From Onchocerca volvulus (lineage: Eukaryota; Nematoda; Chromadorea; Rhabditida; Onchocercidae), in the NCBI GenBank assembly GCA_000499405.2, contig HG738137.1, positions 26,719,928-26,783,927 of the forward strand: 64,000 nt of DNA, in the 5' to 3' direction. The translations under genes were made by a program, and so were the position numbers. Position 1 is the stretch's first letter. Every line of letters begins with the position of its first letter. Under the pieces are notes generated by a model. It was given only the letters and a program-made list of their open reading frames with translations. It searched no databases and was not told the origin of the DNA. Shown in pieces: positions 1 to 64,000 of this stretch.

Positions 1-192
1 TATTGACAAATATTAAATTTTATTTTGAAAGTCGTAGCATCAATTAAGATTCTTAAAATTTTGATTCAACAATTTTTCGAGTTAGAGACTAAATTAATTT
101 ATCAAGGTGAGTTAAGATAAGATTACTAATTCAATTTAATTCTGAAATTTTCATATGTTGTTTAAATTTCTAATCCAACGTTTCAATTGCAG

Positions 193-927
193 CCGAATGT
201 CGAATTACTGCACTTGGTATGGAAAGCGGTGAAATTCAGGATTCACAGTTGTCTGCTTCCAGCAGTTTTGATATGATTAGTGTCGGGCCACAAAATGCCA
301 GGTGTGAATTAATTATGATTGATGATAATCTGATTGCTTCAGAATACTTTGATTCGAACTTAACAGCTGAGAGATTACAATCATTATTTGATGAGAAAGC
401 TTAATCTTGGCCCAGATACCTTCATTTGTTGTTGTTTGTGACTGCTTTTCAGAATCTTAATGTTACCGTTTCCACCAATGAATTCTTTGTCTAGCAATTA
501 AAAGATCAAAGATATTATGATGAATAGATTGCTGAATCTTACTGCAAGTTACCGACAACAATCATTAAGAATTTCCCATTAGACTACTTTTGCTAAGATA
601 TGCTCTTATCAGTCTATTGGTATCTTTAAACTTTATAAAATGATAAATTCCTATCTCAGTACTGTATATATTTTAAATAAAAGCCCAAATTATGCTATTC
701 AAGTATCGAAATAAATAAAAAACATCCTGAAATAGCGCCAAATCAATATTCTTATCAATAATTGTGGTTGCACATACGAATGCAGCTAGTACATGTTAGA
801 TGATGCATTTAATTTGATAATTATTACTCAGGTAAATTAGATTCGCTAAAGACCATTTGCATAATGACCTTTACTGTACCATCTTCTCCATTAATAGATG
901 TTATATAATAAAAATAATAGTAATATG

Positions 928-983
<56 letters not shown>

Positions 984-3900
984 ATAAATAATGATAAATG
1001 ATAATAATAACAATAATGATATAATGACGTGTAGCACCGTAATCATATTAATGTTTACTCAAAGTTCGCAGCAAATATTATGGATTTATCAAAAATCGTT
1101 TTTTTTTTTTTTAGGATACGAAAAGAATTTGCGTCCGGTGCATGGTGTCCAAAACCACAAATTAAGACTGGCTCATATGAATTCCTGGAAGTTCGTATTT
1201 CAATTTATTTGAAAAACAACCATATTATAGCTTCAAATAAGATTCAAATTCAGATTTTCCTACTTTTTAACTTCCATACCGCCGAAAACTTCGCTATTTT
1301 TCATTAATTATGGGTTTGTGATGCATCTTTTTGAGAAGTAATAATATTAAAGAACGATTGAGAATAGTTCTGTTCATAAAAAGTTTCGTTATAAACGAAT
1401 GTTGGTATTTATTTGATGGACTTTTTTTTTTTGATGATATATATTTGAATCAAATGCAAATCATCAAAAAATGCTCGAAAATTTATATTTTTTCGGGGAA
1501 AAAGCGGTATTTGAATTAATGTTTCTAAATTAATTTCTATTTTTTCAATTTTTACTTTTTCGATAAGATGAATAATGAATGATCCAACAAATGAATATAA
1601 AATTGATTATTCATAGTAATAGTTATTGTGTAAAATTGAATGAAAAGTTGAACAGCTGTCTCGCCTGTCAACCGAACAATAACAAAGGGATCCATCAAAA
1701 ATGTCATCCTTAGATGACATTTGCGCATTTGACCATTCATATAATAACATTGTATAAAATTAAATGGAAAGTTGAACAACTTTTCATTTAAATTTAATTT
1801 ATTTTTTTTTAAATTACTAAATTCTTTAATTTCATTCAGAAAATCATAATTGAAAATCAAACGGTTTGTTTCTAACATTTTCCATTTATGGTTTTGGAAA
1901 TTTGCAAAGTGTATGTCTGTTGCACTATACTTGATAATTTTAGAAAATTTCCATTAAAGCTTTATTTCCACATAGTATAACTATTTGGTAAAAAAATTAA
2001 TGTTATCTGAAAAGTAAATCTTCAGTAAATTTTCATGATCAACAATAATGACCAACGTTACTGTTGATCAGTTGATGAAATCATTGACTTAAAATAAAAA
2101 TTTAATTATCAACGATTCAGTTAGCAGTAAAAATATCAAATGAAAGAATAGAATCCGTTATTAATTGCAAAATCAATGAATTCTAAAAATTTCTTATTTT
2201 TTCCATTTTGGTTCTATTTCTTGTTATTCTTACCATTTAACAAATTTGAGCAACGTTGATATTGTAATATCTATTAAACTTTATAAGATATTATAGGTAA
2301 ATTTCGAGGAAGTATGCGTGATCACAGCAATTGAAACGCAAGGTCGTTACGGGAATGGGACAGGTCGAGAATACACGACACAATATACGCTTGAATATGT
2401 AAGATTAGATAGTTCATGGATAAAATACCACAATAGAGGATTAGCTGAAGTGCTAGATGGAAATGACGATACAGCGACCGCTGTACGACGTGACCTGGAT
2501 CCGCCAATTGTTGCGTCACGTATTCGAATTGTACCATATTCAACGTACGCGAGAACAATGTGTCTCAGAGTGGAGTTTTACGGTTGCCTCTATAATGGTA
2601 CGTTTTAATGTTTCTTTGTTTTTGTTTTTCATGTTTAAACTTTTCATTTTAAGCGACATTCGCATGAATCTTTGGAAAGAAATAAATTCTCTGAAGTGGA
2701 AAATCGTAAGTTTTGTTTGATTTTTTAAATTCACTTGAAAACTTTGATTTTCTCATTAAGTCGAATTTTTCAAGTAAATTTAGGAAATCAAATAAAACTT
2801 TGAAATTTCAAAGGATATTAGGAACGATCTTTCATTTTCTTCCTGATATGTTTCTGATGTGCTATGTATTTCAATTCTTCTAAAATTCGGAAAATTCTCA
2901 TCTTCTAAAATTCGGAAAATTCTCATAAATTTGATTTTAAAATGGAAAGATAGTTATAATTGGAATGTCGTTTTTTAAAAAAAATTGTTATTTGCATATT
3001 GAACATCCGACATATTTACAGAAGCTTTAATGTTCTATTCGATGAGCAACGATGGCTCCAGAATTGATAATTATGATTTTCGTGATAAAATTTTTGAAAA
3101 ATCGAATATGCTTAGTCATTTCACGAATAATAAAAAGTAAGTTAAAAGAAAATCTCTCATTTTCAATATTTTGAATGTAAAATAAAGTTTAAAAAAGTGA
3201 CGATATTTTTATCTTCAAAATAAATTATGTAATCATTTTCACCAACACTGTTACTCTGCTGAATACCTTTTTTGATAACACCAGAAATTTTTGAATTTTG
3301 CCAAAAAAATCCGGAAAAATTTAGTATATTATTGACGTCATACCAGAATTAATATTTCAAAAAATAAACTGATTCTAAGATTGTAAAAAAAAAAAAGAAG
3401 CAAGTATCGAATTTCCTCAATTATCATGAGAAAATAGGAAATTTGATTGAGATAGTTGATTGTTTTTTATCTTCAGACGAAGATCTATTTTAATTTTGGT
3501 TAGTAATTTCCTTTTGCGTAGAATAGTAGAATCTTTGAATGAATTAAAATTGATATATAACAATGGAATAATGACCTGGTCATTTGGATTATCTAACTCA
3601 GTATTCGTCACTTAATCTGATTTAAATTTGAAAAAACAATTAATAGTTCGAACACATGAAAATTGATCAGAACTTGTATTAATTACTAAATAACTACCAC
3701 TGCTGGATCATATATTTTATTTTCCAATTATTAATATTACATTCAATCTCCAAATTTATTATTTCTTTTGAATTTTAAATGATTTAATGTTAAAGATCAG
3801 TGGATGGTTGTTATCTTTTTCAGAAAGTCAGGAAATTTTGTTTCAAATATCAAAAATTATCAAGTATTTTTCAAGCAATTACTGAAGTATCATTAACTAC

Positions 3901-6900
3901 AGTATTCTTCAATGTCATATTTTCCAGAAATCCTGAAATATATTTACAGATGACTCGTTGTATATATGTATAGATACAAATATTACGCACAAAAAATAAT
4001 TTATGAGCCTTCTTAAATTCAGATGGTTCGATAGAAATTATTTTTGAATTTGCCGATATTCGAAAATTTGCATATTTCGAAATTTGGACTTATGGAACAT
4101 CGCTACGAACGATCGAAATATTTTTTAGCATTAACAGCAAAAAATTTACACTCGCTTCACAAATTTCATCCATACAAGTAAAATAATTCATTGATTTTAT
4201 TTATTAAAAAATTTCAAAAAAAATTTTTAATCATTTTTTGATTCTGAAATTGTTCAGAGGAGAGCATCGGATGCAGCACGAAATTTGCCAATACGAATAC
4301 CGTTACATAATGCAATTGGCCAAGCTTTAAAAATGAAACTTAGCTACAGGGAGCAGTGGCTTTTTCTGTCTGAAATATATTTTGCGTCAAGTGAGTTAGA
4401 TTTTAGATTTTTTTAAAATTCTAATTTTGTTTGTTTTGGCTTTTAGGTTTTCTTAAATTTAAATTCATTTTTTTCAAAATTTGATTCCCATCTTTCAAAT
4501 CAGCGTTATTTCGTCTGCTCATCTAATCAGAGTATATATTTCTATATTTACAGATCAGTCAGCTTGCTGATTGAATTTTTTATCTGCTTATGCCTTTACT
4601 TTTTGAATAATTTTATAATTTAAATTAAACAAATTAATTTTGGTGATAAGTCCCTGTGTTACGTTCTTAATTAATTGTGAAATTTTGCATCATTTTATTC
4701 TAAAAAATAATTATGATGTTTAATATATAATAACAATTCTTTTTATTGGAAACTCAATAAAACTGTTAGAGATTCTCTCCGTATTCGAATTGAAACTTAA
4801 TTTTTATACAAATTTAATTTTAATATTTCCTTACTTAAAATAAAAGTTAAGGCCCAAGTTTTGATTAGTTTTTTCTTTCTGTAAAACTTACATAGTTATT
4901 TTTGGTCTTTTCTTGGTTTTCGCATCATTATTTTCAACTTATTACATCTATTCAAGTTGGAATAAGTTTTTTAAAGTAAAATAAATTTTGAGGGAAACTA
5001 ACTTTAGGCACCGTTAGAAAAGCAACCGTATCGACGAGAATTCTTACTACTATCACCGATATCACTACTACTGCTACTATTATCACCAGTTCTATTCCCG
5101 GTTTGGAAATATCTCTTCTTCCTCACTTTCTTCCTTTTTGTTTGCAGTTTCTTATGCTTTATCCTAAATTGCTTTTTTCTTTTTTTATTTTTTTTTTTGC
5201 TTTTATCACTTTTCATTGGATAATATCGTTCAAATTAAATGGATTTTTAAATTTCCTAATCAATTATTTCTCTAAAATTCTTTTTTTTACCTTTTTTTTT
5301 CCAAGAAAAGTGGAAAATTTCGAAAAAAAGATTCATCATAGATTAGATTTTCTGCATAAGTTTGTTTTGATCTCTTATTCATATATCTGATTGAAAATTC
5401 AATAATTCGAAACATCACAAATTAAATGATTTAAATCCGATTTAGAAAAGACTGATACAATGTTTATTTTGAATAATAAATGTGTTTAAAAGATGATATG
5501 AGGAAAAGGATTGATAATTAATGATAAGCAAAGATAATTGATGGAAAATTGAATGCGATAGTAACTACCGAGAATGAAATATTCAAAATTAAAATATAAA
5601 TGAAATATTAGAATAATATGTATCAAATGGCAATGCTAAGTTCAAAATACTGGAGTTTTTTCTACAGTGTGTCATATTTCAACCTGATACTGTACTCATT
5701 CTTGGCACGATATCTAACAATAATTGCTTCTGATAAAATAAAAATAATTTGCATGAATAAAAACATTCAGCGATCCATTTATCGAAAGCTATTCTTGAAT
5801 GAGTGAAATTTGAAAAAAGTAATCAAAAATTTTTTTGAAATTTCTTGCGATAATATCTAAAAAATTTCAAAAAAAAAAAAAAATTTCCAAATAATTCAGA
5901 GATAGCAAGATTTTATTTTTCAATTTTTCTACCAACTTTTCAATATCTTTATTTTCAAGCAATCTCTGATGTTTAATTTATCCTTCAATCATTTGCATTT
6001 TTTAAAAAATTCAGTTTTCTGGTTGCATGTTTCTGAATGCTTATGAATATAAAGATGACAGAAAATCGCTTGCACATGAAATTTTTTAATTTTGCTTTTG
6101 CAGCCAAACTGCTATTTATTAATAATTAATTTCTTAAAATTTATTTTAGGCATGTTCAATTCAACTTCGCCGACAACAGTTGATGAATCCATCGGCATAT
6201 TTCCGGTTATTTATTTTATTGGTGAGTATCTTGGGTTTAAAATACTTTACTGGAAGTTTAGCTGACAGTGAATTTGCCTATATTTTACAGTCTATTGCCG
6301 CTATTGTATTATCCGGAATTTCCTATGCATGATTTTATTAATGTTTATAGTAATGATTCCATTAGTTTTTATATAAATATTAATTAACTAGCTGGATCCG
6401 GCCACTGAGAAACATCTATAGGGGCCGACCACGCTTGTATTTCAGGTCCATCTAGTCCATATAAATAAAAATGTCAATGTTCGTTTGTTCAAAATCTTAA
6501 ATCTCCGAAATTGTTTAAACACACTCCTTATCTATATTAATTCAAAACTTAAATGTCGGAAAATTCTTATCTATTGTTTTGAACTTTTGACACAACGCTG
6601 CATTCGAATAAGCCCATATTTTATATTCTTTTTATATACACTCGTTGCTGAAGCTCAGTCTGGTTAAGTGGAAAAAAAGAAAAGAGAAAACGCATGTTTC
6701 CAGTTTTGAGAAAAAAAATTGATACTTTATAATTTAATTTGTAGTTTGGTTGGATTAGAGACTGATTCTTGCTATTGTGATTAGGCAAGGTCAGCAATAA
6801 GTGTGAAGAGTTTTTTTTGTCTTGTGTGACAGAGATGAATGCTGTTGAAAAAGGTTTTATTGATTGATGAAAAGTGATTCTTCGTAACAAACAATTATCA

Positions 6901-9900
6901 GAGAATATCTAGGCAAACTGATCACAGGTTTATTCTTTCATTTATCGCTTGTAGAGAAGAAAACTATCCAAGTGAATTATCAGATTGTTGAATTTATGTT
7001 GACCATCTGGCAACAGAAGCAGGGAGCCGGCTTTCTGATAAATTTGTCCTTTCACTTTGAAAGTTGGAATGAATTGTGTTGTTAAGATTTCTGCGCCAAA
7101 AGACGTCATTTGGAAGCAGGAATTCGGGAGTTATATTTTCTGATGACAGGAAATTCTCTGAATCTACATTATGTCCGGCGAGCAAAAATTTTAACAACTC
7201 TGGCGGTTCTCAAAGTTGAAGGAGTTTAATTGTTCCAGCAGCGCAACACATTCCTTTCGTTTCTCCATTAAATTTCTAGAGCCTTGCAATAAAGACATAC
7301 TTTATTCATAGTGTCACTGAGAACATGCGGGCTCAAATTATAATCATCAGCTGAATCGTACTGCAATCCAAGGCCATTGTAATCGCGTGATTGCTGAACA
7401 GAAGTCCTGTTTGATGTTGATCTCCTATTTCTCGCTAACGTCTTTCAGCTAGTCACAGTTTATTGCGTTCATTCTGTTCAGAACAAAGCAGATCTGAAGC
7501 TACAGAACACGATCGACGTGCTCGCAACCGTGCATCTTCAAGTCTGGCTGAATGTCGCTCTGTTCCCATTTTAGCCATTCTTTCTTTTGTTCGCTCGTTC
7601 GCGAATGCCTGTTCTTCTTCAGTTTGATTTGCGATTATTCATTGCAGTATTTCTATTCTGTGCGAGTACGACGATTTAAGTTTGATCTTCTTCGAGACAA
7701 TATTTGGATGAATTAAAGTAGATCTATCACACCCGAATTGTCCTCTAAATTGTTTGAGAACATCCAAGCAAATCAATCAATGGATTATTCTTTCCTTTGT
7801 CATTTGTAGGGAAGAAAAGAATTCCTTGACTGTCGATTTGCTGCTATTGCTGCATCGATCTACATCGTTGTAAAATAGTCGCTGTGTCCGTGTAGAAACT
7901 CCGAATCGAACCGTTTGTTGAACCCGAATTGTTGTCGAACTTTAGTTCCTAATGTTGGGAAAAATTATTTCACAATACTTGTGAGTATACAATTTTTTTG
8001 TTGATCCGTTTTGTAGATATAGAGATTGTCTGATTTGCCGACCAATATATAATTAATAGTCCATGTGAGAAGCAAACCGTCTAGATGTAAACAGCACAAT
8101 TCTAAAGATTGGCCCTGAGCTTTGTTGATGGTAAATGCAAACGGCAATAGAATTAGGAACTGCAATCTCTTAAACTGAAATGGCATATCTGTTGGAATCA
8201 TAGCAATGCGAGGAATGAGGATATCTTCACATTTGAAAAGTACTGTCAAGATTGTTGCTTCTACGACATTGCTCATTAATTTTTTCACTACAAACAGTGT
8301 GCAGTTGCAAAGTTTTGGCTGGTTGAAATTTGGCACGTCGATTTTCAATTGCGGTGCGTGTGGTGGCATCCCTGGCAGATCGAGTGAATTCAAAAATTTT
8401 GTTGGATAATTAATCGCTTCATCTACTTCCACAACAATATCGCCAGAATTGGGTATGACTGCCTTACTGCAAACTCCATGTATCATATTTTTCGTCGCAA
8501 CTTTATGCAAATCCTTATCAACGTCGGCATCAGGTATTTCAGCACATATTACATCATCGATTTCGCTTGAAGTGATTTTGCTATAAAGCTAGATCTACAA
8601 AGAGGCAATCCAAGGCATGACCTAATATTAGAAGTCAGAGAGATAATCCATAAATTGCCTGAACGAAACCCTTTATTTTACACTATCATGACGTCGACAT
8701 TCCTTAAATAACTAAAGAAGCAAAAACAAACGAAAAAGCTTAAATTAAGTCTCATTATCTACTTAAAAGTACGCCCTATTCGAATGCAATGTTGTATGAA
8801 AATTTCAAGTCAGTCGGTGAAAATTTGAAAAAAAAATTTGAAAAAAATCGATTGAGAATTTGCAAATTTCCATGGATCGTAACAGGGAATATGTACATTT
8901 TTATTTATATGATAATATCTAACATACATTTCCATAATCGAGTTTTTTTTCATTTAATTTGATCAATAAAATTTTAATCTACACATGTAATATTTGTCAA
9001 AATACTGCGAAATAATCGTCTTATAAGCTTTAGACAAACCAAAGTTGGCAAGCTAAATTTAATGGTGCAATAATTTTTGTCAACTTGATTAGTCATTGAT
9101 TAAATGAAAAAGATCGCAAAGTTGAAATAATTTTAGTGCGTAATTTAAGTAATAAGGGCTTATGAAATGATAAGATGACATGATCTCATTTGAGCCATAT
9201 ACCATACGCCTAAGAAAAAATTAATTTCGAAAAATGCTCGATGATTGGAATTTTTGATCATTATAATCTCTTATAGGTTTGATAATTCTGTTCTTACTCA
9301 TAAGTTGCGTATTGTGTGGTATTTTAATCTCTCGACGCCGTCATTTTTACTATTATATATATTGACTATTGCATTCTCAGTGTATGATTCATAATAATTA
9401 ATAAATTTAAAAATTATGGAAAATAAAAATGCTTCGTATGAAAATGTTGAATTTCAATAAATTGAACTGCTGAAAATCTTTAAACCAGAAATGTTTCAAC
9501 AAAATTTGAAAAAAAAAATTCCAATTTTATTTATAAACTTTTAACCTAACTTAAGTTGAACTGTTAGTATGTGGAAAGTTTAATTTCACATAATTTCTAA
9601 AAGATTTAAAAGTTCAATTTTTTATGAATTGACATCGTTATTAATTTATAGAAAATTAGCAACTGTGGGTAAACGAATTAAGAAATCGCCGTCATGGTCC
9701 GATTTTCATTTTCCACCTCCACCTTCAGGTAAATTTATCGCTTATTTATTTCATTTAATCGTAAATATAATTATCCAATCGACAGGTAAATTATTGGGTT
9801 TTTAGAAATAATAAATTATTGACATTCAAAGTTTTTTTTTTTTTTTTTTTTTTAATTGATTAATCCATAGTTCTAACAAGTTTATGATGTTTAATTGTTA

Positions 9901-12900
9901 AATAAGTTCTGTATTTATCCTGTCTGTTGTATTGTCGGAAAAAAAAAATATTCCTTCGGAAAGAATTAATAAATTGTCAAGTAATTAAGTGAACAAAAAT
10001 TAATTGCTTCAAATAAAATGCATCATTCATTGTGCACATTCAAAATTATAAACATAAATCAAATAATTACAATTTGACAATCAATGTTTTGAATATTAAT
10101 TAATCAAATTTTACAAAAATTTACAGATATATGTGGTATCAATGAATCAACAATGGAGCCATTATTGATTCCAAAAATACCTGCATCACCTGTTGTTCCC
10201 ACTATTCGGAGTTTAAGAGATGATCAGACAAGACTGAAAAAGTGATTTTCTCAAACAAATTATTATTTGAGTATGAAAATTTAGCCAAGACAAAAATTCT
10301 CTTTTTTTCTACTCAGTAATATTCTTGTATCAAGAATAAGTAAATAGAAATGACGAAGTAAACAAGTAAATAAATAAAAGAAAAAATGATGAAATATGGA
10401 AAAAGAAAGAGATATTTAAATATAAAATTTAGAATAAAAAATTGAATTGAATAAATATAAAAATTAATAGAAAAAGTAAATGAAAATAAAAAAGTACATG
10501 ATTAATGGAATAATTCAATTTAGGAATTCAATTAGCTTTGCTTTCAATCGATTCTAAGATTCGGAATTTTTCAGGCTTAGCAATGGCGACAGTCTTCATT
10601 ATGCTACTGCTGCTGTTCGAATTTCCGATTGGTACGTTTTATAGTTTTTCAAAAGTTTCTTTATATTATGTTCTCCTATTATTGAAGAAATCATATATAT
10701 CATTCAGAAATTTTGATATTTCTAAAAAATGCAGAGATAAATAATAAATTTTTAGCAAGACGAGACGACGAATTGAGAAATTCAGCATGGATCAGGTTGT
10801 ATTAGGTTCTGAATTGGGCCGTGGAAGGTTTACGGTAACTCGATCATGTTCCATTAATGGCAATAATTATGCTGCTAAAATAATAGTAGATAAGAATAAA
10901 CAAGCCATGTAATATTTTAAATTAATATAATAACCGAATGAACTTCCGTTTTTGATCGATAAATCTCAAAATGATAAGCAGATGATAAGAATCATAAAAC
11001 AAAAATATATCATCTTTCCTAATTTGCTTAGTTGATATTATTCTGTTTTGTTCATTATATTTTATTCAAATATTTGATAGAAACAAAAGTTTTGTTATTA
11101 ATCAATATAGATGCAATTCAATGTAAAATTTGAGAATGTAAGGAAGAGAAGACAAAATTTCAAACATATTTTCAAAATGAAAAGATCCAGTTGCTTTAGT
11201 CATATCTTGAAGAAAAAAAAAAGATCTTTTGATAAATTCGAAGTTTTATCAAAAGAAAAAGTTTTCCTTCTTCATAAATTCTCTAAATACAACAGTGAAA
11301 ATATATTGAAGGAAAGTTGTCAATGATAATTGATAGAAAATTTCAATATTCTTGCATCACATTTTTCCGAAATTTAGGAGTGTCTTTAATGATGAAGTGA
11401 AGATATTATCAAAAATTGACCATGAAAATCTCATCAAGGTTAGCATTTAAAACAATTTATTTCAACAGTTGTTAAACCTTCCTAGTTATTCGAGAGCTTG
11501 ACCTTTGTTAGTTTGGATCGCATAGTTTTAGTTGGACAAAGTAATCTGTTTGAAGTTTTGAGAAATATGTTTTACTGACTTTTTAATTATCCAGTTTTTG
11601 TCACCCACATATTAGTGTAAATATTGAGTAAATGTAAATTTTAATTTAAGAGAATCTGGAAATTTTTTTAGTAATTAAAATTAAATTTATAGCTCTATGG
11701 TATCGATGATAATTCAACAATGTATCTTGAATTAGCGCTATACGGGAATGTGCGACAATATTTGGCTTACAAGTCTGATGCCAAGTCTGAATTTTGATCA
11801 TTTTTAATTTTTCTTCGATGATAGAAATCATTGATGATAATTTCTTTTTATCTTATCCATTCCAACCATATATGTTTACTTTTACTAAATTTATTTTCGA
11901 CATTAAAATGTTCGTATTTTCAGTTATTTAAATATGTTACGATTAGTGATTGAAATAGCCGCCGGGATGAAATATCTGGAACAAAGGCAAATCGTTCATG
12001 GACATTTGTCACCTCAATGTATTTTGATTGATCAGAGGAAAACGATCAAAATTGCATCACCACGGGGACATCTTCATCATGCTCAGCTTCGTTATAGTGC
12101 TCCAGAATCTGTTATTGCTGTTCGTTTAATATTTTGCAATTGCTATTTTTGACGAGATATTTCAATTTGCAAAATTGTTGCAAAATTTCACTTTTCCATC
12201 TAACAAAAAGTAATAATTAGCAATAAAAAAAAGTAATAATTAGTAATGGCAAAAAGTAATGATTAGGTTTATAGTTAAAAAATGTAAATTGCACAAGTAA
12301 TAAAATAATGTTTGTAGAAACATAATAGTTACTAAATATTCAGAATGAGAGGTAAGACTTTAATTGAAATGAAAGAAGCATTATAAGGATTAATAAAATT
12401 TAATTCGACAATTCATGAATACGAAAGTAGCCATTATCCCTGAGTTATAGATATGACAATTTAATCGGGAAATAATAATATGCTACTTAAAATTGATTAA
12501 GTTGCATTATATATTGATCTAAGTTGCTTAGTTAATCCTTCTCGCCGTGAAATTTCTGTCATAAACATAAAATTGAATTCTTGCAATAACTTGAATGAGA
12601 ACAAACAATAAAGAACTTATCGGAATTGTTTTTCAGAATGAATGGAGCAATAAAAGTGATGTTTGGTCATTTGCGGTAACAACTTGGGAACTTTTTAATA
12701 ATTGTACGATGATACCATTTGCCGAATTGACAAATGCTCAATTAATTGATAATGCTAAACATATCTGTAGTGGACATAATGCTGTTAGTTTCTTTGAGTA
12801 TTCGTGTTAAATCCATCTCAAATTTAAGTACAAATTAGTTTATTTATTTAAATTGTAAGAAGATCTTTTATACCTGTAGAATAAAAATCATTAAACGATT

Positions 12901-14112
12901 TAATGGAAATTATTGTATTATTGTTGTTTAAATGCCACTTCATAATTATTCAAATATTTGTTTATGAGAGTGTTTTCACAAAGCTTTGAACTATAACTTG
13001 CTTTTTTTTTTTTTTTAAGATAAATAACTTTCTCAGATTTTATTTTCATTTTATAAATTACTTTCTTTTAAAATTCCTATTTAGTATTAATTCATTAGTT
13101 CAAATTTCCTTAGAGATTGCCACCTTGCTATCAGTATCGAATAATAGTACAATTTCTCATTCGCAAAAGTTGATAGTATAAATCTTAAATCTCGTTTCAA
13201 AAACTTTAACATTTTCAAAAAATGTCATTATAGTTTCATATAATGAGCCAAAATTACCTAATCAAAAAATAGTTTGCTAAAAAACTAAAATATAATAATT
13301 TTTTTAAATTATATAACTTAAATTAATTATATTAAGTTAAGATTTCTTTTCGATAATTTCACTGTACCATTGAAATATAGAATTCTCAAAGTGATACAAA
13401 TGAAATATTAAGAAATAATGATTAATGCTGAAAAGAAGACCATTAGAGAAAGTAATTTAAATGTTGCACTCGAAAAAACTTCCCTTCCATTTGAAAAATT
13501 TTTCAATTTAACAAGAAAATAAGACATTCCGAATCACATCAAGGAAACCCAATTATGTCGCCAAGAATCGAAATTCAAGTGTCATCTCTTCTTAAAAATG
13601 TCATAATTTAATGATGTAACAGCGTTTCTAAACGAGGATTTTTTTTATCAAATCACTGAGATTGCTTGTAATTTATTATCAGAAAAGAAGGGAATAAATC
13701 AACGAAACTTGCAAAATATTTTTTTTTTAACAAATAAATTTAAACTGAGCTCAATTAAAACAAATTTTGTTATGCTCCAAAGCAAAAATACTGTGTAAAG
13801 ATTAAAATAACAAAGAAAAGCAAACAAAACTATCATCATTAATTTATTTTTTGCACAGAATTAAATAATTTAAAAAATTTCCGAAAGTAAATTTTACAAC
13901 AATTTTAAGTTAGTTTTATGCTTCAGATATATTTGGATCTTCCTGCACATTTACCTCAACAGGTATCAAATCTCATTAGCGAATGCTGGCGAAGGATACC
14001 AAGCGATCGACCAACATTTCTTGAAATTCATTATATTTTATCGATGAAAAATTCGGATTTACCTATTTCTGAAAAGGGTAATGCAGCTGTTTTATCTTCT
14101 ATTGCTATGTAG
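193..14112 (+). CDS. ddr: Discoidin domain receptor (DDR) with pseudokinase-like domain, 5' partial
   Basis: Collagen-receptor-type tyrosine kinase family. Exons fitting by phase: 193-301, 1115-1190, 2297-2597, 3022-3136, 3928-3959 (tentative), 4023-4177, 4258-4390, 6150-6221, 9277-9339, 9652-9728, 10127-10241, 10575-10631, 10756-10908, 11378-11438, 11693-11784, 11924-12119, 12637-12783, 13927-14112 (about 710 residues). The first exons make a discoidin domain (GAWCP, AIETQGRYG, CLRVEFYGC). The next give the DDR-specific second extracellular domain (EIIFEFADIRKF, WLFLSEIYF). A TM helix (VIYFIGLIILFLLISCVLCG) spans the 6222-9276 intron. The cytoplasmic part has a DDR-like HYATAAV motif, then the kinase fold: LGRGRF loop, AAK lysine, alpha-C Glu, SDVWSFAVTTWE and the C-lobe CWRRIPSDRPTF. 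HRD reads HGH and DFG reads SPR, so catalysis looks lost. The join 9339/9652 does not match in phase; a small exon is probably missed. The start lies left of the window. Confidence 0.9.
917..985. repeat. (AAT)n microsatellite in a DDR intron
   Basis: Roughly 60 bases of nearly uninterrupted AAT/TAA repeat, degrading at the right end. It lies in the intron between the first two discoidin exons. Confidence 0.9.
1624..1780. repeat. Palindrome flanked by imperfect direct repeats
   Basis: Two copies of a roughly 35-base sequence (about 1624-1660 and 1746-1780, sharing GTAAAATT/GTATAAAATT and AAAGTTGAACA) flank a perfect inverted repeat at 1699-1722 (arms AAATGTCATC and GATGACATTT, 4-base loop). 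It sits in a DDR intron. The layout resembles a small decayed non-autonomous element, but no target-site duplication was identified. Confidence 0.45.
2876..2927. repeat. Tandem duplication, about 26 bp x 2
   Basis: The block beginning TTCTTCTAAAATTCGG and ending TTCTCAT occurs twice back to back in a DDR intron. The two copies are essentially identical, so the duplication is recent. Confidence 0.8.
6420..8640 (-). mobile_element. Decayed Helitron-type element (copy A) inside a DDR intron
   Basis: The insertion sits in the 3.05-kb intron 6222-9276. It contains a Pif1-family helicase remnant on the minus strand (7965-8595), an Arg/Ser-rich stretch readable on the plus strand near 7530-7640 (ASSSLAE-like), and two copies of a 60-base module (about 6900-6962 and 7755-7820). 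The left flank (6440-6900) and internal modules match a second insertion at 58540-61440. Termini are approximate: no clear CTRR end or terminal hairpin could be fixed. Similarity runs out near 6440 on the left. Confidence 0.7.
7965..8595 (-). pseudogene. Pif1-like helicase fragment of a Helitron
   Basis: An open frame of about 200 codons with the C-terminal part of Pif1/RepHel helicases: NYPTKFLNSLDLPGMPPH, then [15 protein letters not shown], then the conserved [11 protein letters not shown] motif. Walker A and B regions are absent. The conserved segment after the LK(I/K)xxP block is deleted (APQLKIDVPNFNQPKLCN), and the YVACSR motif has decayed to YILVGKS. No intact start is visible. It lies antisense to the DDR gene. 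It is a dead transposon remnant rather than a host Pif1 gene, because the same block recurs with transposon flanks at 59466-60456. Confidence 0.8.
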
Positions 14113-14119
14113 TACTTTT

Positions 14120-14125
14120 AATAAA
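14120..14125 (+). terminator. Poly(A) signal of the DDR gene
   Basis: Canonical AATAAA 7 bases after the TAG stop of the DDR reading frame; a very short 3' UTR is plausible for a nematode. Confidence 0.5.
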
Positions 14126-15100
14126 TGTAAAATTTTGTTAATTGCAAATTTAGTTAAAGTTGAAAATTCGTTTAAAGTCTAAAATTCATTCGATTTTAAT
14201 TCCTATTGAAATTTGAAATTTATTAAAAATAAGTTAATGAAGAAATGAGGTAGTTTTTTCGTCATTTGTTTTGGCTTGGATATATAAAATTGATCAAGTT
14301 TTGAGCAATTATAGTCTATTATAGTTTAAATTTACAAAAAAAAAAAAAATGGTTTTTCTTAGATCTAACATTCATGTTTATATTGTTTGCCTCTTTATTT
14401 TACGAAACGAAAAACTTGACAATGCCATTCTTGCGGTTGTTTTGAACTTCATTTCGTCCGAAGGAAATTGAAATTTTTTCTTTTGATATTTGAAAACAAA
14501 ATTATTAAAAGTATAATAACAACTATTACAACAATCTTGTCATGTTTTTGTCTATACTATTTTGTTTTTCTCAATTGTGTGTATTATATATATGAAATGT
14601 TAATGTTATTTGTTTCTGTAACGATTAAAATTTCAAAAAATGTTCCGTAACGCTTGCTATAAATTACACTCAGTTAGGAGCATCTTTCCATGAAAGTTAA
14701 ACTTTTCAACTTGAATTATACCGTATGAAATGTATAAGTTTAATTATTTCATCGGCACTTAATGTCACTTTCAATAGTAGTATAGATTGAAGCACAATAT
14801 TTCACATTTTGATTTTGCAATTAAAATTTGAATTACCCGAAATTTTTAAATTGCAATAAGCAGTATGCTGTTAAAACAATTAAAATATTGATACAGATGA
14901 TTATATAAATGATATTTTGTGAATCTAAGAAGTAGTTTTGAATTTTCTGCCAGAATAATTTCAAGGAAAAATTTATGGATTTAAAGAGATTCGTTAAATG
15001 TCAATTATTATTTATTTTAATTAGCCGAATAAGTTTAAAATGTTTAGCTATTAATTTTAATTCAAAAAAAAAATTTATTCATTTGTTTTCTGTGTCATGT

Positions 15101-15124
15101 CGCAGTGCTAAAAATAGCACTGCG
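15101..15124. repeat. Perfect 10-bp stem hairpin
   Basis: Arms CGCAGTGCTA and TAGCACTGCG with an AAAA loop. It is GC-richer than its surroundings and has no recognised gene partner. Confidence 0.75.
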
Positions 15125-15684
15125 AATTTCTGGAAAATTTCTTGCATCGTACCGCTATATCCCGAGATCAATCCAAGGTATTCCGAATTGATTTTATTAT
15201 TGGCAGCTTAGAAATTCGATAAATCACGATAGGTTCTCATTAAGAAATAGTCTAAAAATTGGAAGCGAAATTCAAATACAATATTCAATGAAAATTTAAT
15301 CATAAAAATTTGCTTTTTCCCTATAAATGGTGCTTGGAAAAATTAACTTCTTAATGACCTGAAATAATTAAGCTCCTGAATATGAAAAATTTTCGATCTC
15401 TTTTAAAATTGACAATTCAAATTTTATCAAAAAATTAGTTTCTTAAATGGTGAAAATGATTTCATTATCGATAGATCGATAGATCTCTCAAATTCAAAAA
15501 ATAAAAGAAAAAACTGAAAATAAATTTAGAACCATCAATTCTGTTGTATCATCATTAAATGATTTATCCATTTCACATGTGAAGATTTATCGATCTGTCG
15601 GAAATGATTTTCTTATTCATCCTCATTCATTGATTTTTCCAAATTTTTCGATCGATTTTAAAAATCCGATCTAAAAATCTCGAC

Positions 15685-15920
15685 AAGTTATAGGCATACC
15701 AACCTGGTGGAGTTTTATCATTTTTCTGTTTTGAAAAATGTTCATCTGCCGCTTGAGCGGTTCTTATTGCTATTTCTGGAGTTTTTGGTTACAAATGCAT
15801 TTATAGTTTCTCATTTTCAACTGCATTAATATGTACTTCTGCAAGTTCGACAACGGAAAAATCTTTTCGATTGAGTCCATCACACATCTCTGTAATGCTT
15901 AGCTTTCTTAATTCATTCAT
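15685..15920 (-). pseudogene. gatA: Bacterial gatA 5' fragment (Glu-tRNA(Gln) amidotransferase subunit A), Rickettsiales-like
   Basis: GatA is the amidase subunit of GatCAB, which converts misacylated Glu-tRNA(Gln). Reading leftwards from an ATG at 15920 gives the N-terminal helices of a rickettsial-type GatA: ELRKLSITEM, then FSVVELAEVHINAVENEKL, then a stop. With two small indels (a 2-base insertion near 15797 and one extra A in an A-run near 15783, net 3) the frame resumes as NAFVTK and PEIAIRTAQAADEHFSKQK. A further shift yields GMPIT before similarity ends. About 75 of the usual 480-490 residues remain, so no function is possible. No introns interrupt it. The wording is closer to bacterial than to mitochondrial GatA (from memory of the family). 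I infer a nuclear copy of Wolbachia or related DNA. Confidence 0.75.
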
Positions 15921-17129
15921 TAATTTCAATTTTTTTTGCAAAACATTAATTATTACAACGATAGGAAATTCTGAGCCGATTAATCAAGCTCAGAAAACAT
16001 TACTGCACTTTGAGAAACAAAGAAGGCATATTTCAAACTATCTGACAACTTAATAATCAATTCTGATTAAGAACTACTTGATCGTCAGAAGATTAAAATC
16101 CTTGCTTATCTGAGTTTCATTTACCTTTTCAGCATTACAAAGACTGTCAAAATATTTCAACTGACAAATTTATCGCATGATTATTAAACCTTAAGATCAG
16201 AGAAGATGTTGTTTGTAATTGAGATCAAAAATCAAGAAATTTTTCAGAAAGTTCGAAAGAATAAATAAAAATTCTTTGTGATCGTTATGCTGTCCAGTTT
16301 TACACTTTCTTCTTGAGATAATGCTTTTCCTCTCTCAAATATTTTTTCTTTTTGTTAATGGATTATTATCATATCTACATTGCTTCAATCAATTCCAAAA
16401 TGTGGAAAAAATGTACTGCTTCGGCATTACTTCAAAAAATCCGCGAATTTCTTGATGACAATGAAATGTATTAGTTCCGGAAACCGGTTTTTCCGCCACG
16501 AAAGATGGTTAGTTTTTTACGTTACCATTACTTATCACTATGAGCAGTTCTAATCGGAACTTTCCAGTCATTTAGTAGAATATATGAACTAATGAAATTC
16601 ATGTTTTCTTTTATTCGTATCAATTCGTTCGACTTTTTTTTTTCCGAAATATTACGCTAATTTCCCGAAATTTGCAGAATAGTGTAATATTTCGTGAAGA
16701 ACATCGTAATGTAATTGCTAAAAACTTTCAGTGAAGAAAGAAAAAGGATCAACAAAGCTTATATATCATATTATTATCATTAGTAATCTTAGCGTTGCTA
16801 ATAATTTGAAGATCGCTCGTGTATTTCATGGATAATATCAGTATCAGTACAGATAAGTTTGATAGCAACTTATCAAGAAGTTCGCGTCCAAATATCATTT
16901 GCTTACTAGCCTAATTTCAAGTTTAATTCAGTGAACAGAAGAACCTTTTATCAACTATCTCTGATTATACTTTGAGCTTTTATTAAACCTTAACAGGCGT
17001 TATTTATGGTTCTATCACGCCTTTCTCCGCTTTATTTATCCTTCCGTTCGATCAATTTGTTATATCAGCAAAGTTGATTTGAGTTAAACGAAAGGTCCCC
17101 TTTCTCCTTCCCTTCAAACTTTTCAAAGT

Positions 17130-18133
17130 GTCAACCCCCTTTCTGTCCTTCTCAGTGTCATATCCATCCATCCCTCATCGTCATCGGAGTGCTGAGGACA
17201 TCGTCATCAAGCGTTCACTCATATTTTGCAGAACGATAATATGGCAAGCCACGTATGGTACGACGAAGACAGACAGAGAGAGAGAGAGAGAGAGATGTAG
17301 ACAGGTAGAGGATAGAGTAAAGTTGTGAAATGGGAAAGAGGAAAACTAAGGTAAGATAGGGAAAGGTAAGAGTAGATAAGAGGAAAGGTAGATTAAGGTT
17401 AAAAATGATGAAGGTAAGCAGGTGGATAGGGATAAATGAGTAGGTAGACAAGACGGGTAGGATAGGGTAAGTTCGATGGATGGATGGATGATGTGAGTGC
17501 TGCTGCTACAATTGCGATACTCGTCATCGTCGTTATCGTTGTCGTTGTCGTTGCCGCTTGTCGCCGTCGCCGTCGTCGTCGTCGTCGTCGTCACGAGAGG
17601 TTATACTCTATCTTTCCCTCGCTGCGTCAATGTGTGCTGCCAGTCGTTCTGCGCGCACGCAGACACGCAGACGAACAGACACAGACACACACACACACAC
17701 ACGCACACACACACGTCTCTTGCAATATGCAGGTAGATAGACCACCCGACCGACTGGCTACGACGACACGACACGAATAGCCTCGCATTGATCGTATGTG
17801 TATGATGATGATGATGATGTGTATGTATATGTAAATACGTGTAGATAACAGGCTGAACACGGAGAGCGCAGAGAGTGCAACACAACGGCTGCAGCAACAG
17901 CAGCAGCTCTACTACCACGGCAACAGCAACTACGATATGTTGACGTACGCTGCGTTGCAGACACGCGCGCGCACGCCCCACCCGACAGCATCACAACTAT
18001 CTTCGACAGCATCCGCAGCGGCGGCGGTGCCACTGACAGCAGCAGAGCACGAGAAGAGGCCTCTGTTTTATCGTTCACCTATTATTACGTTCTATCCGAA
18101 CTTAGTCAACCTGTAATAGAAGCCAATCTATTG
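17130..18133 (+). promoter_or_regulatory. GC-rich, CpG-rich promoter / untranslated first exon region of the GMEB gene
   Basis: Base composition changes abruptly from AT-rich to GC/CpG-rich. The region is packed with microsatellites: (AG)n about 17269-17296, (GTC)n about 17540-17592, (CA)n about 17682-17714, (ATG)n about 17800-17820 and CAG/GCAGCA clusters near 17890-17930. A strong splice donor (ATTG|GTAAGT) follows at 18133/18134, and the next acceptor (GTTACAG) is at 19032, 73 bases before the GMEB start codon. This suggests an untranslated first exon. Long open frames here on both strands are artefacts of repeats and high GC. Confidence 0.5.
17265..17480 (+). repeat. Purine-rich tract
   Basis: Over some 215 bases the plus strand is mostly A/G with only scattered T and rare C, beginning with the (AG)n array and continuing as GGTAAGATAGGGAAAGG-like words. 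Such homopurine DNA can form triplexes or R-loops. Confidence 0.7.
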
Positions 18134-18421
18134 GTAAGTATATTACCTATTTTTACCTTCATTAGTTCCGTTTAAATTGCAGCAGTTTAGATAATTCTAG
18201 TAGATATTACACGTACGTACGTGTACACGTAGGATTTCATCGTAGACAAATTCTTGTTTCACATGACAGAGGAGTAGGAAAACGACGAGCGTGTAATGAG
18301 AGATGTGGAATCGATATGACATCTCTATCCATCCTATTTAAAGATTGAACGTGATAGGAGAAGCATCGCCGCACTCTCTCAAATCGAAAAGGTGGGAAGG
18401 TCATTTGAGCAGATGGCGGGG

Positions 18422-18443
18422 ACGACTGGAATATTCCAGTCGT
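18422..18443. promoter_or_regulatory. 22-bp perfect palindrome with heat-shock-element core
   Basis: The half-site ACGACTGGAAT is followed directly by its reverse complement. The centre contains GGAATATTCC, an inverted nGAAn pair as bound by HSF. It lies in the leader intron of the GMEB gene, 290 bases after the 18133 donor. HSF binding is inference. Confidence 0.5.
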
Positions 18444-19105
18444 TAAATGTATCGTCGTAAGTGATCGCTTCCCTCATTTTGGTCTACCCTTTTGCGAACC
18501 AAACGTATGCGACGGACAGTGAGCAAGTCGTGCGATCTATAGTATAGTTCTCTTCATGAATACTTTTATCAATTTTGTGGGAAACTTTTCGAATTTTAAT
18601 TGGCAAATCCCCTACTTACTTCATCATTCTGCAAGGTTATGTAGTAGCGGAGTAATTTTTGACCATTTTACCTAATATCAACATGCGCTTACCATACACA
18701 TCTTTGATTGTTTTCCCTTGATATAAAACTAGCTTATATGATGCTGCAATTGCATGCGCCATATTTAGATATATATTTAGAATTAGAATCTAGACTGAAA
18801 TAATTATGTATATTAGTGCAGAAGATAATTATACCTGATCCATTCCATTACTATTGTCCCTTTATCAATTGCTATGATTTAAACAAATCATGATTTTAAT
18901 CAATTAATGTCTATATTTTTTTGCTATTACAATTGCCAGGTTGTCATCCGTATTGTCTTGAATCAAGGAATTATGCAATATATTATAACAATGGAAAGAT
19001 TCAAAAAAAGATAATAATTCTGAACGTTACAGGTTATTTTTTTACGAGGATATTGTGAAATCCTTGCATGCTTTCTTGCTAGTCAAAACGTGAAACGCAT
19101 CAAAT

Positions 19106-22100
19106 ATGTCAGTCAATGGAACGGATGATGGTGGCAGTACCACACCAGTAGATCTCAAAGCACCTATTTTAGAGGTTTGTTTCACAAAAAACTGTTAGAA
19201 AATTTTCTTGTATATAATAAATATATATGTATATTTATTTATGTTTATATATGCTGAGAATATTTCTCAGTTCCTCTTCTTCTGTAGAAATACTCCCCTA
19301 TAAAATTTTGCTAATTATTTGTTGATTTTTTGATATAAAAGAAATGATTTTTTTTGGGGGGGATTTTCAGGTAAGATGTGGACATTTAGTGGCTCGTTTA
19401 CACACTGAAAAATTCGTCTGTCCAGGAATACATCAACCATGCATTGAGTTGGATGGTTTGTTTTTTACAAGTTTTTAATAGTAGACACTTTCAGATTAAT
19501 TAGTTGCCAGGAACTTTAAGATAGTCACGCGGCTATATTTGTACAAAATCATTAATCTTCAACTAATAATTATGCGCTCATGGGCAACCAAATCTTAAAT
19601 GGATTTTCATGTTGATGTCTAACAGTTGTAGTAATCATAGTGCAGTGTCTTAAAGCATAATAAAGCGCACTGAAATTTGTTGGTTAGATTGTTCTGTGCT
19701 TGCGCTAATTTTGTCTATTTCCATGTGGACATTTTAATCCATCGTTGATATATTGTAATCCCCTTCATACAGCTACATTCCAGTATGACAATGACTATTT
19801 AAATTCTTAATTTTTTAAACCATTTCAACTATTTCACGACAATTTATCACAAGCAGTTGATCTTTGTGATATTGCTTATAAAATCAACATAGAAATTTGC
19901 TTATATATATACGCGTAACTGTTTCACTATTCTGGCATATTCTTGTTTTCACACTTAGAATTATTCATCAATATTCGCATATTCTCACGTCTTTTCATTA
20001 TTGTTTATTTTGTTTAGGTGAATTGATTAGCCCAAAAGAGTTTACAATACGTGCCAATAAAGATAAACAAAAAGATTGGAAAGGAAGCATCCGTATTGGA
20101 AAATCAAATATGAGGTACGTTGATTCTTTTGTACTCTAAAAATTCTAAAGAAAAATGATTAACTGTGAACGATTTAGCACATAGCATGATTGAAAATATG
20201 AATAAAACATTATTTTGGTTTAATCTGTTACGGTATAAAATTTTCTGGAGAACTACTGCAAATGAAAGGAGACATTTATCATGTCTTATAAATAGACACA
20301 GCAGGCGCAAAAGCAAAATTATAAAAGTTATTCTTAAAAGATATAGCAATATGGCTTTTTCATCCAATATTTATGGCATTTTTGTACGTCGCTCTACATT
20401 TATTTTTTTCTGTATGTTATCAATTTAAGGATACTTAAGAGAATTCCATTGATGACAATATTGTATACATCTGTTTCTATCAGTTTTATAGCGGGATCAT
20501 TTAAAATTTCAAAATAGTGTTTCATTATCAATCAAAGAGAATGGGTTGAGGTTTTTGGCTGCAGAATTATGGATAAAACCAGATCAAGGAAATTAAATAT
20601 AAAAACTCGTTTTTTTTTCTTTTTTTTTTTTTCATTGACTGGTTCTCTTTTTCATAGTACACTTTCCAGAGCATTAATGGAAATGAAAAGCCTCGATTTT
20701 TACAATCACGAGAATTACTGCAGTGCCAAATGTCAGTCACGAAATTTTATGTCATTTAAAAATCATCTTACGGAAGCCTACTTAAATGCCGATTTGCTTT
20801 ATGGAGCGACATCGTCCTCATTTGATGAAGATAAGAAAAGTGGTATCATGAGGTGATTCTTTTGTCTGTTCTGGAGGCATAAGCAAATATTCTTGAGTAG
20901 ATGGTTCTGAGAGAAATACTTTAATGTTCAATCATTTCCGATATGTTATTGTTTCGGAATTATTTCAACAAATTTGGAAAATATGCTAATTTCATGGTTA
21001 TAATAAGATTTATTACTTGATTTTTTTTTTTTGCAGCCTTTATTCACAAGTGAATGAACGAAGTAATTCGGTTGTTAATGGTGTGTTTTCTTCTCTTTGT
21101 CTTATTTTTATTTTTTCATGGAATTAATGCTGATTACGCGGTCTACAGTGGGTAAACTGCAAAATCCTATTAAATTTTAGTATTTAAATGCATATGGTTC
21201 AGATTGAATAGTAAATTTTTTTTCTTTTTTTTAAATATATTTACTCCATTTTTGCAGCAATAATGTCAACGTTTATGAAAGGTCAGAAATTCGATGAAGA
21301 TCTCATGCCAGCGGAAGAAGATACAGCCGGTTCAAGTAACAGTGCTGTAGTGGTGATGAAAAATCGTATGCTTTAGTTCATTAGCGAAATTTTTATATCT
21401 ATCGATCAACTATGAGTCTTATATATATTTTTGTTTGCCTTTATTGATTTATTTTTTCTTCTGGATTACTGATAAGTTAGTCTCTGAAATGAAAACTATG
21501 TCCTATGACAGATATCCGCTCTGAAAGCCGTTAGAACTGTCAAACTGAATTTTTGCTTAAAGGAGGTTTTATATGAATGTCTTCAGGCTTTTGAGAAAGA
21601 ACATTTTTATTTACATATAAAATAGATATTTTTTTCATCATGCATGTAGAGTAAAGGAAATGAAAAAATAGGATTTTTTGTTTTGAAGAGTAGTGCTGTC
21701 ATTTAAATGTAGTCCATAAGTAGTTTCTGAATCAATTCCATTATATTTTTTAGAACCAATCAAATTCTGGGCTGGGATGGATGAGATGGGATTGTTGAGT
21801 GATTTGACAGATGTTATGATCACTTCTATGGAGCATCTTCGTCGTCTTGCACTGATGGGACCCTCACAGAGGGATGCAGGTAATCCAATGACTATATTAA
21901 GCATGCCAATGTTTCATAAGTTATCAGTATTTCTAAATAAAAAACTGCACTGATTTCGAACAGAACAGAGCTGTTTCTGCTTTGTACTGCCACAAACTGT
22001 GCTATAAAATTTTGATTGCACACTTTTCATACTGTTTAATTATAAAGCAGAGTGATCTTCCATTATCATACAGTTACAAGATCTCCTGTCAACATAATTT

Positions 22101-22747
22101 AAATTTAATTCCGTTTCTTCAATAATTTTTTTGCTTTCAGTTGCTGAAAGATTGACTCGAGTTGCTAGCGCATTAGATTTGGAAGAAACAATCGGTTCCA
22201 GAATACAAGCGGAACGGCTTAATTGCACCGTGGAAACAAGTTTGTTAAGCAATGAAATTCAAGGTATATAAATTTCATTATTTTAGTCGTGATCTTCTAC
22301 TTCATATCCTTCGTTTTGGATTCAAGAAAATTCGTAATGCCATTGATCTGTTTGAATGAGCGTCAACTTTTAGAATTGTTATTCTTGTATAGTAACTTAC
22401 TACTAAGCCATTACAGTAGAAATGATAATAACAATGAAATAGAAACTACATACAGCTTAGTCAGTAATGAGATATCTGTAAATCACTATTAAGCAGAACT
22501 GCAAAAGAAAACCGAAGTGAGTTGGCGTAGATTGGAAGAGTCGCGACGGAAGGCATCACGAATTGATGACCTGTTCTGCGAAGATTCTCCACCAAGTATA
22601 CCAGGAAAACGTCGAAGGCATTCTGCTGTAGCTCCTTCTGCATGTATTACAGCATCAGCGATTACATCTGCACCTACTTCCGCTACTGCAACTGCGACAG
22701 CGGCACCAATCGATGAAAATAACGGCTTATCAATGGTGGAACAGTAA
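19106..22747 (+). CDS. gmeb: GMEB-like SAND-domain transcription factor
   Basis: Homologue of glucocorticoid modulatory element-binding proteins, nuclear DNA-binding regulators. Nine exons join in phase: 19106-19174, 19371-19455, 20018-20114, 20658-20852, 21037-21080, 21258-21365, 21754-21879, 22141-22263, 22494-22747 (366 residues). The SAND domain covers residues about 24-110: RCGHLVARLHTEKFVCPGI, ELISPKEF, the DNA-contacting KDWK motif within KQKDWKGSIRIG, and the GMEB-type zinc-binding tail FYNHENYCSAKC. Downstream come an acidic linker, a helical segment rich in Leu/Glu (about 195-260) that probably forms the coiled coil of this family, a basic cluster GKRRRH (possible NLS) and an Ala/Thr-rich tail. 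It is shorter than vertebrate GMEB1/2 (over 500 residues). The last exon can use either of two acceptors three bases apart (22493 or 22496). The start is the first in-frame ATG after the 19032 acceptor. Confidence 0.92.
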
Positions 22748-23585
22748 ATCTCCTCTGTTCTGTATATCATGTTTTCATTTTTTCCTTTTTGTCAAACTAC
22801 TGTTTTTTGTTTATGTTTGTGACTATCGTTTTTTAAATATCTGATTTTATTTCATTGTTTATTAATCTGTTAATGTAGCAGTTTGGAAGATTGTTTTATA
22901 TTGGTTGAGAGAGTTATTTAAATTGTTATCTCTTTTTTACCTATGTAAACGGATCCAATCATTACCGGTGGTTGCTTTCATTTTAGAAACAAACGGCCTA
23001 TGCCATTTTGCAGTAGGTTATAAAATAAGGATCGAGAATATTAATAATGAAAATATCTTGTTAGTCCTCCTTAAACTTTCCCAGTCTTCAATAGAAATCT
23101 TTATCTTGATCCACTGCAAATCTTAGTTGGTCTGCCGTAATTTCGTAGTAATCACTGGTAAATCCTTCTGAAGTGTTATAATATTTTTTTTTTGTGATCC
23201 ACATGGGTTTCTAGAAAGAATTATGAAGATTTGCGAACTACTTGTTCTCTGCGTTTATTGAGATTATTTATTGTATTTTTGCAAAAATTCTGGATGTGCT
23301 GCTATGTTTTTTAAGAATTACAATCCGCTATATTAGTTTCCCTCTCTTGAATAAGTTTTTTTGTTCATTAGATTGATCCATCACTCAGCATTTTTTTCAT
23401 CTTCCGATTTTCTTAGATTTTATATTTTTTTATTTTGGCGAAAAAATCATGAGGTTTTGGAATCATTTTAGCATTAGCAATAGAATAACTGTCTATATTC
23501 AGAAGTATTTTAAAAATAGATTTTGCATGAGTCACTTAATATATTGTGTGCTAGTGAGCATCCTTTTTTCTAGGGCCTCGAATTT

Positions 23586-23689
23586 GGATATTTGGTCAAG
23601 TCACATGACCAAATATCCAAACGATATTTGGTTATGTCACATGACAGAAGCACATATAGAGTAATTTCACATGACCAAATATCGTTTGG
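23586..23689. repeat. Two interlocked hairpins sharing a CCAAATATC motif
   Basis: Hairpin 1 has perfect 13-base arms (23586-23598 and 23606-23618; GGATATTTGGTCA) and a 7-base loop. Hairpin 2 has 22-base arms with two mismatches (23617-23638 and 23668-23689) starting CCAAACGATATTTGG. The right arm of hairpin 1 overlaps the left arm of hairpin 2 by two bases, and the word CACATGACCAAATATC occurs in both. Confidence 0.85.
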
Positions 23690-25457
23690 ACAAAAGATTT
23701 ATAATTAAAAAAAGGCTTAATTGCTATCATCCCTTAATTTTATATAGCAAATTTCATATTTTGCTTCGGATTATGCAGCAAAGGTCTGAGAGCTACAAAA
23801 AAAAAAAAGAATATTAATGTTAGCATTTTTTTTATTAAAATTTCTTTCATAAGCGAGCTATTACAGGCAAATTTTCTTTAAATCTATTGAGCTTGACTGG
23901 TTAGCATTAATTTCACTTGTTTAGCATTTTAGTCTAAATTTAGAATTTCTATACATTTTTTTTAAAAAAACACATTTTTTGCTGGTTTAAAATTTTAAGG
24001 AGGCATATTCATGATTTTGTCCTTGGAAATCTCTGGTAGTTTTTACCCAAAGCATTAATTAGAAATTGCAACATAAATCAAAAATTTGCGTAGGAGCAAA
24101 ATTGTGAAAATCAGTAACTGCCTAAATTTTACTGAATCTGAAGGATTTGTATTCCTCAGTCTGATGAATTATAGATTTTACATTGCCCAGAAAGTAGATT
24201 GCTCAGTAAAGCTAGCAAATCTTAATTTCTTGCTCAGGCAGTCTGTTCTTTTGAATTTTTCAAGTTGCTTCTTTCAGCGAATTTTTTTTTTGCATTTGAC
24301 GGGGAGCGGAAAAATTTGATAGTTCATAAAATAAAAGTCTAGAAAGAGTGATCTGCGCTAATTTTATTTCATTATACCAGGAATATTGCTTAATATGTGG
24401 ATACTTCCTCTATTTTCACGATCAGTTGATTGAAGCAACTCAAGAAATTCGCTTCTTTACAAAGTTTGGATCTCTATTTTGTATACATTGTGCTATAGGC
24501 CGTTTACAGATACATTTTTTAAGGCCTGTTTCATTGTCAACTTTCTCATACAGCTTCCTTATATCTAATATTGTTTGTTTTTATATGTTTCATTAAACAT
24601 TTTGAAAAATATTCCTTTCTATGATATTTGAATAAATTCAACAGAATTTTCAAAATGACACGGAAAAGTGCAATTTTTTACGAACATTTGATGTTATTAA
24701 ATTTTTATGTCTTGTTTCAAGCCTGGTTGGAGACATATATCCATAAGATCTTTTTTTTCACTATCATCGTGTGAGGTAATCGGAAACTATTAATTTGCAG
24801 TTTACAAGGAAGAAAATTTATCAGTTAGATGGTTCCAAATTCTTTCTAATAATTGATAATGCTTATGTCCAAGAATGGCTATTCTTTTTTGTTTACCTCT
24901 TCGGATGGAGTATTTTCCTGGTAAATATCACTGTCGACGAGTGTTCGGTTATTTAGCACGGAAGATACTGGTGTAAATTTATTTAAGCAGACGAAAAAGC
25001 AATCATTATATCTCGAGACTCTAAAACTTTATCTTCGACAGACTAAACTTGGCGGTTGCTTGCATCTTGGGATTTTAAAATTAATTATTTATTAATTTAA
25101 AAAACATCTAAAATCTCGGATATTTCTGATTTTCAAAGAAGGTGCACTATATCTTATGATAGTTAGCCCATAACACCATTATGCTTTCATTTCCGTTATC
25201 AATTAATTAAATTTATCAGCGGTTGTCATCTAGCTAAAGTCAATGATATCAAAATTAGCCGTAAATAATAGCAAAGTTTGGTCATGCATTCAAGTTTTTA
25301 ATGATGATTAATATGATGTTTTTTTGGGCTTTTAAATTTTCAGTTTTGATTTTTGTATTTTATATCAACCTTGATAATTTTTTATTACAAATTATGTGAC
25401 ATTTTTAAAGGAAATGCAGTCATGAATTAGTTTTCCAAAACTAAAATACAATTTTAG

Positions 25458-25507
25458 CTGACTTAATGATAATTTGGCTTATCTTTTCATTTCTGAATTA
25501 GCAAATG
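25458..25507. repeat. Direct repeat, left copy
   Basis: About 45 bases containing TATCTTTTCATTTCT; repeated at 25902-25950 with a handful of differences. The pair brackets a candidate small gene. Confidence 0.7.
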
Positions 25508-25509
25508 GA

Positions 25510-25905
25510 ATGAATGTTAAGAGATTAAAAGTAAGTTTTGGGAAGGTTTCATGTCATACATTTCCGTCTCAAATTAATGACATCTTTGATGACAAGATTG
25601 GATGAAATATTGCATATGCGATCAAAATTTGCATAATATTGAGAAATTTTTTGCATTTTTATAAATTTCTAAATAGTATTTTTGCATTGCTTCAGGCCAA
25701 ATTGCAATGGAGTGAAATTCATCGATCATTGTCGACGACTACAAATAAAAGTTTATGTTGTATGATAGTTCCATCCATGATTTTTTCTACTTTCCCATTA
25801 ACTCGAAATCAAGAAAAGAGTAACAAACAAGGAACAATCACCATATTGTCCGTTGAAACGTGTCTTTCCGTGACAATTTCACGTATTTGCACATGTCTGA
25901 ACTGA
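25510..25905 (+). CDS. Candidate small two-exon gene, unknown
   Basis: Not recognised. A short exon 25510-25530 (MNVKRLK) ends at a strong GTAAGT donor and joins in phase to 25696-25905 after a GCTTCAG acceptor, giving 76 residues. The second exon reads AKLQWSEIHRSLSTTTN and ends ICTCLN. It is rich in Ser, Thr and Cys, with no clear signal peptide or membrane helix. Support is only an open frame of higher than local complexity plus matching splice sites. It could be chance, or an exon of a longer unrecognised gene. Confidence 0.25.
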
Positions 25906-25950
25906 TTTAATAGTAATTTGACGTATCTTTTCATTTCTAGATTAACAAAT
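25902..25950. repeat. Direct repeat, right copy
   Basis: Second copy of the 25458-25507 sequence, 444 bases downstream in the same orientation. Confidence 0.7.
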
Positions 25951-28873
25951 AATATTTTACTGATTACTTACACTGAAATATACAAATAGCATATTATCAG
26001 AATACTTTTTTGAGTGATAAAAAATTTGTTTTGGAAATATTTCGAAATACAAAAATGTTGGAAATTTTCAATTCTAAAAGAAATCTGATGTATCATTCTC
26101 TAAAAAAATTATAATTCTATTAAGATTTATCAGTTGTTCCTTGTTATCACTAAAGTTTTGATATATTATCGCCGTAATGTGTTAAACTCTTACAACGAAA
26201 GCATCGATAAGTATACTTGAAGTTTTTATATCGTAATGTTGGTAAAGTTGTCGATAAACTTATTTCCATAATAGCATTACCACTCTTGCAGCAACGATTA
26301 AACTTCTCGTTAAATTTAATTAAATCATCTGTATTGAAAAATAAGAAACTTCTAGAAAATTGAACTTTGACATTTAAATAAGCCAAATTATTGTTAATAT
26401 TCATGTCATTAGAAGAGAAAAATCTTCATAAAATATAATTTTGGATACGTGTAATTGCATTCAAAATTGACGCTTTTGACACCGGAATATTATGATTCAC
26501 AAAATATTTGACTTTTTTTATATTTTATAAAATTAAAGAAAATGATAATTCATTTCAAAATTATAATTCATTGAATTCTATCGTTATGATAAAACATAAG
26601 TAATGCTCTTCAAATAGTGAAATAATGGGTAGCAATAAGTGAAAAAGACGATGACATATTCGAAATGCCAAAATTGAAAAACTGAAGAATGTGCAATGAG
26701 CCATTTGTGATAAATTCCGGATTTTTTCCGATCCGGAAAAACTATATACTTAACATTTTACCAGTATTGTATTTTCTCAATTTAATGAAGACCGGAATTT
26801 TTCCGCCAATGAAAAAAATTGAATTTTTTATTTCGATTTTCTGAAATTACTCTGGCAAATGATAATAATACATTTTCATTAAACATCATAATTTTCAATA
26901 TACCCTCAGGCCATCATAGTTTTTTTTTTTTTCTTCATAATTCTTTAATTCTTTTTTAAACTCCGTTACCAGTTTTAGAAGTTTGTTTTTCATAGATGTT
27001 AGAGCTTAAATTTCAAAGTTCTTAATCATTTTTTTATTTTGCTTAGATGAGTATGAAAACGAACTTTGTAATTCATAACTTGAATTTTGAAAAATCAACT
27101 TATCGATTGATCTATGAACTGTAATTTTAAAACTATAATAAATAAAATACTGAAAAATAATTGTGAAATTGCACGGGTTGATTATTAGATTGTAATGAAT
27201 TATCGATGAACTAAAAACTAAAATTTATTCGATCTGTACTGTTCATAATGCTTTAGGAGATTTGCAAAAAAAAAAAAACAATAATTAAAATCTAATATAA
27301 TATAATATTAATCTAATCAAGTAATCTCATTGATCGTATCTAATAGGAAGCATTCAATGCAACAAGAGAAATCAATGATCATTTCTATTTTTCATCAATT
27401 TAATTCATTAATTATTTAATATTAGATATCAATTCCCATGTCAATCACACATGAAGACAACATTAATAACTATTTTTGTCCATTTCCAACTTCTGGATTT
27501 ATAAATGAGAAACCATAGATTTGCATTTTGTATGAGAGAAATTCAAATCATATACATTTTTTGGAAATTATTTGAAAAATCTTCCCATTTTAGAAAAAAA
27601 TCATCATAAATTTTATCAAAATTATCATCTTGAATGAGAACGAGAGAAGAATGCTTTTCGAGAAGTATTCCTATTCTTATAATAATTACAATAAAAAAAT
27701 TTGTTTTTGTGAAAACGATGATTTTTTGTTATTGTTTTATTTTCATAATTAAGTCGTTTACAAAACTTCTTAATTGTTCTTAATAGTTTCTTCATACTTC
27801 TTAATTACAAAACTCTTTAGTCAAAAGTCTTATCAATTGAAGATAAATAAATGCAAGTTATAATGCAACTAAAATAATAATACTATGATTATTTTAGTAG
27901 TGATGGATATCAGACATATCATATCAACGATGATCCAGTAAAAATAATCAATAGATATCTCGAAAAAAATGATGCAAACACACTAGAGAGATGACAGGTT
28001 AATCTTGAAGTTAAATAATTCAATGTCTTATCTTGATTGTAATATTTGATTATCATGATAAAATTAATTGTAACTTTAACGATTTTCATTCATTCATTCA
28101 AATATGATCGTTATGCAGTGTTGAAAAATTGTCATTTATTGCATTACAATTACATTTACATCAAAGATTGTTTCAATTATTTTCAAACAAAAAATTGGCA
28201 AAAGATGTTTGCAAAAAATATTTGCAGAAAACAATCATATCATATTTTTTCCCCTATTTTTATTTTCTTTTTTTTAAATTGTTTTTTTAAATAAGCAAAC
28301 TAGTTTAGCAATTAATTGAAACAAGTTTAATATTTTTATATAAATTTTAAAAACTAAGTGTAACATAGCCATAATTATTTTCCATCATTTCATGTTTCGT
28401 ACCTATCTTTTATCTATTTCTCATCATTATAATGTTCAATTCAAGCTGCATTTTGAAATTCATTTTGAAATTCAAAATATGATTCCTTTTTTTCCCTCCA
28501 ACTACATGCAATTGAGATTTCAGTTTCGCAATAATTAAAAAATAGGAAAAGCTTTCAATAATTGGCTACTGTATTTAACCAAATTTGTTTCTTTGAAATA
28601 AAGAAATCTGAATCTACAAAATTGACAAGTAATCATATCAGTGAAAAAATTGCAACATTAATAGTGCATACTGCAAATTTATTTTCTTCTGTAAAAGTCA
28701 GAAAAATTAAATGTTCCAAAAATTCCATAATCACTCAGAATCATTAAATTTTGGCTCGAATCGACGATTACTCAAATTTTGCTTGTATTAAAGACTAATT
28801 TCTACGATTGCATTCAAAAGATGAATAAGAATCTTGTAATAGATTCAATTATAAAGATTATTTCAGCAAAATC

Positions 28874-29238
28874 ATGAAATACTTTATCTTTATCCTAATA
28901 GTCTATACTGCAACTAATGCTGCCATTTCAGGTCAGTCCTATTATTTGCAATACTCAAGTACCATTAGTAATGGTACTTGAGTATTTTTCCTCATTTCAT
29001 TTTCAACAAAGATGTAATTAATATGTTATACTATCATATTACACTCAAGCTAATTTTTCAAGATTAATGATATATGGAAAGATAACTTGATCACTACGTG
29101 ATAATTTATTTTTTTCTTTAAATTCATAAATTTTCAAAAATGTTTGATGAAATTTGCAATAATAAGATAATTTACTTCATTTTTGAAATAATTTCAGAAG
29201 CAGCAAATAACGATAGCAAAGTTGTTAGCGAAGAATGA
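28874..29238 (+). CDS. Candidate small secreted peptide
   Basis: Exon 1 (28874-28931) encodes a textbook signal peptide, MKYFIFILIVYTATNAAIS. It joins in phase to 29198-29238 (EAANNDSKVVSEE, stop), total 32 residues. A TTATTTCAG acceptor ends 7 bases before the ATG, as expected for spliced-leader trans-splicing, which supports a real transcript. A second reading uses an alternative donor two bases downstream and the exon-like block 30311-30419, whose product ends in dibasic-rich RRKIRSDKRDAAAVAK. No family recognised. Its stop codon lies at the edge of a 0.6-kb duplicated block. Confidence 0.4.
28951..28985. repeat. Perfect 17-bp stem palindrome, 1-base centre
   Basis: Arm ATACTCAAGTACCATTA, then a single G, then its exact reverse complement. 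It lies in the intron of the candidate secreted peptide gene. Confidence 0.9.
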
Positions 29239-29853
29239 TATACAATGAATAAACTAAATGCAATATGGATATTTAAGAAATTGCGAAATTCACTGAACAA
29301 ATATTTGCGAAACCTTTTCGCAAATTAATTCAATCGTCAGAATTACTGAGTGGTTATTAAATGTGTTGCATCAGTTAACATTAGAATGACATAACTTTAT
29401 TTAAGTTGCGTCATTCTAACGTCTAACTAACTTATTACTTTCAGTTAAGTTAATGGTACCATACGATGGATTAAGCAAGGATTGACAATGACAGTTCATT
29501 CACAAAAAAATAAAATAATCTGCGACGTTTGGAAATTTCTGCGACTTACTTCCATGTGATTAAATAATTGAATAGGATTTTCCGTTTCAGTTCATATCTT
29601 ATTTCCTTTGATGAACTTATGATTTCCAAAGTATCCGTCATGCATAAAATTCAATTGACAAAAGTTGCAACTCAAAATGCCCTTTCAACCTTATCATCAT
29701 TGAGAAATACGTTAAAAAGCAATTGTTATCAAACATTGCTAACTTTCTAAATGAGAACTTAGTAGAAAAGATTAAAATTTTGTAGTACTTCTCTAAATCA
29801 AACTTTAATGATAATGTGAAATTTTTCAGAAAAATTGATTTCTGAAAAGTATT
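29235..29853 (+). repeat. Segmental duplication, copy 1
   Basis: About 619 bases nearly identical to 31173-31783, offset 1.94 kb, same orientation. Differences are a few substitutions and an 8-base indel near 29757. It starts at the stop codon of the candidate peptide gene and ends at an N followed by a T-run, so the right border may be an assembly gap. It contains a conserved stem-loop (29374-29427) and a 60-codon open frame (29568-29750). Confidence 0.95.
29374..29427. repeat. Stem-loop inside the duplication (also 31312-31365)
   Basis: Left arm starts GTTAACATTAGAATGAC and right arm ends GTCATTCTAACGTCTAAC. About 24 base pairs with a few mismatches and a short T-rich loop, conserved in both copies. 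Confidence 0.7.
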
Positions 29854-30310
29854 NTTTTTTTTAATTTTCATAATTTATTTGAATTTATTGATGAATAAGA
29901 TGAGTAAAGATAATCGTGTCTTTCACAAAATATGATATGTATTGAATAGTAAATTAAGAAGAGTACAATTATATGGAAAGCAAAAAAAGGTTAAAAGTAA
30001 AGAAATAATTAAAGAATCTCACTAATAAAAAAGTGAGAAGATCGGTTTCAAAAAAAAAAAATCAAAGTAATATACGCATGTGATGTTATGATGTGGCTGA
30101 ATAAAATCGATTTATCAAATATATTATTCCAATTAAATTGAAAACAAATAGATGAGACAACAACTATGAATTGGTCGCAAAAGTAATTTCAGTAGGTCTC
30201 AGAGAAAGATAAATTTAGAAGAGTTATAGTTAAAGCACATAATTAAAATTACTACTTGCTAATTATTCGCAATTTGAAAGCAACTAAATTGATACCTTCG
30301 ATAATTTTAG

Positions 30311-30419
30311 AGTCTATAATCCAGAAATAACGGAGTCAGAAATGAGTGCCGATGTCGGTTTACTGATTCGACGCAAAATACGATCTGATAAAAGAGACGC
30401 TGCTGCTGTCGCTAAATAA
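30311..30419 (+). other. Exon-like block, possible alternative 3' exon of the peptide gene
   Basis: After an ATTTTAG acceptor, one frame stays open for 35 codons to a TAA, beginning VYNPEITESEMSADVG and rich in basic doublets towards the end. Its phase does not fit the main splice of 28874-29238, only an alternative donor. Function unknown. Confidence 0.3.
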
Positions 30420-30940
30420 TCATCATTTTTATAAATATGGAAATAATGATAAAAGTATGAATGAATTTGAATTGTTGTTTGATGAGTATTAAATAATAGT
30501 ATTCATGTTATTTCCATATAATCGTGCATAACCGAAAAGATTTTGAATAATAAATGAAATTTGAGTGTTGAAAAATTGAACAAATTTCTCATTAAACGTT
30601 GTATCAAAATTGAATAATTTCCATTTATTTTTAAAATTTGAATCGCAAATTTTAAATATTTTCACATGGTTATGATGAGGAGTACTATTATTTGCATAAC
30701 AAATAAAACAATCAATAAATGTGAATAGTAATACAACGAAAAACAAATGAAATTTTACATTACAGTATTCTTCGATAGTTATTGGGACTATAAAGTAAGA
30801 TTGAAAGGAGTCCGCTGGATCGTATGATACATTATTTATTAGTTTTTGACTAGTTGATTTTTCAGAATCATCATTTCATATCTGCAAAATTGGTTTAATA
30901 AGATCAGCGAAAAATCTAAAAGAATTCAGAAGAAGCTTAG

Positions 30941-31018
30941 ATGACAATACTTCTTATCACTACTATCAGTTTTGCCTTTAGTTCAGCTTCTAATTATAAC
31001 TTTTTTCTACGAAATTAG
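30941..31018 (+). CDS. Candidate tiny secreted peptide (possible paralogue)
   Basis: A 25-codon frame starting MTILLITTISFAFSSAS, signal-peptide-like, 155 bases upstream of the second copy of the duplicated block. The first peptide gene is likewise just upstream of copy 1. No sequence identity beyond hydrophobic character is evident, so it may be chance. Confidence 0.2.
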   Translation: MTILLITTISFAFSSASNYNFFLRN

Positions 31019-31172
31019 AATATCCCACTATGTAAATGAAGATATTAGAATGAGAAAAATTCTTCCAATTTTACTTTCTCATCAATATTCACTTCTATTC
31101 TTTAAATCTTTGAGAATTGCAAGGAAAAGATTAAAATTTTATCTATTGCTCATAAAAAATCACCTGCAAAGT

Positions 31173-31783
31173 ATGATATACAATGAATAAACTAAATGCA
31201 ATATGGATATTTAAGAAATTGCGAAATTCACTGAACAAATATTTGCGAAACCTTTTCGCAAATTAATTCAATCGTCAGAATTACTGAGTGGTTATTAAAT
31301 GTGTTGCATCAGTTAACATTAGAATGACATAACTTTATTTAAGTTGCGTCATTCTAACGTCTAACTAACTTATTACTTTCAGTTAAGTTAATGGTACCAT
31401 ACGATGGATTAAGCAAGGATTGACAATGACAGTTCATTCACAAAAAAATAAAATAATCTGCGACGTTTGGAAATTTCTGCGATTTACTTCCATGTGATTA
31501 AATAATTGAATAGGATTTTCCGTTTCAGTTCAAATCTTATTTCCTTTGATGAACTTATGATTACCAAAGTATCTGTCATGCATAAAATTCAACTGACAAA
31601 AGTTGCAACTCAAAATGCCCTTTCAACCTTATCATCATTGAGAAATACGTTAAAAAGCAATTGTTATCAAACATTGCTAACTTTCTAAATGAGAGAAAAG
31701 ATTAAAATTTTGTAGTATTTCTCTAAATCAAACTTTAATGATAATGTGAAATTTTTCAGAAAAATTGATTTCTGAAAAGTATT
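31173..31783 (+). repeat. Segmental duplication, copy 2
   Basis: Second copy of 29235-29853. It contains the same stem-loop and 60-codon frame (31506-31688) with two amino-acid changes (Y to N, S to T) and two silent-type differences. Confidence 0.95.
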
Positions 31784-32394
31784 TAGGGATTTTTCGACGA
31801 TAGATTAACATGAATTGCCAGAAGATTACTAATCTTAAAATACTTTTATTTGAGAAATTAATTGTTGCAATGGCAATTAATGTCAATTACTTGAACACAA
31901 TAATTTTTTTTTCTGAAAAATTTGAATTCTTTGTTCAATCTTTCAAATAGCATTTATTTTTTGAAGATTCATATGAGAAGTAGAAAAATAATACCTATTG
32001 GGACATCCTATATCTATAATATCTATAAAATCTATCTTTATATGAACTCTTAAATCCTATATTTGTAAATCTTTCTTTACTATTTCCTATAAAATAATAA
32101 AACTCAACCACAACTGGAATCAGAAATCCTTTTATCACTTTTAACGGCATCTGATGACGAATTTTGCTATTTATCCAATATTCTTCAATCAGAAATTAAG
32201 TTTCTTTTTTGATTGATGAAATGATTGAAAAATAATATATGAATGGCCCTTAGTGACAGTTTCATTAAATTATTACTGTAAAAATGTGATAAGGTTACTA
32301 TCAAATCAATAATTTGAATAAATAAATTTATCAGAAAAAGTCAATGAAAAGAAAGTAAAAATCAGTTGAAAATTTATAAATGGAAATTCTATTA

Positions 32395-32526
32395 AGTCAT
32401 TTGACATCTGCCGGAAATTTCCTTCTGTTCATTTCGTTTGCCGAATGTCATCATGCAGATGGCATCCTAGAAGTTTCCGGCAAATGTGCAAATGACTTTT
32501 TTGATGTTTCCGGCAAGCGAAATGAG
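32395..32526. repeat. Nested inverted repeats with TTTCCGGCAA core
   Basis: Outer arms 32395-32422 and 32471-32497 (imperfect, around TGCCGGAAA / TTTCCGGCA). A second pair is 32428-32446 and 32507-32526 (CATTTCG, TTGCCG and complement). The pairs interleave rather than nest cleanly, so the folds would be alternatives. Confidence 0.6.
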
Positions 32527-32902
32527 TAAGATTTAGAGGTAAACATCTGTTCTTTACTACTAATAATTGCTTGTTAGAATATATTATTATCATAGTATTA
32601 AATAGAATTATAATTTCAACAGCTCAATTGATCCAATTGATATCCGCAATACAAGTTGCATGATCAATGATTGTTTGACATTTCTGAAAATGTGAAAAAT
32701 TTGTTTCATTATATTCTCATATCAATCATTATCAGTCATTTTTGTAAATAGAGTCGAATATTGATAATAAATTTATGATAAGATAATGTCTTAATCAGTT
32801 GAAGTAATTTTTAAAAGAATAATTCCAATAATTCGTCTTTTATACTTAATTTTCTCCAATTATTTGAATTTAAATAGCTATCTTGTTCCAATGTCACTAA
32901 GG

Positions 32903-32954
32903 AATGATTAATCGAAATTAATCACTTCAATGATTAATCAGAATTAATTACTTC
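32903..32954. repeat. Tandem repeat, 26 bp x 2 plus partial
   Basis: Unit begins AATGATTAATC and ends ACTTC. Two copies with a few differences are followed by a degenerate partial copy. Confidence 0.75.
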
Positions 32955-33411
32955 AACGGTTAATTAAGAAAAATTTATGCTTGGTTATTTTTAGTTTGCA
33001 TCAATGTGATCATTCTTGATAATGCATTATATTTCATTCATCTTTAATTATCATCAAAAATACAACAAAAAATATTTGTAATCTGCATAAAATATACAGC
33101 TTTAAAAACTCAATTTATTGGTTGATCTAATCTCAAAGATAAATATATAAAAAATGAAGCAGAAAAATTCATTATTAAACAGTAATTGAGTGATAGCATA
33201 CGGTTGATGATCAAATTGTAATGAATTATCAGAGGCGATTTGATTATGAAATCACAACTGCAGAATTACTCCAAAAACTGAGGTTTATACAATCAATCAT
33301 TTTTTCTAATAATTTCATGATTATATTGCTTGTTATATCGTGAAAAGTTCAGGAATATTTCAGTGATACAGTAGTAAATAATTATAATTGTCACTTTTAT
33401 AATAAACTTTC

Positions 33412-34636
33412 ATGATAATGATTAAAATAAAAAACATTTATAGAAATCTTTTGATAACAATTGTAAGATGTAAAAAAATTAGTTTCAGAAATTTAAATGA
33501 TAAAAAATCCTATTTGAAAAGCGACAAAAAAGTTATCATAATGTGTGGCTTCTTCGAAGATAGTCATTTATGCTATCATTTACAATTAACAAATATGCAT
33601 TCTACGGTTCTGATTCTGAAATATTAGTTTTTAGCAGATTTTCTATTTAAAAAAAAAGTCTTTTCTATTAAAGATGTATCAAGTAGCGAATTGATTAAAT
33701 CAGCCAGCATCTTTGAACGAGAAATTACTTCATTGAATGAAAAAAAAAAAAAAATTTCGTCTTCCACAACAAGTTGGCAAAAATAAAATTAGAAGATCTG
33801 CCATAGAAATCTTTTATTAATAATGAAGAATTCTTTTATTTAGCAAAAAAATTGAAGAATTTTTAATTCTTTCATTTAAATCGCTTTTGTTCATAGCTTT
33901 TTTACGTTCCGTAGAAATAGTTCTGGTTTAAATTATAACTTTCAATGAAGTCTGTAGATAAACTTGATCGCTTGATCGATTATTCGCCATAATTAATCTC
34001 TCATTTTCGCTTAAATAAAATTCATAGAATTCCAGCCTGTAATATTCAACGTGGAATCTCCACGTGGACGTGCTTTCGGTGCAACACCACACGTTGGTGT
34101 TATCATGCCACAATGTAAAACAACCATCTATTGTACATTTCGATCGGAACGTGTTAGTCGAATACCTGATGATGGTATCTATATTTACAGCATTTTTCAA
34201 AAAGCAATCAGCGCTGATAAATTTATCAATGCACAAAATGATAAAGAGAAAGAACGAATAGCACGAAAAGTATGAAAGTTTTCGTCTTATTTTTTTCTTT
34301 TTTTTTTTGTAACAAAGAATTTAAGAATTAAATATTCTCGAATTCAAACGCTTTAAAATTTGAAAAGTTTACAATCAGAGAAATGTTTCAAATTTTAATA
34401 TGGAGCAAGCAGATCTTCATTTCTGGCTATCAAAGATTTGGTCTCAACATCGCGGTAAATGTTTCGAATGCCTTCGTCTTCCGGTTGGTTTCGAACCACG
34501 ACGACCAGCTGCCCACGAACAACACATCGAATTATGTACCGATATTGCACCTGGTCAGGTTGAATATACAAAGCCGAAACTATCAAAGGAGGAAATGCCA
34601 ACCAGTCAACTACTATCTGCGAAAGAAATACGTTAA
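33412..34636 (+). CDS. MSP-domain protein
   Basis: Major sperm protein domain family, an Ig-like beta fold that in nematodes includes sperm cytoskeletal MSP and housekeeping VAP-like proteins. Three exons match in phase: 33412-33606, 34036-34269, 34379-34636 (about 228 residues). The domain runs from about residue 40: CGFFEDSHLCYHLQLTN, then PVIFNVESPRGR across the first intron, HVGVIMPQCKTTIYCTF, and a long variable tail (FWLSKIWSQHRGK) ending AKEIR. The domain is divergent from canonical MSP, and the extra C-terminal region of about 90 residues argues against a core sperm MSP. The true start is uncertain: the ATG at 33412 and an internal ATG at 33541 are both possible, and an acceptor (GTTTCAG) at 33486 could mean an upstream exon. 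AATAAA at 34752-34757 could end the transcript. Confidence 0.7.
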
Positions 34637-37364
34637 TTAATTAACTGATAATGTCTTGAAGTGTTATGTCTTTTATCATTTATCTTTCATTTAACAATGA
34701 AAATTTCGCTCTTTTTTTTGAACTGTTTGAGCTTTAACGTAGAAATACATCAATAAAATTGAATTTTAATGAAATAATTCAAAATACGAACTCATCAATC
34801 AATTTTGATTTAAAAAAAATACCTGTACATACTTGAAAAAAAAAAGAGAAAAAAAAGAAAACCAGATTCATTTAATCTATAATCGATATAAGATGGATTG
34901 AGGAGAAAGTATTGGAAAATAAAATAACAACGCAGCAGGAAAAACAAGATATTTTAAGGTTTCGTTGATAAAAATTACTTAATACTAGTTGATTCTATAG
35001 TCTATTTCGATTTGGTTTGAGATTTGTTCATCAAATAAAAATTAGTTTATTACATGACAGTAGTAAGACTAAAATGAGTAATTATGCAAGGCAAAATAAA
35101 TAGATGAGTATCTGTATATTAAATCAAAATCAAATTTTAATGAAATTCCGAGTCGAAATCAAATTTTAATGAAATTCCGAAAGACGAATGAATTTAGATG
35201 CCGGAGCGCAACAAAAAAGTTTTCTATCATTATGACTATCATCATCTCCACCGTTTCAATTTTCGTGTTTACACTCAATGAAAATGCAACTTCCTATTTA
35301 CCTTTCAGATCAAATTAATTTTTTTTTCTTTTTTTGTTGATCTTTTATCAAATTTCTTTATTGCTTCATATCGTCTAACTTCAACACAGCTATCACTGTT
35401 ATAATATGCTGTTTTTACCTTTTTTTCAAATCATAAATTTCATATCTATATCTATCTTTATCTTTTATATATAATTATCAAAAAGTATCATTTATGGTTA
35501 ACTGAAATAATATATTATATTCTATTAAGAATATGATATATACAATATCAATAATCAATTCCGTATCATTTAATTTTATTACATCCGTCTGTATAGTATA
35601 ACAAATTATAATTCATCACAATAAATGATTATTTTTCAGGTTGATTCAAGTACATTAAATCAGTTCAAGCAGATCTCACATTCAAAGTCACAAATTTGAA
35701 TCTTCCACTTTTAGATACACTGACTTACAACAACTTACAGAAGTGTTCAGAAATTATTCTGCAAAGCAATAAATCATTTTATCGAGCAGATTCTGTTTTC
35801 GCAACACTTTTCACTGAGGTATTTCATTTACAAAAAAAAAAAAAAAAAAAAAAGAAAAAGAAAAAAAATTCTACAAAAGCACTAATTCTATTACAGTGAA
35901 AATTTCCATCATCTTTCAATCCTGATCGTCATGGATTCGCAATGAATTAACAGGTAAATCTTCCTGCTTTTTTGTTGCAATCATATTTGAAAATACAATT
36001 TTTTTCTTAATGACTTTTAATCTAAATTCAAATCATCCCTTTGATTTCTAATTTTAGATAGAAAAAATTAGAAATGAATTGAACTTCTGTTGCTCTTCCA
36101 GAATTTCTTGTAATATCTTAAGAATTATTTTGATATCATATCCCAACTCAGTTTTTCACTTAAATTTTTAAATATTCAACCTTAAGCATTAGTTCATCCC
36201 ATTCTTCAAACAGTTAAAAAGCGATAAAATTCAAAGTTCTTGTTCTGATTGAATTAATGTAGCTCAATTAGCAAAAATATGTACGTGATAAGACCAAGAA
36301 TCTCGATTATTTATAGTACAATAATATCTGCTATGATTCTCAAATAGTCCTTGTTGCTTATCTGGCAACAGAAAAGCATGAATGATGGATGAAAGATTCT
36401 GGCTATGAGCTGAAAAACACCATTTAAGTGACTAAATTGTTTAACAAATATATCAGTAAAAGCTTTAGAAACATTATAAATTTCTTGTATTCTTCCATAA
36501 AGAATTAATTAATAGCCATTATACAAACAAATGAATAGAGTATTATTTTTTACAATCGCAAACTACTGTTCGATTCGTACTGTTTCAACTAATTAACCAT
36601 TTTGCAGTACTTCAGAAAACCTGTTTTTGGATAATAATTAGCCAAAAAAATATCGAGAAAAGATTTCTATTAGATGGTTTTAATACCGGTTCTAATTAAA
36701 ATCTTTAATTTGTTGCCACTGACTAATAAATAAATTCTGAAACAATATTATGCAAAACTGAAAAAACAAACTGAACATAAAAAAAGTAAAAAATAATCAC
36801 GGCACACGAAAAATGAATGTCCCGTATAATAATACATGGGCATATAAATAAAAATACACGTGGATACAAAGACGTTACAAGCATATTTAGCAAAAGCTTA
36901 TGCCTCAAAAGTAAGTTCCAAAATTCTTCCAATTTCCCGAAAAAGTTAAAACTATATAATTTAAACTACATAACTGAAAAGACATCTTACTATGAAAGAT
37001 GACAGTAATATCAAGGAGATGAAAAGAATTAATTCCTGCAATATCAAATGACTCAATTAGCACCAGCCATACTTATCTTACTAGTGGTTTTTCATGCGAA
37101 TCGCTTTTCCTCAAATAATCAGTCAATTCCATACCGTAATTATCTCAATAAATTCCAAAATTCTAGCTTCTTTATAACTATTTGTGAATTCGTTATAATA
37201 TAATATGTTTAACTTCAGCATCAATTGCTAATTAGTTTTGAAATAAATAAAGTGTATAAGTAAGCGGGAACTCAGTTGCAGAGCATCCAGTAACTGGCAG
37301 TACTCAATGAGTAGATGCTAGATAGTCAGATAATTTTAAGCTGAAAAGAAAATCATGCAAAAAA
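34637..37364. other. Intergenic region between convergent MSP and KCC genes
   Basis: Mostly AT-rich. One exon-like block occurs at 35651-35818 and a short direct duplication near 35124-35180 (TCAAATTTTAATGAAATTCC twice). No other coding signal recognised. Confidence 0.5.
35651..35818 (+). other. Orphan exon-like block
   Basis: A 56-codon frame without stops between an AG (35650) and a GAG|GTATTT donor. It reads VQADLTFKVTNLNLPLLDTL and later FYRADSVFATLFTE, more protein-like than the neighbourhood. No in-phase partner exon was found, since the next acceptor opens with a stop. It could be a relic exon or chance. Confidence 0.25.
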
Positions 37365-40300
37365 TTAAGCAGTTGAAGTAAGAGTTTCTGCTCCAGCTCC
37401 ACGTACAAAAAGAACTCGCGGCAAGCCAGCTGTAAGCTCGTCTAAATAATGCAAATAATCAGTGAAACCTGAAATTTTGAAGTACTTCAGAAAATTAATT
37501 TCTTCAAATTGCAAATAATTGATAGAGCGAAAGACGAGGAATTTTTCAGTATCTGGCGCTTTTTCAGAAGAAGGATTGAAAGAAAATTCTCATAGAGGAT
37601 TGACTGGAGCATGAAATATTGCTACTATTACTTTGAAATATTGCTACTATTACTTTGAAATATTGCTACTATTACTTTGAAAAATTTGTATATTCAATAT
37701 CATTACGATCTTAAGATATCTTGTCATAAAAAGTATAATGAAATTCATTGAGATGCTACCATTAAAGACTTGAAAAATTTTAATGCATCGATAATCATAA
37801 ATTAGATAGAAATTGAACCTTCTTTCACTTCTGGAGGCTTTGGAAGATTCAGCAATATCAGTTGACTTTTTTCAGATGTCTTCCTGAATAAAGCATTTAA
37901 ACGAGTAGCTGTATGCATTTTATGAACCTGAAAAGTACATTCGTTAATTTCTACATTAATTATGTAATGGAATTGTTCTGCTAATTTTGTACAGAAATGA
38001 AGAGATTTGTTAATGTGCAAAAAATTTCTATCTTGTTTCGCCTGAAAATACAATTCCGTGTTTTTTACATCGTTTAGTTCTATAAAGGGGAAAAGAAAAA
38101 AAATGAAGTGATAATGATTTCTTTTGTATTTCATCGTTAAAGAATATAAGAGATCACGAGCAAAACATCAAGCTAAATCAAGAATCAAATCCATATTATC
38201 ATGTCGACGTAGCTGACTGATTATAAAAGTTAAAATGAACCTTGCGCCTGTCTAGGCTCTGTAAGCGTTTTATTCTCTCGTTATCGTACTTGATATCTTC
38301 ATCACATATTCGTAGTTTTTTCACAATTTTCCTCCTAAAGAATAAAAAAATAGACTCGGATGTCATTAACAAAGCATTCAGATAGCAGAAGCAAATTTTT
38401 ATGTTACAACTACATTAGGATAACTGGGCGAAATTGTTATAAAACTTGCATAAATATGTGTATCTTGGAAAATCAACAAACCCTAATTCCGTTGATGTTG
38501 GAAGTGTTTGGGCTTGCCCTCGATTTTCCATTGTATTTACTAAAATAAATCACATAAGATCTATGGCATTAAGAGAGTGTGTAATATGGCAAAAAAGCTG
38601 CAAAAGAAAAGATTTGAAATGATAGATTTCGTAGCAAAAAAAAAAAAATTTTGCGTGTTTAAAAAATCCATAAATTATTTGAACATTCATCCCCTTTTTC
38701 GATATTATCATGCTGTTTTTTTTTTCTTTTTTTAAATACAAATAGAACAAGTAATCAAACTAGTGAAAAGAACAGAAATTCTAAAAATAAAAAAAAAAAA
38801 AAAAATATAATGAACACCATTCAAATTGACGTCCTTTGTGATGAGATCTTCATCGATTTTACCATTGCCATTCGCTTCGACGTCGATATTACCAGCATGT
38901 TTTTCAATGTAAAAACGATTTTTTTTCAGAGGCTACAAATGTACAAAAAAGAAATAAGCGCAGTGCTATCGCATATTGACTGAGAATTCATTGTTCATGA
39001 TTATCTTCGACAAGATTATGAAAAAGCTTTAAGGATTTTTAGAATTTATTTTTTAAATTGGAAGAAATTTCTTTAATTTATCTTCATATTAATATTTAAG
39101 TATTCCATGAATATTTTGATCATAGAAACAGCAAAATACAGTAATGAAACCTCAGTGTTTTCGACATCGTTTCGTACTTTGTCATCTAATTCCTTCAATG
39201 GTTCAGTGTTTTTCTTCATCATCGCAAACTTTCTCGCCTCACGTGCCATCTGACTCCTTTCTTCCATCATTAATGTTCGCTCAAAGTCGGCTCGTGATAT
39301 ATTAGGATCACTTAGTATGTCGACCTAAAAGTTTGATACTACGTAGAAACAAATATTGCTTGTCTTTCTTTCTTTTTTTTTTTTTTTTAAATATCATTGG
39401 CTTAACAGATCCTCTATAAAGTATCAAGCGAGTAAGCATATGATAATGAGTGCACTTATTTAAAATTGTAAACCTGTACGATAGCATCAATGCGCATCGC
39501 TTTCAAATAGAAATTAATTCTACCAATCATTTCTTCCTTTTCTTTAATATCACGAGCAATACCAATTACGCGCAGTTTACATCCACGCCAAACCTGAACA
39601 TATGACCTCAGTTTATGAGTCACAGGTTAAATAATTCTCGTATGTGATTCTTTGTTCAATATTTAGCTACAAAAACAAATTTCCCACAATAATGCCTTTC
39701 TGGTGCTTAGCAAAACTATTCTGAATATTTGCAGCACATCAGAAGCAAAATTATATCTGACCAGTGAATAAAATGCTAACCTTATGATACAATAATAAAT
39801 GGGCGATTAATCCAAGAAAGCCTCGATCACGAATTATCCAATATGCATCGACATAACCATTCTTTACTGGTTCACTTATATAGGGAAAATATGATATTTC
39901 TTTGGCCACAAGAAGACACATTTTCATGACATAACCAGCATGCAATTTGTCTAGAATTATTTATGAAATGCGTGATTAAAGCAAAAAATGTGTGTATATG
40001 ATATTATAAAATCTAAATATTTTTCACTTGGAATGATAATAATTATCTAAATGTCGAGCCCTCCTTATAAATCATTCGCTCTGGAGCGACACAACTACAT
40101 GCTGCACACGGTTGTCTGATAGTGAACTTTTTTAGAGACAAAAGTAGCACAAAACTTTCAGATGAAAGCAAAGAAAATAATTTGTGGAAAAAGATAAATT
40201 TATAGAAATCTGGCATAAACTTTTCTTATTACTTAATTTCAGAGGTAAACTAACCCACAAATGTTGAACATTCTGAGTCAGGTGGTTCAGAGGGCCAATC

Positions 40301-43300
40301 TGGACTATACTTCGGCCATTTCAATAATAATGTATTCGGACAAAGAGCACCAACTCCAGTACTTTGGATAACTGTCGAAATACTCCCACAAATCTGGAAC
40401 ACAGAAATTTTCACAAGTCCCCTAAGGAATTAATATTACATAAATTCAAAAACTGTTGTGCTTCATTTGTCTGTTTCATTATCTATATTTTGAAACAGTG
40501 TTTTAAATACCTGGGACTCGCCATACACAAGAGTTTTTGCAAATCCACGAAGTTTCGCATATTTCATATCATCTTTTAATCGCTTCCGTATCTAGAAAAA
40601 ATAGTGATTAAATTTCGTCTTTTCGATGATTAATTACTTTGCACAAAAAATCATTTCCATTACTGCCATATCTTTTTTTTTTTTTTTTTGAAGAAAGAAA
40701 CAATTATCAGCAGTTATTGTCGAAATGCAAATGTTTTACTGAATAAAGGTGAGAAGCAAATAAAACGAATAAATTAGGAAGTAAACTTCAATATTATCAG
40801 AAAATTTAATCATTTTAAAACATAGTGAATCAGCAAAAGTAGAAGATCGGATCATTTACCTCATTGGCCTTGTTTTGATCATTCTCATCGAAAGGGTTAC
40901 CACAAAGGCATGCAACAACCACGCATAATCCTTGGCTAGCTTTCAGTTGTGATGCCAAATGAAGCAATCGTTTATAGCGTAAATCAGTTTGATCATCCTC
41001 CCATTTTAGTGCAAAAAGAAGTAATAATTGTGGCCTTAAGATATGATATCTTCAAGTACTGATTACATATACAAAATATAATATATAAAAATAGCAGATT
41101 TAGCGAGTTCACAAAAATGGGAACAAGCATTAAAGAATGGAACATACATGAAGTAACTACCTGAAATCTTTTGGATGTGATGCTTCCGTGTCATCTATTG
41201 TTAACAAAGCTTTTTGTGCAGTTGAAATTGACACAGCACGCATTCCATGACCCCATTCTTTATTTGCTCTAAATTATGCTTTCAATTTTTGACTAGTGAA
41301 CATATATATAACAATATTTGTCTTTTCAATAATCTTATGATGATTAAGAGGACGGGCATAGCATACAGGAAAATGAGTCCTCAGAAAAAGATTCAACTAA
41401 ATAACAAAGTAAATAAAAAATAAAAATACCCTCTGTACTCTGTATATTTATAAAGCGAAAAACAAAGAAGACATGAAACGATGGCATAATCCCAATGCGT
41501 TGTGAACATAATGAAAAAGCACAGAAATGCACCAAGCAGAGCGAGTGACCTGAATTACATACAGTTTCTCAGCATCTAGATTAAAATTTTCATTCATCTC
41601 ATTGAAGCAGGCTTATTTTTTTATTGAAGCTTTCATACCGACAACTCAGAAACATAGCCGATTTAATATTAAATGAAAGGGATAGGAAATATTACCGATA
41701 TACTTCAATACTACCCAACCCTTGCTTTTGCCAATATACCAATATGGCAGACTTCGTGAACAGTACTTACCAATGATAATATTTATAACGAGGTCTCCAA
41801 TTGGGTGTTTTGATGATAGAATGCATTGCGCAGATAACATTAATAAATGCATAACACATCAAGAAGAAAAAATCAACGACTGCGGCAATATGATCCATTG
41901 CACCAAGAAGTATTGCTAATTCAGCAATCAATGTCGTAATCAACAACCTATAACAGATACTTTCAAACTATTATGTAAAAGAATTTTATTCTATAAATAC
42001 ATATTTAAAAAATCAGTTGAATCATTGATCTGGAAATTCGCGTAAGACAAGTGTGCACTCGAATTATGAGAACACATTCTAAAAGAACTATTAGTCAGTC
42101 AATATAATTTATATAAAACGTCTAATATAAGTTCAAAAACATAGTTTTAACCGCAATCGTACATGGCGATGAGTCAGTAAATCTCCTTATTCCTATTAGA
42201 TGCATCATATATAAGGAATTACAGGGATTTTTCATGTGGATCACTCAACAGAAGCAACCACATACACATATAATGAAGATGCTCATTAAATGATTCGGAT
42301 ATTTAGATTAACAACATGTTTAGTACATACCCGTGGAAGGGTTCATTTCTTTTCGTCAATTTCCTGAAACTCTTCAACTCTGGTACTACTTCGTCTTGTG
42401 CTATGCACTGAAGTAAACGAGGTGCGCCTAGAATGAAGGATAAAACATTGATGATAGAAATAATTATTTATGAAGCATTAAATAATTTTTTGGGAAGAAA
42501 TAAACGTTCTGATGATAGTGAATTATGCATAAGAACAGCTAGAATGTTGAAATGAAGATGGTAACAATAGTTATAACAATGATAACTGTTTTGAGATAGC
42601 TTCAAAATTCATGAGAACTATTGAGAAGAAACACATACTACATAAACATTGAAGAGCAGCTCCAAATGTCGAAGTAAATGAGCCGATTAACAATATCCAA
42701 TGGCTTGGCCATGCTAAATTTGCTACAACCATACTACTTGCCATTGATGCTCCATACCTTTAAACACAAAACTTATTTATACATTAAGCGTTGCTTGCAA
42801 AGTAGAAATATATTCAATGTCAGAAATTAAATAAATAACACATTGGGACAGAAATATACACATATTTTAAATGAAACTTACTTATCCCGTAATACATCTC
42901 CATCGATTGCTGCACCAAACGTTAAAGCAAGCGCAAAGTAGATGAACGAAGTGGTCAACTGCGCTCCCAGTGTACCTGACGGTATTGATTTCTGGGCATT
43001 TTTGAGATCTCCTAAAAATCTTCATATATCTCTTTTTTTCTTAAAGATCTCTTAAAAAATCATTGAGATAAATGAAAAGATATTTGAATCAGAAGTAATA
43101 ATTTCTTCTGGTATTAGTTAATGTATTCTGAATAAATAAAACAATACCACTCATATTAGCTCCCGTTAAAATTCCAGTAACTGCTGGAAAATAAATAGCC
43201 AATAATACGAAAAATGTAGTTTTCACGTCTTGATATACTTCCACATGAGTATTTGCCGCTTTCCCAGGCTTGTATTCACCAGCTTCCATGTAATGAATTG

Positions 43301-46300
43301 TTTTCAAGTTTTCTGCAAGTCCAAATCAAAGATTATAATTGGCTTCTGAATAGCCTGAATGCAAATATTTATTTTAAAAAATTGAAGAATTGTTCAAATC
43401 TGATATTAAACGAGAAAAGAAAAGAATTTGTAATTGAAAGAAACCTTTTAGAACACCGCTTGTAAAACCTGGATAACCATTCACGCATTTAATAGGCAAA
43501 AAGCATGTACCATTACTGCAGTATTCTGTAACGCTTTTACTTCTGAAAAATTTATAGTCTATACCGTATATAAAAAAAAAAAGCATTTATATCTAAAAGT
43601 ACATTTTTTTTATATCTAAATATTATTTCAATCAAATCTTGTTGACTTATAAAAATGCATTGTTAGTGCCACAATTTTAATATATAAATAATTTAAAATT
43701 GAAACTTTAAAATCATATCTGATATAGCTTCGTCAGACTTGAAAGTAACTTGTTACCATGAACTCTAATCCTCAATCTAAGAACTACCCATGCTGAGAAG
43801 AATGATCCGATTTTTTTTTTATTTTGCTTAATTAATCTTTTTAATTAATTTCCCACAACCAGAATTTGACATTTCTAAACAATTATCTAGCTATCTTTTC
43901 ATTAGACAATTCTATATCTATTCATGAAATATTTAAAGCTTTCAAGCTATATAATTCTTATTGCCTCATCAAAATTAAGCAATTTCCTATAATTATTAAA
44001 AATTTACATATATCTTTCATTGCAATATTTGCAGATATGCATAACTGAGACATTTTTCGGCATGAATACTTGTGCTTGCAATAAATGGTCGCCCATTTTA
44101 CATACCCTAAAGTGAAAGACATTAGTTATATATGTTTCAATTAAAAGTAATTCTATCCTAATTCACTTTTTTCTTTTTTTTTTGATTGATCGCAAGATTA
44201 ATCCTAATTCCACAAATTGTCGATAAAATAACTTTAATACTGCAAATTATCGATGAACTGTACGTAATTTAAATTACTCCACATAATTATACGTCAGTGA
44301 TAGAAATCAGTAGTAATTTTACACCTTTGTCCATTCTCCGGACTGATTGATTTTTCGATCCCACCAGCGAAACAAGATAATATCGATAAAATAACACAAA
44401 AAAGTGAGATCTGAAGGTAACAAAATATAAGTTTCAATAATGATATCATAAATCAACACAACATTTCAAACTAAAGAACACAAAAATCATGAACATACCG
44501 GTGCGAAAAGCTGCACAAATCGTACACCCATTGCTACAACAACAAATTCAAGCAATAATAACAATGTAGCGTATATTCGCAGATTATGCGACATCATACC
44601 GAACATGTCTGCAGATAAATAATAAATTATATTGCAATAATTTAGTGCTTATACAAGTTCCGTCTTTTGTGCTAAATTTAATGGATGGAAGAAAGAGCAT
44701 TGGATAGCAAGAATTACTGTTCATTGAATAAGTGATTTGCTAAATTTTGATTTTTCCAATAATGTCTCGCTTATAAATACCATCAGCTATTTTTCAGAGG
44801 TCTAGAATATGTTAGAGAGTATAAAAAGTGAAATGAGACTATCATAAATCAAATCATCAATCTCATCGGCAATCAAAATATTGAGATGAAATAGAAAACG
44901 ACCAAAAATTAACCTGTTTGTGATTGCACTTCTCTGCCGCCAATTGTGAGATCAGGAAAAATGTAAATCTGAAAAATGAGCGAAATTTTTGAAGGAAATC
45001 GACCAGCGTCAAAAAATCGAATCAAATTTATTTGAAATTTAGGAACTAGTAACTGCACTTAAAACAATTTTTAGCGATATATAATAACACACCAATAAAA
45101 TTTCAACTCCGCCGACCAAATACATAGATGTAGCAACTGCATTTCCCAGATAGAACAGCATACCTATGGCTGTACCAAATTCTGTTCCAAGATTTCTCGA
45201 TAGCATGTAATAGGCACCACCACTCTTGATTTCTCCATTGGTAGCTATTGCTGATAAACTGATGCTGGTAATGAAAGTCTACAACGAATAATGATTATTC
45301 TCTGATAGAATTAAATATTATCCAGAATTTGCAATCCAATAAGTGACCATTGAAGTGATTACAATAATCTTACCGAAAGAATAGAGGAACTTTCTCACGA
45401 AGTTGTACAGTGAGACTAAAGAAACGGTAACTACACTTATAGTTCGATACGAACAATGAGCTGGTAGCAAAATAACCAATTATCAATGATTAATTAATAT
45501 TATTTTATGGATGGTAGAAAGAATACTTGAATAATTTCTTCATTCATCAATCTTACTAACAAAATCTAACTGATGATCAGAGAATTCATTAATTTAAAAT
45601 TGAAACATACAGTTAAACAACAGAGTGCAAGAAGTAGAGATGTTTGTGATATGCCGGCAATTCCAACAACCCAGAAAAGACGTATGAACATGGTTACGCC
45701 CAAGATGTGCTGAACTGTAGGCAAATATACACCAAATAATGTGCCCAAATTTGCCGACTGAAAATTTTTGCATTTTGTTGAAGTTTTACTTCAATTGGAA
45801 GTTTGTTCATATGGCATAAATTTTTAGCATATAGCGGAAGATGATAATACACCAAATATGGCCAAATCTGTGTCCTCTAAGAGATATTAAAAATCACAAA
45901 AATTGAATGATTCTGTTTAATCTAGATGCTAATTAAACTATCGTGGTGGATCGAGTCTAATATTTAAATTGAAGCAATATTTTTCTTAGATTGTTGAGTT
46001 ATTTCAGTGTTTATAAGCATACCTTTGTAGATCTTTCAAATGCCTGAGGCTGTGTGAAAACCTTCAAGTATTGAGAGAACAATTCGGCTGTATCCTCGAA
46101 AAGTTCCAAATTTGTATGTCCCATGTTAGGTTTAATCGTATCACCATTTGTTGAAGACTCTTCCTCATCTGATACAGATAATTCGTCTGTAAATTTTTAC
46201 ATAAATTAAACATGAAAATTGAAGGGATTGAAGCAAATATGTTCGTGGTAATATAACATTATTTCTGCCTTAAATTACTTTATTTTAATGCAGGTCAAGG

Positions 46301-48027
46301 GGTGATCATCACAAGTCACTAAACATTATAACATCAGAACAATTTTAAATAGTCCTGTTTAACACTAAGAAATAAAAAATTAGTAATTTCAACTAAATAC
46401 CGATACTATTCATGATTATTCCCGTATTGCGATGAAGTATCTTCATCCTTCATCATAAATTTGATGAAAGATGAAGCAAAATTTCAAGAATATTTGTGCT
46501 TGAAATGATATGATGTTGACATTATTTAGAAGGTAAGAATTATAAAAGTACCATTTTCCGATGAACAGAATCAACAAGATATCATCCTTCTCATGAATCA
46601 TTAATTTAATGAATTAATTTGTTAACAAACCTTTGCTGGTATCATCAGCTGATAAGAGTAGTGAAACTTCTTCATGGAAATCATCATCTTCTGTTTGCAA
46701 TACAACCATACTTTCAGCACAACTATCAGCAACTTTGAGTGGAATTTCTGCCATTACAGAATCTTCTCGTAAATTGATCTGATTGCTATTTGCATTACGA
46801 TGATCCGATATATTATTATTCATTGTTCTCTGAATAAATGCGAAAAGATATGGTCTATGATGCCAAAAAAAACAACAAAAGAGCAATGATGATAGATTAA
46901 GCGAAGAGACTAACTATCCCTTGGGTTCGGGAAACTGAATAATTTTTATAGAATATTTCATGATTACTCACGTAATACAGAATCCATTTCCAATGTAGGT
47001 TAAAAGAAAAGCAATTAAGAAGAGAGAATTTACCTAAGCAACTAGAACGGAGCATTGGTTGCCAAGGTAAATTCTCTATTTTAATTTAATTTTACCCATT
47101 ACCTTACTGAGCATGCCTCTCTTAATAGAGTACGAAATATATTTTGCATGGATTCTAAGCTAAGGTAACATAAATTTACAAATTACGGTAGATTACAGTA
47201 TCTCTGCCTACAATTTTATGGAAAAAAAAAACCTTAAATACATGATAACACACATTTCTATAATTTCCTCTCTCGTATTCTACGTAATTAAGCCCATATT
47301 ACGTTACACACGTTCACATAACTCCATCCTAAAATTCATCTTCATTTCATCTATTCTATATCATATTTTATGATATTACTTGAACTTTTACGTGCATTCT
47401 CTAAAAGAATTTTAATTTTCAGAATCCATTTCAAATTATAAATGCTTGCCTTATGCAATATGCTTCACATTCAAAATGTTCCGATTTTTTTACATTCATT
47501 TAAAAGAAATCTCGATTTTACAGATGATATATGTAATATATTTGAACTAAATATTCCATCGCATATTTAAGGACAGTAATCTCATCTTTACAGTATGCTT
47601 ATTTCAGTGGAACAATTCTGTTCTTACAGTATACTTGACTCCAGTATATTGTAAGGAGAAGCAGTTAGTCACGATGAGTTAGTGGATGTGAGAAGGAAAA
47701 GTTTGTTAAAGATGAAAATTATGAATGAAACTACTCCAATCGGAGAACGACAACGATTAATCATTAATCAGTTTGAAAAAGGTTGAATCCGGAAAACCGG
47801 AAGACATCGAATCAAGAATTGAGATATTATAAACTTGTAGTATTATTGCAACTATCATAACAATTATTTCTGGTAGCAACAAGGATTGAGTATATGTAGA
47901 CTGAAAATGTAGTAAATCGAAGATAATTTAAAAAGGTGTAAAACAGAGGTATTACGTACGTGTGTCACACGTATTACAATGATAGGTATCACGTGTAATA
48001 TACGTAAGTAATACTCACTTCAGACAT
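37365..48027 (-). CDS. kcc: K-Cl cotransporter (KCC, SLC12 family)
   Basis: Electroneutral K+/Cl- symporter of the plasma membrane. Exons, 5' to 3': 48027-48019 (MSE, optional), 46829-46631, 46186-46023, 45757-45611, 45278-45093, 44968-44914, 44608-44499, 44411-44325, 44106-44046, 43737-43706, 43542-43445, 43312-43148, 43011-42882, 42757-42639, 42427-42331, 41947-41771, 41549-41430, 41268-41161, 41034-40860, 40591-40511, 40393-40255, 39950-39781, 39593-39474, 39324-39151, 38932-38818, 38539-38482, 38334-38241, 37927-37819, 37468-37365; about 1130 residues. Hallmarks: [20 protein letters not shown] (TM1), [17 protein letters not shown] (TM3), the long Cys-rich loop (YCSNGTC), [29 protein letters not shown] and [17 protein letters not shown] near the C-terminus. 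An alternative start is ATG 46823. Exon 44411-44325 needs one base fewer in an A7 run to keep frame. Confidence 0.93.
37613..37678. repeat. 22-bp unit x 3 tandem repeat in the last KCC intron
   Basis: Unit starts GAAATATTGCTACTATTAC; three exact copies. Confidence 0.95.
47023..47077. repeat. miRNA-precursor-like hairpin in KCC intron 1
   Basis: 13-base arms AGAGAATTTACCT (47023-47035) and complement (47065-47077), a 2-base internal mismatch, five more pairs (GCAAC/GTTGC) and a 15-base loop. It lies upstream of the 46829 acceptor. Confidence 0.6.
47950..48012. repeat. ACGT-rich inverted repeats just inside KCC intron 1
   Basis: Several overlapping copies of ACGT-containing words (TACGTACGTGTGTCACACGT, ATCACGTGTAAT, ATACGTAAGTAATAC) form imperfect inverted repeats directly downstream of the first-exon donor. 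They include one CACGTG E-box. Confidence 0.6.
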
Positions 48028-49199
48028 TTTTCGCTTTTCCGAGAAATTAAAACAAGCTATCCCCTGGCTTGTCGTGCTCAATGTCCCCAAGACAGGAATT
48101 TCAGTTGAATGAAGAAATGAGATCAGAGATCATTTTTAAAGATTTTAATGAAATTTGCAATTAAAAAAGTTACAGATTTATTCGCACAATTAACTACTGA
48201 TCGATTCGCTTTCTGTCTATTCCTCATATACTTCTACTTCACAGCTCTCAGGTCTGTTTCCGCTTAAAATTTTCATTAGTGTCAAGCAAAATTCAAAAAT
48301 GATCGATTACTGTGAGAGTAATTCCTTAAAAATAACAAATCTAAGTTGATCATCTCAAACTTCTAGAATTTCTTGAATTTTTCAACTTCTTAAATTTTAC
48401 ATCCATATAATTTAGGACTTTTTCTTTCTAATTCTCAGTTCATATTTTATTAAAGTTTTCAATTTTTCCCAAGATTCTTAACTTCTTGAATTCTTCACCC
48501 TCCCATTTTTTCAATTGAATTTTGAAAAAAAATTTTTGTTTAATATCTAATTTTAGATTGTACCTTGAAATTCTAATTCTAATTTATTTAACTTCCAATC
48601 ATAATTATCTATTTTAACTTGATCACAGAGCAACTGATCTACGATATATATGTCCCACAGACACAAACTTCACTATCACTGTTAAGTTGAAGAAAGTTGA
48701 ATGTTAAGACAATTTGTTGTTCTTGATAAAAATTGTATATATGTTGTCATTGGAGAAAGGAAATTTAAAACAGGGATTTTTTTTAAATTCTAAAAAATAA
48801 AAATTTTGGACTAACTTCTAGCCAGAGATTTAGACATTTTAGGAAATAAAACTTTGATGCTTCAAGAATTGTTCTTTCTAATTTTTAATTAAAACCCTTA
48901 ATTTTTTCAAAATTCTCATTTTCTACATCCATAAAATAATATATAAATTTGAAAATATGAAAAAAAAATTCGAAAAAATAAAAGGAAGAGAAAAAAAGGT
49001 GTAAGAAGTTGATAATAAGTAACATAAATATGTGCATCAATATTAAATAATATGTACAATTCAAAGAGAGTGCCGAAAATTAGGATGAATTATTAAATGT
49101 TCTAATGCTGTTAGTTCTTTCCTTAATACTGGTTGAATTAGAAATTCGGATAAAAAATCCAATAATTTTTTTTTTCCATGAAATTTCTATATTTTTTTA

Positions 49200-49273
49200 T
49201 TTTTATTTAGGAGAAAATATTGTTGAGAAAAATTGATTTTTATTTAGGAGAAAATATTGTTGAGAAAAATTGA
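49200..49273. repeat. 37-bp tandem duplication
   Basis: Two exact copies of a unit beginning TTTTTATTTAGGAG and ending AATTGA. Confidence 0.95.
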
Positions 49274-51197
49274 TGAATCAAAAAAAAGATTCAATTTTCT
49301 AAAGAAGGAAAAAGATGGAACATCTGGCTATCGATCAACCGTGTGGAATGCTATTTGAAGGAAAAATGAAATAGTCAACGGTGTCATATTCTCAATTCAA
49401 ATTTTAATCGTTATTTTATGATTTACGATGGAGGACATGAGAAATTTTCCGTTTTTTAAATTTTTCTCCAAGTTTATTTTAGAAGCTTTGCATGGCAAGA
49501 AATTGAGCGGAGAAATAATCAATTAGCCATGAAGAAAGCAATCATAAAATGGAAGAAAAGAATACCAAAACATTAAAATGGCAAACAAATTTTTGTTCAA
49601 TACCAAAACAGAAATTAATAAAAAAAAAAAGTAGAAACTTTCAATATAACAAAATAAAAGATGCTTAATTTCAAAAAAAAAAAAAAAAAATTACTTTTTT
49701 GATTAAAAAATATATTGAAAGAACAAAAATTTTTGGAAGTAGATTTTTTTTTTTTTTGAATCTTTGATTTTTGTGCTCCTATTTTAAATCCATTAAGTCA
49801 GGTTAACCAGAATTTTCTTTTAAATACTGTCTGGAAAAAGTTAGTAAAGGAAAAAGTCCCATCACTTCTCATTTCTTTCTTGAAATTCGTCATTCCAGGA
49901 AAGAAATTGATTAGTTTATGTACTACAAAAAAAAGCAAAAAATTAGAAAACAATCAGAATTTTACAAATTCATAGAATATTCAATTAGTTTTATCACTTA
50001 AACAAATTATCTTTAGCACACCTATGATGATCGATTAGCTATTAGCTCAGTTACACAATATCTTCTGATCATATTTTTTACAGATCGGAAAATGGAATAT
50101 TGACACTAATCCTTCAATTTGCAGACAACACTTCAGTTTCCTAAGTCAGCTGTTAAATACATTGCTTTGATTTTGTTAGTCATACCAAAATGATTTTGGT
50201 GACTAATCACTAAAGTGATTTTAGTAATTAATTATTTCCATGAAGAAATGCTGTAGGAATCGAAACTTTAGGTGCCTAGCACCTATATCCAATGCCAAGT
50301 CACGCAAAAGAAAAACTTTGACTACCATTTATGAAATTTTTATAATTTCTCTCGTTATTTGAATCTTCTCCTTTTTTTTTTTTTGATTTATTTTTACAAT
50401 TTTATCTAAATCACTTATAATTAGCAGTTTTTGCAAACACATCAATCATTTTTAAAATAATTGAAAAGCAAAATGGAAGGAATAAAATGAGGCAAAAGGA
50501 AAAAGAAAATGCCATTTCTATTCAAAGCACCATTTCATGTCACTCATTGCAAACATACTTGAGTTTTTCTTGAGCTTTTGCTTATTTATATTTTCGTCTT
50601 GTATTAAGATTTCATTCCTTAAAATATTCTAATATAATTGAAAGTATAAAATAAAATTTTCTTTTTGGTAGAAAACAAAAAAAAAAAAAAAAAAACAAAC
50701 TAAAACAGAAAAAAAAAGTCAAAAAAAAAAGGATTGTTGCTTTGAGTAATTTTTAGAAAAAAAAAATCTCATCGATGCTATCTATTTCTAGAACAATAAT
50801 TGAGTTAATAATAATACTAACTTCTCCAAATTCAATGCTTGCCTATTTGAAAGATAATTTAGTTAAATTGTCTAAAGCTCTATTTCAATCGCAATAAGAA
50901 GTTAACGAAAAGCAGTAAGCAAAGAGTAGATGAAGATAAATCCTTCTTGAGCTAATTAATTGATAATTGCATAAGCAATCAGATGAAAATTCCTCGGATA
51001 GGAGTGGAATTTAAATTGCTATTTGTTCCCTTAGGATAGATAAGCAGTGGTGATAATGATAATCATTAACAGAAATATATATGATAAATGAAAAGTAAAA
51101 TGCGATAAGATGATAAAGAAGTGATTAGAAAGGCAAGTGAAAATGAAATACTATTATATTCAAAACATATCATTTCATTCTCGATTCCTGTAGATGA

Positions 51198-51554
51198 TTA
51201 CTTGTAGGTAACAAATGAACTTCTCCAATGCTTACGGAAAACTATCAATATGTGACTCTTAATTAAGTACAATATTGCAAGTAGAAAAATGAACCAATAT
51301 GGGTCAAAGATCGATTTAACTGGATAGAGAAGTTGAAGGTAACCATTCCAAAAATCAAAGAACAATTTTTCCAATGAAATCCTTATTGACGTCAGAATCG
51401 CTTCCGTAAGCAGCATAAATGAGATTATTGATTTTTGAGGGGTGAGATGAGTAATAATAAATTCTAAATTGTCTTTTTTTTTTCCCCTGAATGTTTTATT
51501 CATTTTGCTTTTTGCCGAATTAAATGTTATTCGAGAAGCAAAAGAAAAAGACAA
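51198..51554 (-). CDS. Uncertain 118-codon ORF, possible one-helix membrane protein
   Basis: Not recognised. The N-terminal half is basic; the C-terminal half holds a hydrophobic stretch (WFIFLLAILYLI). It is unspliced, has no neighbours in context, and has composition like its AT-rich surroundings (rich in F, I, K, L, S). In DNA of this composition one such ORF per window by chance is not surprising. Confidence 0.15.
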   Translation of the reverse strand: MSFSFASRITFNSAKSKMNKTFRGKKKDNLEFIITHLTPQKSIISFMLLTEAILTSIRISLEKLFFDFWNGYLQLLYPVKSIFDPYWFIFLLAILYLIKSHILIVFRKHWRSSFVTYK

Positions 51555-54143
51555 AAAGAAGGCATCTTCCGAGAACTAATTTCACTGATATTTAAATTAT
51601 TTCCATAAAATGGCCAACTTCCTAAGAGACACTCAATGAACAAGTGATAAAAGGGAATTTAATTACCTTGCAACTGCAAAAAATTTCATTTTGACAAAAG
51701 ATCATAACCATACTTCATGGAAATTTTTGAGGAAAAATTTGAAGTGAATTTTTGAATTTTAATTAAATTGCATGTGCTTGAATTGACACAATTGAAAATG
51801 GCGGTCGCACAGACTTGACATCATATACGACGGCCATGTAAATGAATTATAATGCCATTTCTTGAATTATTTCCTTTTTAATTCATCCATTCCAGAACAC
51901 TTTTTATTGTCCAATTGCCTTTAATCAACCAACAAATGACACTATTGTTTTGGATGGCTTCCAAAACTTTATCATATTATTTCCGAACTATCTTTATCAT
52001 TGCAAATGAAATACTCAAAATAGAATCTATGAAAGGCTTTTATATATATAATAAATGCAGTCAGAATTGAAAAAAAGTTTCAAAATTGTGCTCAAATTTC
52101 AAAAATTCAAATGCTGAAATTAAGAGATGTTTAAAGGAAAACAGAATATACTAAATGAAATAGAATCTAAAGTATCATATATTATTAATAAATATTATAT
52201 AGCGAGGACTTTATAAATGACTATAAATGATTTTGACAATGAAAGTAATAATTAATCAGAGATTCACGATATTTTTTTTATTATTTGCTGAAAACTCAAT
52301 TAGTTTGTTAATTATTTTTACGCATAAATTTTGTGAAAATTTTCAAAAAGTTTCAAAGTGAAAATTTTACATGTCTATCAATAAAACTTGAAAATAGAAC
52401 ATAAAAAATGACACATTGTTAGCGGATGAATCATCGTTTAAAATAGCTGATCGATGGGGACACCATTAAAATAGACGAAAGATAGTTTGTAAATTTAGGC
52501 GAGAAAATTCGATCATTTTGTTAAGCAAAGATTGTCCACACATTTTGCTTCTCATTGAAGAATGAAAAGGAATATTTCATTTCAAAAAATGAGACGAAAT
52601 GAAACTGGGAAGAAAAAAGAAATTCGATTCATTTTTTTAATAATTCAAAGATCAAAAAAAAAAAAAAAAAAATGCTAATATTATTGAAATGGGAAATTGA
52701 GTAAGTTGAGAAATTAAGGAATTCAATTTTTTAGAAATTAAGAATGTGATAGTATGATTAGTGTGGGACAGACTACAGAAATCGATGTCGATAATTTGTC
52801 ATGATATGGAATCAATTAATATCACTTAACTTTCCAGAAGAATTTAAGTAAATCTGAAAAAAAAAAGTTTTTTCCCTGATGAAAAGTGTTTTTGGAGTGA
52901 AATAAATCACGATTAATTGAATTTAACTAGCGATTTACTCGAGTTTGAAACAATTTAAAAATATATGAAAAAAAAAAAAAAAAAAGAAAAATGAGAAGGA
53001 TGAAAGGTCATGAAAGTGTGAAATTGGTTTGTAGATGAGGTACACACATTACCTAGCTATCCTAACATCTGTTTTCTGCTCAATACAAGATATTGTTGAG
53101 TTTTCCTCCTGCATCTTGCAATGGAGAGAAATATATATGTTAGACTGCAGCTTGCAATGTTTTGACATAGGAATGAAGCCGAGAAAGAATTTAATTCAAT
53201 GAAAAAAATGAAGAGAAACAAGCTTTAATTCAGTGAAAAGTAAACTTGGAAGCATACGAACATACAGATAGGAGAAGGCAGGATAGGATGACATTAATGC
53301 TTTGCGTTCTCGAGAAAAAAGAAGGACATCGAAAATCGAGAAAAGCAATGACCTGCCGTTATTCCATTCCCATATTATAATGATTAATCACTTTTCTTTT
53401 TTTTTTCCTAGATAGTACAATGATATGAGCAAGCAAGCTTGCATTATTTCTCGTGTCTCTCGCTTTTATCAATGAATGATAGTAATATTTATGATAAAAA
53501 TTGATAAGAATTTCAATTTTTTTTCATTCAATTTTAGCCTTGACCAGTTGAATATATGAAAATGCTGCAAAAAAACGAAGAATGATTAATCAAAAGAAAT
53601 GAATATACTTAACTGTCGTAATAATTGTTGATCAGCAATAACCAGTATCATTGAATAATCATTAGCAACAATTAAAAAAATTCACAAATATTTGAACTCT
53701 GTTCTCTCAATGAAAGATCGAAATTCTCGCATATGTTAGAATAAATTTTTTTTTTTTTTAGCTCCTAAAATATATAAATTGTAGATAATTTTAAGCTTGT
53801 TTTTGTAAATTTTCACCTCTCACAACATTACGTCATTTGGAGGCATAAACATTTGTTCACGAATTCTTCATTCGTTTTATCAATTTGATCATATCTATTC
53901 TCCTTGAAGACATTACATTCTTCGCCGAATTAGCTAATTTCATCATCCTAATAATCATCGATCTTAACTCATAATTCTCTCGATTACATTTACCAAATAT
54001 TAATTTTGAAGGATATCGATTTCCCCCGAGAATAGTATCATATAATCATGCTAATATTCATACCACTGTGCTATTGCAACAGTTTATTACCACTAACACA
54101 AGCAAAATTATTTATTTCAAGATATATTTGGCATTGAATAAAG

Positions 54144-54149
54144 TTTATT
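54144..54149 (-). terminator. Poly(A) signal of the BTBD8-like gene
   Basis: AATAAA on the minus strand, 25 bases after the TAA stop at 54175. Confidence 0.6.
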
Positions 54150-54174
54150 AGTAAATGATCACATTGTTAAAAAA

Positions 54175-57100
54175 TTATCCCCGCACTTTTGAAGTGATCT
54201 TTCGAGGGGAATTTAAATTTCGCGATAATTTCATCGAACTCTGTTGCTCTCTTTGTTGAGATTGTTGTCGTGGCTTGGATTGTTCCTGTCAAATAATAAT
54301 TCATCAATTTTTGACAGAAATTATTAGCAGGTTTCTTCTTTAAATATCAAATATTTTTTGTTAAGTATGAATTAAGTCATTGAAATTAAATGGAATTTTT
54401 TTTTTCGGCATCATTTGCTTATAAATAAAAGTGGTTTTATCATTGAAAATTTCTTTTTTTTTTAGGTTTTATTTTCCAAAATTAATGAATATCCTTTCTT
54501 TCAAATATATATTCTTTATAAATTCTCCATAAATTGTAGCCATCATCTATTATTCGGAGAGACAAAAGCATCTTTCATGAAATTAATGTTAAGAATACTT
54601 GGAAAATATCCAATAGTTTAAAATTTCAAGAAAAAGTGCCTTTTTTGAAGAATCAATATGACGGTGTTTTGATTTCTCAGTTACGATCGAAGAATCATCT
54701 GATGATGCAGTTACTGAGGTACGGATTCCGGCATGAATTTGCGCGGATGGCACTTTTGATAATGTTGGGGACAGAGGCACCTTAACAGCAGGTTTCTTTA
54801 TTCTATGTGAAATACTTGCTGGTGATTCTGAATTACCTCTTGCATTTTTCGCCTTATTCTGAAATTAAAAAAAAAATTTTTTTCGATATGGAATTTTCAG
54901 AAAATCTGAGAATTGGCTACAAGAAACAAATTGATCGAGTTGTAAAATGGAAGTTAACCTGGTTTCCATGAGTTAAAACACCACTTGCTCCTCTTGCAAC
55001 TGATTCCGATGTGATCTGAGTTTGATTCTGCTTCACCATGGGTCTTACTACTGACTTCGGCTTATTTGTTACCTGTAAAAACTTTACCTCAAAGTTTTTT
55101 TGATATTTCAAACGGATCAACCTTATTTTAATAATTAAAAAATTATTATAGGCTTGCTGCCAATTGTCGCTGAAATCGCGAGGAGTATAAGAAAATAACT
55201 GATTCCTGATTTTCAAATGATTGTTAATTTTATCGGATGTGAATGTTCCTTTATTTATAGGTCAAATGGCTTTGTACTTTATTCTTTTGTTGTAGTCTAG
55301 ATTACGCGCCAAAAAAAGGACGCGCTCTCAGGCGCTAAAAATGGCGCCTCATTGTGAATCAAATTCTAGCGGGATCTTCCCTCTATAAATAAGAAGAGGG
55401 TCCTGACTATGGGTTCATTGTCAAAGGATGTGCTACCGCGAGCTGAATTGGTGGTGTTGATATTGTGTTTGTAGTGTACTGTCGCGTTATCATATTTTAT
55501 AATAAAGGTTTAATTACCCAAGTTTGAGGTTTCGAGAACAACACAACAAGAAAGAAGAATTCTCAGTAATTGTCACGGTTAAGAAGATCGGTGACAATTC
55601 TAGAACCCACAATTATTGTCACGGTCATAGAAGATCTGCGACAATAATTAAGCTTTAATAATCAAGCTTCATCCGAACAAAGATCTAAATCAAATGGCTC
55701 AAATCTTCAGACAATTGATATAGATGCTTAAGGCTAGTAATAGACAGATATTAGTAAAGAACTTCAGGAAAATTTTAAAATTCCTCTATTTAACATTCCT
55801 ATAATTAATTAACTAATTTAATTTAAAGCTAAATGAATATCCGAAGTTTTTCTGGTAACATCAAATCAATCAAAAATTAACCTTTTCAGACGTCAAAAGT
55901 GGCGTTTTATCGATATTTGGTAAAGCCATCTGATTTTGCATTGGTGCAATTATTGTATGCGTTTTCTGCCGTTCAAAAGACTGTCAAAAAATTTTTTGTT
56001 AAAAATACGAAGTTTTGAATTCTATTCAAAATATCAAACAAAATGATGCATAGCGGATTTTTTATTATTGGAATTACTTAATAAAGTTTAAACTATATGT
56101 AATTCTGAATAAGCCGAAACAATAAAAGTAATTATGAGCAGAAATTGTTCGCATAGAAATAGCAATACTAAAAAAAGTATTGCATGAATTATATGGATTA
56201 AATTGAATTGATTCTATTCGTTTCCACGTAAAAACTTAAAATGAACAAAAAGATAATTGATAAATAATAGACCTTAAGGTGGCTATCATCATAATGTTTT
56301 TCATTTTTCGCTGAATTGCTCATTGAAGCTGTTGACAAGTATCGTTTGTCATCTGTCTTCCTGTCTGTAATTCGCTCTTTTCGTCGTGGAATTTTTGTTT
56401 TACTTGAGTTCAAATCCAAATTTCGGTCCATTTGACGTAATGTTGAACGATTAGCATGTTCTTTCATACTCTGAGCTCTTCTGTGCATCTAAAACAAATA
56501 AATTATTGTCATGAAATAGTAGAAAGTATTGAAATGCTTAAAATTTTGTTGGAAAAATTTCATCATAACGAATGAATAAATTACCTTATCCTGCATCGGA
56601 TCGATAGCACATTGTAGTTCGTACGGTTCATGCTCCTCCACTACCTGTATCAATCATTGAATGAAAGATAATCACTTGAATTGAATTAATCAGAAAGATG
56701 AACTGCAATCAGCTACCTTTTCACATAAGGAAAATGGTCGTGATCGATCCAACGATCGAGCTCTTTCCTTGTTATTGGCATCATTTTTTGCTGCTGTACC
56801 AGCACTGGAAGATCGTTTGTATTTCTGTAATGAATTCAGATTTTCAAAGTATTCAAAGTTCGTCGAAATTCAGACTAAAACAAATATTGTTTACAAATGT
56901 CCTTAAATAATGTATATCAAAATGAATAATGTTTAAATAACATAAACATACTTTGTTTAGACTGGAAAATTTAGGTGGCGGAGCTCTGGCTTCTCGCATT
57001 TCCACAAACAAACCATCTGTAACAATATTACTGTAATAATTATTTCGCGGTGTTTTCTAAGCATCATACTTCAGTTTAAATTTTAAATATCACAATTTAC

Positions 57101-60100
57101 TATCAAAATAAAGTTGAAATAATGTAGCTTTGAAGCCAAAAGATAGAAGATTTGAGATGCAAAAAGTTGAAAAACGATACGAACGTTCATGTATGCGACA
57201 CTGTTCTTCTGCACTCAACAGATTCCACGTTTTGGCCTTCACAACAGATGCCGCATAATGTAACAGATGTTTGTCGGTTAAGTCATATAATCGTCGAATC
57301 AATGTTATGAATCGCTGCAATCAATATATTTGATTATGCCGACAATTCTCACTATTCCTGCTAAGACTCTTATCTTGAGTCTGAATCGTGATCATAGGAT
57401 ACTTTGTAATATCCAATATAAGGTATAATTAATCGATATTCTAAGTTTGTTAAGTGGAAACTGCTTAGAAAAAATGTCACAATAAAAAGTGAGAAATGGA
57501 AATAAAGAAATAATATCCACATCAAATGCCAATTGATATCACGCAAGACGGGAAATAATGATTTCAATCCAAATCAATAACTTACTGGATTCCACTGATC
57601 GTGAATTATTTGCCGTGTAGGATTTTTATATACTAATTCTTGATTATCAATAATTTTCAGAAGATCCCTAAGATTCAGATACGTCTGTATCGCAATATCA
57701 GCTGATAATATATGCACCAATGGCGGAAATATATCCTCCAACATCATCAGATTCAATGCCAAACCCTGAGAATTTCAACAATAAAAAAGCTTAGATAGAA
57801 ATTATCTCTGACGTTTTAAATTTAATTTTTCAATTCCCAAAATATTTGCGAAAATTCTTGTTCATAAATTTTTTATTTTTGTAGAATATTTTCCTGAATT
57901 ATTTATGTTTTGAGAAACATTTCATTGTTAATAGTTATAATAGTTAGTTTTTTTCTATTGATCGAATACAGTCGACGCTATATACTTACTTTACCCTGTG
58001 CTTTAAAAGATTCTGATGCAACTACAAGATCGAATGACTGCAATAAGAATTCCTGGGCATATTCAATTAGATCGTTCACCAAACCTTGCACTACTTCTGC
58101 TACTGCAGCACTCGATTTTGATCGCGGTAATGATATCTAATCAAAAAAAATCAATCAACAATAATTCCATCCTTGTACGAAAAATCCAAATAATAACTAT
58201 AATTTATCGCAAATTACCAAAAAAAAAAAGGAAAAAAGGAAGAAAGGAAAAAAGGAAAAAAAAAGCAAAACAATTATTTGAAATTAAAGCAAAAGGAATG
58301 CACAAACCTGAAGTCTCTGACAACCCAACAATACATCTATCAAAGATTCCTCGTCCTGAATTTAAATTTACAAATTATTTCCGGAAAATTCCATGATAAT
58401 TTTTCAGGAAGTCAAAATTTTCTCTAATCTAGTTATAGAAATATCTATTTCATCAACTTATGTCGATTATTTCCCTTAATTAATACATTAACTCCCACAA
58501 TCGTTTGATCTCGTCTTCATTATATCTGCATGACCGAGTACAACTGGTCTGTATAAATAAAAATATAGATGTTCGTTTATTCAAAATCTTAAATCTCCGA
58601 AAATTCTTAAACACGCCTTATTAGTTCAAAGTCTTAGATCTTCGAAGATTCTAACGATTACTCTAAAATTTTGACATAATGTTGCATTCGAATACGCATA
58701 TGTTTTCATATACTTTTTATATACACGCATTGCTGAAGCTCAGCTTGATTAAGTGGAAAAAAAGAAAAGAGAAAGCGCACGTTCCTAATGTTGAGGAAAA
58801 AATTTAATAGTTTGTAATTTGGCTTTTAGTTTGGTTTGATTGGAGATTGATTCTTGCTATTGTGATCTGACAAGATCAGCAATAGCTATGAAGTGGTTTT
58901 CTGTGTCTTGTATGGAAGAGATGAATGCTGTTGAGAACGGTTTTACTGATTGATGTAATTCTTCGTAATAAACAATTATTAGCGAACATCCAAGAAAATC
59001 GATCGCTGGATTATTCTTTCCTTTGTCGCTGATAGAGAAGAATGTTATTCAAGTGAATTCTTGAATTATTGCTATTGTTGTGTTGCTTTGAACGTCGAAA
59101 TGGAACCCTTGGAACTCCGAGCTGTTGCTATTGCTGAGTCGATCTTTGTCGTTCATCTGTGAATTGAAGCGTTTTGGCGATAAACGCGTCACACGATCAT
59201 TAGTAATGTCACACGATCACTAGTGCAATAATTGTTCACAATAATTTCGATGACAATGACGTGATTAAATGTAGAAATAATTCGCGAACTTATGGATAGT
59301 GGTAATCTCTGCTCTATTTCCCACCTACTACCTTTAGTACTCTTTGTTTAAAATAATCTTGACAAGTACGACATTTGAAACTACGCTGCGCCACTTGGCT
59401 TTTAGTATTTCTTGTTCACAATAATTATCGTGGCTTATTTGACATCTTTCAACTTTCGCCCACAGCTAATATATATAATTTCGCAATAATTGTGAGTGTA
59501 CAATATTTTTAGTTGTTCCTTTGTCTGTGTAGAAAAATTGTCTGATGCCGATTCTAGAACAAGCAACATATAATTGTTCACGTAAGGAGCAATCCGTCTC
59601 TATATCCAAACCGTACAATTCTAAGGATTGACCCTGAGCTTTGTTGATGGCGATTTCAAACGCCAATCGAATTGCGAATTGAAATATCTTGAATTGAAAT
59701 GGCATATCTGTTGGAATCATAGGAAAGCGAGGAATAAGAACATCTTCACCTTTGAAAGGTCCTGTCAAGCTTATTTTCTCTACGGCAATGCTCATTTTTT
59801 TTTACTGCAACTGCGTGTCGTTGCAAAGTTTTGGCTAATATTTGATATTTCGCAACATGATAATTGGCAAGCCGATTTTCAATTGCAGTATGTGTGATGG
59901 CATACCTGGCAGATCGAGTTAATTCAAAAATTCTGTTGGATAATTAACCGTTTAGTTATCATCTGAGAATTATATGTAAATGCCTCGCTTTGAATGTTAG
60001 ACTGAATAATATTGTTAAGATCTTGTTATTGGCTGCAAGAATAGTTCGTTCAATCAGCCAATCGTGATTCTTATAATTGGTTTGAATATTGGGGAATACT

Positions 60101-63100
60101 TTTTTATTTGACATCATAAAATTCGCCCCGAGTCAAATCAACCGCTATCTTTCCACTCCCATTTTCTGATAATTGATGTGAAATTATCTCAGCTGATCGA
60201 TCGTTTTGTGGCTGAACATGCAAATTTGTAGTTAATTTTAATTCTTTACGTGTCGACACAAAGTAGAAGATTTTAGGTAAGCATTTATTCCAACCGCTGA
60301 TATCGATCGAGGAATTACAGGCAGTGTTTGCCTGAAATCTCCTATAAGCAATACTAATGCGTTCCCAAATGATCTGATGTTTACATGCAAATCTTGCAAT
60401 GATCGATCATCAGTAACTTCGAGCGATTTTTGCCATTGTACATTCATCCCAAACAATAAATTTGCATTTTTGCAATAATTTTCCCATGTCGGGTGCTTCA
60501 GAAATGTTGCACGTGGGAGTTTCGATGAATTGCATGTTTAATGGCAATTTCAAAGCGGGATGACCAATTTTTTCCACCTGGTAGCAATGTTGCAGCTATT
60601 CCGGACGATGCAGAGCTCGGGCTATGTGATTTTGGGATCGAATTGCTAATAGAATCAGTCTAATTAGGAAGGATCTGCTGTTTATCTTTGACGTCTTTCA
60701 GCTATTCTCAACCGTGCTCGCAACCCTGCATCCTCAAGTCTGGCTTCACGTCGCTCTGCTCGTATTTAAGTTATTCTTCGTCTTTTTCTCTCTTTCACTG
60801 ACGCCCGTTCTTCAGTTTGATTCGATATTAGTCATCGTTTTTTTTTTTTTTTTCTTTCAATTAATCATTATTTCCGCTCTACGAGCACGACTACCTAAGT
60901 TTGATCTTCTGCAAAGCATTGTTTGAATGAACTAAATCAAGTCGATTGCACGGAATGTTCTCAAAAAAAATGGACTGCCCTCGAAATTGCGAGCAGTCGA
61001 TTGCCCCGAACTGTCTTCAAAATTATTTGAGATGAGAATATCCAAGCAAACTGATCACTGGATTATTCTTTCATTTTATTGTACAGAAGAACAGAATTCT
61101 TTAACCGCCGATTTAGCTACTATGTGTCATTGGAAAACTATCGCTCTGTCGAATGTAGAAACTTCGAACTAAACTGTCTGTTAAACTCGAATTGCTGTCG
61201 AACTTGAAGTGATTTTGCTCCAAAATCCGGATCTTCCAAATCCTTTTGAGAACTCTTTCTCCATTCCTGATCTCCAGCGTATCGTTTTATGATTGGTTAA
61301 TCTCACTTTGTTTATCTGTTGATCGAACTTTTCAACGATAAACATGTTTATTCTAACGAGGAAGCAAATAAAAGTAGGTATATCTACATGGAAACACATG
61401 CCTATTTATGCAAAATTGTGTCAAATTTTTAAATCAATCGATGAAGAACTTAAAACGTTGTGTGGCAAAAAACAACGAATACTTACATTTTTATTTATAA
61501 GATAGATTTGGCACAAAATCTTCTAATTCAATTGAAATCGAAATGTTTTAAATTTGAAAAAAAAAAAAAAGAAAAAAATCCCTTACGAGTTCTTGAACAA
61601 TTGTTTCAAAACATTCTTTTTGCCAATATGGATTCAGATGCATGAACACACGACCTTTCCAGATTCGTGCAAAATGTTTTGCTTGCCAGGAGAGAGCCTA
61701 AATAGAACATTTTTGAAAAACTTTATTCAATATATGGAAAAAATGCATTTAAAAATAATTAGAAAACAACTGTGACTTCTTTGTAGAGAGGTTGTAACGA
61801 GCGTATAGCATTGAATTGTGGAAGAGCATCAAATATGGCCGATACACAGGTGGCACAAGGCTGCAAATATATTTCAGTTTTTTCTTTTTTCATTCGCTAC
61901 ATTTTCTATATCTTTGCGAAAATTCGTTCAGAACATTTTGAAGACGTAACGATTATAATTATCTCTAATCAATTTTCAATATTCAAAATTTCTTTTATTT
62001 TTGCATAAGAACCATAGTAACTGAAAAGCAACTTACTCGATGGAAGAAATGGCATTTGGTAGCTCGAAAATGAAGTAGAATAACTTGAGTAAGGTTTTCC
62101 ATATTCAAATGAGTGGCTAATGAAACAAGTTCCCAGATATCTACGTCTTCCCCGATCGATGTTAGGCCACCGTACAAAAATGATATAAAATAATGAACTG
62201 CAGTTCGAGAATACCTTAATTCTTGAACTTCATTAATCTTAACAAAGTAATATTCTGCTTGCATTAAATTATTTGTGAGCAATTTATAAAACCATTTGAT
62301 AGCCACTTTTAAATATTTCTATTTGATCGTCCTTTTATTTATTCATTTATCAGTCATGATTAAATGTATCTTTTATTGTCATTTGATAGTTAATAACTAT
62401 CAATTAATAAATTCATTCATTCATTTAAATAATACTCGTCTACCATTTTTTTTTTACTGTCATCTCCATATTTCCATCAAAACACAAATGCTATTTCAAA
62501 GTGCATTCCCAATTTCGGCTCTGTCATTCATTTCTCTTAACAGATGGATTCAACAAATTAATTGACAACTTACCCTTTCAATTCAATGAATTCACATTGT
62601 CGTTTCACCAAATGATCTTTGAAATATGGACATGTGGCTGATAAAATACATCTAAATTATTGATATGATCATAAAAAGATCAATTTTAATATTTGGACAA
62701 AAACAGAATAAATTCGTTTAAGATGTCTCAAAAATACCTTAAAAAGGATCTTTCAGAAAAGATTTCTTCGGAAAAATTAGAAATATGTAAGAAAATAAAT
62801 TTCTTAGTAGTTGATAGTTATGAAGTTGTCATCAAGATGTCAAGAAAAAATCGACAAACCGATGTGCAAACAGCTCTCCATTATCAGTTTTGATAACAAC
62901 ATCTGTATCGATATTATTGAGGTACATATTTAAGAGGTCCGCTGCTAATTTGCATGAAGGAGTTTTATCACCAGTACACATTGACACTAAAATATTTTTT
63001 AATTAATACAGTACTTTTATTAATTTCAATGATATAAATTTGAAAATTAATGATCAATAGATGATTGAAGTAGCACTTCCTTTTGTTACATTATTGATCA

Positions 63101-64000
63101 TAATAAATCGAAATATGGCAATTAAATTCGGTTCATCCAAGTTTATTTACAATTAGTTTGTTTATTCCTGAATTTATGTGACAAAAAAATTTCCAAATAG
63201 ATCAAATCAATAGTTGTTATACCCTCATGATTAGGTGTTAGATCAATGGATGTCAATGAATTTAATGATGTCATCGATAATCTTTTGGCCATTATTGCAC
63301 GACCACGAATACTTTCTGGTCCTGGAGCACTCTGCCACATTACAGGATCGGCATCATCTGAAAGTTTCAGCAGGAAATAGGCCCAATAATCGGATTTAAT
63401 TTCTAAACTTCTATCTGGAAATCAGTTTACTTTCATAAATGCGGAAAAAGCAGTGCTGGAAAGAAATAGATTTTAAGAACTGAACTGAAATAAGCGAATA
63501 ACCTTCTAAGCCAACAAACATCTGAAATATATGCTTCTTTTGAACAGATTCCGCCAAAGTATCATCATTAGTAGGTGTAGTGTTGTCACTTGTTTCAGCA
63601 AATTTATTTACGCAAATGAATGAAGCTGAAATACTGATGCTTTCTTAAAATTAAAATTACGAACGAAATCGTGCGAAATAAAGCAACAAAATATAAATAA
63701 GCATGCAATGCGGGAAAAATAAATTATTAGGAATTTTTAAAAAATTCAAAATTCCAAAATAATTTCCAAACAGTTTTATGATGATTTGAGAGGAATTTTT
63801 AAAAATAACAGAGAGAAAATAACATACGACTAGGTACGTTTTCTTTCAATTGCCGTTCACTGGAATCTTCTCGGATGGATGTGGAACAACTTCCACGTAA
63901 TTCCGACGACGATACCGAGGCAAACATCGATGATTCCATGACAGCTAATTCTTGAAATGATGTCATTTTCAGCAATCGGCCAGCATTTTCCGTTGCCGTA
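54175..64000 (-). CDS. btbd8: BTBD8-like BTB-domain protein, 5' partial
   Basis: Vertebrate BTBD8 is linked to AP-2 and clathrin-dependent vesicle recycling. Exons: 64000-63828, 63625-63503, 63357-63223, 62986-62860, 62637-62574, 62214-62037, 61860-61777, 61697-61587, 58355-58308, 58136-57990, 57765-57586, 57314-57185, 57016-56952, 56824-56717, 56644-56585, 56488-56273, 55980-55882, 55072-54959, 54858-54685, 54285-54175; about 800 residues. The BTB fold reads [38 protein letters not shown] and [10 protein letters not shown]. Then come BACK-like helices ([10 protein letters not shown]) and the family block [11 protein letters not shown]. The tail is basic, Ser-rich and probably disordered. One join (62860/62637) is out of phase and lacks about four residues before ATCPYF; a microexon of about 14 bases would fit but was not found. 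Family assignment rests on the BTB and [15 protein letters not shown] match from memory. Confidence 0.85.
55288..55660 (+). mobile_element. Solo LTR / LTR-retrotransposon 5' fragment in a BTBD8-like intron
   Basis: A GC-richer block with an ordered TATAAATA box (55384-55391) and AATAAA (55501-55506) on the plus strand, starting near TGT and ending near ACA (about 55538-55548), as in LTRs. It is followed by a leader with two tandem stem-loops. No gag/pol coding follows. Exact ends and target-site duplication were not resolved. It is antisense to the host gene. Confidence 0.5.
55568..55649. repeat. Two tandem homologous stem-loops after the LTR
   Basis: Stem 1: AATTGTCAC (55568-55576) with GTGACAATT (55591-55599). 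Stem 2: AATTATTGTC (55611-55620) with GACAATAATT (55640-55649). Both loops share ACGGT...AGAAGATC, so one arose by duplication of the other. Confidence 0.85.
59192..59226. repeat. Short tandem repeat in Helitron copy B
   Basis: GTCACACGATCA(T/C)TAGT occurs twice in a row. Confidence 0.7.
59466..60456 (-). pseudogene. Pif1-like helicase remnant of Helitron copy B
   Basis: Two separate frames. 60456-60238 includes the helicase motif III block [15 protein letters not shown]. 59795-59466 holds [29 protein letters not shown] and the motif VI block LYVACSRIG. Stops and frameshifts separate them, and the N-terminal nucleotide-binding region is missing. It lies in the same direction as the host BTBD8-like gene but has no splice signals joining it. 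Confidence 0.8.

Follow-up and report, generated by a model that had tools for sequence, protein, structure and literature searches.

Our study identified the minus strand of positions 15705-15966 of the window (the whole 64-kb stretch of DNA from Onchocerca volvulus, the parasite of river blindness, that was analyzed here) as degraded Wolbachia DNA, which is made up of ~45 bases from upstream of the symbiont gene gatA followed by its codons 1-71. We regard it as nearly certain that this segment is a nuclear Wolbachia transfer (nuwt) in O. volvulus. Its earlier characterization, in a preliminary description of the window, as dead nuclear DNA copied from the gatA of a Wolbachia-like endosymbiont is well supported, among other things by the 90.1% nucleotide identity to the Wolbachia of Onchocerca ochengi (blastn; 262 columns; the best of seven gatA loci), the single-copy flanks, and the broken reading frame.

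We propose that the source was a short piece of chromosome from a Wolbachia of the group made up of the strains of Onchocerca, Dirofilaria, and Dipetalonema, by identity nearest to the Onchocerca strain. This piece, with the start of gatA up to codon 71 and the region preceding the gene, would have been joined into the germline DNA of an ancestor of O. volvulus, most likely as filler DNA at a repaired germline break. Substitutions and small indels have since broken it, presumably in the course of neutral decay, and the fragment is presumably without function, as its broken frame suggests, and without expression.

Sequence identity and damage to the reading frame

The other Wolbachia loci are less similar to the fragment than that of the O. 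ochengi strain: nucleotide identity is 87.0% for the strain of Dirofilaria immitis, 84.6% for that of Dipetalonema caudispina, and 72-80.5% for the remaining four. When the window was compared with the whole genome of the O. ochengi Wolbachia (957,990 bases), the fragment was the sole strong match (E 1.8e-93); the second-best match had an E value of 6.7e-4, and the best one in a control with the reversed window had 0.002. The conceptual peptide gave 188 pattern matches in a scan of one-per-species genomes, a set from which records very near the window's own genome may be missing, and a relative was encoded at seven loci, all seven of them titled Wolbachia. As a result of their short length, probably, the two open pieces of the fragment gave no amidase match in scans against Pfam and NCBIfam, where a single weak Pfam match (E 0.049) was meaningless; a search of solved structures returned one weak match, to GatA (4wj3_A, E 0.024).

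The start codon of gatA lies at 15918-15920 on the minus strand, and the peptides previously quoted from this strand as beginning at the gene's own ATG, ELRKLSITEM among them, are all present. The preliminary description had given the extent as 15685-15920; the gatA start is indeed within that range, but the supported stretch is the one reported here, since the bacterial DNA begins upstream of the ATG. This non-coding stretch is also common to Wolbachia, and it carries a net gain of one base, the position of which varies with the alignment.

The gatA gene of the O. ochengi Wolbachia is intact, with 491 codons plus a stop, and a frame of about 490 codons would be expected of any functional copy; in the fragment, which is truncated as noted earlier, the match is clear as far as codon 71, and the frame is interrupted before that point. 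An alignment with the seven Wolbachia loci located both of the indels and the early stop that had been described. First, two inserted bases at 15804-15805 (minus strand) shift the frame and thereby yield the stop at 15801-15803; consequently, the first open stretch (15801-15920, minus strand; from the translation and the indel map) runs from the original ATG through gatA residues 1-39. Second, one inserted base at 15788, on the same strand, causes another frameshift.

It could be argued that the fragment was recruited to a new role, for example, as a small transcript or regulatory element in the vicinity of its neighbors, and it has been reported that several Wolbachia-like sequences are transcribed in filariae free of Wolbachia (PMC2882956). 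However, the gatA frame has not been preserved, and we give such recruitment hardly any credence beside the reading of the fragment as a decaying nuwt.

The nucleotide match fades past 15705. On the minus strand, ten residues in another frame (15674-15703) resemble the next residues of GatA and may be a diverged tail of the gene, which we consider suggestive at most: at the protein level they are top-scoring among 63,968 minus-strand windows of ten residues, the frame having been picked after it was seen, and at the DNA level they are equalled by 4-15% of random windows, depending on the strain compared. Only if this tail were gatA would the coding part have a third indel, a loss of two bases after 15705, and it is not counted here.

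Counted against the O. ochengi strain, synonymous and non-synonymous differences number 9 and 9 in the fragment, as opposed to 12 and 8 in the living symbiont of D. immitis; part of the divergence of the fragment may thus predate the transfer. The ratio alone is no clean sign of relaxed constraint, but the frameshifts do show it. The changes found only in the fragment, which likewise speak against a new role, comprise 6 in the upstream part (44 columns) as well as 5, 1, and 3 at the first, second, and third codon positions, respectively (71 columns each).

Genomic setting and alternative origins

The fragment is located at C2:26735632-26735893, on a contig of 28.3 Mb, within single-copy sequence and with host exons on both sides. 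The genome copy that we searched has 94,684,704 bases in 115 contigs, ~1.7 Mb below the 96,340,582 printed for GCA_000499405.2 (PMC12693587). In this copy, searches with both flanks returned the window alone; a second copy of either flank, which could represent an empty site, was sought with each of them, and none was present besides the window.

The placement between two animal genes given in the preliminary description was confirmed. On the upstream side are exons of a protein tyrosine kinase (PF07714; 11907-14112, plus strand), together with an F5/8 type C domain at 2297-2608; on the downstream side are exons with a SAND domain (PF01342; 19365-20118, plus strand). Four open stretches were tried in the kinase region: PF07714 exceeded the family cut-off in two, narrowly missed it in a third, and had no match in the fourth (10748-10912). 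The two PF01342 matches, both above the cut-off, are the sole two reported in the whole genome. These domains fit the earlier labels of DDR-like and GMEB-like for the two neighbors. Elsewhere in the window, on the minus strand, positions 60238-60537 gave a PIF1 match above the cut-off, and positions 7965-8588 a PIF1 2B match that stayed below the threshold; these remnants of PIF1-type helicases are perhaps Helitron transposons, and in Onchocerca the occurrence of nuwts has been reported to be associated regionally with helitron density (PMC12693587).

O. volvulus carries Wolbachia, on account of which bacterial reads were present, and the fragment might be explained as contamination from the living symbiont of the sequenced worms or as a chimeric join with its DNA. 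However, the living symbiont (wOv) has been reported to be 99.51% identical to the O. ochengi strain (PMC5310847), whereas the fragment is 10% different from that strain, used here as a stand-in for wOv, and is frameshifted; the fragment is thus not the living symbiont. Its embedding in the single-copy sequence of so long a contig also argues against an artifact, which we consider highly improbable. The presence of live Wolbachia in O. volvulus (wOv; PMC5310847) likewise leads us to reject the suggestion of the preliminary description that the fragment, in a species now lacking the symbiont, would be the fossil of a lost symbiosis.

A different origin would be a degraded mitochondrial-type GatA of the nematode (QRSL1) or another nuclear amidase, and exons of the amidase family without bacterial similarity do occur at three places in the genome (C2:7.50 Mb, C3:2.32 Mb, and C3:8.62 Mb). 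When the GatA of the O. ochengi Wolbachia was used as the query, the fragment was nevertheless the best of 15 genome matches, with 80% identity over residues 1-71 and two stops; the segments of the presumed native amidases match Wolbachia GatA at 25-50%, but they cover residues from 106 on and none of residues 1-71. A stronger argument than these protein identities is the non-coding bacterial DNA shared upstream of the ATG. By these comparisons, the probability that remains for a native amidase is, in our opinion, minimal.

Timing of the transfer and related insertions

With the fragment taken as a nuwt, its divergence was compared with that of living strains. Among 261 columns that set the fragment against the O. 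ochengi strain and the D. immitis strain, 218 show no difference. The fragment alone deviates in 15, the O. ochengi strain alone in 8, and the D. immitis strain alone in 14; all three differ in 2, and 4 are gapped. The 8 sites where the O. ochengi strain deviates, and where the fragment has the base of the Dirofilaria strain, were compared with the other five strains: ~4 of them are clear private changes of the O. ochengi strain, 3 are mixed, and at 1 the other five side with the O. ochengi strain. A tree built from 8 rows and 257 columns groups the fragment with the Onchocerca, Dirofilaria, and Dipetalonema strains (ultrafast bootstrap 97, SH-aLRT 95). The narrower clades of fragment and Onchocerca, Onchocerca and Dirofilaria, fragment and Dirofilaria, and all three together (p-AU 0.242, 0.248, 0.258, and 0.248, respectively) are all missing from the best tree, and none of them is rejected with 257 columns. 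The last of these clades, which unites the fragment with the supergroup C strains (Onchocerca and Dirofilaria) and excludes the supergroup J strain (Dipetalonema), is the one that a supergroup C origin would predict; by identity, the fragment is nearest to those two supergroup C strains.

As far as these alignments indicate, the transfer is not recent, and they fit a date on either side of the split between the Onchocerca symbiont and that of Dirofilaria. The earlier proposal that the divergence of the fragment dates the transfer is therefore workable in part, with 257 columns leaving the branching order unsettled. An insertion around or before that split, with a possible orthologous copy between the kinase and SAND genes in other filariae, seems to us rather doubtful; if it were true, such orthologous copies could calibrate the symbiosis.

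The fragment is accompanied by many other insertions. When 4.5 kb of the O. ochengi Wolbachia around gatA were compared with the worm genome, 29 segments matched, the fragment included (E up to 1e-3); of the other 28, eight touch gatA, one of them at 71% identity, which indicates that the insertion of gatA pieces is routine in the O. volvulus genome. One further insertion of the gatA start, ~100 bases long and 90% identical to the O. ochengi strain, was found at C5:260721-260821. In symbiont coordinates it starts ~20 bases further upstream than the fragment and ends at codon 12, so that, with its different end points, it seems to be an insertion of its own. At two places ~1 megabase apart (C3:5012761-5013446 and C3:6010552-6011380), Wolbachia pieces have an identical rearranged order and orientation, which suggests one mosaic insertion that would later have been duplicated in the worm genome.

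Four further stretches of 4.5 kb, taken arbitrarily from the O. ochengi Wolbachia, yielded 15, 16, 15, and 11 matching segments; together, these 57 segments (E up to 1e-3) per 18,004 query bases correspond to ~3,000 genome-wide. At E up to 1e-15, the 44 segments that are left correspond to ~2,300, compared with the 531-653 given in the published reports. This is a rough hint that the published nuwt catalogues are incomplete, and it is important to consider that segments of one insertion are counted apart here, that methods and thresholds differ, and that conserved genes were left unsorted.

Comparison with catalogued insertions

Such insertions have already been described in O. volvulus. Cotton et al. 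(2016) reported 531 matches with NUCMER as well as 576 gene-based regions, of which 98% were fragmented, and described nuwts as largely non-functional (PMC5310847); Vancaester et al. (2025) reported 653 regions in the species and gave 434 bp as the mean length of Onchocerca insertions from supergroup C (PMC12693587). The novelty implied in the preliminary description does not hold, given that insertions of this kind had been catalogued for O. volvulus, apparently from the same assembly, in these reports, and the fragment is already known in kind. It was recovered in our own genome searches with E values of 2.4e-92 for DNA and 2.6e-26 for protein, obtained with programs other than those of the catalogues; it would probably pass their published thresholds, and its exact locus is probably listed in those of 2016 and 2025.

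By itself, the fragment is of little weight, being one among hundreds of dead symbiont scraps in the O. volvulus genome. Jointly, such scraps record which Wolbachia inhabited the ancestors of the worm, and the fragment agrees with a long association with the type of strain now found in Onchocerca and its relatives. In comparison with the gatA of the O. ochengi Wolbachia, it retains 90% nucleotide identity, the upstream region included, but the gene of the symbiont has 491 intact codons, whereas the fragment has 71 and is frameshifted. In comparison with the nuwts of O. volvulus as described in the catalogues, it comes from the same species and, apparently, the same assembly, and it resembles insertions that are likewise short, mostly fragmented, and largely non-functional; with respect to what those reports describe, no difference was found.
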